DNA of 49,036 nucleotides from Sphingomonadales bacterium (lineage in GTDB: Bacteria; Pseudomonadota; Alphaproteobacteria; Sphingomonadales; Sphingomonadaceae), in assembly GCA_020200315.1 (NCBI GenBank), contig JAIVIZ010000095.1, positions 1 through 49,036 on the forward strand, written 5' to 3'. The position numbers and the translations under genes were made by a program. Within the stretch, counting starts at the first letter, position 1. Every line of letters begins with the position of its first letter. Below the pieces are notes generated by a model. That model searched no databases. It was not told where the DNA came from and saw only the letters and a list, made by a program, of their open reading frames with translations. Of the stretch, positions 1-49,036 are shown in pieces.

Positions 1-126
1 GTCCAGCTCTACACCGCGCTTGTCTACGAGGGCCCTGGCCTTGCGCGACGCATCACCGCCGGTCTCGCCGACCGGCTTCGCCGCGACGGATTCGCCAGCA
101 TTGCCGAGGCGGTGGGAAGCGAGTAG
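1..126 (+). CDS. pyrD: dihydroorotate dehydrogenase (quinone), C-terminal end only
   Basis: The window opens inside a frame that reads [18 protein letters not shown] and stops at TAG 124-126, giving 41 visible codons. This is the closing segment of class 2 (membrane, quinone-linked) dihydroorotate dehydrogenases, where the [11 protein letters not shown] strand lies at the FMN phosphate site. The enzyme oxidises dihydroorotate to orotate in pyrimidine synthesis. Ten bases separate it from the gamma-glutamyltransferase start, so the two may be co-transcribed. The rest of the gene lies upstream of the window. Confidence 0.88.
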
Positions 127-136
127 CCCCACGCCG

Positions 137-1786
137 ATGCGCCTCTTCCCGTCGCTTCTTGCCGCTGCACTCGCCCTCACCGGCTGCGTCTCGGTTCACT
201 CCCGTCCCCTCGTCAGCCGCGCCGATGCGGGTCCCTCGGCGGCGCTCGGGACAGGCCTGGTCAGTGCCGCCGATCCGCGCGCGGCGGACGCCGGCGCGGC
301 GATGCTCCGCCAGGGCGGGAGCGCCGCCGATGCCGCCATCGCCACGCTGCTCGCGCTCAACGTCGTCGAACCGGAAAGCTCGGGCATCGGCGGCGGCGGT
401 TTCCTTGTCTACCGCGACGCCAAGGGCGCGGTGCAAACCTATGACGGGCGCGAGGAAGCGCCCCATGCCGCCGGTGGTGACTGGTTCTTCGCCAACGGCC
501 AGCCCTTGTCGATCGAGCAGGCCATTCCCGGCGGCCGCAGCGTCGGCGTGCCGGGCAACATCCGCCTGATATACAAGGCAAGCCACGACCATGGCCGGCT
601 GCCGTGGAAAGCGCTGTTCCAGCCGGCGATCGCGCTGGCCCGCGATGGTTTCGTGATGACGCCGCGGCTTCACAACTCGCTCGATGCGTACCGCGAGACC
701 GGTGCGCTCTCGGCCGAGGCGCGGGCGCTCTATTACGGGTCGGACGGCCACCCGCTGTCGATCGGGACTCGCATCCGTAACCCCGCGCTTGCCGACTTTC
801 TCACCATGATCGCCGAGCGCGGGCCCGACTCTTTCTACGTTGGCCCCAATGCCAACGCGATCGCGGCCACGGTCAGCCATGCCCGGCGCAATCCGGCACC
901 GCTGTCGATCGGCGACCTCGCCTCTTATGAAGCGAAGCGGCGCCCACCGGTGTGCGGCATATACCGCGCCTACCGCATCTGCGGCATGGGCCCGCCGACC
1001 TCGGGCGGCACCGCCGTTTACGCGACGCTCAAGATGCTGGAGCGCTTCGATCTGTCAACGCTCGGACCTAACTCGCCGGTCGCCTGGCACCTGATCGCCG
1101 AGTCGATGCGGCTCGCTTACGCCGACCGCGATCGCTACCTCGCGGACGCCGATTACATTCCCGTGCCGGTCGCCGGACTGATGGACCCCGCCTATCTCGC
1201 CGCCCGATCAGCGCTGATTTCGCCCGACCGGACCATCGCGAATGTCACGGCGGGCGCTCCGCGCGGCGCCACCGCGGTTCGCCCCGGCCTCCAACCCGCC
1301 GAGCACGGCACGTCCCACTTGGTCAACGGCTATTACCTCAATAACGAACTGACCGACTTCAGCCTGGTGCCGAACGTCAATGGCGTACCCGTCGCCAATC
1401 GTGTCGCAGGCGGCAAACGGCCGCGCAGCTCAATGGCGCCGACGATCGTCTTCGGTTCCGACGGGCATGTGCGCCTCGCGATTGGCGCCGCCGGCGGCGC
1501 GACCATCCCCGCTCAGGTAATCAAGGCGATCATCGCGGTGCTCGACTGGCACCTGGCCGCCCAGCAGGCGATCGCGCTTCCGGTCCTTTACGCGCCGAGC
1601 GGCCCAACCGTTTACGTTGAAAAGGGCAGCTCGCTCGAGGCGATGATCCCCGCCCTGGTGGCGCTCGGCCACTCGGACGTCCGCGCCCGCGAGCCATCGT
1701 TCAAGGCCAATGCGATCGAATGGGTCGATTGCCACTGGGCAGGCGCCGCCGATCCCCGCAGCGAAGGCGCCGCAGTCACACCATGA
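137..1786 (+). CDS. ggt: gamma-glutamyltransferase, lipoprotein-type, with internal deletion
   Basis: 549 residues from ATG 137, chosen because it begins a lipoprotein signal (MRLFPSLLAAALALTGC); the open frame extending upstream overlaps pyrD. The family is an Ntn-hydrolase that cleaves itself and transfers the gamma-glutamyl group of glutathione. Family landmarks are present: the N-terminal GGSAADAAIA and SSGIGGGGF motifs, the nucleophile region GTSH with Thr392, LNNELTDFS and KRPRSSMAPT. However GTSHL runs almost directly into NGYYLNNE. In the family about 25-27 more residues lie between, including the Thr/Asn pair equivalent to E. coli Thr409/Asn411. The loss is in frame, so a full-length product is still made but may be inactive. 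The stop overlaps the next start by ATGA. Confidence 0.88.
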   Translation: MRLFPSLLAAALALTGCVSVHSRPLVSRADAGPSAALGTGLVSAADPRAADAGAAMLRQGGSAADAAIATLLALNVVEPESSGIGGGGFLVYRDAKGAVQTYDGREEAPHAAGGDWFFANGQPLSIEQAIPGGRSVGVPGNIRLIYKASHDHGRLPWKALFQPAIALARDGFVMTPRLHNSLDAYRETGALSAEARALYYGSDGHPLSIGTRIRNPALADFLTMIAERGPDSFYVGPNANAIAATVSHARRNPAPLSIGDLASYEAKRRPPVCGIYRAYRICGMGPPTSGGTAVYATLKMLERFDLSTLGPNSPVAWHLIAESMRLAYADRDRYLADADYIPVPVAGLMDPAYLAARSALISPDRTIANVTAGAPRGATAVRPGLQPAEHGTSHLVNGYYLNNELTDFSLVPNVNGVPVANRVAGGKRPRSSMAPTIVFGSDGHVRLAIGAAGGATIPAQVIKAIIAVLDWHLAAQQAIALPVLYAPSGPTVYVEKGSSLEAMIPALVALGHSDVRAREPSFKANAIEWVDCHWAGAADPRSEGAAVTP

Positions 1787-3534
1787 GCGCGCCGCGGCAG
1801 CTCGAACCATTTCCCAACCTCGTCACCATGTTCTTCGCGCGCGCCGAGGAGAAAGGCGATGCGCCCTTCCTCTGGGCCAAGCGCGGCGACATCTGGGCTG
1901 CGACGAGTTGGCGCGAGGCCGCCCACCAGGTCGCCGCGCTCGCCGAGAGCCTCAAGCGCCTCGGCCTCAAGCCCGGCGAGCGCGTCATGCTGGTGAGCGA
2001 GAACCGGCCCGAATGGCTGATCTCCGACCTCGGCATCATGGCGGCAGGGTGCGTCACCGTGCCGGCTTACACCACCAACACCGTGCGCGATCACCAGCAC
2101 GTGCTTGGCAACAGCGGCGCGCGCGCCGTCATCGTTTCGACTCAAAAGCTGGCCAAGACGCTCATTCCGGCGGTGCTGTTCGCGTCGGAATGCCACCACA
2201 TCATTTCGCTCGAGCCCCTGTCCATCCAGCAGTCGCCCGACGTCGCGCAGTTCCACCTCTGGTCGGATCTGGTCGCTGGTAACGGTGACCTAGAAGCAGC
2301 GAGAGCAGCGTCCAGCGGCGTCGGTCGTGGCGATCTCGCCTGCCTGATCTACACCAGCGGGACCGGTGGCGCGCCGCGCGGCGTCCGCCAGCACCATGGC
2401 GCGATCCTCCACAACGTCGAGGGCTGCATCGACGTCATCTCGACCGATTTCGGGTGGGGAGACGAAGTGTTCCTGTCCTTCCTCCCGGCCAGCCACGCCT
2501 ATGAACATTCCGGCGGGCAGCATTTCCCGATCGCGCTCGGCGGCCAGATTTTCTACGCCGAGAGCCTCGAAAAGCTCGCCGCAAACATCGAGGAAGTGCA
2601 GCCGACGATCATGGTCGTCGTGCCCCGTCTGTTCGAATTGCTCCGTGCGCGCATCCTCAAAACGATTGAAAAGGACGGCGGGCTGCCAGCCTATCTGCTC
2701 GGCCGCGCGCTAGCGATCGAAGCGCGGCGCACGGCGGGCAAGATGCGCCTCGTCGATGCGCCGATGGACCGGCTGCTCGATCTCACCCTTCGGCGAAAAG
2801 TTCAGCGCAAGTTCGGCGGCAGGATGAAGGCGATGGTCTCGGGCGGCGCACCACTGAACCCCGATGTCGGCCTGTTCTTCCAGGCGACCGGCCTGCCCCT
2901 CCTCCAAGGCTATGGCCAGACCGAGGCCGGGCCGGTGATCAGCTGCAACCGGCCCTCAGCAGGGATTGCAATGGAGACGGTCGGCCCGCCCCTCAAGAAC
3001 ACCGAAGTGCGCATCGCCGCCGATGGCGAAATCATGGTGCGCGGCGAGAATGTCATGCATGGCTACTGGCGCAATCCCGAGGAGACGGCGCGCGTACTGG
3101 CGGACGGCTGGCTCGCCACGGGCGATGTCGGGCATCTCGACGCCGCCGGTCGGATCGTTATCACCGATCGCAAGAAGGATCTCATCGTCAACGACAAGGG
3201 CGACAATGTCGCGCCCCAGCGGGTCGAGGGCATGCTGACGCTGCAGCCCGAGGTCGCGCAGGCGATGGTCTACGGCGACCGCCGCCCCCATCTTGTCGCG
3301 CTGCTCGTCCCCGAAGCCGAATTCGGTGACGAGCCGAATCTTCAGCAGCGGCTGGGAAAGGCGGTCGACCGCGTGAACGCCGAACTGAGCGTGATCGAGA
3401 GAGTCCGCCGTTTCATCGTCGCCGAGGCGCCGTTCAGCGTCGACAACGAGCAACTCACTCCCTCGCTCAAAATCCGCCGGCACGTCATCGCCAAGGTTTA
3501 TGGCGAGCGGCTCGACGCGCTCTACAAACGCTAG
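1783..3534 (+). CDS. AMP-dependent acyl-CoA synthetase (long-chain fatty acid CoA ligase type)
   Basis: 583 residues from ATG 1783, which overlaps the ggt stop (ATGA). The protein activates a carboxylic acid, probably a fatty acid, to acyl-AMP and then acyl-CoA. Seen motifs of the ANL superfamily are the phosphate loop YTSGTGGAPRG near residue 190 (Gly for the usual second Thr and Arg for Lys), GYGQTEAGP near 376, ATGDVGHLD near 445 and DRKKDLI near 462. The length fits the FadD15/FACL group. Exact substrate cannot be read from sequence. Its TAG stop lies in a CTAG shared with the convergent gene downstream. Confidence 0.88.
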   Translation: MSAPRQLEPFPNLVTMFFARAEEKGDAPFLWAKRGDIWAATSWREAAHQVAALAESLKRLGLKPGERVMLVSENRPEWLISDLGIMAAGCVTVPAYTTNTVRDHQHVLGNSGARAVIVSTQKLAKTLIPAVLFASECHHIISLEPLSIQQSPDVAQFHLWSDLVAGNGDLEAARAASSGVGRGDLACLIYTSGTGGAPRGVRQHHGAILHNVEGCIDVISTDFGWGDEVFLSFLPASHAYEHSGGQHFPIALGGQIFYAESLEKLAANIEEVQPTIMVVVPRLFELLRARILKTIEKDGGLPAYLLGRALAIEARRTAGKMRLVDAPMDRLLDLTLRRKVQRKFGGRMKAMVSGGAPLNPDVGLFFQATGLPLLQGYGQTEAGPVISCNRPSAGIAMETVGPPLKNTEVRIAADGEIMVRGENVMHGYWRNPEETARVLADGWLATGDVGHLDAAGRIVITDRKKDLIVNDKGDNVAPQRVEGMLTLQPEVAQAMVYGDRRPHLVALLVPEAEFGDEPNLQQRLGKAVDRVNAELSVIERVRRFIVAEAPFSVDNEQLTPSLKIRRHVIAKVYGERLDALYKR

Positions 3535-3947
3535 CCGCGCGGTTTCACGTAGGGAATGAACTCGCTCATCGAGCAACTGCCGACGGTAAAGCCGACGGGC
3601 AGATCGACGACTTGCGAAATGTCGCCGCGGCACAGCTGCCCGCTGCCGTAGAGGTGCGTAACCAGCGTGTAATGCCCGGAACCAATCGGCGCGCAGCCGC
3701 CCCGCGGCGACTGGACATAGACACGGTTGGCGCCGTCATGGAACAGAATGGTGTTGTCATCGACCACTTCCATGTCGGCCGAACGATAAGTCGGCAGGCA
3801 GTCGACCGGCGCCTGTGCGACCTTGCCGGCGAGGGCGCGGCGGAGCTGGTCTTCCTGCCGCGCGGAACGCTGGATGGGCTGGGTGACACTGGCGGAGCAG
3901 GCGGCGAGGCCGCCGACGGCGAGTATGATGAAAGATAAGCGGCGCAT
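3531..3947 (-). CDS. small lipoprotein, DUF6491-like
   Basis: 138 residues from ATG 3947; a second in-frame ATG four codons upstream (3959) is also possible. The N-terminus MRRLSFIILAVGGLAAC is a lipoprotein signal with lipobox LAAC. The mature part has paired cysteines (DCLP, GGCAP, QLCRGD, GSCSM) and the pattern DCLPTYRSADMEV...TILFHDG...YV, which I associate with the DUF6491 family of sphingomonads and xanthomonads. That assignment is from memory. It is probably periplasmic; function unknown. Its stop shares CTAG 3531-3534 with the acyl-CoA synthetase. Confidence 0.7.
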   Translation of the reverse strand: MRRLSFIILAVGGLAACSASVTQPIQRSARQEDQLRRALAGKVAQAPVDCLPTYRSADMEVVDDNTILFHDGANRVYVQSPRGGCAPIGSGHYTLVTHLYGSGQLCRGDISQVVDLPVGFTVGSCSMSEFIPYVKPRG

Positions 3948-4012
3948 ATTCGACTCCATGACTCAGCTCGAGCGGAGCATCAACGCATGACGCGCCGGTT
4001 TCGATGAGCCAG

Positions 4013-4744
4013 TCATGAACGAAAATTGTCTTTTGCCGCGCGCCGCTCGGTGAAGGTTGCAATGTCCGGGGCGGTCACGAACGGATTGGTGGCGCGCTCC
4101 AAACCAATAGTGGTCGGCACGGTAGGTTCATTGCGGGTGCGCGCCGCCTCGACCTCGACCAGCCGATCCGCGATGGCGCGGTTGCCCTGTTCGGCATGCG
4201 CTGCAAAGCGCGCGTTCGCCAGCGTGTATTCATGAGCGCAGTAGACGAGGGTCTCGGACGGCAACTCGGCGAGGCGCTTCAAGGACGCGAACATCTGCGC
4301 CGGACTGCCCTCGAACAAGCGGCCGCAGCCCATTGCGAACAACGTGTCGCCAACGAACGCCACTCCGGCCTCGCGGAACACGAAGGCGATGTGGCCGAGC
4401 GTATGGCCCGGCACTTCCCAGACTTCGCCGACATGATCGCCGATGTGCACTTTGTCGCCCTCGTTGAGGTGGACGTCTATTCCCGGGATCCGCGCCGCTT
4501 CGGCTGCCGGACCAGAAATCCGTGCGCCTCGGTCCCGCACCGCGAGATTTCCACCGGTGTGGTCGGGGTGCCAGTGAGTGTTGAGCACCTGCCCGATGCG
4601 CCAGCCGCGACGATCCGCCTCCGCCAGCACAGCTGTGGAATCTCCTGGATCGATCGCCGCCGTCTCGCCGCTTGCCGGATTGCGGACCAGCCACAGGTAA
4701 TTGTCAGCGAACGCCGGAACCGCGACGATGTCGAGCGCCGTCAT
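4013..4744 (-). CDS. gloB: hydroxyacylglutathione hydrolase (glyoxalase II)
   Basis: 243 residues from ATG 4744. The open frame continues upstream over gloA, but this start gives the normal glyoxalase II N-terminus (MTALDIVAVPAFADNYLWLV). It is a metallo-beta-lactamase-fold enzyme that hydrolyses S-lactoylglutathione to lactate and glutathione in methylglyoxal detoxification. The metal motif THWHPDH has His57, His59, Asp61 and His62; the later ligands lie in GHTLGH, VGDTLF and AHEYT. The C-terminal NPF and RAAKDNFR match the substrate-binding tail. The start overlaps the gloA stop by ATGA, so both steps of the pathway are one operon. Confidence 0.93.
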   Translation of the reverse strand: MTALDIVAVPAFADNYLWLVRNPASGETAAIDPGDSTAVLAEADRRGWRIGQVLNTHWHPDHTGGNLAVRDRGARISGPAAEAARIPGIDVHLNEGDKVHIGDHVGEVWEVPGHTLGHIAFVFREAGVAFVGDTLFAMGCGRLFEGSPAQMFASLKRLAELPSETLVYCAHEYTLANARFAAHAEQGNRAIADRLVEVEAARTRNEPTVPTTIGLERATNPFVTAPDIATFTERRAAKDNFRS

Positions 4745-5157
4745 CACCAGCTGCCCGTGTTCGGCATCGAGCGCCACGGCTCCGCGGGCTCCAGCCTGCC
4801 TTCCTGAAGCAGCTCGATCGAGATTCCGTCCGGTGTCCGCACGAACGCCATGCGCCCGTCCCGCGGCGGCCGGTTGATCGTCACGCCCGCTTCCATCAAC
4901 CTCCGGCACGTCGCGTAGATATCGTCGACCTGGAAGGCGAGGTGGCCGAAACTGCGGCCAGTGTCATAGCCGGTTTCTTCCCAATTGTGTGTCAACTCGA
5001 CCTCGCCGCCGTCATCTCCTGGAACGCCGAGGAAGATCAGCGTGTATTTGCCCTCCGGCACATCGACGCGGCGGCGCTCTTCCAGTCCGAGCAGTCTGAA
5101 GAAATCGATCGTCGCCTGTGGGTCCGACACTCGCAGCATCGTGTGAAGAAATTTCAT
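4744..5157 (-). CDS. gloA: lactoylglutathione lyase (glyoxalase I)
   Basis: 137 residues from ATG 5157. The enzyme isomerises the methylglyoxal-glutathione hemithioacetal to S-lactoylglutathione. It aligns end to end with the short E. coli-type GloA: MKFLHTMLRV supplies His5, VELTHNW Glu54, GHLAF His72 and ISIELLQ Glu115, the four expected metal ligands. The size suggests the Ni/Co-dependent bacterial class. It is followed directly by gloB (ATGA overlap) and preceded by the TPR gene with a 14-base gap. Confidence 0.93.
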   Translation of the reverse strand: MKFLHTMLRVSDPQATIDFFRLLGLEERRRVDVPEGKYTLIFLGVPGDDGGEVELTHNWEETGYDTGRSFGHLAFQVDDIYATCRRLMEAGVTINRPPRDGRMAFVRTPDGISIELLQEGRLEPAEPWRSMPNTGSW

Positions 5158-5171
5158 GGCGCGCCCTCGCG

Positions 5172-5774
5172 TCAGGGTTTGCCAGCGGACTGGACCGTGA
5201 TCGGCGTTCCCGCAAGGGCCAGCGCTGCGCGTGCGGCCTGACCGGTTCGGCCGGCGGGATCGAGTGCGACGACCCTGTTCCACGCGGCACGCGCCGCCGC
5301 CTCTTCGCCGCCAAGCTGGGCAACATGACCCGATTCGAAGAGGATCGTCGGGTCTTGCGGGGCCAGCGCAAGCGCGCGGGCGATGGCGATCTTGGCTCGG
5401 GGAACGTCGCTGCGCGCGACGGCGACCACGGTGCGGAAATACCAGACGAAGGGGTCCTGCGGGACTAGCCGCGCCGCCTCCGCGGAGCGCGCGTCAGCCA
5501 TCGCGAGGTCGCCAGCAGCCTGCGCGGCACGGGCGCGGTCAAGCAGCACTTCACCGCGATCGCGGTTCGACAGACTCTGCGTCGCCAGTGAACGATCGAA
5601 ATCAGCCGCTGCCGCTGCGGTATCACCATGTTCGAGGCGCAGGTTGCCCGCCGTAGCCCACAGCCCCCCGGCCCGCGCGTCCTCGGCGCGCTGTGCCTGG
5701 GCCTCGACCTCGGCAGCGCCGGGCGGCGTCGGCGCGCCCGCGGGTGCGAGAGCAAGGAGCAAAGCAAAGATCAT
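5172..5774 (-). CDS. exported TPR-like protein
   Basis: 200 residues from ATG 5774 (a TTG two codons upstream is less likely). The N-terminus MIFALLLALAPAGAPTPPGA is a short signal peptide. The rest is an alanine-rich array of helix pairs with TPR spacing, for example DTAAAAADFDRSL, GDLAMADARSAEAARL and AIARALALAPQDPTILFESG. Probably a periplasmic scaffold; no enzymatic motif. The start codon overlaps the stop of a truncated alpha/beta hydrolase by ATGA (5771-5774), showing the two were once coupled. Confidence 0.8.
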   Translation of the reverse strand: MIFALLLALAPAGAPTPPGAAEVEAQAQRAEDARAGGLWATAGNLRLEHGDTAAAAADFDRSLATQSLSNRDRGEVLLDRARAAQAAGDLAMADARSAEAARLVPQDPFVWYFRTVVAVARSDVPRAKIAIARALALAPQDPTILFESGHVAQLGGEEAAARAAWNRVVALDPAGRTGQAARAALALAGTPITVQSAGKP

Positions 5775-5932
5775 CGGCAATTCTCCACGAACGGCACGAG
5801 CAGGCGCAGCAGCGCGTCGATCTCGTGCGGCTCGGACAAGCGGTGGCCGCCTCCCTTGACCAGCAGCAGCTGGACATCCGATGAACGCAGCCGAGAGAAC
5901 AGATGGAGCGCAACCGCCAGCGGCGACGGTTG
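5771..5932 (-). pseudogene. alpha/beta hydrolase, C-terminal stump
   Basis: The last ~50 codons before the TGA at 5771-5773 read LHLFSRLRSSDVQLLLVKGG then GHRLSEPHEIDALLRLL. This is the typical end of a bacterial serine alpha/beta hydrolase, including the catalytic-His motif G-HRLS. Upstream of about 5932 the frame loses resemblance to the family and meets a TAA at 6014-6016. The nucleophile elbow and the rest of the fold are missing, and I do not see them elsewhere in the window. The stump keeps its ATGA coupling to the TPR gene, so the 5' part was probably lost by deletion. Confidence 0.7.
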
Positions 5933-6022
5933 AGCAGTCACTGACAGCCGCGATCTCGCGATTGCCATGCTTTCAGCGTTGAGCTTCCGTGGATTTACCG
6001 TCGAGTAACTAACTTATGACAG

Positions 6023-6298
6023 ATGCGGTTCATGCGAGCGCCTGGACACATCAAGCGAGCACCAAGAGTCTCTACCTGGCATAGAGCGACGCTGGTCGCC
6101 TCTGATGGTCGTGAGATCCCGTGCGTCGTCACCGACCTGTCGAGCGGCGGGTTCAAGCTCAAGGCGGACAGGACGATCCTGATCGGCGAATCCATCCGCC
6201 TGCGCGTCGATCGCTACGGCGACTTTCCGGCCCAAATCAAATGGGCGATCGCGGGCGAGGCCGGCGGCGAGTTCCTTACCCCCGTCGATCTGGACTGA
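6023..6298 (+). CDS. PilZ domain protein (putative c-di-GMP receptor)
   Basis: 91 residues from ATG 6023. A single PilZ domain fills the protein. The second signature DLSSGGFKL (D/N-x-S-x-x-G) is clear near residue 38, and the basic segment [12 protein letters not shown] upstream is in the place of the RxxxR motif, but is imperfect. Such small PilZ proteins bind cyclic di-GMP and commonly tune motility or polysaccharide synthesis. No partner is adjacent: the gene stands between the hydrolase stump and etfA on the other strand. Confidence 0.8.
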
Positions 6299-6307
6299 CC
6301 GGCACCG

Positions 6308-7243
6308 CTACAGCTTGCCGGTCAGTTCCGGAACAATCTTGAACAGATCGCCGACGAGGCCAAGGTCCGCGACCTGGAAGATCGGCGCGTCCTCGTCCTT
6401 ATTGATGGCGATGATCGTCTTGGCGTCCTTCATGCCGGCGAGGTGCTGGATCGCGCCGGAGATACCGATCGCGATATAGACTTCGGGCGCAACGATCTTG
6501 CCGGTCTGGCCGACTTGGTAATCGTTGGGCGCGTAGCCGGCATCGACCGCGGCGCGGGATGCGCCAACCCCGGCACCCAGCTTGTCGGCCAGCGGGTCAA
6601 TCAGCGCATGAAACTGCTCGGACGAGCCGAGTGCCCGACCGCCCGAAACGATGATCTTAGCGCTGGTCAACTCCGGCCGTTCCGATTTGGAGGTTTCGCA
6701 GCCGACGAAGCCGGACAGGCCCTGATCGCCCGCGCCGCCGATCGGCTCGACCGACGCATCGCCGCCATCGGCTGCCGCCTTGGCAAAGGCCGTGGCGCGG
6801 ACCGTGATCACCTTCTTGGCGTCGGACGAGCGCACCGTCGCGATGGCATTGCCGGCATAGGTCGGGCGCTTGAATGTGTCCGGTCCCTCGATCGCGACGA
6901 TCTCGCTGATCTGCATGACGTCGAGCATCGCGGCGACGCGCGGCGCGACATTTTTCCCGTTCGATGTCGCATTGGCGACGAAAGCGTCGTGATCGGCCAT
7001 CAGCGGCACTACCAGCGCCGCGATATTCTCCGCGAGCATCTGGCCATAGGCTGGGTCGTTGGCGACGAGCACCTTCTCTACACCGGCGATTTTCGCCGCG
7101 GCCTGCGCCGCGGTCTGCACTTCGTCACCCTCGCCTGCGACGAGCGCATGAACCGGCCCAAGCTGCCCGGCGGCGGTGATGGTCGAGAGGGTCGAATCCT
7201 TGACCCTGCCTTCGCCATGTTCGACCAAAACGAGAACGCTCAC
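6308..7243 (-). CDS. etfA: electron transfer flavoprotein, alpha subunit
   Basis: 311 residues with a GTG start ([14 protein letters not shown]) that overlaps the etfB stop as GTGA. EtfA binds FAD and, with EtfB, passes electrons from acyl-CoA and other dehydrogenases to ETF:quinone oxidoreductase. The C-terminal FAD domain is intact: [49 protein letters not shown] and [14 protein letters not shown]. Length is normal for the family. It ends 9 bases from the convergent PilZ gene. Confidence 0.96.
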
Positions 7244-7989
7244 GCCACCACTCCCAAATCCTTGAGTTTGTCGACCAACTCGTCGACCGAGCCGACCTTG
7301 ATCCCGGCCTGGCGCTTGGCCGGCTCCTCGACCTTGAGCGTCGTCAGGCGCGGCGCCGTGTCGACGCCGTAGTCGGCCGGCGTTTTCTGCACGAGCGGCT
7401 TGGACTTGGCCTTCATGATGTTGGGCAGCGAAGCATAGCGCGGCTCATTGAGGCGCAGGTCGGTGGTGACGATTGCCGGCGACTTCAGCGCGACCGTCTC
7501 GAGCCCGCCATCGACCTCGCGCGTGACATTGACCGTGTCGCCGGCGATTTCGACTTTTGAGGCGAACGTGCCTTGGGGTCGGCCCATCAGGGCGGCAAGC
7601 ATCTGGCCGACCTGGTTCGAATCATCGTCGATCGCCTGCTTGCCGAGGATGACGAGTCCCGGTTGTTCCTCGTCGGCGATCGCTTTCAAAATCTTGGCGA
7701 CGGCGAGCGGCTCGACCTCATCGTCCGACTGGACGAGGATGGCGCGGTCTGAACCCATGGCCAGCGCGGTGCGCAGCGTTTCCTGCGCCTTGGCCGGGCC
7801 AACGGAAACCGCGACGATCTCCGTCGCGGCGCCCTTCTCTTTCAGGCGGATCGCTTCCTCGACCGCAATCTCGTCGAACGGGTTCATCGACATTTTGACG
7901 TTGGCGAGATCAACCCCGCTGCCGTCCATGCGGACGCGCGGCTTGACGTTGTAATCGATCACCCGTTTGACCGCGACGAGCACTTTCAT
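7240..7989 (-). CDS. etfB: electron transfer flavoprotein, beta subunit
   Basis: 249 residues from ATG 7989. The opening [19 protein letters not shown] and the AMP-binding segment [12 protein letters not shown] are diagnostic of EtfB, as is the later [21 protein letters not shown]. EtfB holds a structural AMP and docks partner dehydrogenases. First gene of the two-gene etfBA operon; the promoter should be in 7990-8081, shared with the divergent LprI-like gene. Confidence 0.96.
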
Positions 7990-8081
7990 GCGTCACTCCT
8001 AATCTTATTAGCTCCGGCCTATGTTGCCCGAATGCACGAAGGTCAATTTTTGGCTTGAGGGTCAGAAAGGGGAGGAAGAAC

Positions 8082-8498
8082 GTGTCAATCCTTATCTTGA
8101 TCGCGCTAGCAGCAGCCCCTGCTGCGAAGTTTGACCCTTGTCAGGGTTCCGACACGATCTCGATGGCGCAATGTATGGACGGCAAGATTGAACAGGCGAC
8201 CGCCCGACTCAAACACTATCGCGCAATCGCTTTCAATCGCTTCCACGATGACAAGCAAGGCCAAGATCTCGCGACCACCAAAGCGCTGGAAAATTCGGCC
8301 GTCATCGCCGACGCTTATCGGACAACTTACTGCGATGCCGTCTACCAGCAATGGATTGGAGGAACGATCCGCTATGCCATGCACCAATCGTGCACTCTCC
8401 GGTTGATTGATCGCGAAACTCACGACATCTGGCGCGACTTTCTGAGCTATATGGATTCGACGCCGCCTCTGCTTCCCGAGCCGAAGCCGACCCCCTAG
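8082..8498 (+). CDS. exported LprI-like (DUF1311) protein
   Basis: 138 residues from GTG 8082, chosen over the upstream TTG 8055 because a strong ribosome-binding site GGAGG (8071-8075) lies six bases before it and because it begins a signal peptide ([20 protein letters not shown]). The mature part has the spacing C...[16 protein letters not shown] of the lysozyme-inhibitor LprI N-terminal domain, with later Cys at TYCDAV and SCTLR that could form disulphides. The function is inferred from this weak resemblance. Its stop is 4 bases from the convergent sucC stop. Confidence 0.62.
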
Positions 8499-8502
8499 CC
8501 GA

Positions 8503-9702
8503 TCAGGCCGCCCTCTTCACTTCCGCCACGATCTTCCGCGCTGCGTCGCCAAGATCGTTGGCAGCGACGATCGGCAGGCCGGAATGCGCCAATATTTCTT
8601 TGCCCTGCTCGACGTTGGTGCCTTCGAGCCGAACGACGAGTGGGACCGACAGGTTCACTTCCTTGGCCGCCGTGACGATGCCGTCGGCGATGATGTCGCA
8701 CTTCATGATGCCACCGAAGATGTTGACGAGGATGCCCTTCACGGCGGGGTCGGACAGGATGATCTTGAACGCCGCCGTGACCTTCTCCTTCGAGGCGCCG
8801 CCGCCGACGTCGAGGAAGTTGGCCGGGAAAGCGCCATTCAATTTGATGATGTCCATCGTCGCCATGGCGAGGCCCGCACCGTTGACCATGCAGCCGATGT
8901 CGCCGTCGAGCTTGATATAGGCGAGGTCGTGTTTCGACGCCTCGATCTCCATCGGCTCTTCTTCGCTGAGGTCGCGCAGTTCGGCGAGATCCTGGTGGCG
9001 GAACATGGCGTTCGAATCGAAGCCGACCTTGGCGTCGAGCACCATCAGCTGGCCGTCTTCGGTGACGGCGAGCGGGTTGATCTCGATCTGCGCGGCGTCG
9101 GTGCCGAGGAAGGCGTCGTAGAGCTTCGACGCGGTGCTAGCCGCCTGCTTGGCGAGGTCGCCGGTGAGACCGAGCGCCGCAGCAACGGCGCGGCCGTGGT
9201 GCGGCATGAAACCCGTCGCCGGGTCGATCGTGACGGTGTGGATCTTCTCCGGCGCGTCATGGGCCACCGTTTCGATGTCCATGCCGCCTTCGGTCGAAGC
9301 GACCAGCGCGATGCGACCGGAATCGCGGTCGACGAGCAGCGCGAGGTAGAACTCCTTCGCGATGTCGACGCCATCGGTGATATAGAGCCGCTGGACCTGC
9401 TTGCCCTCGGGACCGGTCTGGATCGTCACCAGCGTCTTGCCGAGCATCTCTTCGGCGTTGGCGCGCACTTCCTCGATCGAGCGGGCGAGGCGAACGCCGC
9501 CTTTGGCATCCGACCCCAGTTCCTTGAACTTGCCCTTGCCGCGGCCGCCGGCGTGGATCTGCGCCTTCACCACCCACAACGGGCCGGGAAGCCGCTCCGC
9601 CGCCTCGACCGCCTGGTCGGCTGTCATCGCGGCATAGCCGGCGGGCACCGGCACGCCGAACCGGGCGAGCAATTCCTTCGCCTGATATTCGTGGATGTTC
9701 AT
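8503..9702 (-). CDS. sucC: succinyl-CoA synthetase (ADP-forming), beta subunit
   Basis: 399 residues from ATG 9702 ([20 protein letters not shown]), the standard family start; the longer open frame upstream adds nothing recognisable. SucC carries the ATP-grasp domain and nucleotide specificity of the TCA-cycle step succinyl-CoA to succinate. Seen are [59 protein letters not shown] and [11 protein letters not shown]. sucD is not in the window on either side, so here sucC is separated from its usual partner or sucD lies elsewhere. Confidence 0.96.
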
Positions 9703-9886
9703 CGCGCTTCCCGAGAGTGACGTTTGCGCCGCCTTAAACAGATTGAGGGGCCCGTTGCAAAGCGGACACCCCGCCAATCTTCCCAATGTTCGCACTGACG
9801 GGCCTCTTTCGAGCAGGCCTCCGGGCCCCAGCTTGCCTGTTTCATGATACTAGACTCAGGCAGGCGCTGTAGGACAGGAAAAAAGG
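9703..9886. promoter_or_regulatory. divergent intergenic region, sucC / dinB
   Basis: 184 bases between the two divergent starts; it must hold promoters for both. An A/G-rich stretch (AGGACAGGAAAAAAGG) just before dinB can serve as ribosome-binding site. I see no convincing LexA box. Confidence 0.4.
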
Positions 9887-10963
9887 GTGAACGAACCCCG
9901 GCCGCGCAAGATCATCCACGTCGACATGGATGCCTTCTATGCGTCGGTCGAGCAGCGCGACGATCCATCGCTCAAGGGACGGCCGGTGGCGGTCGGCGGA
10001 GGCCATCGCGGCGTGGTCGCGGCGGCCAGCTATGAAGCGCGCGTGTTCGGGGTGCGCTCGGCGATGCCGTCGGTCACGGCCAAGCGGCGCTGCCCCGAGC
10101 TGGTGTTCGTCAAGCCGCGCTTCGATGTCTACAAGACAGTGTCGCTGCAGGTGCGGGCGATCTTCGCCGATTACACGCCGCTGATCGAGCCGCTGAGCCT
10201 CGATGAAGCCTATCTCGACGTGACCGAGGATGTGCGCGGGCTGGGTAGCGCGCGGGCCATCGCCGAGGCGATTCGCGAGCGCATCCGGGCCGAGACCGGT
10301 CTGACCGCATCGGCCGGAGTGTCCTATTGCAAGTTCATCGCCAAGCTGGCGTCGGACCACAACAAGCCGGACGGCCTGTGCGTCATTCCGCCCGGTCGGG
10401 GCAAGGCATTCGTCGCGACGCTGCCGGTCAAACGGTTTCACGGTGTCGGGCCGGTGACCGCCGCCAGGATGGAGCGGCTCGGCATCCACACCGGTGCCGA
10501 CCTCGCCGCGTGGAGCCAGCCCGAGCTGGAAGCGCAGTTCGGATCGTCGGGAAATTGGTACTGGCGGATTGCGCGCGGCATCGACGATCGCGAGGTCAAG
10601 CCCGACCGGCCGTACAAGTCGGTCAGCGCCGAGCGGACGTTCGACATCGACCTCATCGATTCCGCGGCGCTTGCCGAGCAGCTGGAGCGGGTCGCGGGCT
10701 ATGCCTGGCAGCGGATCGCCCGGGCCGAGGTCGCCGGACGGACCGTGACGCTCAAGGTCAAGTTCTCCGATTTCACTCTAATCACGCGCTCCAGGAGTTT
10801 TTCAGCGCCCATCCCTGACGAAGAGGCGTTCGCGGCGGCGGGGCAGGCGCTGCTGTCGGCGCTGTTGCCGGTGACCAAAGGCATCCGCCTGCTCGGCCTC
10901 GGGCTTCACGCGATTATTTCCGAAGAGGAAGGCCAGACACAGCAGCTTGGTCTGGCGATTTGA
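9887..10963 (+). CDS. dinB: DNA polymerase IV (Y-family, translesion)
   Basis: 358 residues from GTG 9887. Y-family polymerase that copies damaged DNA without proofreading. The catalytic carboxylates are in HVDMDAFYASVE (Asp13) and SLDEAYLDVT (Asp106, Glu107). The helix-hairpin-helix region KRFHGVGPVTAARMERLGI and the little-finger domain follow. The protein ends EGQTQQLGLAI, where QLGL fits the C-terminal beta-clamp-binding peptide. A GC-rich hairpin follows at 10993-11016. Confidence 0.95.
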   Translation: MNEPRPRKIIHVDMDAFYASVEQRDDPSLKGRPVAVGGGHRGVVAAASYEARVFGVRSAMPSVTAKRRCPELVFVKPRFDVYKTVSLQVRAIFADYTPLIEPLSLDEAYLDVTEDVRGLGSARAIAEAIRERIRAETGLTASAGVSYCKFIAKLASDHNKPDGLCVIPPGRGKAFVATLPVKRFHGVGPVTAARMERLGIHTGADLAAWSQPELEAQFGSSGNWYWRIARGIDDREVKPDRPYKSVSAERTFDIDLIDSAALAEQLERVAGYAWQRIARAEVAGRTVTLKVKFSDFTLITRSRSFSAPIPDEEAFAAAGQALLSALLPVTKGIRLLGLGLHAIISEEEGQTQQLGLAI

Positions 10964-10992
10964 AACCATCTATGTTATATGATGCGCACTGA

Positions 10993-11016
10993 GCCGCCGC
11001 GCCCTGCGTCGGCGGC
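10993..11016 (+). terminator. possible weak terminator after dinB
   Basis: Inverted repeat GCCGCCG (10993-10999) / CGGCGGC (11010-11016) with a 10-base loop, 30 bases past the dinB stop. Only a short T-rich tail (TTCTG) follows, so intrinsic termination would be weak. Confidence 0.35.
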
Positions 11017-11138
11017 TTCTGCTGGATGTTCGGAAGACTGGCGAGCCGCGACCGGGGGTCGTTACTTAGGGTCGTACCATTGGGGAGGCAGCGCGGCGAC
11101 GCGCTGGCTGGCCGGTCGCTATTTAGGAAGGTGCTGGA

Positions 11139-11675
11139 ATGGCTGCGAAAGCGCTTAGCTTCGATGTTGGCGATTATGTTGTGTACCCCAAACATGGCGT
11201 TGGAAAGGTCACCGAGATTCAGAGCACGGAGATCGCGGGCACCCACCTCGACCTCTATGTGCTGCGCTTCGAGAAAGAGCGGATGACGCTCCGCGTGCCG
11301 GTCGGCAAGGCCGACGCGGTGGGGATGCGCAAGCTGTCGTCGGACAAGACGATGAAGGACGCGCTCGAGACGCTGAAGGGCAAGCCCCGGGTCAAGCGCA
11401 CCATGTGGTCGCGCCGCGCGCAGGAATATGAAGCGAAGATCAATTCGGGCGACCTGACCTCGATCGCCGAAGTGACCCGCGACCTGTTCCGTGCCGACGA
11501 TCAGCCCGAGCAGAGCTATTCGGAGCGGCAGATTTTCGAGGCGGCATCCTCGCGTTTGGCGCGCGAGCTGGCGGCGATGGAGCAGATCGACGAACCCACT
11601 GCGCTGAAGCAGATCCTCGAGATCCTCAACGCGGCCGCCGCGATCCACAACAAGGCGAAGGAATTGGCGGCTTAG
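11139..11675 (+). CDS. carD: CarD-family transcriptional regulator
   Basis: 178 residues from ATG 11139. N-terminal CarD/TRCF RNA-polymerase-interaction domain (FDVGDYVVYPKHGVGKVTEI, LDLYVLRFEKERMTLRVPV), then a helical DNA-binding domain (MWSRRAQEYEAKINSGDL, SYSERQIFEAASSRLARELA). CarD binds the RNAP beta subunit and stabilises open promoter complexes, notably at rRNA promoters. A possible ribosome-binding site AGGAAGG lies before the start. The stop codon lies inside a long hairpin (11664-11705). Confidence 0.93.
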   Translation: MAAKALSFDVGDYVVYPKHGVGKVTEIQSTEIAGTHLDLYVLRFEKERMTLRVPVGKADAVGMRKLSSDKTMKDALETLKGKPRVKRTMWSRRAQEYEAKINSGDLTSIAEVTRDLFRADDQPEQSYSERQIFEAASSRLARELAAMEQIDEPTALKQILEILNAAAAIHNKAKELAA

Positions 11676-11705
11676 GACTGCCGGGGGCAGTCCGTAAGCC
11701 GCCAA
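11664..11705 (+). terminator. long hairpin spanning the carD stop codon
   Basis: Left arm 11664-11682 (TTGGCGGCTTAGGACTGCC), loop GGG, right arm 11686-11705 (GGCAGTCCGTAAGCCGCCAA). The arms pair over 19 base pairs with a single bulged base. The carD stop TAG (11673-11675) is inside the left arm. There is no T-tract, so it may protect the mRNA 3' end, or terminate poorly. Confidence 0.55.
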
Positions 11706-11839
11706 TGCGGCCTTTAGACGGGTGGAATCTCCGCCCAAACAAGGGGGCGCTCCGATCCACGGCGTGCCCTTTTTTTGCGCCTTGCGCACAGCTGTTGCTA
11801 TGGTGTATTAGTCTGGCAACACGGATGGAGACCAATGCT

Positions 11840-12562
11840 ATGCGCATGCCCCTGTTGCTGATTGCCGCGGCCGTCCTGCCGCTCGGCGCCTGTCATTTTT
11901 CGGCATCGGCGGAGACCGGCCCGGTGGTCCAGCGCGCTTATCCGGTAACCGGCCCGTTCACGGGTCTGGCCGTTGCCGGTCGCTACGATGTCAAGGTGAT
12001 CAGCGGCCAGGCCGTGAGCGTTGCCGCCAGCGGTCATGAGAAGGCGCTCGACGCGATGGTGGTCGAAGTCAGGAATGGCACGCTGACGATCCATCCGATC
12101 CGGCAGAACGGCTTTCACTTCGGCTGGGAGCATCACGGCAAGGTCGAAGTGACGGTCACCGTCCCGGCGATCGACAGCGCGGAGATTGCCGGATCGGGCG
12201 CGATCAACGTCGACCATGTCGCCGGCGCGAGCTTCAAGGGCACGGTGGCCGGCTCGGGCGACCTGACGCTCCCCGCAGTCGATGCACAGGCGCTCGACCT
12301 GTCGATCGCCGGATCGGGCGACATTCACGCCGTAGGCAAGGCCCAAAGCGTCAAGCTCAACATCGCCGGATCGGGCGACATCGACACGAGCAAGCTCAAT
12401 GTGCTCGACGCGGAGGCGTCGATCGCCGGCTCCGGCGGGATCAAGGGTCACGCCACCCGCAATGCCGCGATCAGCATCATGGGATCGGGCGACGTCGAGA
12501 TCAACGGTGGCGCGAAATGCACCGTGTCGAAGACCGGGTCGGGCGACGCGCGCTGTTCGTGA
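11840..12562 (+). CDS. exported GIN-domain (DUF2807) lipoprotein
   Basis: 240 residues from ATG 11840; ATG 11825 is an alternative, but a GGAG at 11827-11830 suits 11840. The start MRMPLLLIAAAVLPLGAC is a lipoprotein signal. The body is the putative auto-transporter adhesin head GIN domain (DUF2807): a right-handed beta-helix shown by repeated AGSG turns (EIAGSGAI, VAGSGDLTL, IAGSGDIHA, IAGSGDIDT, IAGSGGI, IMGSGDVEI). At DNA level a 20-base unit recurs in this stretch. Surface or periplasmic; function unknown. A second GIN gene follows 46 bases later. Confidence 0.85.
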   Translation: MRMPLLLIAAAVLPLGACHFSASAETGPVVQRAYPVTGPFTGLAVAGRYDVKVISGQAVSVAASGHEKALDAMVVEVRNGTLTIHPIRQNGFHFGWEHHGKVEVTVTVPAIDSAEIAGSGAINVDHVAGASFKGTVAGSGDLTLPAVDAQALDLSIAGSGDIHAVGKAQSVKLNIAGSGDIDTSKLNVLDAEASIAGSGGIKGHATRNAAISIMGSGDVEINGGAKCTVSKTGSGDARCS

Positions 12563-12608
12563 GCGCACTCCACACGCTTCGTTAACCATGACCGGCGAGG
12601 ATGGCGCC

Positions 12609-13313
12609 ATGCGCATCACCCTCCTTGCCGGCTTCGCCGGAAGCTTCGCCCTCAGCCTTGCGTCCCCCGCCGCGGCCGACAGCCGCAACTTCTCGGTCGT
12701 ATCGTTCGACCGGGTGCGGATCGACGGCCCCTATCGCGTGACCCTCGCCACCGGAGTTGCCCCGTTTGCGAGCGCAACCGGATCGCCCCAAGCGCTCGAC
12801 GGGGTCGCGATCGATGTCCAAGGACGAACGCTGATCGTCCATGCCAATCCTTCCTCATGGGGCGGCTATCCCGGCGCGGGCCGAGGTCCAGTCGAGATCA
12901 GCATCGGCACGCACGAACTGAATGCCGCCTGGGTCAACGGATCGGGCAGCCTGGCAATCGACGGAGTCAAGGGGTTGAGCTTCGATCTTTCCGTTCAGGG
13001 CGCCGGATCGGCGAGCATCGGCCAGGTCGACGTCGACCAGTTCCGCCTCGGCCTTGCAGGCGCGGCGAGCGCGAAACTTGTCGGCCGGGCGCCGCGCCTA
13101 ACCGCGATCGTCCGCGGCACCTCCGCGCTCGACGGCAGCGATCTCGCGGTGAAGGACGCGACGGTCGGCGCCGACGGGCCGGCAATCGTCAAGCTGGCGG
13201 TCAGCAACAGCATCAAAGTCGATGCGATGGGCACAGCCACCGTCAGCCTTGCGGGCAGCCCCGCCTGCACGATCAAGACGACGGGATCGGCGAGCGTCGA
13301 AGGCTGCCGCTAG
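12609..13313 (+). CDS. second exported GIN-domain (DUF2807) protein
   Basis: 234 residues from ATG 12609. The N-terminus MRITLLAGFAGSFALSLASP ending AAA is a classical signal peptide without lipobox. It has the DUF2807 layout (FDRVRIDGPYRVTLATG, VNGSGSLAID, VQGAGSASIGQVD, LAGAASAKLVG) but its turns have drifted from the AGSG repeats of its upstream neighbour. Probably an old tandem duplication. Its TAG stop is in CTAG 13310-13313, shared with the convergent DUF1489 gene. Confidence 0.82.
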   Translation: MRITLLAGFAGSFALSLASPAAADSRNFSVVSFDRVRIDGPYRVTLATGVAPFASATGSPQALDGVAIDVQGRTLIVHANPSSWGGYPGAGRGPVEISIGTHELNAAWVNGSGSLAIDGVKGLSFDLSVQGAGSASIGQVDVDQFRLGLAGAASAKLVGRAPRLTAIVRGTSALDGSDLAVKDATVGADGPAIVKLAVSNSIKVDAMGTATVSLAGSPACTIKTTGSASVEGCR

Positions 13314-13708
13314 ACCAGCGCCAACGCGGCGAGCTTGCCGTAGAGGCTTGGCGGAAGGGCGCCGAGGCCGCTGTCGTCCCCGCCGCCCGGCTCCGGAGCG
13401 TCGCCCTCCTCGAGATAGCGCCAGCCCTGGTGCGCACGTTTGGGCGCGGGTGGGAGGATGATCAATGAATCCGCGCAGACGATGTCGATCCGGCCGTCGC
13501 TGCGGTCGTCGAAGCGCAGGATCTCGTTGCGGGCGATGATGCGATGCTTGACGATCCAGTGCAGCGAGCCGCCGATCAGCTCGGGCATCCGCTTGGGCCG
13601 CATGCGGGTGACGACGCGCACTTCGCCCCCGCTCGCGCGGCGCGCCAGGCGGTTCGACAGCGCCTCGAGGCTGGCGCAGCCGACCGCGGTCTTGGTGAGG
13701 TGAAGCAC
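13310..13708 (-). CDS. DUF1489 family protein
   Basis: 132 residues from GTG 13708 (MLHLTKTAVGCASLEAL). The pattern EVRVVTRMRPKRMPELIGGS then LHWIVKHRIIARNEILRF and RRAHQGWRYLE-type text (here KRAHQGWRYLE) is that of DUF1489, a small conserved alphaproteobacterial protein of unknown function. Normally about 140 residues, so full length. It precedes mgtE on the same strand with a 51-base gap (gene order mgtE then DUF1489 in transcription). Confidence 0.82.
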   Translation of the reverse strand: MLHLTKTAVGCASLEALSNRLARRASGGEVRVVTRMRPKRMPELIGGSLHWIVKHRIIARNEILRFDDRSDGRIDIVCADSLIILPPAPKRAHQGWRYLEEGDAPEPGGGDDSGLGALPPSLYGKLAALALV

Positions 13709-13759
13709 GCCGGCCAGATGGGCGAAAGCGCTTCGAAATTCAACGCATTACACGCGGAG

Positions 13760-15175
13760 TCAGGGCGACAGCCCGGCAAGCGCGGCGAGTCCGAGGAAGC
13801 TGAAGAATCCCATCACGTCGGTAGCCATCGTCACGAACACCGCAGAGGACACGGCCGGGTCGACGCGCGCTCGGTCGAGGCTCACGGGCACGAGAATACC
13901 CGCCAGACCGGCAACCAGATTGTTGATCACCATCGCCGCGCCGATCACCAGTCCGAGGCGATCATTGTGGAACAGCAGCCAGGTGCCACCGCCAATGATG
14001 ATTCCAAGCGCTATTCCATTGGCGAGCGCAATCTTCAGCTCCCGGCCGATCATCCGTGCCGTGTTCGAACTGGCCAGCTGATTGGTAGCGAGCGCACGCA
14101 CGACGACCGCGAGTGTCTGGGTTCCGGCATTGCCGCCCATACCGGAGACGATCGGCATCAGCACCGCGAGCAGCGCGAAGCGGCTGATCTCGCGCTGGAA
14201 CAGGCCGACGACGCCGGCCGCGAGGATGGCCGTGCCGAGGTTGATCACCAGCCAGGTGAGCCGCGTGCGGACGGTCAGCGCGATCGGTTCGTTGATGTCG
14301 CCGTCGCCCGCCCCGGACAGCAGCAGCACGTCCTCGCCCGCCTCCTCCTGAATGATGTGGACGATATCGTCGACAGTGATCATGCCCACGAGGCGTCCGC
14401 TGGGATCGACCACGGCGGCCGAGATCAGCGCATATTTCTGGAAGCGGAGCGCGACCTCTTCCTGGTCCATCTCCACCGGAATCAGCGTCTGATCCTCGAC
14501 CAGAATGTCCGCGACCCGCATCTTGCGCGGCGAGCGGAGGATCGCCGAGAGGCGGCAGGTTCCGACCGGGTGGTGGGTCGGAGAGACCACGAACACTTCC
14601 CAAAAGTCGGTCGCCAGCTCGTCGCCCGAGCGCAAATAATCGATGAGCTGGCCGACGCTCCAATGATCGGGCACCGCGATGAGGTCGCGCTGCATCAGCC
14701 GACCGGCGGATTCCTCGGGGTAGCTCAGCGCCTCCTCGATGGCGGCGCGGTCGTCGGGTTCCATCGCCCGCAGCACCGCGCGCTGCTCGTCGTCCTCAAG
14801 GTCCTCGAGGATCGCGACCGCGTCGTCGGTGTCGAGCTGGCCGGCCAGGTCCGCGAGTTGCTGAGGCTCCATTTCGTCGAGCAGCCGCTCGCGGACGTGC
14901 TCGTTCATCTCGGCGATGACGTCGGCGTCGACGATCCCGGCAAGCGCGGCGACCAGCCCCTCGCGCTCGTCGGCGCGGGCAAGCTCGATGAGATCGGCGA
15001 CGTCCGCGGGATGAAGCGGTTCGACCAGGGCGCGGGCGGTCTCGTCGTGCCCGGCCTCGACCGCGTCGAGCACCTGGTCGACGAAATCCGGGCTCAGCCG
15101 GTCCTCGCGGTCCATGATCCCGGCATCGGTGGGCGGAGCCTCTGCAGGGACGGCGGCGGCGTCGCTCTCGCTCAT
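13760..15175 (-). CDS. mgtE: MgtE-type magnesium transporter
   Basis: 471 residues from ATG 15175. Layout: acidic N-domain of armadillo-like repeats (LVEPLHPADVADLIELA, LLDEMEPQQLADLAGQL), a tandem CBS pair (PVGTCRLSAILRSP, LVGMITVDDIVHI), then about five membrane helices starting TRLTWLVINLGTAILAAGVV with GMGGNAGTQTLAVVVRAL, the conserved pore region. It carries Mg2+ across the inner membrane and is gated by Mg2+ binding to the N/CBS domains. Divergent from the isomerase gene over a 113-base spacer. Confidence 0.93.
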   Translation of the reverse strand: MSESDAAAVPAEAPPTDAGIMDREDRLSPDFVDQVLDAVEAGHDETARALVEPLHPADVADLIELARADEREGLVAALAGIVDADVIAEMNEHVRERLLDEMEPQQLADLAGQLDTDDAVAILEDLEDDEQRAVLRAMEPDDRAAIEEALSYPEESAGRLMQRDLIAVPDHWSVGQLIDYLRSGDELATDFWEVFVVSPTHHPVGTCRLSAILRSPRKMRVADILVEDQTLIPVEMDQEEVALRFQKYALISAAVVDPSGRLVGMITVDDIVHIIQEEAGEDVLLLSGAGDGDINEPIALTVRTRLTWLVINLGTAILAAGVVGLFQREISRFALLAVLMPIVSGMGGNAGTQTLAVVVRALATNQLASSNTARMIGRELKIALANGIALGIIIGGGTWLLFHNDRLGLVIGAAMVINNLVAGLAGILVPVSLDRARVDPAVSSAVFVTMATDVMGFFSFLGLAALAGLSP

Positions 15176-15288
15176 CCTCGTCTCCCCTCGGTCGTGTGCG
15201 CGTGGCGATCCTCTATGGCCGGGGCGCCACTGGCGCAAGGCGCGCGCGCGTCCTACAGGCGCCGCGACCCCCACTTGGAGAGACGAGC

Positions 15289-15744
15289 ATGGCCGACGCC
15301 AACACCCTGACCTTTTCCTTATCCAGCGGCGGCGACGTCGTCATCAAGCTTCGCCCGGACCTTGCGCCCAATCATGTGGAGCGGATTGCTGGCTTGGCCC
15401 GCGAGGGATTCTACGACGGCGTGCCGTTTCACCGCGTGATCCCCGGCTTCATGGCGCAGGGCGGCGACCCGACCGGAACGGGCACGAGCGGAAGCAAGCT
15501 GCCGGACCTCAAGCAGGAATTCAGCAGCGAACCGCACGTCCGCGGCACCTGTTCGATGGCGCGCACGTCCAACCCCGACAGCGCCAACAGCCAGTTCTTC
15601 ATCTGCTTCGACGATGCCCGCTTTCTCGACAAACAATACACCGTCTGGGGCCAGGTCGAGAGCGGCATGGAACATATCGACGCGCTGCCCAAAGGCGAGC
15701 CGCCGCGCGAGCCGGGCAAGATCGTGAAGGCAACCGTCGCCTGA
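15289..15744 (+). CDS. cyclophilin-type peptidyl-prolyl isomerase
   Basis: 151 residues from ATG 15289, with GGAG eight bases or so upstream; open frames that begin earlier overlap the mgtE promoter. Cytoplasmic cyclophilin: VPFHRVIPGFMAQGGDPTGT holds the catalytic Arg and the GGDP loop, GTCSMARTSNPDSANSQFFI the active-site wall, and the KQYTVWGQVESGME strand closes the barrel. No signal peptide. The stop overlaps the next start as TGATG (15742-15746). Confidence 0.93.
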   Translation: MADANTLTFSLSSGGDVVIKLRPDLAPNHVERIAGLAREGFYDGVPFHRVIPGFMAQGGDPTGTGTSGSKLPDLKQEFSSEPHVRGTCSMARTSNPDSANSQFFICFDDARFLDKQYTVWGQVESGMEHIDALPKGEPPREPGKIVKATVA

Positions 15745-16511
15745 TGGCAACGCCCGTCGCGCTGGTCACCGGCGCCTCGGCCGGGCTGGGGGTCGATTTT
15801 GCGCGCCAGCTGTCGGCCAAGGGCTACCGGCTGGTGCTCGTTGCGCGCCGCAAGGAGCGGCTCGACGCGCTTGCCACCGAGCTTGGCCATGGGCGGGCCA
15901 TCGCCTGCGATCTCAGCACAGCAGGCGCGGCTGCGGCGCTGATGGCCGACATCCGCGCGGCCGGCGAGACGGTGTCGCTGCTGGTCAACAATGCCGGTTT
16001 CGGCCTCACCGGCCGCTTCGCCGCGTTGGATGGCGGACGTCAGCGGCAGATGATCGACCTCAATTGCGGTGCGCTCGTCGAACTTGCGCACGCGGTGTTG
16101 CCGGACATGCGGGCCAAGCGAAAGGGCGCGATCCTCAACGTCGCCTCGACGGCGGCCTTCCAGCCGGGGCCGGGAATGGCGGTGTACTTCGCGACCAAAG
16201 CCTTTGTCTTGTCGTTCAGCGAGGCGCTGCACGAGGAGGTCAAGGCTGAGGGCGTTACGGTGACGGCGCTCTGTCCTGGCCCGACATCGACGGAGTTCGG
16301 CGAGGTCGCCGGGTTTGGCTTAGCGAGTTCATTCGAGAAGATCGCCGCGCGGTCTGAAGATGTAGTCCGCGCCGGGCTTCGGGCTGTTGCGGAAAAGCAA
16401 GCGGTGGCGATCCCCGGCCTGCTCAACAAGGCCGGCGCGCAAGGCCATCGCCTGCTCCCGCGCTCCTGGCTGCGGAGGATCGCCGGATTGATGAAAGAGA
16501 TAGGCACGTAA
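15744..16511 (+). CDS. short-chain dehydrogenase/reductase
   Basis: 255 residues from ATG 15744, translationally coupled to the isomerase. Classical SDR: nucleotide motif TGASAGLG (residues 9-16), NNAG, active-site Ser in VASTAAF and YFATK (Tyr-x-x-x-Lys), then the CPGPTSTEF loop. NAD(P)-dependent oxidoreductase of the DltE-like subgroup; the substrate cannot be told. The Arg cluster ARRKERLD after the second strand suggests NADP preference. A good intrinsic terminator follows at 16604. Confidence 0.9.
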   Translation: MATPVALVTGASAGLGVDFARQLSAKGYRLVLVARRKERLDALATELGHGRAIACDLSTAGAAAALMADIRAAGETVSLLVNNAGFGLTGRFAALDGGRQRQMIDLNCGALVELAHAVLPDMRAKRKGAILNVASTAAFQPGPGMAVYFATKAFVLSFSEALHEEVKAEGVTVTALCPGPTSTEFGEVAGFGLASSFEKIAARSEDVVRAGLRAVAEKQAVAIPGLLNKAGAQGHRLLPRSWLRRIAGLMKEIGT

Positions 16512-16603
16512 TGGCGAGCTCGGTTCATTTCGCACTTGCACAATCTTTTGTGCGCTGCGATAAAGAACTGCCTTTCGAGGCATCCTCTCCTGAAACCTTT
16601 CAA

Positions 16604-16635
16604 AGGCCGGGCGGCAAACGTCCGGCCTCTTTTTT
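16604..16635 (+). terminator. intrinsic terminator
   Basis: Perfect stem AGGCCGG (16604-16610) / CCGGCCT (16622-16628) followed by CTTTTTT. It lies about 95 bases after the dehydrogenase stop. A second small hairpin, GCACAA-TCTT-TTGTGC (16538-16553), lies upstream, so this space could also encode a short RNA. Confidence 0.85.
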
Positions 16636-16745
16636 GATCGCCGTTCTGGCTGCCCACGCGCAAGCAGTGCCGAAATGACACAACTCATCCTATAAACCCG
16701 CTCCTCTCGTTGCGCGAAACTTAACAACAGTTTAATCGTTACGGG

Positions 16746-17423
16746 ATGATGAACCGAGCAATTCAGCTCGCCCAGGGGGCGACACCGTGGCGGAGGAAAC
16801 CGTCGGCAATCGCCGGCGCTCTGCTTCTGCTGGTTGCTTTCACCCTCATTTTGGCGGCGGTCGCGCCGAGGGCATTCGGAATCGGTCGCTTCATGTCGGC
16901 GTTCGGTCCCGCGCGGGTCGGAGCCGATTTGATGGCGATGCTAAGCGCGCGCTCGCCTGGCGCGCGCGCCACTGGGCAACTGGCGGATACCAAAGCGCGT
17001 AAGGTGGCGGCAGCCGCTCCCCACGAGCGCGCTCTGGCGAAGGTTCGCCCGCCGGAAGCGCTGCCGGAAACCTTCGTCAAACCCCTGTTCGCACCGCAAC
17101 TACCGGTCGAAGCCCAAGCCATCCTGCCGAGCCTGTTCCCGATCGCCGCCGCCCCGCTCTTGACGCCGGTCGGCGCTTCGGTGCCGCCGGTGCTGGGCTT
17201 CGTCCCACCGCCTGGCGGCGGCGGAGTCCCCACGCCGCCGGGCATCACCCCGCCGGGTATCACGCCGACGCCGACGACGACGGTTACACCTCCCGCGGTT
17301 CCTGAACCCGGCAGTTGGGCGCTGATGTTGATGGGCTTCAGCGTCGCTGGAGCTGCCCTTCGCCGCCGTCGCCCAAGGACCGCTCGTCGCGACGTGAGTT
17401 CAAGGGCCGCCGAGTCGCGGTGA
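16746..17423 (+). CDS. PEP-CTERM protein with N-terminal membrane anchor and Pro-rich stalk
   Basis: 225 residues from ATG 16746 (the second codon is also ATG). Order: short basic N-terminus, a hydrophobic helix (AIAGALLLLVAFTLILAAVA) without a clear cleavage site, a low-complexity middle, a Pro/Gly/Thr-rich stalk (near residues 150-185), then the sorting tail VPEPGSWALMLMGFSVAG followed by basic residues. The tail fits the PEPxxWA-type PEP-CTERM signal recognised by exosortases; an XrtV-type exosortase lies 7 kb downstream. The stop overlaps the transpeptidase start as GTGA. Confidence 0.82.
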   Translation: MMNRAIQLAQGATPWRRKPSAIAGALLLLVAFTLILAAVAPRAFGIGRFMSAFGPARVGADLMAMLSARSPGARATGQLADTKARKVAAAAPHERALAKVRPPEALPETFVKPLFAPQLPVEAQAILPSLFPIAAAPLLTPVGASVPPVLGFVPPPGGGGVPTPPGITPPGITPTPTTTVTPPAVPEPGSWALMLMGFSVAGAALRRRRPRTARRDVSSRAAESR

Positions 17424-18226
17424 AGCGTGCCGCCGTTGCCGGCGCGGCGATCCTGCTGCTCTCGGGATCGTTTCTCGCCTGGTATTTCGCTGCTCCGACC
17501 GCGCCATCGCCACGCGCTCGCACCACAACGCCCGCAGCACTGCGGGGCGATCGAATCGCGGTGGCGCCGGGACCCGACGCGATCAGGAGCGTTCTCAACA
17601 TCCGAGCGCCGATGCGCTACGGCGACTTCGTGTGGAACGACCGGGAGATTCCCGCCGGACCTGTTTGGGTGCGGGTTGATCTGCACGATCAGATCCTGTC
17701 GGTGTTCCGCGCCGGGCATGAAATCGGCACCGCTGTCATCCTCTATGGGGCGGATGCCAAACCGACTCCGGTCGGCAGCTTCCCCGTTCTTGCCAAACTC
17801 AAGGATCATCGCTCGGCCCCTTACGATGCGCCCATGCCCTACACGCTGCGGCTCACCCCCGACGGCGTGTCGATCCACGGCAGCAACGTCCGCTGGGGCG
17901 CGGCGACTCATGGCTGTATCGGGGTGCCGACCGCCTTCGCCGCAAAGCTGTTCGAACACGGACCGTCTGCCTTCGGCCTCGCGAATTTATGTTCGCGGAC
18001 TAACCTTATGCTAACCAGTATCGGCGACAAGACGGCCTTCACTTCGGAGAAGGCAGACCTTGGCTGGCGCAACACTCTGGCGGAAGTCCCTTGCGCTTGG
18101 CGCATTGGCGATAACTCCGCTGCTGCTCGGTACGACCGGAATCGCGAACGAGCTCGATCGCCGGGTGCTCGCCGCCCACAACCGCGAGCGATGGGAGCAG
18201 GGCGTTCCTGCCCTGCAGTGGAGTGA
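17420..18226 (+). CDS. L,D-transpeptidase (YkuD), C-terminus doubtful
   Basis: GTG 17420 overlaps the upstream stop (GTGA) and opens a signal anchor (MKRAAVAGAAILLLSGSFLA). The YkuD domain is clear: VRVDLHDQILSVFRAGHEIG, TPVGSFPV, then SIHGSNVRWGAATHGCIGVP with catalytic His and Cys. Such enzymes cross-link peptidoglycan or attach proteins to it. After LFEH (about 17950) the sequence no longer resembles the family and the frame runs 167 bases into the CAP gene. In the +1 frame the text DRLPSASRIYVRGLTLC ends at TAA 18012-18014, which looks more like a normal end. A frameshift near 17950 is likely. Confidence 0.75.
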   Translation: MKRAAVAGAAILLLSGSFLAWYFAAPTAPSPRARTTTPAALRGDRIAVAPGPDAIRSVLNIRAPMRYGDFVWNDREIPAGPVWVRVDLHDQILSVFRAGHEIGTAVILYGADAKPTPVGSFPVLAKLKDHRSAPYDAPMPYTLRLTPDGVSIHGSNVRWGAATHGCIGVPTAFAAKLFEHGPSAFGLANLCSRTNLMLTSIGDKTAFTSEKADLGWRNTLAEVPCAWRIGDNSAAARYDRNRERARSPGARRPQPRAMGAGRSCPAVE

Positions 18227-18587
18227 GCAACTGGCCCGATCGGCCCGCCGCTGGGCCAATCATCTGAGCGCTACGGGCAGCTTCTATCATTCCGACGACG
18301 AGCCCGGGGTGGCGCCGCAAGGCGAGAATTTGTGGGCCGGCACGCGCGGCTATTACAGTCCCGAGTCGATGGTAGGCCTGTGGGCCGCCGAGAAGGGGGT
18401 TTTCAGGCCCGGCGTGTTCCCGATGAACAGCCGCACCGGCGATGTCGAGGCGGTTGGCCATTATACGCAGTTGATGTGGCGGCGGAGTACGGCCGTCGGC
18501 TGCGCGCTGGCGCATGGCCGCGACGAGGATTTCCTCGTCTGCCGCTATGCCACCGCGGGCAACGTCATCGGCCAGCTGCCCTTCTGA
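18060..18587 (+). CDS. CAP-domain (SCP/PR-1) exported protein
   Basis: 175 residues from TTG 18060. This start is supported by GGAGAAGG at 18046-18053 and an in-frame stop at 18012; there is no ATG before the conserved domain. Signal peptide to about residue 28 (ALAITPLLLGTTGIA). The CAP signatures are intact: LAAHNRERWEQGVPAL, QGENLWAGT, GHYTQLMWRRST and FLVCRYATAGNVIGQLPF. CAP proteins are secreted and bind or act on envelope components; the bacterial activity is unsettled. The aspartyl protease gene starts 7 bases after. Confidence 0.88.
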   Translation: MAGATLWRKSLALGALAITPLLLGTTGIANELDRRVLAAHNRERWEQGVPALQWSEQLARSARRWANHLSATGSFYHSDDEPGVAPQGENLWAGTRGYYSPESMVGLWAAEKGVFRPGVFPMNSRTGDVEAVGHYTQLMWRRSTAVGCALAHGRDEDFLVCRYATAGNVIGQLPF

Positions 18588-18594
18588 TTTCGCG

Positions 18595-19065
18595 ATGCAA
18601 CGCCTCGCCATCGCCGCCGTGGTTGCCGCCGGTCTCGGCATTGGTGCGCTGTGGCCAGCGGCTCGCAGCCAGAGCCGCGTCGGATCGCCGAGCGTCAGCG
18701 ACGTCGTGCTGGAGCGCTCGTCCGACGGTCATTTCTATGCCGATGCCCAGGTCAACGGCGCGACGGTCCATTTTCTGGTCGACACCGGCAGCACGACCAT
18801 TGCCTTGTCCGAAGAGGACGCCAGGAAGGCCGGCATCGCCGTTGCGCCGGGCGACTTCTCGCTGGTCGGCGAGGGTGCCTCGGGTATGGTTCGGGGTAAG
18901 GAAGAAGTGATCGACCGCCTCGCGCTCGGCGGAATCGAACAGCAGGGCGTCAAGGCGACCGTCATCGAAGGCGCCACCACTTCGCTCCTGGGCGCGCAAT
19001 TCCTCGACACGATGGACGAAATCGTCATCCGCAAGAGCGAGATGACCCTGCGAAAGGCGGGTTAG
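18595..19065 (+). CDS. retropepsin-like aspartyl protease, exported
   Basis: 156 residues from ATG 18595. N-terminal signal or anchor (MQRLAIAAVVAAGLGIGALW). One catalytic motif, FLVDTGSTTIALS with Asp63, and the flap-like and C-terminal strands GLASSLLGAQFLD-type text (here TTSLLGAQFLDTMDEI) of the clan AA single-domain proteases (TIGR02281-like). With one DTG per chain it should act as a dimer in the periplasm. Last gene of the envelope cluster that starts with the PEP-CTERM protein; ends 6 bases from the convergent Wzy-like gene. Confidence 0.82.
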   Translation: MQRLAIAAVVAAGLGIGALWPAARSQSRVGSPSVSDVVLERSSDGHFYADAQVNGATVHFLVDTGSTTIALSEEDARKAGIAVAPGDFSLVGEGASGMVRGKEEVIDRLALGGIEQQGVKATVIEGATTSLLGAQFLDTMDEIVIRKSEMTLRKAG

Positions 19066-19071
19066 AACAGC

Positions 19072-20406
19072 TCAGATAAACTGCGGGGTGCGGGCCGGTT
19101 CGGGCGCCAGCGGCCTCGCCGATGTCCGCTGCAACCTGGCCGGTACGTCCTGACGAATGCCGATGAGCACGCCGACCGCGATCGCCAGCAGATAGTGAAT
19201 GAAATACACCATCGCGACCCATTCGAACGCAAAGTGGGCGGCGACGACGATCACCGACGCTACCGCGCCGACCATCAGGTCCGACCGCTCTCCGCCCCCT
19301 GCGTGCTTGATCGCCCTGAGCCCGACGAGGATGATCGCCCCGAGCAGGCTGGCCAAGGCGACAAACCCCATGATGCCGAGCTCTGCCGCGATCAGATAAT
19401 AGCTGTTGTGAACCGGCGCGGCGCGGTTCGAGGAGTTCCAGGCGACCCCGGCTCGATCGGAATACCCGCCGAGATTGGCCGTGATCACATATTGGTTGGC
19501 GCCGATCCCCAGCGGATAATCGGCGATCATCAGCCGGGCCGCGTGGATCATCGCCGCGCGCTGCTCATTGCTCGACAGGCGCGCCTCTTCCGAACGGCGA
19601 TTGATCGCCCAGATCATCGCCGGCGCCGCCACCGCCAGGGTGACGACCGCGGCCACCGCGATCGCGGTCTTCCGGCCCGTCATCCGGTGCCAGCAGGAAA
19701 GGACGATCGTGATCAGCAGGCCAAGCGCGAACAGACCGGCGCCCGCCCGCGATCCACCGGTGAGGACGACGGCGAACTCGCACGCGACGATCATCGCGGC
19801 AAGCGCCGTTCGGCGCCCGGCCAGCAGCAGCGCGATCGCCGGGAAGATCACGAAATGCGAGGCCATGCTGACGCTGTTCTGATGGCCGAAGGTGCCCCCC
19901 GACTGGATTGCCCCCTGAAGATATTGGGAACCGGCCGTGAAGGCCTCGAGGAGAAGGCCGATCCCGCCGCCGATCAAAACCTTCAGTGGCATTTCGCGAT
20001 GCATCGCCGTCGCCCGGGCGACCGCGAGGCATAGCAGCTCCGTTCGCAACAGCTGCCAAAGATAGAAGAACGCCGGCATCCGAAGTTGCGCAACCACGGT
20101 CGAGAAAAGGACCGCCGCGAAATAGAAGCCGAAGGTCAGCAGGATCGGCATTGGGACCCGAGCGCGCGGCGCGACGATCAGGATTGCCAGCGCAATCGCG
20201 TCGATCAGTGAGATTTCGAGACCCTTGACCGAGCCCGGCCAGGCGGCCCACGAAATCGGCGCTACATAAAGATGCAACGGTCCCATTCCAAAGGGAAGGA
20301 AGCCGATCGCGATTCCTGCCCACAGCATCGAACGCGGGGCCGAGCGGAACAGCCCGACGAGAATCGGCACGGCGAAAATCAGGCCGAGGAGAAAAATCCA
20401 CTTCAC
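19072..20406 (-). CDS. O-antigen ligase / polymerase family membrane protein (Wzy/WaaL-like)
   Basis: 444 residues from GTG 20406, about eleven hydrophobic segments. The Wzy_C/RfaL-type core is seen as FGHQNSVSMASHFVIFPAIA, LTGGSRAGAGLFALG and, after a large periplasmic loop (RRSEEARLSSNEQRAAMIHA, YPLGIGANQY), PVHNSYYLIAAELGIMGF with the conserved HN. It would polymerise lipid-linked EPS repeat units or ligate them in the periplasm. Position at the edge of the EPS locus favours polymerase. Confidence 0.83.
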   Translation of the reverse strand: MKWIFLLGLIFAVPILVGLFRSAPRSMLWAGIAIGFLPFGMGPLHLYVAPISWAAWPGSVKGLEISLIDAIALAILIVAPRARVPMPILLTFGFYFAAVLFSTVVAQLRMPAFFYLWQLLRTELLCLAVARATAMHREMPLKVLIGGGIGLLLEAFTAGSQYLQGAIQSGGTFGHQNSVSMASHFVIFPAIALLLAGRRTALAAMIVACEFAVVLTGGSRAGAGLFALGLLITIVLSCWHRMTGRKTAIAVAAVVTLAVAAPAMIWAINRRSEEARLSSNEQRAAMIHAARLMIADYPLGIGANQYVITANLGGYSDRAGVAWNSSNRAAPVHNSYYLIAAELGIMGFVALASLLGAIILVGLRAIKHAGGGERSDLMVGAVASVIVVAAHFAFEWVAMVYFIHYLLAIAVGVLIGIRQDVPARLQRTSARPLAPEPARTPQFI

Positions 20407-20447
20407 GATGCCGCCTCTACGCTACGCACCCTCTATGCGCACTTAAC

Positions 20448-20479
20448 GTGCCGCCGCCAACCGCGATCTGCGGCGGTGC
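20448..20479 (-). terminator. possible hairpin after the GT4 gene
   Basis: CCGCCGC (20451-20457) pairs with GCGGCGG (20470-20476), extended by wobble pairs to 20448/20479. It begins right after the GT4 stop on the minus strand. No T-tract follows, so termination is uncertain. Confidence 0.35.
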
Positions 20480-21565
20480 TCAGGACTCGCGCACGACCTC
20501 TTCGAAGAAAGCGAGATATCGGGCGGCGATGCGGCTCCAGTCGAACGACGCCGCGCGCGTCACCATTGAATCGCGGCGCGCAGCTCCATCCCGCAACGCC
20601 GTGGTCAGCATTGCCGCAACGTCGCCCTCTTGGGCGTCCGCCAGGAACGCCTCCTCGCCCATGATCCAGCGCGTGCGCGGCAAATCATAGGCAACGGTGG
20701 GAACTCCGCACGCCATTGCTTCGACATAGACATTCCCGAACGATTCGTCGCGCGAGAGGTGAAGGAAGGCATCGGCGGAGCGATAGAGCGCCGGCATGTC
20801 CTGCGAGGCGACCGACACCGGCTGGTAGCGGCCGGGCATCAGCTCTTCGGCGAGCGCCTGAAGCTCGCCCCTGAGCGGGCCGTCGCCCGCCACCACCAGC
20901 CGGCCCTCGGGCAGCCGGACCACGGCGCGGATGCCGTCGGCGACATTCTTGCTGGCGATCATCGCGCTGACCATCAGCACCACCGGACCGCCTTCGCCAA
21001 TGCCGAACCGCGCGCGTTCGGCCGGGCCGGGAGTAAAGCGCTTCGTGTCCACCCCGTTGGGAATCAGCACTGAACGGAACCGGTCTTGGTTGCGCTCGAG
21101 AAAGTCGGGATTGATGCACACCAGCCCGTCGCAGCCGAACAGGCGATATTCGGAGTCGTTCGACTGCACCGGCCAGTCGCCGTTCTGAGTCACGAAGATG
21201 TGGCGCGGCCGGGTTCGCCCAAGCGACGGCCGCCGCAGCGCCCAATTGGTGAACGGATAGGAACAGGTGACAGTCACGTCATAGTCGGCCGGGCGGTAGC
21301 GGCGAAGCAGGGAGGGAAGGAAGCTCAACTCCTCCCAGGCCGTGTCCGACCGCAGCACGGGCACGCGCGGGAACGATTCGAATCGCTCGCGAACGATGCG
21401 CGATCCTTTCAAGTACCGATACGGCCGGTCCGGCAGCACCGGCCCCGATCCGATCAACGTGACCTCATGCCCCATTCGCGCCAGCTCGGTCGCGACGGCA
21501 AGGAAGGCAACTTCGGCGCCGCGGTGAACGGCGTGAAGGCCGGGCAAGGCAAAGAGAATTCGCAC
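20480..21565 (-). CDS. glycosyltransferase family 4
   Basis: 361 residues from GTG 21565 (MRILFALPGLHAVHRGAEVA); the start is chosen because the GT-B N-terminal strand begins there, although no strong ribosome-binding site is seen. GT4 features: GAEVAFLAVATELARMGHEV, NGVDTKRFTPGP, VVAGDGPLRGEL, SRDESFGNVYVEAMACGVP with the E-x7-E motif. It would transfer a sugar from a nucleotide donor to the lipid-linked EPS intermediate at the cytoplasmic face. Acceptor and sugar unknown. Confidence 0.85.
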   Translation of the reverse strand: MRILFALPGLHAVHRGAEVAFLAVATELARMGHEVTLIGSGPVLPDRPYRYLKGSRIVRERFESFPRVPVLRSDTAWEELSFLPSLLRRYRPADYDVTVTCSYPFTNWALRRPSLGRTRPRHIFVTQNGDWPVQSNDSEYRLFGCDGLVCINPDFLERNQDRFRSVLIPNGVDTKRFTPGPAERARFGIGEGGPVVLMVSAMIASKNVADGIRAVVRLPEGRLVVAGDGPLRGELQALAEELMPGRYQPVSVASQDMPALYRSADAFLHLSRDESFGNVYVEAMACGVPTVAYDLPRTRWIMGEEAFLADAQEGDVAAMLTTALRDGAARRDSMVTRAASFDWSRIAARYLAFFEEVVRES

Positions 21566-21851
21566 CAGATCAGAACAAGCAGATGCAGTTGGCGAGCCGA
21601 TATTCGCTTGCGCACAACCCGTCGGCGCGGCAGGAAGCAGGCTCCACCGAGCGATGCTCGCGCCAGGGGCGGCCAGCACGCATGTTCCGAATTATCTCCC
21701 GACCTCTGTCGATCAAGCGCGGCCTCATCGCGGCGGCGCGTAATGCCCGGTTTCTGCGGCTTGCCGACAACATCATTTTCGCCCGACTGCTCGCCCCGCC
21801 CCTCATTGGGCCCATGCTTCTTGTCAACTATGTTTGCGCGGGCCAGGCGGC
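21566..21851. other. divergent spacer with an unexplained small open frame
   Basis: 286 bases between two divergent glycosyltransferase genes. On the plus strand an open frame (ATG 21682, or an earlier start at 21583) ends TGA 21853-21855, overlapping the GT4 start as ATGA, the arrangement used by real genes here. Its text (FLRLADNIIFARLLAPPLIG near the end) is not something I recognise. It may be a gene remnant, a leader peptide, or chance. Promoters for both glycosyltransferases should be in this space. Confidence 0.3.
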
Positions 21852-23057
21852 ATGACGATGCGCATCGCCTATCTCACCAGCCAGTATCCGGCGACCTCGC
21901 ACACCTTCATCCGCCGCGAGGTGGTCGCCCTCCGGCGGTCCGGGGTCGATGTGCAGACGTTCAGCATCCGCTCGCCCTCGGCCGCCGAGCGCGACGGGCA
22001 TAACGATGGCGGGGCAACGACCTTTACCGTCCTCGATCAGCCCTTGCGGGCGTTCGCAGCCGCGCACATTGCAGAGCTGTTTCGCTCGCCCCTGCGCTAC
22101 TTGCGCACGTTTCGCCTGGCGCTTTCGCATCGGGCGCCGGGCGCGCGCGGTCTGGCGTTGGGGATAGCCCATTTCGGCGAAAGCGTGTTGCTCGCGCGCG
22201 AGCTTCAGCGTCGTGGCGTTACCCACCTTCACAATCATTTCGCCAACAGCGCCGCCGCCGTCGGCCTCCTCGCGACCAGGCTGACCGGCATGCCATGGTC
22301 GTTCACCATGCACGGCATTTCCGAGACCGATTATCCGGCAGGCCTGATGCTCGCGCGCAAGATCGAGGCGGCGAGGGCCGTAAGGTGCGTGTCGTGGTTC
22401 GGACGGGCGCAAGGCATGCGCCTCGTCGCGCCGGACCAGTGGGACAAGATGCATATCGTTCGCTGCGGCCTCCTGTTCGACGAATTGCCTGAACCAATGC
22501 CAGCCGAGGAACGCCAGCCGATCATCCTGTGCATCGGCCGGCTATCTCCTGAAAAAGGACAGGCCGGGTTGCTGCGCGCGTTCGCGTCGCTCGTGCGCGA
22601 TCGACCCGGCATCGAACTCCACCTGGTGGGAGACGGGCCCGACAGGCACCGCCTCGACCGACTCGTAGATGAGCTCGGCCTTGCCGGATCGGTCCGTTTC
22701 CGCGGCCGGCTGTCCGAAGCAGACACGATCGCGGCCCTGCGCACGGCACGGATGCTGGTCCTGCCGAGCTTCATGGAAGGGTTGCCCATCGTCCTGCTCG
22801 AGGCCGCTGCGCTCGAAGTGCCGGCGATTGCCAGCCGTGTCGCTGGCGTTCCCGAACTGGTCGAGGACGGCGTGAACGGCGTCCTGTTCACGCCGGGCAA
22901 CTGGGACGAACTGGCGGCGCGGACGAAGCTGCTGCTCGACGATCCGATAGGGGCAGCCCAGCTCGCCACGGCGTCCCGGCGCAAGGTAATCGACGAGTTC
23001 GATGCCATGAAGTCTGCGCATCTGCTTCGAACGCTGTTCGGCTCGCCGCACTGCTAG
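21852..23057 (+). CDS. glycosyltransferase family 4 (colanic-acid/EPS type)
   Basis: 401 residues from ATG 21852; ATG 21858 is the next choice. GT-B fold: N-terminal MRIAYLTSQYPATSHTFIRR is typical of EPS GT4 enzymes, HLHNHFANSAA and FTMHGISETDY form the acceptor half, ILCIGRLSPEKGQAGLLRAF and LVGDGPDRHRL the donor half, and SFMEGLPIVLLEAAA carries the E-x7-E motif. Intact and full length. Its TAG stop is in CTAG 23054-23057, shared with the broken GT2 on the other strand. Confidence 0.9.
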   Translation: MTMRIAYLTSQYPATSHTFIRREVVALRRSGVDVQTFSIRSPSAAERDGHNDGGATTFTVLDQPLRAFAAAHIAELFRSPLRYLRTFRLALSHRAPGARGLALGIAHFGESVLLARELQRRGVTHLHNHFANSAAAVGLLATRLTGMPWSFTMHGISETDYPAGLMLARKIEAARAVRCVSWFGRAQGMRLVAPDQWDKMHIVRCGLLFDELPEPMPAEERQPIILCIGRLSPEKGQAGLLRAFASLVRDRPGIELHLVGDGPDRHRLDRLVDELGLAGSVRFRGRLSEADTIAALRTARMLVLPSFMEGLPIVLLEAAALEVPAIASRVAGVPELVEDGVNGVLFTPGNWDELAARTKLLLDDPIGAAQLATASRRKVIDEFDAMKSAHLLRTLFGSPHC

Positions 23058-24062
23058 CGGCCGGGGCGCAACCATTCTTTGGGGCCACCGCGGACCAGCC
23101 CGAGGTAGAGTGGGACCTTCCACACAATATAAAGCGGCACCTTGAGCAGCGTGCCTAAACCGATGAACGAACGGCCTTCGCGAATCCACACGATGAGGAT
23201 GCAAGCGAGTGCGGCCACGCAGACCGAAAGGTGCACCGCAACCGGCCACCATGGTGCGCGGGTGAGCCAAGCGAGCAGGGCGCCGACGATCAGTGCCGCG
23301 GCATCCACGAGCGCGAGCAAGGTCAGCGGCGGCACGCAAAGGTCGAGAGCCACCGCGGATGCGCGCAAGTCTCGCTTGCCCAAAGCATCGGCAAGAGCTC
23401 GCGGCGCCTGTTGCCAGTGCCCAGGGGAAGGCCATGCCCGTGCCGGTCAAGTGAACCCGCCCGGCCAATCGCTGCAGCCCGCGCTGACGAACCAGATTTT
23501 TAATCATGAACGCGAAGTTGGACAGTTGGACCATCGGCGAAGCGTTCGGCGTAGGCGCAATCAGGTAAACGGCCTGGCATGGCCGGCCCAGCGCTTTCGC
23601 CTGCGCGGCAAGCGCACGCATGCTTCGGCGATCGGTCCAGCAGTCCGCATCGAAGACAATGACCGCTTCGGGCGGTGCCGCGAGAAGGTTCTGCCGCGCG
23701 CGATCGAGCGCGAAGCCCTTCCCGCGTCGTTCGAGGTCGTCGCGGACGACCACATCGGCGCCCCACTCCCGCGCGATCGCGGCCGTGTCGTCGGTGCAGT
23801 TGTCCGCCACGACAAGCAGTCTCGCCCAACCTTCGATGACCGGCGCGATTTTCGCGAGGGTCGTTGCGAGAATCGCGGCTTCGTCATGAGCCGGCATGAT
23901 CACCACGACCCTGTCCGCCGGACTCAGGGGCCCGTAGTCAGCCGGCGACAATGGGGCACTGCCGCTGACCAGCTCCACGATGAACCAGCAGGTGACCAGC
24001 AACGGCACGGCGAGCAGAGCGACAAGAACGAGGACCACGCCTCCTCTTAGTTGTTTCTTCAT
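23054..24062 (-). pseudogene. glycosyltransferase family 2, broken by deletion and frameshift
   Basis: From ATG 24062 the frame encodes a membrane anchor (VVLVLVALLAVPLLVTCWF) and a GT2 domain: VVVIMPAHDEAAILATTLAK, ADNCTDDTAAIAREWGADVV, RRGKGFALDRAR, VIVFDADCWTD, then HLTGTGMAFPW ending near 23421. Next should come the ED and QxxRW region. Instead a different frame takes over from about 23416 (WQQAPRALADALGKRDLRAS) and gives the usual C-terminal membrane helices, ending WLRPGR at TAG 23054-23056. Roughly 75-80 residues, with the catalytic ED and QRRRW-type motifs, are missing. The first frame would run on as nonsense to 22542. Confidence 0.82.
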
Positions 24063-24175
24063 TCCCCACCAGCAAGATTAGGAGGGTATCCTTTCCCAAA
24101 CCGCCGTGCCGCTTGCGGCTCCGATGGTCCATCGATAGGCTGCGGCGATTAAGCGTATCGAGACAGGGCAGAACA
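24063..24175. promoter_or_regulatory. divergent spacer, GT2 pseudogene / exosortase
   Basis: 113 bases between the GT2 start (minus) and the chosen exosortase start (plus). It should contain the exosortase promoter. AGGG at 24165-24168 is placed as a ribosome-binding site for GTG 24176. No operator repeat was recognised. Confidence 0.35.
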
Positions 24176-25057
24176 GTGCTGGTTGCAACTGCCTCGATGA
24201 GGCGATCCCTAAGGCTTCCGCCGCTGACCGCGGCCAATCTGGCGCTCCTCGTCGCCTGCGCGGCGCTGGCCCTGCCGATGCTCTACAATGTCGCCAAGTT
24301 CAGCTGGTCGACCGAGCAGGGGGGACATGGGCCGCTTGTCCTGGCGACTGGGCTATGGCTGCTATGGCGCGAGTTCCGGGAGAGCGACGCGCCGCTTCGA
24401 CGGCCGCGGCCGCTGCTTGCCGCCGTCGGCATCGCCTTGTTACTTGGCGTCTACTTCATCGCGCATGTTACCGGAATTCTGGAGATCGAGGCTTTCGCGA
24501 TTTACAGCATGTTCCTCCTCGGTGCCTATCTATTGTGGGGCGGTGCGATCCTCCGGCAATTATGGTTTCCGCTCCTCTATCTCGCGCTGACTCTCCCGCC
24601 GCCCGACACCGTCGTCGCGGCGGTCACTCAGCCGATTAAGATCCTCATTTCGCAAGTCGCTGTGAGCCTGCTTCACGGGCTCGGCTATCCGATCGCGAAT
24701 TCGGGCGTGACGATCCAAATCGCGCAATATGAATTGCTCGTCGCCGCGGCCTGCGCGGGGCTGAATTCGATTCTCAGCCTCAGTGCGATCTGTCTGTTTT
24801 ACGGCTATCTGCGGCACCGTTCGGATTTCGTGCAGCTATCGCTGATCGCGATCGCGATCATCCCGGTTGCGATCCTCTCCAATTTCGTGCGCGTGCTCGT
24901 CCTGATCCTCATCACTTATTATTTCGGCGAAGCGGCGGCGCAGGGATTCCTCCACAATTTCGCCGGTCTCACCATGTTCCTCGCCGCGATCCTTTCGATT
25001 TTCGCCTACGATGAAGCCGTCGAGCGGGCCCGGCGGCGGCTGCGGCGAACGGCATGA
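24176..25057 (+). CDS. xrtV: exosortase, XrtV type
   Basis: 293 residues from GTG 24176 (ribosome-binding site AGGG seven bases before); ATG 24197 is the alternative but lacks one. Polytopic membrane cysteine protease/transpeptidase that cuts PEP-CTERM tails. The catalytic set is visible: Cys193 in AAACAGLNSIL, Arg239 in SNFVRVLVL and His260 in HNFAGLTMF. The early motif TEQGGHGPLVLA is typical of exosortases. I assign the V type because of the adjacent V-type EpsI and the small accessory protein. Its stop overlaps epsI as ATGA. Confidence 0.85.
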   Translation: MLVATASMRRSLRLPPLTAANLALLVACAALALPMLYNVAKFSWSTEQGGHGPLVLATGLWLLWREFRESDAPLRRPRPLLAAVGIALLLGVYFIAHVTGILEIEAFAIYSMFLLGAYLLWGGAILRQLWFPLLYLALTLPPPDTVVAAVTQPIKILISQVAVSLLHGLGYPIANSGVTIQIAQYELLVAAACAGLNSILSLSAICLFYGYLRHRSDFVQLSLIAIAIIPVAILSNFVRVLVLILITYYFGEAAAQGFLHNFAGLTMFLAAILSIFAYDEAVERARRRLRRTA

Positions 25058-25752
25058 ACGACGAGCGCGATTTCAGCGAAGGACGTCGACTCGACCGGCG
25101 CAAGTTCGTGCTTGGAGCGGCCTTCCTCGGAACCGCGGCGGCGGCCTATGCGCGCGAACCGCGATCGGTCGAAGACTTTCTCGGCAAGGCCAAGCTCGAC
25201 GACATCATTCCCAAACAATTCGGCGAATGGTCGTTCGTCAGCGTGAGCGGGCTCGTCACCGCCCCCGAAGACCAGCTATCGCGCCTGCTCTACAGCCAGC
25301 TTATCACCCGGGTCTATTCGGCCGAAGGCAAGCCGCCGATCATGATGCTGGTGGCGCAAAGCGCCAGTCAGACAGGGGTGCTTCAGGTCCATCGCCCGGA
25401 GGTCTGCTATCCGGCGAGCGGCTACGCACTGTCGCCTGTGGTGGAACATGACATTCCCGTCGGTCCGAAATTGCTTCGCACCAATCTGCTTGCCGCGACT
25501 GCCGACGGAAAGACCGAGCACATCATCTACTGGACGCGAATTGGAAACCATTTGCCGGTCAGCTGGGCGGAGCAGCGCTGGGCCGTTGCCAAGGACAATC
25601 TCAACGGCATCATCCCCGACGCCGTGCTTGCCCGAATTTCAGTCTCCGAGCCCGACCGCGCAGAAGCGACGGCACTGATCGAATCGTTTACACGATCCCT
25701 GATTGGATCGCTGTCGCCCGCCGCACGTAACGTGCTGATCGGCGGTGCCTGA
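25054..25752 (+). CDS. epsI: exosortase-associated EpsI protein, V type
   Basis: 232 residues from ATG 25054, coupled to the exosortase. The N-terminus has a twin-arginine-like signal (LDRRKFVLGAAFLGTAAAAY). The EpsI domain (DUF3485) follows: IIPKQFGEWSFVS, SQLITRVYSAEGKPPIMMLV, HRPEVCYPASGYAL with its conserved Cys, and IIYWTRIGNHLPVSWAEQRW. EpsI proteins are required partners of exosortases in EPS loci; their exact activity is not settled. Periplasmic, possibly Tat-exported. Confidence 0.85.
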   Translation: MNDERDFSEGRRLDRRKFVLGAAFLGTAAAAYAREPRSVEDFLGKAKLDDIIPKQFGEWSFVSVSGLVTAPEDQLSRLLYSQLITRVYSAEGKPPIMMLVAQSASQTGVLQVHRPEVCYPASGYALSPVVEHDIPVGPKLLRTNLLAATADGKTEHIIYWTRIGNHLPVSWAEQRWAVAKDNLNGIIPDAVLARISVSEPDRAEATALIESFTRSLIGSLSPAARNVLIGGA

Positions 25753-25764
25753 GGAATCGGCGGC

Positions 25765-26019
25765 CTAGGTGTTGGAGCCGAAGTTGAACGGCTTGAGGAC
25801 GAAGAAAATCAGCGCCACAGTCGCCGCGAGGACCAGCACGGCCGGGATATCGTACCCCTTGTTGCCGAGATAATTGGCGGCCCCGCAGCCTGCTCCGGCG
25901 AGCAGATACCAGGCGAGCCGGTCCTTGGAATGATCGCTTTCCGCAGTCGAGCGCTGCAGGAAGAGCACGACCAATCCAGCGAAAATACCGAGAGTGACCC
26001 AATCGTAGACCGTCTGCAT
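25765..26019 (-). CDS. small membrane protein, XrtV sorting-system accessory type
   Basis: 84 residues from ATG 26019. About three membrane segments: VYDWVTLGIFAGLVVLFLQR, a middle segment with GCGAANYLGNKGYDI, and VLVLAATVALIFFVLKPF. I recall this pattern (MQTVYDWV... LQR... NYLGN) as the accessory protein that accompanies V-type exosortases; that is from memory. It sits between epsI and the epsD-type gene but on the opposite strand. Confidence 0.68.
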   Translation of the reverse strand: MQTVYDWVTLGIFAGLVVLFLQRSTAESDHSKDRLAWYLLAGAGCGAANYLGNKGYDIPAVLVLAATVALIFFVLKPFNFGSNT

Positions 26020-26110
26020 GGCACCCCCATATATCGGTCGGTAGTCACGAACCTGCCACCATGCTATTGGCGGCTCCTTGGCGGATTTGCAAATCGCGGG
26101 GGACTATCCA

Positions 26111-26923
26111 GTGCGTAAAACTTTGATCACGGTGAGCTTGGTTGCGTTGGTTATCGCGGGCTGCGACCGCAAGGCGGAGGGGCAGACCGTTGCCGTCGTC
26201 AACGGCGATGAGATTACGTCCGCCGAGCTCAACGCCGAGCTGGGCCGCCTGAACGCGACCGGAATGGTCGACAAGGACAAGGCGCGCGCGCAGGTGCTGC
26301 AAGCCCTCGTCGATCGGCGCCTTCTGGCCCAGCAGGCGAAGTCGGACGGTCTCGACAAGTCTCCGGAGTTCCTCAACAAGCAGCGGCGGGCGACCGAGGA
26401 TCTGCTGATCCAGATGCTGGCGTCGCGGCAGCTCAATACGGCCCAGCTCCCCTCGCCCGACGCAATCGCTTCGTTCCAGGCGACCCACCCCGAGATGTTC
26501 GCGAAACGCGAAATCTGGAATCTCGATCAGCTATTCTATCCGACGCCGACTGACGCGGCGGCGCTGAAGCGGATCGCGGACGCGCATTCGATGGATGCGC
26601 TCGTCGCGGCACTGACCCAAAGCGGAATCGCGTTCAATCGCGGCAAGAACAAGATCAACACGGCGATCGTGCCGCACGATCTCTACGTCCGGCTGTCCGC
26701 GCTGCCTGCTGGCGAGCCGTTCCTCGTCCCAGCGGGATCGCGCAGCGTTGCCAATGTCATCGTTTCGCGCGAACCTTCGCCGCCGACCGCGGATGAGGCC
26801 CGGGCATTCGCGGTCCAGGCGATGCGGCAGGCGGACGGGCAGAAGTTCATGGAGGCTCGGCTCAAGAGCCTGCACAGTTCGGCCAAAATCGATTACAAGC
26901 CCGGCTTCGCGCCCAAGCCCTGA
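26111..26923 (+). CDS. epsD: EpsD-family peptidyl-prolyl isomerase, lipoprotein
   Basis: 270 residues from GTG 26111, chosen because it begins a lipoprotein signal (MRKTLITVSLVALVIAGC). SurA-like N-terminal domain (VVNGDEITSAELNAELGRL, ALVDRRLLAQQAKSDGLDKS, ATEDLLIQMLA) then a degenerate parvulin-like domain. EpsD-type proteins belong to exosortase-linked EPS loci and may fold or position export proteins in the periplasm; isomerase activity is not assured. Convergent with the tyrosine kinase gene. Confidence 0.8.
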   Translation: MRKTLITVSLVALVIAGCDRKAEGQTVAVVNGDEITSAELNAELGRLNATGMVDKDKARAQVLQALVDRRLLAQQAKSDGLDKSPEFLNKQRRATEDLLIQMLASRQLNTAQLPSPDAIASFQATHPEMFAKREIWNLDQLFYPTPTDAAALKRIADAHSMDALVAALTQSGIAFNRGKNKINTAIVPHDLYVRLSALPAGEPFLVPAGSRSVANVIVSREPSPPTADEARAFAVQAMRQADGQKFMEARLKSLHSSAKIDYKPGFAPKP

Positions 26924-26933
26924 TGGGAGGGAT

Positions 26934-26957
26934 GAGCCCGGCGGAGATGCCGGGTTC
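26934..26957. terminator. hairpin between convergent epsD-type and kinase genes
   Basis: GAGCCCGGC (26934-26942) pairs with GCCGGGTTC (26949-26957) around GGAGAT, a nine-pair stem with one G-T pair. The plus-strand tail (GCTCCTCATTCTT) is only moderately T-rich. It may serve both converging transcripts. Confidence 0.5.
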
Positions 26958-26962
26958 GCTCC

Positions 26963-27769
26963 TCATTCTTCGACCGGCGCTCCGTAGCCGCGGTTGTAAT
27001 AATCCTCGACGCCATAGCCTTCGCTCATCAGCCCCCCGCGATACTTGTTCAGGATAACGCCGGCCAATCGGTCGGCCCCGAGCAGTTCGGTTGCGTCGCG
27101 AACCTCGCGCTTGGTCGTTTTTCCTTCTTCCGCGACGACGATGTAAGCGTCGAGCCGCTGCAGGACGGTCGATGCGTCATCATTGGCGAAGACCGGCGGC
27201 AAATCGACAACGAACAGCCGGTTCTCGGCGCTCGTGCGCATCGCGCGGAACAGCGACTGTGCGCGCTGTCCGGCAAGCAGTTCGGCCGAGGCGACAAGCC
27301 CTGCTCGCGTCGGCAGGATAAGCAGCCGCTGGCCTTCGAAAGCGTAAGCGGGCGGGGTGCGCGCCTCTTCGGAGCCGCCAAGAAAGTCGAGCATACTGAG
27401 TTCGGGGTCGATGCCGCATTTACTGCTCGCCGACCCGCGCCTCAGATCGAGATCGACCAGTGTCGTCTCATAACGCGGGCTGCGGCTCAGTGCCGCCGCG
27501 ACATTGGCCGCGATATAGGATTTGCCGACCTGGCTAGTCGCGGAGACGATCCCGAACAGCCGCCAGCCCCGCTCGCGATGCAGGCTGGTGAGCCGCGCGC
27601 GAATGAGGTTGAAGCTGCGCGAGCGCGGATCGATACTATCGAAACCGAAAATGCCGAGCGCCTTCATTGCCGCATGGTCGATCGGCAGCAGCTGCGCCTG
27701 ATCGCGTGTCGGCAGGACCAGCGGGCTCGAACCCTCCGGCATCCTGTCCATCGATTCCGCGGCGCCCAT
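26963..27769 (-). CDS. EPS tyrosine autokinase (BY-kinase)
   Basis: 268 residues from ATG 27769, with AGGGG about eight bases upstream; a TTG 17 codons earlier overlaps the previous gene. Cytoplasmic P-loop kinase of the CpsD/CapB group. Walker A is SATSQVGKS (GKS 82-84), Walker A' TTLVDLDLRRGS, Walker B LFVVDLPPV. The tail EGYGVEDYYNRGYG has four to five clustered tyrosines, the autophosphorylation site. With the membrane Wzz-like partner encoded 13 bases upstream it would control chain length and export by cycles of phosphorylation. Confidence 0.87.
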   Translation of the reverse strand: MGAAESMDRMPEGSSPLVLPTRDQAQLLPIDHAAMKALGIFGFDSIDPRSRSFNLIRARLTSLHRERGWRLFGIVSATSQVGKSYIAANVAAALSRSPRYETTLVDLDLRRGSASSKCGIDPELSMLDFLGGSEEARTPPAYAFEGQRLLILPTRAGLVASAELLAGQRAQSLFRAMRTSAENRLFVVDLPPVFANDDASTVLQRLDAYIVVAEEGKTTKREVRDATELLGADRLAGVILNKYRGGLMSEGYGVEDYYNRGYGAPVEE

Positions 27770-27782
27770 CGATGTGCCCCTG

Positions 27783-29207
27783 TTAAGCAAAGCTTTCCTT
27801 CCGTCTAAAACCCCAGCCAAACCGGCGGCGCTCTTTTTTAACCGTCGTCAGCACCGGCACGACGCCGAGCACCGGCAGGCCCATGGCCTCGACCTGACTT
27901 GGGCTGCGCAGCGGCTGATTGAGCAATTCGAGCCCCAACGCGAGGAACAGGCCGAGCATCAGGCCCGCCGCCAGCCCGCCCACGATGAGCAGTGGACGAT
28001 TGGGCGAATGCGGATGGTCCGGCAGGTCCGGCGCGTCGACCAGCGACAGGCGCTCGGCACGCTGCTCGTTGGCCATTCTCTCGCTGTTCTGCGCTTTGAG
28101 AAGATTGGCCGAGACGTCCTTGTATTGATCGCGCAGCGTGCCCGCGCGGTTCTCCAGCTGCATCGCCTGCTCAAGAATCGCCGGCGCCCGCGCCGAGCCG
28201 GCACTCGATGCCGCCGCGCGGGAAAGCGCATCCTGTCGGCTTGACGACAGCTGGCCGATGGCGCGGTTGTTCGCCTCGACCTGCGCCCGAACGAGGGCAG
28301 CGTCATCCTGTCCGGGCTCGCTCCGCGCGATGGCGCGGGCCTGCTCGAGGCGCTGCTGAGCCTGGAGGACATCGGGGTGCGAGTCGGCATATTTCGCCTT
28401 GGCGGCAGCGAGCGCCGCTTCCGCTGCGGCAATCTCAGGATTTCGCGGCGTCCGGCCGGCACCGGCGAGCAGCTGACGATTCTGCGATTCGAGCCCCGCG
28501 ATCTGCGCGCTGTAAGTGCCGGTGTCGATGAAGGCCGGCCCCCCGGAACCGGCCAAAGCCGAGCCGTTGCGCGCCTTCAATTCCGTGATCTGTCCCTCGA
28601 TCGTGCCGACCTGCCCCTGAAGCTTGGTCGCCTGATCCTGAAGGAAGCGCACGGTCAGCCCCGCCTGCTGCTCGACTGCTTCATTGTCCATCCGCAGGAA
28701 GCTCGCGACATAGCTTTGCAGCACGGCTTGCGCCTTGACCGGGTCCGGGTAATCGAAGCTCATATTGATGGCGATGGTGTTGCTCTGCCCCCCCGAGGCT
28801 TGGCCGATGTCCCCCGCCAACGCGCCGACGGTGGTCGCCTGGCGCATCTTTTCGATAACCTTCGACAGCGGGTCTTTGCGGCGCTCGCTGGCATAGAGAT
28901 CATTCTGTTCGATCAGCGCGACGAGGTCGCCACGGCTCAGTACCCGTTCGCGAATCTTGGCGATGCGCTGCTCGATGACGCCGCTGCTCGGCGCATCGAC
29001 AATGCTGGTCGGCAAGTCCTGCGACTGCACCAGCAGGGTCGCCGACGACCGATACATGGTCGGCAGCAGATAGGCCGCGGCAAGCCCAGCCAGAAACAGC
29101 AGCAGCGTGGCGCCGATAATCCAGAGACGCCGCTGCCACAGAATTGCCGGCAGATGGTTGAAGAACCAGCCGCTACTGCCGCTACTCGACTCGATCGTCT
29201 GCTCCAT
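27783..29207 (-). CDS. polysaccharide chain-length determinant (Wzz/GumC-like)
   Basis: 474 residues from ATG 29207; a GTG directly before it (29210) is also possible, and either overlaps the barrel gene stop. Two membrane helices flank a long periplasmic part: LWIIGATLLLFLAGLAAAYL near residue 30 and LLIVGGLAAGLMLGLFLALG near 415. Between them are coiled coils (QDQATKLQGQVGTIEGQITE; YADSHPDVLQAQQRLEQARA). The PDLPDHPHSPNRP segment before the second helix is the usual Pro-rich motif. Co-polymerase regulating EPS length; activates the kinase. Confidence 0.88.
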   Translation of the reverse strand: MEQTIESSSGSSGWFFNHLPAILWQRRLWIIGATLLLFLAGLAAAYLLPTMYRSSATLLVQSQDLPTSIVDAPSSGVIEQRIAKIRERVLSRGDLVALIEQNDLYASERRKDPLSKVIEKMRQATTVGALAGDIGQASGGQSNTIAINMSFDYPDPVKAQAVLQSYVASFLRMDNEAVEQQAGLTVRFLQDQATKLQGQVGTIEGQITELKARNGSALAGSGGPAFIDTGTYSAQIAGLESQNRQLLAGAGRTPRNPEIAAAEAALAAAKAKYADSHPDVLQAQQRLEQARAIARSEPGQDDAALVRAQVEANNRAIGQLSSSRQDALSRAAASSAGSARAPAILEQAMQLENRAGTLRDQYKDVSANLLKAQNSERMANEQRAERLSLVDAPDLPDHPHSPNRPLLIVGGLAAGLMLGLFLALGLELLNQPLRSPSQVEAMGLPVLGVVPVLTTVKKERRRFGWGFRRKESFA

Positions 29208-30484
29208 CACAGCAGGTCGCCCAACCGATAGCGCAGGAAGACGGTCGCGCTGCCACCGACCGGAACGTCGGCCCCACGCTGGTCGAACTTCCGTAACCCC
29301 GCTTCGACGCCGGTCGACAGACGCGGCGAGATCTTGCGGTTATAGGATGCGTTTACGCTGTAAAAGGTGGCCGGTGCGGCAATCAGCAATCCGCTGCCGC
29401 CCGACGAGCGCGCCACGCTTGCCCCCGCCTGGATCGTGTCCTTGGCGTTGAGGCGGCGAAAATAGCTGACCGAAACGGATGTTGCGTTGACCAGGCCCTG
29501 ACCGATCGACGTCTGCGTCGCCCGCGCGGCACGACCGCAGATCGTCTCGTTCGGCGTCGTCCGGCACAGCGAAGCGTCGAACGACAGACTGGCGCTGTGG
29601 TTGTGCACGGTGGTTGTTCGCTCGTTGACCAGGCTGACGCCGATCGAGCCGCTCGCCGACCAGCCCTCGGTGAGTTGGGTGTTGGCGGTCACTTGCGGAT
29701 TGAAGACGTCTGCATGGCCGCGGTCGCCATAGTCGGAATGCGCAACGACCATCCTCAGTCCGCCGAAAGTACGCTCGGAGAATTGCCGCTGCCAGCCGAC
29801 CGAGCCGGTGACGGTATCATAATTAAGGTCGAGCTCCGATCGGCTGGTGAAAACATGATCGTAGCCGATCGATGCGTTGAGCGAATCGCGCGCGCTGACG
29901 CCGTAATCGAGGCCGGCCTGGCCCGACAGGCGATAGGTGCGGGCGTTGATCGCGATGAAATTCGGATCGATGACGCCGACCGGCGGCAGTGGGTTGCCGA
30001 CCTCGATCACCGATGGCCCCGTCGGCACGCTGAGGAAGCGGTTGTAGAGCTGACCGCCGACATCGCCGCTGAAGCCCGCGCTGCCGTAAAGAGAGAGTCG
30101 CGAGTTCGCCCGATGGCGGATGCGCCCTTCGAGATCGAAGGATTGGGTCGAGCGGAGGCCGTTGGTGTAGCTCTGGTTCTCCACATAACCGCTGAGCGAG
30201 AGCGAATCGCGCTCGCTGACGACCGAATGAACCGCATAGGCCGACACCCGGCCAAGCCCGGTCAGGCTCGATCCGGAGCCCGACTGCTGCAACCGCGGAT
30301 TGGTCGCGAGACCGAGCGACCCGCTGAGATCGATATAGTTGGCGACGTGACTCTTGTCGTCCGCGGCCGGCGCGTCGGCGGCACTCGTCGCCGCCTGCGC
30401 GAAGGCCGAGGAAGCACTGCCGATGCTGACCGTCGCCGCGCCGGCGAGGAGGACGATCCGAAAGGAAGGTGCAAATCTGCTCAT
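29207..30484 (-). CDS. outer-membrane beta-barrel protein of EPS export
   Basis: 425 residues from ATG 30484, coupled to the Wza-like gene by ATGA. Signal peptide ending SSAFAQA. The body is a run of alternating strands ending in aromatic-rich hairpins (SLSLSGYVENQSYTNG, SRLSLYGSAGFSGDVG, RTYRLSGQAGLDYGVSARDS, FYSVNASYNRKISPRLS) and closes with a strand TVFLRYRLGDLL. Similar barrels occupy this place in exosortase EPS loci and may form part of the outer-membrane exit path. The specific family was not recognised. Confidence 0.78.
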   Translation of the reverse strand: MSRFAPSFRIVLLAGAATVSIGSASSAFAQAATSAADAPAADDKSHVANYIDLSGSLGLATNPRLQQSGSGSSLTGLGRVSAYAVHSVVSERDSLSLSGYVENQSYTNGLRSTQSFDLEGRIRHRANSRLSLYGSAGFSGDVGGQLYNRFLSVPTGPSVIEVGNPLPPVGVIDPNFIAINARTYRLSGQAGLDYGVSARDSLNASIGYDHVFTSRSELDLNYDTVTGSVGWQRQFSERTFGGLRMVVAHSDYGDRGHADVFNPQVTANTQLTEGWSASGSIGVSLVNERTTTVHNHSASLSFDASLCRTTPNETICGRAARATQTSIGQGLVNATSVSVSYFRRLNAKDTIQAGASVARSSGGSGLLIAAPATFYSVNASYNRKISPRLSTGVEAGLRKFDQRGADVPVGGSATVFLRYRLGDLL

Positions 30485-31080
30485 GGGACCACCATTGTAT
30501 CGCCGCTTTGGATTGAAGGAATGTCGTTTTGGCTAACGATGCCGGGCGCCCCGCGAAGCGTTCCGGCGAGGCGAACCCGGATCGACTGCAGCGAGCTGCC
30601 CACCTTGCGCACGATGCGGATATCGCCGACCTGCGCGAATTCGGTCGGTCCGCCCGCCATGCTCAGCGCCTCAAGGGCGTTGACGTAGCGACCAGGCGTA
30701 AAGGTTCCGGGGCTTTTCACCTTGCCTACCACCGAAAACTGGAAGCCCGACGGATTGCGCACCGACACCGTGACCTGCGGGACGGCTCCGCGATATTGCG
30801 GCTGCAGCCCCACGGTTATCTGGCGCTCGATCTCGGCCGGCAGCTTGCCGGTGGCGTAAATCTGGCCGACAAGCGGGAAGGCGAAGGTTCCGTCGGGGAG
30901 GACGCGGACGCTGCTCTTCAGCCGGTCCTCGCCCCACACGCTGATGTCCAGCTCGTCGCCGGGATTGATCCGATAGGCGGATTGGGAAAAGCTGGGAGGC
31001 GCAAACTGTGCTGCCGCAGATCCGGGAAACGCGATTGCGACACTAATGCTTGCAAGACATGCAAGTGAGAACTTGGACAC
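30481..31080 (-). CDS. polysaccharide export protein (Wza/EpsE-like)
   Basis: 199 residues from GTG 31080. Signal peptide ending SAAAQF, without a lipobox, unlike E. coli Wza. Poly_export domain: YRINPGDELDISVWGEDRLK, VRVLPDGTFAFPLVGQIYA; then an SLBB domain: FSVVGKVKSPGTFTPGRYVN, EALSMAGGPTEFAQVGDI. Periplasmic/outer-membrane gate of the export channel. Short, as usual for EpsE-type proteins. First gene of the export operon running to the kinase. Confidence 0.88.
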   Translation of the reverse strand: MSKFSLACLASISVAIAFPGSAAAQFAPPSFSQSAYRINPGDELDISVWGEDRLKSSVRVLPDGTFAFPLVGQIYATGKLPAEIERQITVGLQPQYRGAVPQVTVSVRNPSGFQFSVVGKVKSPGTFTPGRYVNALEALSMAGGPTEFAQVGDIRIVRKVGSSLQSIRVRLAGTLRGAPGIVSQNDIPSIQSGDTMVVP

Positions 31081-31185
31081 CGAATGCTCCTTTCGAACCC
31101 GCTCTTGAACTTTCCACCGCCGTTACGGTTATTGCAAGCTCGTTCGGGGCTCACGAATCCTTCCACGCAAAAGAGTGTAAGCTTG
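31081..31185. promoter_or_regulatory. central divergent promoter region of the EPS locus
   Basis: 105 bases between the export operon (minus) and the TPR lipoprotein / priming transferase pair (plus). Both halves of the EPS machinery must be driven from here. AT-richer than its surroundings. No confident -35/-10 pair or operator could be assigned by eye. Confidence 0.5.
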
Positions 31186-32613
31186 ATGAACGTTCCGACG
31201 AGACCGCTGCGGCTGGCCGCCTGCGCCGCTGCGATGTCGCTTTTCCTTGCTGGCTGTGACTCTCGTGCATCACGTGCCGAGGCGGCGTTTAATAATTATC
31301 AGGCGGCGATGGCGGCCGGAGACCTCCAGGGGGGCCGGATGGCCCTCCTCAAGCTGGTGGCTGCAAACGAAGACGTTCCTTCCTATTGGGTGGAGCTCGG
31401 CAAGCTTCAGTATCAGCTCAAGGATTATGGCAAGGCTTATTACGCGTTTACCCGCGCCAACGAGCTGAACCGCAGCGATCCCGATGTGCTGCGCTATCTG
31501 ACCCAGATCGCGCTTCAGTCGGGCGATCTCGAGGCGGCGGAGCAGCATTCAAAAGAGCTGGATCTGCTCACGCCGGGCGATCCGATGGTGAAGATTACCG
31601 GCGGTCTGATCGCCCTTCGCCGCGGCAACTTCGCTGCCGCGAGCCAGCAGGCCGACCAGATTCTCGCAGCCGCACCGCTCGATGCCAATGCCAATATCCT
31701 TAAGGCACGGGCGCTTGTCGGCCTGGAGCAGCCGGCCGCGGCGGTGGCGTTGCTGGAGGAGCAGATCGCCCGGCAGCCCGGCGACGCGCTGGGTCTGAAG
31801 GCGCTTATCGACCTGCATCGTACCAATAGCGAGTGGAAGCCGATCGTTGCTCTCGGGCAGCGTTACCGGACGCTGATCCCGTCCGATCGCGATGTCGCGC
31901 TGCAGACGATTGAAGCGGCGTTTCGAACGGGTGATGTCGCAAGCGCCCGCACCGAATCGCTCGCCGTCCTGAAGCCGGACGCGACGGTCGCCCAGATTCA
32001 ACCGGTGCTCGATCTATGGCGGCAATATTGGAAAGGGGTCGAGCCGCTCAACCTCGCTCGCCAACTCGGCGCGAAGGCCGGTCTGGCGCAGCGCGTTGCT
32101 TACGGTCATTACCTCAACCTGTCGGGAGCGCCGAATGCGGCAGAGGCTCTGGTCGCCGACCGCGCAAAAGACTCACCGAGTCCCACCAATCTCGACGCGC
32201 GCGCCGTCTATTTCGATGCGTTGGCGCACCTCGGCCGTCAGGGGGAGGCGCGAACGGGCCTGGAGGATATTCTTTCGCGCGATCCCGACAATGACTTGGC
32301 GTTGATGGGGCTCGCCTCGCTGCTGGTGGCAACAGGGAACAGGGCGGAGGCGGTGAACACTGCGCGCAAGCTGGTCGCGGTCGATCCGACCGGCGTCGAC
32401 GCCCGGTTGCTGCTCGCGCGCTGCTACCAGGCGCAGGGCGATCGGGCATCGGCGGAGCGGGCCTTGTGGGACGCGTTCCACGAAATACCGGCGGCGGAAA
32501 GGATTTACACACCGCTTCGCGCCTATCTAGGGCCCGACAGCGACGAAGCGCGGCGGCTGGACGGCGAATATGCCGATCAGCGTCAGCGCAAAATTATGCA
32601 AGACTCGATCTGA
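31186..32613 (+). CDS. TPR lipoprotein of the exosortase EPS locus
   Basis: 475 residues from ATG 31186, the start that begins the lipoprotein signal (RLAACAAAMSLFLAGC); the frame is open further upstream into the promoter. Many TPR-like units follow, such as VELGKLQYQLKDYGKAYYAF, ALQSGDLEAAEQHSKELDLL, GNFAAASQQADQILAAAPLD and CYQAQGDRASAERALWDAFH. Comparable to the PrsT/PelB-like TPR proteins of EPS systems, presumably a periplasmic scaffold. TGATG overlap with the next gene. Confidence 0.82.
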   Translation: MNVPTRPLRLAACAAAMSLFLAGCDSRASRAEAAFNNYQAAMAAGDLQGGRMALLKLVAANEDVPSYWVELGKLQYQLKDYGKAYYAFTRANELNRSDPDVLRYLTQIALQSGDLEAAEQHSKELDLLTPGDPMVKITGGLIALRRGNFAAASQQADQILAAAPLDANANILKARALVGLEQPAAAVALLEEQIARQPGDALGLKALIDLHRTNSEWKPIVALGQRYRTLIPSDRDVALQTIEAAFRTGDVASARTESLAVLKPDATVAQIQPVLDLWRQYWKGVEPLNLARQLGAKAGLAQRVAYGHYLNLSGAPNAAEALVADRAKDSPSPTNLDARAVYFDALAHLGRQGEARTGLEDILSRDPDNDLALMGLASLLVATGNRAEAVNTARKLVAVDPTGVDARLLLARCYQAQGDRASAERALWDAFHEIPAAERIYTPLRAYLGPDSDEARRLDGEYADQRQRKIMQDSI

Positions 32614-34103
32614 TGATTGGCGAGAGTGAACAGTTGGTGCGGGCGGCGATGCCCGAGCTCGACGTCCCTGCGGCAGCCTTACCGGGCGACCGCGGCGGCG
32701 TCCGCTTCACGTCGAACATCGTCGGTCCGATCTACCTCGCCGCCGACTTCATCTGTCTCGCGGCGGCGATTCCGATTGCGCTTGCCGCCTATCATGTGCT
32801 GATCGGCGCACGGCTGGTCGCCAGCGTGCATCTGTTCGCTCTGTTCATGCTGAGCGCGACCTATCTCCTGATCCGCGCTTCGAAGCACGCCTATCAGCGC
32901 AGCCTCGCCGATGCGCTCGAGGACGAGGGCAGCGCATTGTTCGATGCGGTGGTCAGCAGCCTCATCGCCTCTGCCCTGATCTGGCAGTTCGGCATGATCG
33001 ACAATTACTCGCGCGGCATCAGCATCCTCTATCTGCTCGCCTTGTGCGCATCCCTGTGGCTGTCGCGGCCGCTCGTCCGCAAACTGCTCCGCATTCTGGC
33101 CAAGCGCGGCGTGATCGGACAGCGGATCGCCTTTTACGGAGCGGAGCCGGCCACGGCCGAGACGATCGAGCGGCTGCTTGCCTCGCTCGACCTGCCGCAC
33201 CTGTCGATCGTCGGCGTTGCCGACGACCGGCCGCGGGTCGATGAGGTCGGCGACATGCACTTCATCGGCGGCCTCGCGGAACTGACCGCGCTCGCCCGCG
33301 CCGGCGGCGTCGACCATGTTTTCATCAGCGTGTCGGACATGAACCGCGAGCGCCTGACCGAAATCGTCGAGGGCCTGAGCGAAGTTTCGATGGATGTGTC
33401 GCTGATCCCTCCCCAGGCGGTCGCGCTCGCACCGGATTATCGCGTCAGCCTGCTCGGCGCGATCCCGGTGCTGACGCTGTGGCAGCGGCCGTTCCGCGAC
33501 ATCAATCAGTTCGTCAAGCGCGGGGAAGACCTCCTTCTCGGAGCTTTGGCGTTGATCCTCGTGTCGCCGATCCTGCTCGTCGCCGCGATCCTTATCCGCC
33601 TGACCAGCGCCGGCCCGGCGTTGTTCATTCAGCCGCGCATGGGCTTCAACAACGAAGTCATCCGCGTCGTGAAGTTCCGCTCGATGTTCTTCGACCAGAG
33701 CGACGAGAAGGGGCTTGTTACGACCTCGAAGAGCGATCCGCGAGTGACGCCCGTCGGCCGCGTGCTGCGCAAGCTCAGCATCGACGAGCTGCCGCAGCTG
33801 CTCAACGTGCTCAAGGGCGACATGTCGCTCGTCGGCCCGCGGCCTCATGCCACGCACATGCGCGTCGGCGACCGCTTCTATGTCGACGCGGTGCGCGGCT
33901 ACGCGGGTCGCCATCGGGTCAAGCCGGGCATCACCGGTCTCGCCCAGGTGCGCGGGCTGCGCGGGGAAATCCGGACCATCGAGCGCGCCAAGCGGCGAGT
34001 CGAGCTCGACAAGGAATATATCGATCAATGGTCGCTGTGGCTCGATCTCAAAATCATGCTCGCAACCATTCCGGCGGTGTTCCTCGACGAAGACGCCTAC
34101 TGA
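32613..34103 (+). CDS. priming polyprenyl-phosphate sugar phosphotransferase (WcaJ/GelB type)
   Basis: 496 residues from ATG 32613 (TGATG with the TPR gene). N-terminal half: four or five membrane helices and a CoA-binding-like Rossmann domain (VIGQRIAFYGAEPATAETIE). C-terminal half: bacterial sugar transferase, with the re-entrant helix LLLGALALILVSPILLVAAI, FIQPRMGFNN, VVKFRSMF, SIDELPQLLNVLKGDMSLVG with GPRP, and KPGITGLAQVRG. It moves a hexose-1-phosphate (glucose in relatives) to undecaprenyl phosphate and starts the repeat unit. Its last 7 bases overlap the opposing gene. Confidence 0.92.
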   Translation: MIGESEQLVRAAMPELDVPAAALPGDRGGVRFTSNIVGPIYLAADFICLAAAIPIALAAYHVLIGARLVASVHLFALFMLSATYLLIRASKHAYQRSLADALEDEGSALFDAVVSSLIASALIWQFGMIDNYSRGISILYLLALCASLWLSRPLVRKLLRILAKRGVIGQRIAFYGAEPATAETIERLLASLDLPHLSIVGVADDRPRVDEVGDMHFIGGLAELTALARAGGVDHVFISVSDMNRERLTEIVEGLSEVSMDVSLIPPQAVALAPDYRVSLLGAIPVLTLWQRPFRDINQFVKRGEDLLLGALALILVSPILLVAAILIRLTSAGPALFIQPRMGFNNEVIRVVKFRSMFFDQSDEKGLVTTSKSDPRVTPVGRVLRKLSIDELPQLLNVLKGDMSLVGPRPHATHMRVGDRFYVDAVRGYAGRHRVKPGITGLAQVRGLRGEIRTIERAKRRVELDKEYIDQWSLWLDLKIMLATIPAVFLDEDAY

Positions 34104-34996
34104 ATTCGAGGGGGGCGGCTCGGGTTAGCAGCTTGTGCCTCCCGCTTTTCTCTGATCAAGCGAATCGTTGTTTCGATGTTCCCGTTGGAAGAGGCCCCGA
34201 AGACGATCGAGTGGACATAGGGTTCTTCCAGAACCCAATCGATTGCCGCACGTGGAGAAATGGCTCCTGAGGCAAAGATGGACATCGCTACGACGCGCGG
34301 AGAGTAGGTCTCGGCGGCCTGGCGATATGCCTCAATGCCGCCACTCATGCGAAAGCCGATCTTGTTCACGTTCGCGCACACGACTGGGTTCTTCACACCC
34401 GCTTCATCAAGCAGTGGCAGCAACATCGGCACGTTCATCGTGATAAAGCCCGGGTCTGCGTTGTACTTGTGCTGCACATGCTCCGCGAATGCTCGCAATG
34501 CTTCGACTGCCCTAAGACCTACGACGAGATCCGTCACGACGTTTTGCAAAAAGATTATCGGCGTCTTGAGACCGTCGAACATTTTCATTTCCGCATCGAT
34601 CAGAAGTCCGATCATCGCCTTCATGTCTTGGGTGGCGATTGCCTTGGAGCTGCGTAGGAGGGTGTCCACGAGTCCCTCCTTTGGAAGTGCCTTGCGAAGC
34701 GCGTCGAAATATCCAAACTCCGTGACTGCATTTGCATATTTGTGAGCGTACGGCATGCAAGGATACATTTTGAAATCTTCCCATGCCTCGGCCTCTGAGC
34801 GCATCCTGTCGGCGACATCAGCAATCCGGTCATGGGTGGTGCACATGAATCCGCCCGCGCCGAAATCGCGGGCCGCCTCAAGCACCTGCATGATTGCGTC
34901 CAAGTCTTGGAAGCGCATTGCTTGTTGTCGGGCTTTTTCTTCGGACATGTGGTTGACGCCGAAGAACTGGTTGTCGCCAAATAGGATGTTTTCCAA
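34097..34996 (-). CDS. AKR-like TIM-barrel protein of unknown function
   Basis: 299 residues from TTG 34996, preceded by AAAGG about ten bases away; the family-like opening ENILFGDNQFFGVNHMSEEK argues against starting at the later ATG. The ending VHSIVFGASSNGNIETTIRL resembles the nucleotide-phosphate site of aldo-keto reductases, and the spacing of strands (GAGGFMCTTHD, PIIFLQNVV, NPVVCANVNKIGF) fits a TIM barrel. I have no firm function. Base composition here is lower in GC than in the rest of the locus. Follows wecG by 12 bases. Confidence 0.65.
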   Translation of the reverse strand: MENILFGDNQFFGVNHMSEEKARQQAMRFQDLDAIMQVLEAARDFGAGGFMCTTHDRIADVADRMRSEAEAWEDFKMYPCMPYAHKYANAVTEFGYFDALRKALPKEGLVDTLLRSSKAIATQDMKAMIGLLIDAEMKMFDGLKTPIIFLQNVVTDLVVGLRAVEALRAFAEHVQHKYNADPGFITMNVPMLLPLLDEAGVKNPVVCANVNKIGFRMSGGIEAYRQAAETYSPRVVAMSIFASGAISPRAAIDWVLEEPYVHSIVFGASSNGNIETTIRLIREKREAQAANPSRPPRIQ

Positions 34997-35008
34997 CTCT
35001 GGTCGCCT

Positions 35009-35827
35009 TTATTTGCTTCCTGCCAACTGTGATTCGCCGTAGAGAATGGGGGGGCGATAATTTCCGAACCGGTCGAGCAGCACCAGCCAGAAAAACTCCA
35101 TTGTTCGCGCATAACGGCGCCAATAGCGTCGCGGCTCCGTCGCCATGCGATGGACCCACTCAAGGCCGTTTTGACGCATCCAGCGTGGGGCCCTCCGGAC
35201 CGCCCGCGCTTCGTAATCGATAGTCGCACCCACCCCCATATAGACCTTTACGTTTGGCATGAGATGCCGGTGCCTTACGATCCATATCTCCTGCTTGGGT
35301 GCGCCGAGCCCGAGGATCAGACAGGTTGCGTTGCTCTCGTTCACCATCCGAACGGCCTGGGCGGATTCTTCCGGATCACCGGCGAAATTCATGGATGGAC
35401 CGTGCGCGCCCACGACGATTTCGCGGCCAGCGATGCCGTTGATCCGCTGGAGTGCCCGGTCCGCTATCCCGGGTCGAGCGCCGAGCAGGAAGATGCGAAC
35501 TGCAGGATTCTGTAGATGCCGCCGCCAATAGGCTGGAACAATGTCTGATCCGGATGCCTTTGTCTGTATCCTGCGGCCGAGAAACTTCAATGCCCAGTAG
35601 ACGTACTTACTGTCGGAAGAGACGATTGTCGCCTGGTTATAGGCGTGCGCGAAAGCCGCGTTGCGCTGTAAATGATACAGGTGATCTGGGTTCAGCGTGA
35701 AAAGAACACCCTCGTCCAACCGATCTACGATCTGCTCGACGGTGAGGTCGTCCACCCACGCATTCAGTATGCGGCACTTCTTCCGAGCCTTGAACAACGT
35801 GGAGTCGACGGGCACCGTTTCGTTCAC
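35009..35827 (-). CDS. WecG/TagA/CpsF-family glycosyltransferase (GT26)
   Basis: 272 residues from GTG 35827, overlapping the upstream stop as GTGA. GT26 features: VLFTLNPDHLYHLQRNAAF, VSSDSKYVYWALKFLG, GSDIVPAYWRR, IFLLGARPGIADRAL, LILGLGAPKQEIWI and MGVGATIDYEARAVRRAP then RWMRQNGLEWVHRMATEPRR. It adds the second sugar (N-acetylmannosaminuronate in WecG, other sugars elsewhere) to a lipid-linked first sugar. It is on the opposite strand from the priming transferase and in the lower-GC insert. Confidence 0.9.
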   Translation of the reverse strand: MNETVPVDSTLFKARKKCRILNAWVDDLTVEQIVDRLDEGVLFTLNPDHLYHLQRNAAFAHAYNQATIVSSDSKYVYWALKFLGRRIQTKASGSDIVPAYWRRHLQNPAVRIFLLGARPGIADRALQRINGIAGREIVVGAHGPSMNFAGDPEESAQAVRMVNESNATCLILGLGAPKQEIWIVRHRHLMPNVKVYMGVGATIDYEARAVRRAPRWMRQNGLEWVHRMATEPRRYWRRYARTMEFFWLVLLDRFGNYRPPILYGESQLAGSK

Positions 35828-36912
35828 GACCGGACCAGCACTCGGGATAGGAATCCGCGCCTGCCTTTGATCGCAGAAGCAGACTGAACCGCAAGTGGTT
35901 TGGCCTCAGCTGCAGCCCTAATTAGGTGGATCGTCGCATCAGTCATCGCCGCGTCCGCAAAACCGTTCATCGCGATTGCCGACCGGTCCGCGATCCTGTT
36001 TCGGAAGGCTTCCAACTGTGCAGAATATTCTTCACCTCGGATGTAGAATTCAACGGGCGGCGTCAAATCAGTCGTATATCGGACATTCCACCCCTCATTG
36101 TAGCCCTCCGGGACATGATCCCCGCCCTTGAAAAAGACGCGGAGCTCCTGCCGATCGGCATAGATTGTGCCCAGATCGCCCCAAATTTTGATTTGGCTGG
36201 ACATCTTGCGCTGCGAAGGATCTGACCAATTCACCGAGAGCTGAGCTGATACACTGCCGAATCTCAACAAGGCGTAGACTTCATCCTCCACGGCTTTCGA
36301 ATAGATGCTGCTCAGCACTGCACTATCGCACGTAGTCGGCGCGCCGAAATACCAGTTCAGCAAATTTATCGGATGCGCTGCGTAATCCATTAGCGCGCCA
36401 CCCCCAAGTTCCGCCTTGCCGCGCCAGGTCGCCTTGGCGGGCCGAGTGACCACAGGCCCGTAAGCTTCGCCTGCGGCGTGACTGACTTTACCGAGCGCAC
36501 CGGCATCGAGCAGTCGCTTCAGCTCGCCAAAGGTGGCCACGAAGCGATTATGATAGCCGACTTGCGTGACCAGCCCGCGTTGCTCCGCCAAGGCGGCGAG
36601 CTCACCGCTGACCTCTGCATCGAGTGTGAGCGGCTTTTCGCAAAAAACGTGCAAGCCTCGTGAGATCGCATCTCGGACGATCGCCTCGTGCGACACCGTG
36701 GGAGTGGCAACGATCACCGCGTCCAGTTCGTTGGTCTCCAGAACTCCGCGGGTATGGCCGATATGGCGAATGCCGGTGATTTTGCTTAGCGCGGGTCCAA
36801 CTAAGCGGGCCGAATCAACGATCGCCGTGACATCGAAACCTGATAGCCCGTTCGCGATCGCCAGGTGGGACAAGCCCATTTTGCCCAAACCAATCACAGC
36901 GATTCTGATCAT
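35824..36912 (-). CDS. Gfo/Idh/MocA-family oxidoreductase
   Basis: 362 residues from ATG 36912. N-terminal Rossmann domain with IAVIGLGKMGLSHL (GxGxxG) and DAVIVATPTVSHEAIVRDAI; HVFCEKPLTLDAE carries the EKP catalytic Lys. The C-terminal half has GGGALMDYAAHPINLLNWYF, with the usual D-x3-H pair. NAD(P)-dependent oxidation or reduction of a sugar or nucleotide sugar, likely making a precursor for the adjacent GT26. First gene of the three-gene lower-GC operon. Confidence 0.88.
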   Translation of the reverse strand: MIRIAVIGLGKMGLSHLAIANGLSGFDVTAIVDSARLVGPALSKITGIRHIGHTRGVLETNELDAVIVATPTVSHEAIVRDAISRGLHVFCEKPLTLDAEVSGELAALAEQRGLVTQVGYHNRFVATFGELKRLLDAGALGKVSHAAGEAYGPVVTRPAKATWRGKAELGGGALMDYAAHPINLLNWYFGAPTTCDSAVLSSIYSKAVEDEVYALLRFGSVSAQLSVNWSDPSQRKMSSQIKIWGDLGTIYADRQELRVFFKGGDHVPEGYNEGWNVRYTTDLTPPVEFYIRGEEYSAQLEAFRNRIADRSAIAMNGFADAAMTDATIHLIRAAAEAKPLAVQSASAIKGRRGFLSRVLVRS

Positions 36913-37155
36913 GAAGAAAGATTTCCTGTCTCGTGTGGCGGACGCCCCTAATTGGCTGTTCCAATCGCATCGGAGCTCACCTTTTGGCTAGGGCGTGATG
37001 TTTAAGACCGGCTAAGCATTCGGAACAAGGCGGCCGATGATCCTTTGTTCAATAGAAGATAGCTGGTAAAGGTAAATATCGTTGGCTCTGTTAAGCCTTT
37101 GAAGGAGGCAACTAGCTCAGGACGGAAGCGACCTCCGGCGTTGGTGCAAGGGGTG
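36913..37155. promoter_or_regulatory. divergent spacer with imperfect hairpin
   Basis: 243 bases between the Gfo/Idh operon (minus) and the cell-wall hydrolase (plus). GAACAAGG (37023-37030) is inverted as CCTTTGTTC (37042-37050) with one bulge, a possible operator or RNA hairpin. GGAGG at 37103-37107 is too far from the chosen hydrolase start. No other feature was recognised. Confidence 0.35.
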
Positions 37156-38067
37156 ATGCGGGCGATTGCCGGCGCATTGCGCACTCGAGGGGCACTGCTC
37201 GCGGCGGGCGCGATTTTGATCGCGTTCGTGTTCGCGGGCGCCTTCCTGTGGAGCCGTCAGGCGCGGCGGAGCGTCGAGGCCCAGGCGCAGACTCGTGCGT
37301 TGCGGGCCAAGAGCCGGGCGCTCGAGTGCATGACACAGGCCATTTATTATGAAGCGGCAACCGAGCCGCTTGAGGGCAAGCAGGCCGTTGCCCAGGTGAT
37401 TCTCAACCGCGTGCACCATCCCGCTTTCCCGGCATCCGTCTGCGGTGTGGTCTTTCAGGGAGCGGATCGCGCAACCGGCTGCCAGTTTACCTTCGCCTGC
37501 GACGGGTCACTCCGTCGCACGCCGGCGGAGTCGCTGTGGAGCCAGGCCCGCAAGGTGGCGGCGCAGGCGCTGGCCGGCAAGGTGTTCGGCCCGGTCGGCC
37601 ACGCGACCCATTACCATGCCGATTATGTCCTCCCCTACTGGGCGGATTCGCTCGACAAGGAGATTCAGATCGGCCGTCACATTTTCTACCGGCTGAAGGG
37701 CGATCTCGGTGCGACGCACACCTTCAGCCAGGGCTACAAGGGGCATGAGGCACCGGCGCTGACGCCGACCGACGTGCAGGTCGCCGCGAGCGCAATTGAG
37801 GGTGCAGCAGGGTCGTCCACTGGCGAATTGTTGGGCACTGTCTCCGTCGCTCCGGCCGAACCCCCCAAGTCACCGCCGATTCTCGCCGATCTTGATCACG
37901 GCCAGTTGCGCCTTGACGAAGGCCGCACCATGCCCGCGCCGCTGCGGGGTGGACCGCCCTCGTCGCCTGTTACTCAGGGCTGCGGCTTGGGCTCACCCGC
38001 CGAAAAGACGAAAGCAGCTCCGCTCGACAACAGACTCGGGCAGCCGAAGCCGCTCGACTGCCGCTAG
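37156..38067 (+). CDS. SleB-type cell wall hydrolase
   Basis: 303 residues from ATG 37156 (AAGGGG just before); TTG 37099 and GTG 37144/37153 are alternatives. N-terminal membrane anchor (ALLAAGAILIAFVFAGAFLW), then the Hydrolase_2 domain: ECMTQAIYYEAATEPLEGKQ with the catalytic Glu, AVAQVILNRVHHPAFPASVC, GCQFTFACDGS and THYHADYVLPYWA. This family cleaves peptidoglycan. The last ~85 residues are a Pro/Ser-rich tail of no known fold. Confidence 0.87.
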   Translation: MRAIAGALRTRGALLAAGAILIAFVFAGAFLWSRQARRSVEAQAQTRALRAKSRALECMTQAIYYEAATEPLEGKQAVAQVILNRVHHPAFPASVCGVVFQGADRATGCQFTFACDGSLRRTPAESLWSQARKVAAQALAGKVFGPVGHATHYHADYVLPYWADSLDKEIQIGRHIFYRLKGDLGATHTFSQGYKGHEAPALTPTDVQVAASAIEGAAGSSTGELLGTVSVAPAEPPKSPPILADLDHGQLRLDEGRTMPAPLRGGPPSSPVTQGCGLGSPAEKTKAAPLDNRLGQPKPLDCR

Positions 38068-38255
38068 GTTGCCTCTTACAGCGTCAGCAACGCCGCAGAC
38101 GTGCTTTGTTGAATTCCTGCAAGCTGAGGTTCAGGTGTGAGACTGATTTGATCTGATAGTTAATGCAGCCGTTAAAGGCACAGTTAATTTCCTTAACCCG
38201 ATTGAAAGTGGGAACTCGGCAGAACCGCCCAGACAAGGGGTGGGGACATAACGAT

Positions 38256-39527
38256 ATGACTAGCGACAGCACTCTCGGTCTCAAGGGGATCATGATTCTT
38301 ATCGCGGCCGTTACGGTCGGCGTCGCCGGCACGCAAAGCGAGCCGGGCGGCCGATTCGACCGGCTGACGAGGATCGTTCGGAAGGCTCCATCCACAACGA
38401 CCACGACGACGCCGACCACGTTCGCGTCCGCGTCCACGTCGACGACAACCACGAACTCAACCACCACCAGCAGCAGCAACGGGGTCTACCCGGAGCTGAC
38501 GGCGGTCACGAGCAACTTCGACATCAATACCGATCTTGGGGGGAGCTGGGGGAACGGCGCGATCCCGGCTTCGAATGCGCCGGATAACGTCGGCGCTTTC
38601 CGCTTTATCTGCAGCGCGGGGCAGGTGCTCCGGGACGATCCAATCGTCTACCCGGGCCACGCCGGGGCCTCGCACCTCCACCAATTCTTCGGCAACATGA
38701 CGGCCAATGCCAACTCGACCTACGCGTCGCTCCGCAGCGCGGGCGGCAGCAGCTGCGAGGGCTTCGGCACGACCGCGCTCAACCGCTCCGCCTACTGGAT
38801 GCCTGCGATGCTCGACGGCAAGGGCAACGTCGTTCGCCCCGATTATGTGGCCATCTATTACAAGCGTCGGCCGATCAGCGATCCGAAATGCTCGCTCGCC
38901 AGCGGTTCCCAGGCAGAAGGCGACTGCCTGCCGCTACCCAACGGCCTGCGCTATATCGCCGGCTACGACATGGTCACCAACACGGCCAAGACCGGAAGCG
39001 CTTACTTCAACTGCGACGGCGCGACCGCTCAGTCAGCCCATTATGACACGCTTACCGAAGCGGCGGCGCATTGCCCGACCGCGCCCAATCCCGACGGAAG
39101 CCACAACCGCATCGGCGCGGTCATCAACATGCCGATGTGCTGGGACGGCAGGAACCTCGACAGCCCCAACCACCGCAGCCACATGGCCTATGGAAATTAT
39201 GACGGTGGCGATGGCGTATGGCGCTGCCCGCTGACGCACCCCAAGCTGCTGCCGGCCTTCACGATGGGCGTGTGGTACACGGTCGATGCCAATCTGGGCA
39301 CCTGGCACCTGGCGTCGGACGAAATGCATCCCGAGCTTGCGCCGGGTTCGACCTTCCATGCCGACTGGTTCGGCGCCTGGGACAACACCGTCGAAGCGAT
39401 GTGGATGGACGGCTGCATCAACCATCTGCTGAACTGCTCCGGCGGAGATCTCGGCAATGGCAAGCAGATCAAGAACGCCTGGGGCACGAGCTGGTTCGCC
39501 AGCCCCCGCCTCGTGCCGGTCCCCTGA
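38256..39527 (+). CDS. DUF1996 protein with Thr/Ser-rich linker
   Basis: 423 residues from ATG 38256 (GGGGTGGGGAC upstream). A signal or anchor (GIMILIAAVTVGVAG), then a linker near residues 45-80 made almost only of Thr, Ser and Asn, then the DUF1996 domain: AFRFICSAGQVLRDDPIVYP, ASHLHQFFGN, SAYWMPAMLDGKGN, YYKRR, INMPMCWDGRNLDSPNHRSH and HADWFGAWD. The His/Asp content resembles a metal or carbohydrate site; the domain is common in fungi and actinobacteria. Function unknown. Confidence 0.83.
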   Translation: MTSDSTLGLKGIMILIAAVTVGVAGTQSEPGGRFDRLTRIVRKAPSTTTTTTPTTFASASTSTTTTNSTTTSSSNGVYPELTAVTSNFDINTDLGGSWGNGAIPASNAPDNVGAFRFICSAGQVLRDDPIVYPGHAGASHLHQFFGNMTANANSTYASLRSAGGSSCEGFGTTALNRSAYWMPAMLDGKGNVVRPDYVAIYYKRRPISDPKCSLASGSQAEGDCLPLPNGLRYIAGYDMVTNTAKTGSAYFNCDGATAQSAHYDTLTEAAAHCPTAPNPDGSHNRIGAVINMPMCWDGRNLDSPNHRSHMAYGNYDGGDGVWRCPLTHPKLLPAFTMGVWYTVDANLGTWHLASDEMHPELAPGSTFHADWFGAWDNTVEAMWMDGCINHLLNCSGGDLGNGKQIKNAWGTSWFASPRLVPVP

Positions 39528-39547
39528 TCGTCCGGATCGGAAATCCC

Positions 39548-39724
39548 GTGAGACTGCTTCTCCTGACAAGCCTGGTGATCCTCGCGGGCTGCGGCCGAAA
39601 TCCGCAGCCCCGGGACAGCCAGGCGGCGGCGATCGCGCGCGAGCAGGAAGAACTGCACGCGCAAGTGAGGCTCATGAAAGACCATGACCGCATCGTGCGG
39701 CAAGCCGCCTCCCGCCGCCCATGA
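39548..39724 (+). CDS. 58-residue lipoprotein
   Basis: From GTG 39548 the frame gives MRLLLLTSLVILAGC, a clean lipoprotein signal with lipobox LAGC, then a short charged helix (AAAIAREQEELHAQVRLMKD). The stop TGA overlaps the TadG-like start as ATGA (39721-39724), which supports real translation. Too small to assign; it could be a coiled-coil partner of the next protein. It starts 20 bases after the DUF1996 gene, probably in one operon. Confidence 0.68.
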   Translation: MRLLLLTSLVILAGCGRNPQPRDSQAAAIAREQEELHAQVRLMKDHDRIVRQAASRRP

Positions 39725-40974
39725 TCAAGTTGCCCTTCACTCGTCTCGCGGCCGACGATCGCGGCAACGCGCTTGCCCTGTTCGCGCTTGCACTGCCGAT
39801 GCTGATCGGCGCCGTCGGTCTGGCGGTCGATACCGCGCACTGGGTGCTGCTGAAGCGCCAATTGCAGCAGGTCGCCGATTCGGCAGCGATGAGCGGCAGC
39901 TTCACCGCGATCCAGGGGGGCGATATCGACTTTGCCGTCGACGAGGACGCCGCCCGCAGGCGGTCGGAGATCGGTCCCATGAACCTGCGCGCAACGCTAT
40001 CGCCCAAGGGACATGATGGCGACCCCAATGCCGTGGCCGTCACCGTCAGCGCCCCTGCCGCCCTGTCCTTCGCCTCCCTGTTTCTGTCCAAGCCGCTGAT
40101 GGTATCTGCCTCGGCGACGGCGACGATGGTCGAGACCAATGACTTCTGCGCTTTCGCGCTCGATGCTTCGTCCGACAGCGGAATCTCGATCGATCCCGAC
40201 AGCACGATCGAGAGCGAATGCGGGATCGCGACCAACTCCTCCGCCGCGGATGCGATTCGGGGCGACGCGACTTCCCGGGTCGCGGCCAAAAAGCTGTTCG
40301 CGTTTGGCGGGATCGTCGGTGCGGGCAGCGACCCGGCAACCCGGGCCCGCGCCTATTCGCCCCGGCAGAAGGACCCCGGGGAGGGGCTCGTCGTGCCCGA
40401 CGTGCCGAATACCGGGTGCCCCAACATCACCGTCAACCCGAGTGAAGGCAGCGGCGTCACGCTGAAGCCGGGCTGCTTCGGCAATCTGGTGCTTAACGGC
40501 AAGGTCACGCTTCAGCCGGGCAGCTATATCCTCAACCGCGGCAACGTCCTGTTCGGTCCGAAGGCCGATGTGACCTGCGACGGCTGCACTTTCTTCCTGA
40601 CCAGCGAGGACGCGCAAAGTGCGCCGGGCTCGATCGGCCATGCCCGAATCGACGCATCGGCCAGCGTCCATCTGTCCGCGCCCAGCCAAGGCGACTATGC
40701 CGGATTGCTGATGCTGCAGGACCGGCGCGCCCCGCCCGAAGCCAAGGGCGAAGAGAATGTCATCGCCGGCAATGCCCAGTCGAAATTCGACGGCGTTCTC
40801 TACTTCCCGTCGCAAAGCCTCAAGATCGACGGCCGCGGCTCGCCGGACTTCCGTTGCGCTCGGCTGATCGGACACAAACTGATCTTGAGCGGGCATGTGA
40901 TGATCGCCAGGGGCTGCTCGGCCGACACGGGCAAGATCACGCTGGCTGGCGCGGAAGTGAAGCTCGTCGCTTAA
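39721..40974 (+). CDS. TadG-like protein (putative Flp pilus-assembly TadE/G-like)
   Basis: 417 residues from ATG 39721. The N-terminal helix (DDRGNALALFALALPMLIGA) and the following LAVDTAHWVLLKRQLQQVAD segment with AADSAAMSGS-like text are the TadE/TadG/Flp N-terminal signature. The C-terminal two thirds is rich in Gly and short strands with paired Cys (NTGCPNITVNPSEGSG, KPGCFGNLVLNGKVTLQPGS, CDGCTFFLTSEDA) suggesting a beta-helix. No other tad gene is near, so it may act outside a pilus. Confidence 0.78.
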   Translation: MIKLPFTRLAADDRGNALALFALALPMLIGAVGLAVDTAHWVLLKRQLQQVADSAAMSGSFTAIQGGDIDFAVDEDAARRRSEIGPMNLRATLSPKGHDGDPNAVAVTVSAPAALSFASLFLSKPLMVSASATATMVETNDFCAFALDASSDSGISIDPDSTIESECGIATNSSAADAIRGDATSRVAAKKLFAFGGIVGAGSDPATRARAYSPRQKDPGEGLVVPDVPNTGCPNITVNPSEGSGVTLKPGCFGNLVLNGKVTLQPGSYILNRGNVLFGPKADVTCDGCTFFLTSEDAQSAPGSIGHARIDASASVHLSAPSQGDYAGLLMLQDRRAPPEAKGEENVIAGNAQSKFDGVLYFPSQSLKIDGRGSPDFRCARLIGHKLILSGHVMIARGCSADTGKITLAGAEVKLVA

Positions 40975-41037
40975 CCGGCGACCCGGAGCGGCGGCCGGGA
41001 CTCGCCGTCGCTCTTCCCCGAACGTCTAAGTTTTTAC

Positions 41038-41298
41038 CTAGCGCGGTAGGCAGGCGATGCCGGTGCCGTCGGGATCGAGTTCTCGCGTATACCCCGGGCG
41101 GCCGGCGTAGAGCGGCGCGAGTCCTGCCGCCTGCACCTGCTGGCAATTGGCGAAGGCGAGCACCTTACCGTGCGAATCCTTGGCCGGAATTTCGGCAGCG
41201 TGCAGCTCTGGCGGCGGCGGCGGACGCATCAGCATCCAGGTGCCGGCGAAGGCGCCGGTGCTGGCGAAGAGCACGAGCAGAATGAATTTCCCGTCCAT
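41038..41298 (-). CDS. excalibur-domain membrane-anchored protein
   Basis: 86 residues from ATG 41298. One N-terminal membrane segment (FILLVLFASTGAFAGTWML), a Pro-rich spacer, then an excalibur calcium-binding domain: FANCQQVQAAGLAPLYAGRP and the closing LDPDGTGIACLP, with the DxDxxGxxC calcium loop partly kept (D-P-D-G-T-G-I-A-C). Faces the periplasm; role unknown. Convergent with the TadG-like gene over a 63-base spacer. Confidence 0.8.
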   Translation of the reverse strand: MDGKFILLVLFASTGAFAGTWMLMRPPPPPELHAAEIPAKDSHGKVLAFANCQQVQAAGLAPLYAGRPGYTRELDPDGTGIACLPR

Positions 41299-41370
41299 GC
41301 CGTCAGGCTACGCGGAACTTGGTTGACGATCGGTTAGCATCCCTGTCAGCGACTGGCGGCGCCATGAACG

Positions 41371-41402
41371 AAAAAGAGCCGCTACCCGACGGTGGCGGCT
41401 CT
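41371..41402 (-). terminator. intrinsic terminator of the PEP-CTERM gene
   Basis: On the minus strand AGAGCCGC (41402-41395) pairs with GCGGCTCT (41382-41375) and is followed by TTTTT (41375-41371). It begins about 20 bases after the stop of the PEP-CTERM gene. Confidence 0.82.
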
Positions 41403-41422
41403 TCCTCGTTGGCTGCGTCGAG

Positions 41423-41978
41423 TTAGGCGGCCTGAAGCGCCAGCCGGCCGCGGCGGCGCAGGCTCACTCCGGCCGCGCCGAAACCGATCAGCATCATCGC
41501 CCAGGTCGCCGGCTCGGGAACCGCGCCGCCGGTCTGGAACAGGACGGCGTTCGACAGCCCGTTGCGGGTGAAGTTGAACGAATCGACCCCGGCGCCTGCG
41601 TCGAACCTGAAGAATGAGGTGGCATTGTCGATGCCGCTGCCATTGCCATAGTGAATGCTGATGTAGGTGGCGCCGGTGAGCAGCGTCGTGAAATCAATCG
41701 CGTGGCCAGGGCTCAGGCTGTCGAGTTTGTCGAGCGCGCCGAAGCTTCCATCCCCAGTATAGCCAAGCGATTGCAGCGCCTGAAGGCCGGTGCCGATCAG
41801 GGGCGAGCCGTTGAGCAAATTGCCCTCATACCCGCCGGCGCAAGCCTGCGGTGTGATGCCGGTGAAGGTTGCCCCGCTGCACGAAGCCGCTGTGATCGGC
41901 GGCGCGACGACCGCCGCGGCCGGTGCCGAGAAAGCCAAAAGCCGCGCTGGCGAGCGCCAGTTTCGTCAACTGATTCAT
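41423..41978 (-). pseudogene. PEP-CTERM protein, frameshifted in the signal peptide
   Basis: ATG 41978, preceded by GGGAA, starts MNQLTKLALASAA and then shifts frame at a run of four A on the plus strand (41937-41940). With one base fewer it would read on as LAFSAPAAAVVAPP, a perfect signal peptide joined to the rest of the gene. The downstream frame encodes a small secreted domain (GSPLIGTGLQALQSLGYTGD; YISIHYGNGSGIDNATSFFR) and the sorting tail VPEPATWAMMLIGFGAAG then SLRRRGR. As written, no exported product can be made unless the shift is bypassed. Confidence 0.85.
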
Positions 41979-42099
41979 AATCTATTCCCCGCTGCCAAGC
42001 CGAGCTACGCCTCCGCCTTTCAAGCAATTAATGGATATTTAACAGACCTGCGCCCGGTCGGAATGCCGCGCCAGCGGGATTTTCTAGCAGCTAGGGAAA

Positions 42100-43062
42100 T
42101 TATGTTCCAATTTGGACGCACGTCCTCTGCACTCCTGCCATCGGCGAGCGGATACCGGTAGCCGCGACCGCACAAGCGAGGCATCCGGCGGCAAGCCGCT
42201 CCGCTCCTTGAGCGACGGCAAAGGGAATCACCCCGGTCGAATTGATCAGCGCCAGTGCGAAGAAACCGATCACGAACCAGGGCAGCGCCGGTGGGCGTTT
42301 GCCCGAGTCCGCCTGCGCCGGGAAGAACAGTGCAAGCACCGCCAGGGCGGGCGCGAGCAAGGCGACCCGGGTCAGCTTGACGATCGCCGCGGTCTGACCG
42401 GCGGCTGCGGAAAAGGCGTAGCCGGCGCCGAGCGACTGCGCCACGTCGTGAATCGACGCGCCGAGCAGAAAGCCTGCCTGGCTGTCGGTCAGGCCGACAT
42501 GGTGGGCGAGAAGCGGATAGAGCACCATCGCCAGCGCGCTCGCAGCCGAGATGCCGACCAACGTCAGGGCCAGCTGCGCATTGCCGAGCCGCCGCTCACC
42601 GAGCAGGCTGGCAAAGGCCATCGCCGCCGACGCGCCGCAGATCGCCACCGCCCCACCCGCCAGCACGCCGAACGGTGCGCCCAACCCCAAGCGCCGGGCG
42701 ACGAGAACGGCGGTGCCGATGACCAGCGCGACAATGACGATGATTGCGCCCAGCGCCTCGGGGCCGAGCGCCACGATCTGCGACAGGGTTATGCGCACCC
42801 CGACGAGGACGATCCCGATCCGGAGCAGGGTGCGCGAGGAGAACCCGAGACCCGCCGCCAGCCGCACATCGCCGCCGAGGAAATTAAGCGCCAACCCGAT
42901 GAGCAGCGCCATCAGCGTCAGCGGCGCGCCATAATGGTCGGAAAGGTAGGCGGCGGCCGCCGTCGCCGCCAGCGCCACCACCAGTCCGGGCACGACATCC
43001 CGCCACCGGCTGGGCGGCGGGTCCTCGATATCGTTATAGAGGTCCGCCGCCTGAAAGGTCAC
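42100..43062 (-). CDS. YeiH-family putative sulfate exporter, shortened C-terminus
   Basis: 320 residues from GTG 43062. UPF0324 membrane protein with about nine or ten helices; conserved text includes LRIGIVLVGVRITLSQIVAL, GGAVAICGASAAMAF and LGASIHDVAQSLGAGYAFS. Relatives continue after ATGIRSPM with one more loop and helix of some 30 residues; here the protein changes to AGVQRTCVQIGT and stops. The last helix is therefore lost, by deletion or replacement. The substrate assignment (sulfite/sulfate export) is from the family name only. Confidence 0.8.
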   Translation of the reverse strand: MTFQAADLYNDIEDPPPSRWRDVVPGLVVALAATAAAAYLSDHYGAPLTLMALLIGLALNFLGGDVRLAAGLGFSSRTLLRIGIVLVGVRITLSQIVALGPEALGAIIVIVALVIGTAVLVARRLGLGAPFGVLAGGAVAICGASAAMAFASLLGERRLGNAQLALTLVGISAASALAMVLYPLLAHHVGLTDSQAGFLLGASIHDVAQSLGAGYAFSAAAGQTAAIVKLTRVALLAPALAVLALFFPAQADSGKRPPALPWFVIGFFALALINSTGVIPFAVAQGAERLAAGCLACAVAATGIRSPMAGVQRTCVQIGT

Positions 43063-43093
43063 CTGACCCCTATCCCGGCGCGCCGACCGCCTG

Positions 43094-45178
43094 TCACCAG
43101 ATTTTCACGCGTTTGTCGGGCGCAAGATAGAGTTTGGTGGTCGCGGGGGCCTTGAACGCCGCATACCAGGGATCGAGATTGCGCACTGTCAACACGCGCC
43201 ACGGCCCCGGAGCGTGGACGTCGGTTGCGATCCGTGCGCGCAACGCGGCGTCGCGCAGCTTGCCGCGATGCGACTGGCCATAAGCGATGAAGAAGCGCTG
43301 GTCGCCGCTCATGCCGTCGATCACCGGCGCCGGCTTACCGTTCAGCGACGCGTGATAGGCGTCATAGGCGGCGGACAGCCCGGCGACATCGGCAATGTTC
43401 TCGCCCAGCTCCTGCTTGCCGTTGAGGTGCAGCCCGGGGAGCGCTTCATAGGCGCTGTACTGGTCGGCCAGCGCCTTCCCCGCTGCCTGGAAATGGGCGA
43501 GGTCTGCGGGCGTCCACCAGTTGCGCAGCCGCCCTTCGGCATCGAAGGTCGCGCCGAGATTGTCGAAGCTGTGGCTGATCTCGTGGCCGATCACCGATCC
43601 GATCGCGCCATAGTTGGCGGCCGGGTCCGCCGCCGCGTCATAAAACCCCTTGTCGAGGATCGCGGCCGGGAAGTTCAGCGCATTCTGCAGCGGCAGGTTG
43701 AGCGCGTTGACCGTCTGCGGGGTCATCCACCATTCGGTCTTGTCGACCGGTTGACCGATCTTGGCGATCTGCATTTCGTAATTGGCGCGGCGGGCGCGGT
43801 CGAGGTTGCCGTAGGCATCGCCGGCGCGGACGTTGAAATTGGCATAGTCGTGCCACTTGTCCGAGTAGCCGATCCCCACCGCCATGGTCGCGACCTTGCG
43901 CTTGGCCTCGGCCTTGGTCGGCGCGGCCATCCATGTCAGCCCGTCAATCTTCTTCTCGAACGCCGCTTTGATGCCGGTGACCATCCGCTCGATGTCGCTC
44001 TTGGATGAGGCCGGGAAAAATTTGTCGACGTAGCGCTTGCCCACAGCGTCCCCGAGCCAGCGACTGGTCGCCGCCAGCGCGCGCTTGTCGCGGGTGCGCT
44101 GCTGTGGCTGTCCGCTGAGCGTCGCTCCGTAGAAAGCAAAGTGCGCGTCGTCGAACGCATTGGGCAGCGCGTCGGTCATCTGGTTGGCGCGATGGAAGGC
44201 GAGCCAGTCGCGCCACACTTCGAACGGCTGCGACGCGACCAGCGCCGACAGCTTGGTGACTGTACCCGGCTGCCAGACGATGAAGTCCTGCTGCTGACCG
44301 AGCTTCGCCGCGCCAAGCAGCCGGTTCCAGTCCAGGCCCGGCGCCTTGCGGTCGAGATCGGCACGCTTCCACGGGTTGTTGCCCTTGACGCTGTCCTGGC
44401 TGTCGTTGATCGATTCCTGCGCCTCGGCGATCTGCCGTTCCAGCGCGACGACCTTCGCCGCCCGCGCGGCCGCGTCGGGAATGCCGGCGAGCGTCATCAT
44501 CTTCGCCACATAAGGACCGTAGGCGTCGCGGATCTTCACCATCGCCGGGTCGGACGACAGGTAATAGTCGCGGTCGGGCAGCCCGATGCCGCCCTGCATG
44601 AGGTAGGGAACGGTGGTCTTGGGATCGTTCAGCGACTGGGTAGTGAAAATGCCGAACAGATTCTCGCTGTTGTAATTATTGTTGTTGAACGGATCGGTGT
44701 CGGCCCGGATCGACCCCCCGATCGCCTCGGCCAGCGCGCCCTTGTCGGCGATCGCCTCGATCCGGTCGATGTCGGCCTTCAGCGCGGCCGCGCCCTTCTG
44801 CTCGATCGCGTTGGTGTCGAGATATGCGTTGTAGAAATTGGCGATCTTGGCCTCATCGCCGCTCGTCGGATTGGTCTTGGCGATTCCGGCGATGAGGTCG
44901 GCGGTACGCTTTTCGGCGATATCGTTGACCACCGAGAAGCTGGAGATGTTCGATTTGTCCGCGGGAATCTCGCTGTTCTTTTCCCAGCTGCCGTTGGTGT
45001 ATTTGTCGAAATCGTCACCCGGCGCGACGCTCTTGTCCATCGCGGCCACATCGATCCCCGACTGGCTGCCCTTGGCGGCGGTCGCTTCGGTTCCCCCCTT
45101 GTCGCTGCCCTGGCTGCATGCGGCCAGCGGAAGGAGGGCAATCGCCGAAGCGGCAAGAAAAATGGCGCGGCGGGTCAT
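43094..45178 (-). CDS. M13-family zinc metallopeptidase, lipoprotein
   Basis: 694 residues from ATG 45178. Lipoprotein signal (AASAIALLPLAAC), then the neprilysin-like N-domain (DFDKYTNGSWEKNSEIPADK). Catalytic core: SVIGHEISHSFDNLGATFDA with HExxH, the third zinc ligand in GENIADVAGLSAAYDAY, and the closing VRNLDPWYAAFKAP then KRVKIW with the C-terminal Trp of the family. Full length. Periplasmic oligopeptidase. Confidence 0.94.
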   Translation of the reverse strand: MTRRAIFLAASAIALLPLAACSQGSDKGGTEATAAKGSQSGIDVAAMDKSVAPGDDFDKYTNGSWEKNSEIPADKSNISSFSVVNDIAEKRTADLIAGIAKTNPTSGDEAKIANFYNAYLDTNAIEQKGAAALKADIDRIEAIADKGALAEAIGGSIRADTDPFNNNNYNSENLFGIFTTQSLNDPKTTVPYLMQGGIGLPDRDYYLSSDPAMVKIRDAYGPYVAKMMTLAGIPDAAARAAKVVALERQIAEAQESINDSQDSVKGNNPWKRADLDRKAPGLDWNRLLGAAKLGQQQDFIVWQPGTVTKLSALVASQPFEVWRDWLAFHRANQMTDALPNAFDDAHFAFYGATLSGQPQQRTRDKRALAATSRWLGDAVGKRYVDKFFPASSKSDIERMVTGIKAAFEKKIDGLTWMAAPTKAEAKRKVATMAVGIGYSDKWHDYANFNVRAGDAYGNLDRARRANYEMQIAKIGQPVDKTEWWMTPQTVNALNLPLQNALNFPAAILDKGFYDAAADPAANYGAIGSVIGHEISHSFDNLGATFDAEGRLRNWWTPADLAHFQAAGKALADQYSAYEALPGLHLNGKQELGENIADVAGLSAAYDAYHASLNGKPAPVIDGMSGDQRFFIAYGQSHRGKLRDAALRARIATDVHAPGPWRVLTVRNLDPWYAAFKAPATTKLYLAPDKRVKIW

Positions 45179-45334
45179 CGAGCAGTCCTTTCCTCAAATT
45201 GCGTCCGGTTGCTCAGGAGAGCTGGCTTGGGGATTGTAGCATTGCCGCGGCAAGCGGCACCTGTTTTCGACGAACGGCGCGCTTTGACGAACGCGAAATA
45301 CGGGTAAACAATCCGAGTTGCCGCAAACCGAGGC

Positions 45335-46390
45335 TCAACTCAGCAGTTCGAGCTTGTCGATCACGTTGATGTCGTCGGGCTCGATCTCGAACGCGCGCGA
45401 GGTGTTGAACGGCAGGCTGGGATGGCTCGACGTGACCAGCGACCATTGAGCAACGCCGCAGCCGAAGATGATCTGCCCGTCGGGCAGGCCCTGCGCCGTG
45501 AGCTGCGCACGAGTCATCGCCTCCAGCTCCGGCGGGCGGATCGAGAGATAGATGATGGTCTGCTGCAGCTCGGTCATTTTGAGCACCGCTTCAACCGCGC
45601 CCTCGTTGGCCTTCACGTCCGCGAAAGCCGGCGCGAAATGGCTCGATCCACGCTCGAACAGGAAACCGTCGATGCTGACCAGGAACACGCGCCGGGTCTC
45701 GAGCTTGTGGCGCCATTCGTGGACCGTTCCCCAGTCCTGATAATTGCGGACGCGTTTCGCCTGAAACGATTGCCCATTGAGAATCATGTGGCCGATGATT
45801 TCGGAAATATAGAGTTCGGCATCGTTGACCCGCCCCGCTCCGCTCAGTGCGTCGAACGTGTCGAGAAATTCCGTCGGGCTGCGGAAGAAATAGCCGCCGA
45901 CGCTGAACAGGTCGGAGATGACTCGCTTTTCACGAACGTTGGTGACGACGCTGTCCTGATCGATCTGGACATAGCTCTTGTTGCGCGCGTTGATCATGTC
46001 GAAGTCGTTCAGCGACGACACGCTGATATAGTTGAACGGCTCCTCGATCGCGTCGAGCTCGAAGAAATTGTCGCTGTCCTTGACGAGGAACGGCTCGTCG
46101 ACCTCAGTTTCGCGCAAGGTTCGCGCGACCGTTTCGGACTGGCTGCTGGTCGGCCGGTCGAGCACGACGCAGCGCACCGGCGCGCCGAACGCCCGCTCCA
46201 GCCCGGCAACGGCGTCGAACTGTGCATCCTGCTCGGCAAGCAGGGTGACGATCAGATCGTCCGGCGCCACGCCAAGCCCCTCGATCGCACGGACGACCAT
46301 CGGCACGCCGTCGTGATCGGGCAGCATCCACTTCGGCGCCATGTTGGGAAAGCGCGACGAGCGCCCGGCGCAGGGTACGATCACCTTCAT
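45335..46390 (-). CDS. sugar/choline-type nucleotidyltransferase fused to a degenerate HAD domain
   Basis: 351 residues from ATG 46390. N-terminal nucleotidyltransferase domain: MKVIVPCAGRSSRFP...PKWML (a variant of GxGxR...PK), VKDSDNFF with the metal Asp, and NDAELYISEIIGHMI. After about residue 230 a HAD-like domain starts: RRVFLVSIDGFLFERGSSHF, IIYLSIRPPELEAM. The first HAD Asp is Ser (VSIDG), so phosphatase activity is unlikely. Third gene of the HAD/kinase/nucleotidyltransferase operon; it would join a phosphorylated precursor to CMP, UMP or similar. Confidence 0.8.
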   Translation of the reverse strand: MKVIVPCAGRSSRFPNMAPKWMLPDHDGVPMVVRAIEGLGVAPDDLIVTLLAEQDAQFDAVAGLERAFGAPVRCVVLDRPTSSQSETVARTLRETEVDEPFLVKDSDNFFELDAIEEPFNYISVSSLNDFDMINARNKSYVQIDQDSVVTNVREKRVISDLFSVGGYFFRSPTEFLDTFDALSGAGRVNDAELYISEIIGHMILNGQSFQAKRVRNYQDWGTVHEWRHKLETRRVFLVSIDGFLFERGSSHFAPAFADVKANEGAVEAVLKMTELQQTIIYLSIRPPELEAMTRAQLTAQGLPDGQIIFGCGVAQWSLVTSSHPSLPFNTSRAFEIEPDDINVIDKLELLS

Positions 46391-46399
46391 AAGAATACC

Positions 46400-47311
46400 T
46401 CAAACATGCTGGAGGGCGGCCTCGCCATAGGCTTCGACTCGGGCGGTGACGAAGGCCTCATCGGCTTCCGAACGGACATAGGGCAAGATGCGCGCGAAGG
46501 TCAGCGCGAGCAGCAGATAATGGCGGGCGGGATAGTCGGGCGCAATCCGCGCCGCCGCAGCCAACCAGCGATTGCGCAGCCACCAGCTGACGCCGAGCGA
46601 AATCGGCTTGCCGCGATGACTGTGCCACCGTCCTTCGCAGTCCTGGAACAGCTTGGCCCAGTCGAACCAGTAATGATCGATCGGCGATTCGATCGGATCG
46701 ATCAGCCACAGCTCGCCGCGCGCGCTGACCAGAATATTTTCAAACGTGAGGTCGCCGTGGGTGACCGTCCGAACCGGCGCCTCCGCATAGCGCCCAAGCC
46801 GCTCCACGGCCGACCGGATTGGGGCGAGCAGATCGTCGAAGCGACCGGCGGTGCGCTCGGCAATCTCGGCCAGCTTGCGCTCGATCGGGACGAGGCTTGG
46901 CGTTGGCCCGCGATCGTCGAGCCGGGACTCCGCCAGCCGGGACATCAGCCGTTCGACCTGATCCGCGAAGCCGGCGAGTTCGTCGAATGGGGCGGTGGCG
47001 ATAAAAGCATTGGCATCGCGCGACGGCACGAACTCCATATCGAAGTAATAAAGCCCGTCGACCTCGCCCTCCCCCCGCACCTCCGGGACTTTGGCACAGT
47101 CGGAGAGCGCCCGTCGCAGCCACTCCTGCCGCGCCGCCTGGCGGCGAAGGACGGCGTTGGCCGCGGTGGTCGCGGCGGCCTTGCGCACGAACTGCGGACC
47201 GTTGCCGTCGCGCAGCAGCGCGATCGCCGCACCGGAGAAACCGGTCAGCGGCAGCACCCGCGCGAACGACGCGAACGCCGGATGGCTGATGTTGGGAGCA
47301 GTTGTGCTCAC
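46400..47311 (-). CDS. APH/choline-kinase-fold phosphotransferase
   Basis: 303 residues from GTG 47311, overlapping the HAD stop as GTGA. Kinase-like fold: the Brenner motif VTHGDLTFENILV gives the catalytic Asp and metal Asn, and LWLIDPIESPIDHYWFDWAK holds the second metal Asp. Between HAD and nucleotidyltransferase genes (9-base gap downstream), it would phosphorylate a small alcohol or sugar to be activated by the next enzyme. Resistance function is unlikely in this setting. Confidence 0.82.
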   Translation of the reverse strand: MSTTAPNISHPAFASFARVLPLTGFSGAAIALLRDGNGPQFVRKAAATTAANAVLRRQAARQEWLRRALSDCAKVPEVRGEGEVDGLYYFDMEFVPSRDANAFIATAPFDELAGFADQVERLMSRLAESRLDDRGPTPSLVPIERKLAEIAERTAGRFDDLLAPIRSAVERLGRYAEAPVRTVTHGDLTFENILVSARGELWLIDPIESPIDHYWFDWAKLFQDCEGRWHSHRGKPISLGVSWWLRNRWLAAAARIAPDYPARHYLLLALTFARILPYVRSEADEAFVTARVEAYGEAALQHV

Positions 47312-47907
47312 GGCGCCACGGCTTCGGCGCGGACATCGACCCGCGCCATGCCCGCGGCATCGGCGGCGGCGAGACCATCGTCGGTATCCTCGAACACCAG
47401 GCAGCGCGCCGGAGCGACACGGAGCAGCGCGGCGGCGCGGAGGAACGGGTCCGGGGCGGGCTTGCCGCGCTCGATCTCGTCCCCCGTGACGATCGCCTCG
47501 AACCAGCCGCTCCAGCCCATTCGCACGAGGATCGCGGTCACCCCCGAGCGATTGCCCGATGAGACCAGCGCGCACGGCTTACGGCCATGCCACCGCTCAA
47601 GCAGCCTGGCTGCAGACAAGGCGTGCGGCGGCGCGGCGGCGAGGATCGACTCGAAAACCTGCTTTTTGGCCTCGTGCAGGCGGACGATCGCTTCAGCCTC
47701 CCGCGGTGGAGCGCCGATCGCATCCAGCATCTTGGGAATCGCGGCGCGGGCCGGAGCGCCGATCACGTCCATGAATACCGCCTCGCTGAGGTTCAGCCCC
47801 TCACCCCGAAACACTTCGGCATAGGCGCGGTAATGGAGCGGCATGGTGTCGACCAGCGTCCCGTCCAGATCGAACAGCAATGCGCCCCATTCGTCGATTG
47901 CAATCAT
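47308..47907 (-). CDS. HAD-family hydrolase (beta-phosphoglucomutase-like)
   Basis: 199 residues from ATG 47907. HAD motifs complete: LLFDLDGTLVDTMPLH (Asp13, Asp15), LVSSGNRS, ERGKPAPDPFL and VFEDTDDGLAAADAAGM. The helical cap between motifs I and II puts it in the phosphoglycolate/beta-phosphoglucomutase subgroup, acting on a small phosphate ester. First gene of a three-gene operon with the kinase and nucleotidyltransferase. Confidence 0.87.
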   Translation of the reverse strand: MIAIDEWGALLFDLDGTLVDTMPLHYRAYAEVFRGEGLNLSEAVFMDVIGAPARAAIPKMLDAIGAPPREAEAIVRLHEAKKQVFESILAAAPPHALSAARLLERWHGRKPCALVSSGNRSGVTAILVRMGWSGWFEAIVTGDEIERGKPAPDPFLRAAALLRVAPARCLVFEDTDDGLAAADAAGMARVDVRAEAVAP

Positions 47908-48076
47908 CTTCGCCCGCCGCAGCCCTCATCGTCGTTTGGGCCTTAGCCCATTGCAGCGCCAAAAAGGACTTCCGATTCAGCGCCGTGCTAATGCGGGCCG
48001 GTTAAAAACGACTCACCCCACCTTGGTTCGATAGCCGATCGTCTGTTAGGCGAACGCCCATGCTGGACGGGGTGCG

Positions 48077-49036
48077 ATGATGGCAAGTGGCGTGGACAAC
48101 CTCGCCGGCGAAATCGGAGCGGCAAGGGCCGCGTCGGCTGATGGGGAGCACGACGCCGCTCTGCGCCAGGTGGCGACGCTGCTCGATCGGCACGGCGAGA
48201 GCGAAGCCCTGCTGTCGGCCGCGGCGGACGTCTGGGTGACCGCAGTCGAGGCCGGTGCGCCGCTTGATGCCTGGCCCGGCCGCGATCGCTTTCACGAGCG
48301 GCTGATTGCCCAGCGCGATTGCGAGGTCAGCCCGCCCATCCTTCATCACCGCATCGCCAGTCAGCGCAGCTCCGGCGTGCTCGGCCATTTCCAGCGCGCC
48401 GCGGACGCGCTGCAGCCCGTGCTTGCGCGCATGCTCGCCGCGGAGCGGGTCGAGAGCAACACGGTGCTGATGGCGCTGGTGCTTCGGTCCTGTCTGCCGG
48501 CCGAGCTTCAGCCGAGAATCGCCGCGCTCCATGCCCGACATTTCGCTTCTTTCCGCCACGACGATCTGGCGCTGCCCTACAGCGTGCTGTTCGACAGGCC
48601 GGCCTTCGCCGCCAACGTCGCCGATCTTGCCAACTGGCCCACCACGCACCGCGCGGAGGTCCTCGCCGGCAAGGTGCCGATCGGTCATTTGCTGATCCTC
48701 CTGTGGCTCCTGCCCGCCGCCTTTGACGATTTTCCCCCGCACTGGTGGTCCACGGCCGTCGCCCGGCGGCTCGATCGCGCTCCGCTGAACGATGACGAGG
48801 CGCAGTCCGCCCGCTTGCTGGCGATGCGTTTCGGCACGACGCAAGATCGCGAGCTGATTGATCGGTTGACCGACGAATCCGCCGAGTTCATCGCCGCGCT
48901 CCGCACGCTCGACCGAACTCGCGTCTGCAGCGACGAGCCGTCGCCCCTTGCCATGGCCGCCGGGCGCCGCCTTGATCAGCGCCCACGCCAGGCGCTCGCC
49001 GCCGCAACCTCGCTGCTAAGCGGCCAAATCCCCTTC
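48077..49036 (+). CDS. unrecognised protein, runs off the window
   Basis: An open frame from ATG 48077 (a second ATG follows at once) stays open for 320 codons to the last base. The start reads MMASGVDNLAGEIGAARAAS. The protein is alanine- and leucine-rich and helical, with segments such as LLDRHGESEALLSAAADVW, HHRIASQRSSGVLGHFQRAA and GHLLILLWLLPAAFDDFPPH. No signal peptide. The repeated helical pattern recalls DUF2336-like alphaproteobacterial proteins, but I cannot support that. Codon use fits a real gene. Confidence 0.65.
   Translation, partial: MMASGVDNLAGEIGAARAASADGEHDAALRQVATLLDRHGESEALLSAAADVWVTAVEAGAPLDAWPGRDRFHERLIAQRDCEVSPPILHHRIASQRSSGVLGHFQRAADALQPVLARMLAAERVESNTVLMALVLRSCLPAELQPRIAALHARHFASFRHDDLALPYSVLFDRPAFAANVADLANWPTTHRAEVLAGKVPIGHLLILLWLLPAAFDDFPPHWWSTAVARRLDRAPLNDDEAQSARLLAMRFGTTQDRELIDRLTDESAEFIAALRTLDRTRVCSDEPSPLAMAAGRRLDQRPRQALAAATSLLSGQIPF

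Follow-up and report, generated by a model that had tools for sequence, protein, structure and literature searches.

A Phosphatase, Kinase and Nucleotidyltransferase Operon of a Sphingomonad as the Probable Variant of a Recurring Surface-Polysaccharide Module

The window analyzed here, a stretch of 49,036 nucleotides from a Sphingomonadales bacterium, carries close to its right end an operon for a HAD-superfamily phosphatase, an APH-fold kinase and a nucleotidyltransferase (NT). We consider it probable that this operon is one architecture, termed type B, of a recurring module in which a relay of kinase, phosphatase and NT would yield an NDP-activated unit that may be transferred to a surface polysaccharide by a protein carrying what we call the SGQ domain. 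This explanation is drawn from the fold families and motifs of the enzymes, their gene order, the co-occurrence of SGQ genes, a fusion of NT and SGQ, and the position of one related module inside an exopolysaccharide (EPS) locus.

Phosphatase, kinase and NT genes of capsule and EPS loci have so far been annotated just as “capsular biosynthesis protein” or “hypothetical,” and the fused NT-SGQ protein ties such genes to a candidate transferase family unmatched by any Pfam or NCBIfam model. No description of the gene set as a pathway was recognized in CC-licensed PMC full texts, as far as the portions of these texts at hand extend. In the sphingomonad version the phosphatase seems to have been swapped, and the chemistry can be tested with three small enzymes.

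The Operon and Its Surroundings

All three genes lie on the minus strand, and the tight coupling described in the initial annotation is borne out by their spacing. The first gene of the operon (47308..47907) encodes a 199-aa phosphatase of the beta-PGM/YqaB-like type with intact catalytic motifs, which matches Pfam Hydrolase at 92.1 bits (cut-off 26.4) and the NCBIfam beta-PGM/YqaB family TIGR02009 at 144.5 bits, under the cut-off of 153.35. The GTG start of the second gene (46400..47311) and the stop codon of the HAD gene overlap by 4 bp, and its 303-aa product is a kinase for which Pfam APH (PF01636; 39.2 bits, cut-off 23.2) is the sole family above cut-off, Fructosamin_kin scoring 13.8 against a cut-off of 22.4. 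After a gap of 9 bp follows the third gene (45335..46390), whose 351-aa product has its NT domain at approximately residues 1–231 and, at approximately residues 233–351 (45338..45694), an EcbF/BcbF-like HAD domain that has lost the nucleophile Asp. The Pfam matches of this protein are sub-threshold (NTP_transf_3, 23.1 with a cut-off of 27; LNS2, 24.5 with a cut-off of 27.7), and a profile combining it with three orthologues hits 4evw, a solved protein that is named as a nucleoside-diphosphate-sugar pyrophosphorylase, with E = 4e-10. Sequence searches of PDB with the kinases gave nothing significant, and an AlphaFold model of the NT from an alignment of 4 rows had a mean pLDDT of 47.5, too poor for a fold search.

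Upstream of the phosphatase gene, a divergent gene on the plus strand (48077..49036) is cut by the contig end, leaving the N-terminal 320 aa of a helical protein. Both promoters are presumed to lie in the 169-bp divergent intergenic region (47908..48076), in which our promoter and terminator scan found no match to the sigma-70 consensus. Base composition led us to reject a recent foreign origin of the trio, as its GC content (0.650) is close to that of the window (0.646). An open frame of 800 aa at 45422-47824 on the plus strand runs antisense to most of the trio; in four relatives the longest antisense frame measures 173–362 aa and none is comparable, so that we rejected the 800-aa frame as a real gene and think that it most likely arose from GC-rich codon use.

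Orthologous Loci and Their Distribution

The gene order of the trio is kept in four further loci, which is beyond chance. HAD, kinase and NT genes are adjacent in all five loci with a full-length match to the window NT, the window included, and these five constitute type B: the window, Sphingobium xanthum (L006), Sphingomonas hylomeconis (L007), Neorhizobium galegae (L008) and a further genome of the window's family (L042). In the four relatives the HAD-kinase-NT order is the same and the proteins are 39–62% identical to those of the window; the NTs of L006, L007 and L008, retrieved by scanning a single genome of each species for a pattern, share 56–60% with the window NT. The motifs of the kinase, the NT and the free HAD are conserved across the five loci with the exception of one kinase motif pattern that is unmatched in L042. 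In the NT tree, type B forms its own clade (100/100) with a stem length of 5.23 and an unsure placement of that stem.

A kinase profile matched three of 397 genomes of the window's family at E <= 1e-12, namely the window's own, the genome of L042 (G1267) and another (G157) whose match is, by its coordinates, the L006 locus again. Order-wide, some NT match occurs in 14 of 396 genomes and a full-length one only in the window's own genome and G157, while among 36 same-genus relatives one (G013) holds an NT match of 31% identity and of another type; all these distribution counts are lower bounds, since the order-wide search missed the match in G013. The trio is thus rare, and in the window's genus the module looks accessory.

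The Divergent Gene and the SGQ Domain

The trio was initially thought to have no transferase adjacent, a statement that our comparison does not support, as the divergent gene 169 bp away appears to be the N-terminal half of a candidate transferase. Its counterparts in L006, L008 and L042 encode proteins of 609–642 aa, likewise divergent from the HAD gene, the last approximately 300 residues of which form the SGQ domain, recognized by SGQLRG, a W after a V/D-rich strand, and RxRPD. The 320 residues encoded in the window align with the N-terminal half of the L006 protein (29%, E 5.1e-15) and of the L042 protein (37.6%, E 3.5e-41), and the product ends before the SGQ domain as the contig stops at 49036. 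An SGQ gene is thus present in three of the four complete sister loci, and none was found in 21 kb of the fourth, that of S. hylomeconis.

The SGQ motifs could be read as those of a GT-A-like transferase. We only infer this activity, because searches of Pfam, NCBIfam and, by sequence, PDB with the domain gave nothing significant, and because the AlphaFold model of the L006 protein (3 rows) reached a mean pLDDT of 53.4 with the SGQ part mostly under 50, the helical N-terminus being the only part good enough to use. A common family of SGQ and WavE is not claimed, as hhalign gave a probability of 2.3% and an E-value of 0.021 over 36 columns; a WavE search of the window genome was run in which no control genome matched.

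Three genome searches with SGQ queries returned matches in seven genomes besides the window's: two among 385 genomes of the class (G668, G456), three among 398 genomes of the phylum (G668, G811, G1052) and six among 347 genomes of the phylum (G668, G811, G1052, G1372, G938, G953). HADc (the EcbF/BcbF-type HAD), kinase and NT lie within 10 kb in six of the seven; three of these six contributed rows to the last SGQ profile and G1372 nearly duplicates G668, so that G938 and G953 count as independent. The SGQ-like gene adjoins the NT gene in G938, and the SGQ match of G953 is weak and partial, some 3.8 kb from the NT. A single frame of 803 aa encodes a fusion of NT and SGQ in G668 and in the closely related G1372. 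The seventh genome, G456, has a lone SGQ-like gene (8566-9486 of L064; 306 aa, E 4e-11) among housekeeping genes with no module part within the 19.5 kb around it, indicating that the SGQ family is wider than the module.

Plasmid matches to SGQ came from three records; two of these also hold HADc, kinase and NT, whereas the third, from Tropicibacter (L028), has a HAD and NTs but no kinase. Approached from the other side, through kinase or NT, 5 of 13 wider kinase loci carry SGQ (L029, L030, L047, L049, L051), and in the stretches read of the other eight (L043, L045, L046, L048, L050, L052, L062, L063) no SGQ gene was found; several of the SGQ-less loci, such as L048 and L062, have WavE-family or other neighbors.

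Surface Polysaccharide Context

The suggested link to a surface polysaccharide gains support from L042, where the same module lies inside an EPS locus, flanked by GT4 and Wzy-type genes on one side and by sulfotransferase and initiating sugar transferase genes on the other. Five genes of the L042 EPS locus (Wzy-type, GT4, initiating transferase, DUF1996 and the counterpart of 26963-27820) are 34–48% identical, over the aligned part, to genes at 19–39 kb of the window. The DUF1996 protein of the window (38163-39527), whose homologue in the L042 locus shares 47.5% over 347 aa, is possibly EPS-linked. The window trio itself lies approximately 9.5 kb from the nearest tested EPS-family match (WecG/TagA, 35009-35827), and the genes between the trio and the EPS region are unrelated, among them one for an M13-family metallopeptidase (43094-45178).

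Type A Loci in Proteobacteria and Phages

A wider set of loci, type A, consists of a free EcbF/BcbF-related HAD of approximately 115–130 aa, an NT, and a kinase most copies of which are joined to a degenerate NT-like domain. The free HAD of L040 matches TIGR01689, the EcbF-BcbF “capsule biosynthesis phosphatase,” at 174 bits (cut-off 162). Type A ranges over Alpha-, Beta- and Gammaproteobacteria and extends to phages. Plasmids of Phaeobacter inhibens, Variovorax, Caballeronia, Citrobacter and E. coli carry it, as do further genomes of the same class and phylum, and phages hold it partly or whole. Seven of eight kinase-bearing plasmid records (a second E. coli record being left out) and 3 of 12 phage records were examined. 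On the E. coli plasmid, genes for SGQ, HADc, kinase and NT follow one another with overlaps or at most 5 bp between them, and on a Legionella sainthelensi plasmid the kinase is unfused with two WavE-family genes beside it.

Loci such as L029, L040 and L047 resemble the window operon in joining a HAD phosphatase, an APH-fold kinase and an NT, partly with SGQ, and several of them lie in capsule or EPS loci. They differ in that the EcbF/BcbF HAD is free and keeps its DxD, whereas its EcbF-like counterpart in the window forms part of the NT protein and lacks the nucleophile; their kinase is mostly fused to an NT-like domain, whereas the 303-aa kinase of the window has no NTX match; and the window has an extra beta-PGM-like HAD. 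The window NT is homologous to the 4evw-type NT of type A loci, yet type B stands apart as a separate clade on a long stem.

Nearly a whole module is found in a tailed phage, Synechococcus phage S-SKS1 (L051, 182-6222), with SGQ-like genes, a fusion of NT and DHBP synthase (3490-4917), a kinase, and an EcbF-type HAD that is annotated as “phosphoheptose isomerase.” Enterococcus phage 9183 (L050, 5402-7377), a phage of a Gram-positive host, carries genes for an EcbF-type HAD and for a kinase, the latter bearing in its N-terminal region the annotation nucleotide-sugar pyrophosphorylase-like.

An Apparently Exchanged Phosphatase

Over its C-terminal 119 or so residues the window NT shows homology to the EcbF/BcbF-type HAD, and the first D of DxD is an S there. 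This nucleophile is replaced by Ser or Ala in all five type B loci, in which the fused domain also lacks the late segment GKPWCG...YVDDKA. The DxD is kept in each of 17 free HADc copies (12 together with L052, L059, L060, L061 and L062; left out are L046, which has no HADc match, and L063, which the HADc profile does not recognize). The same five type B loci have a second, different and intact HAD as the first gene, beside the kinase. The simplest reading of a fused HAD without its nucleophile and an intact one alongside is that this step is required and has passed to the other HAD, the phosphatase having apparently been exchanged in type B. We only infer the direction of this change, as type B is a clade on a long stem of unsure placement.

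Proposed Pathway and Alternative Explanations

The initial annotation held that the gene order fits the making of a phosphorylated compound followed by its activation with a nucleotide, and the fold types of the three coupled enzymes agree with this. In the relay that we favor, the APH-fold kinase would phosphorylate a small, already phosphorylated metabolite (the phosphate of a sugar, ketose or polyol), and the HAD phosphatase might then strip the other phosphate, the order of these two steps being presumed. The NT would couple the remaining phosphate to a nucleotide, for which CTP is a guess, and the SGQLRG domain of the divergent protein, encoded beyond the contig, may transfer the unit onto an extracellular polysaccharide. 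More tentatively, the kinase, phosphatase and NT, with SGQ in many loci, could represent a widespread undescribed pathway for the synthesis and attachment of a nucleotide-activated unit new to surface glycans, present in polysaccharide loci of Proteobacteria and in tailed phages and relying on a Pfam-less transferase family.

HAD, kinase and NT superfamilies are large and promiscuous, and the three genes could in principle share a transcript by chance or for housekeeping salvage, with a HAD, a kinase and a nucleotide-sugar enzyme that take no part in a joint pathway. The sub-threshold Fructosamin_kin match of the kinase would suit such a role, but an order conserved in five loci, including the Neorhizobium one, together with the NT-SGQ and NT-HADc fusions and the capsule-locus contexts, makes it scarcely credible. 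Activation of heptose by GmhA-HddA-GmhB-HddC and HldE-GmhB offers a known scheme in which a kinase, a HAD phosphatase and an NT act in turn on a sugar phosphate. The heptose kinases are GHMP or PfkB proteins, whereas the window kinase matches APH and the operon has no isomerase gene, so that membership in the heptose pathway fails.

The first interpretation of the operon was LicA-LicC-like; in such a pathway the kinase would phosphorylate choline or ethanolamine and the NT would make a CDP derivative for surface decoration. The LicA-LicC-LicD system does share a kinase of the APH/choline-kinase fold followed by an NT, the broad NT family also holds LicC, and the related kinase on the Legionella plasmid matches Choline_kinase, albeit weakly (17.8 bits, cut-off 29). 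Against this, the window kinase is above cut-off for APH only, and neither LicD (PF04991; control matched in 2 of 14 genomes) nor Choline_kinase (PF01633; control matched in 5 of 14 genomes) gave a match in the window genome, which is 87% complete in 202 contigs so that a miss is possible. The Lic pathway is not known to include a phosphatase, whereas one accompanies the other genes in all five type B loci and in 17 of the 19 wider kinase loci (L029, L030, L039–L041, L043, L045–L052 and L059–L063); it was not recognized in L046 and L063, the latter showing neither a recognizable NT nor HADc. The relay therefore fits better than a two-step choline route, and we find the LicA-LicC-like label weak and the reading behind it very unlikely.

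A route free of bisphosphates deserves more weight and is nonetheless rather unlikely in our judgment: the NT would directly activate a phosphorylated C3–C6 compound, which the kinase and the HAD make or recycle. The product of DHBP synthase is a C4 ketose phosphate, and the NT of S-SKS1 shares one protein with a strong DHBP synthase domain (PF00926, E 5.4e-65), encoded next to kinase, HADc and SGQ genes. This fusion speaks for such a route and would suggest that at least one branch uses a C4 or ketose-like unit. The type B operons, however, consist of HAD, kinase and NT only, with no DHBP synthase gene, and in the NT tree the branch leading to the S-SKS1 protein is very long (2.96). Precedents have been described in HS5.18 of C. 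jejuni, which activates fructose 6-phosphate with CTP (PMC10918830), and CpgD of Caulobacter, which activates phosphoglycerate with CTP (PMC12275187). By description, both resemble the proposed NT in being cytidylyltransferases through which small phosphorylated compounds other than nucleotides are activated for use in envelope molecules, but no kinase-HAD pair is described with either in the parts of the two papers available to us (PMC12275187, PMC10918830). The nearest published counterpart of the gene set among the full texts consulted is the capsule insertion CJSA_1353-1356 of C. jejuni IA3902 (HS1/8), the first three genes of which are listed as unknown in the portion of the source consulted; the likeness is one of size, order and label only (PMC7901785).

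Related Loci Without a Recognized Kinase

A further arrangement, type C (L028, L031, L032, L044), combines a GDPD-like protein, a beta-PGM-like HAD and one to three NT domains, and no kinase was recognized in these four loci. The GDPD-like label is a reading of the sequence, Pfam giving no match for L028 and L031. The Tropicibacter locus L028 also carries a SnoaL-like gene, and a “ketosteroid isomerase” of similar size, CJSA_1359, is listed for C. jejuni IA3902 in the consulted portion of its description (PMC7901785).
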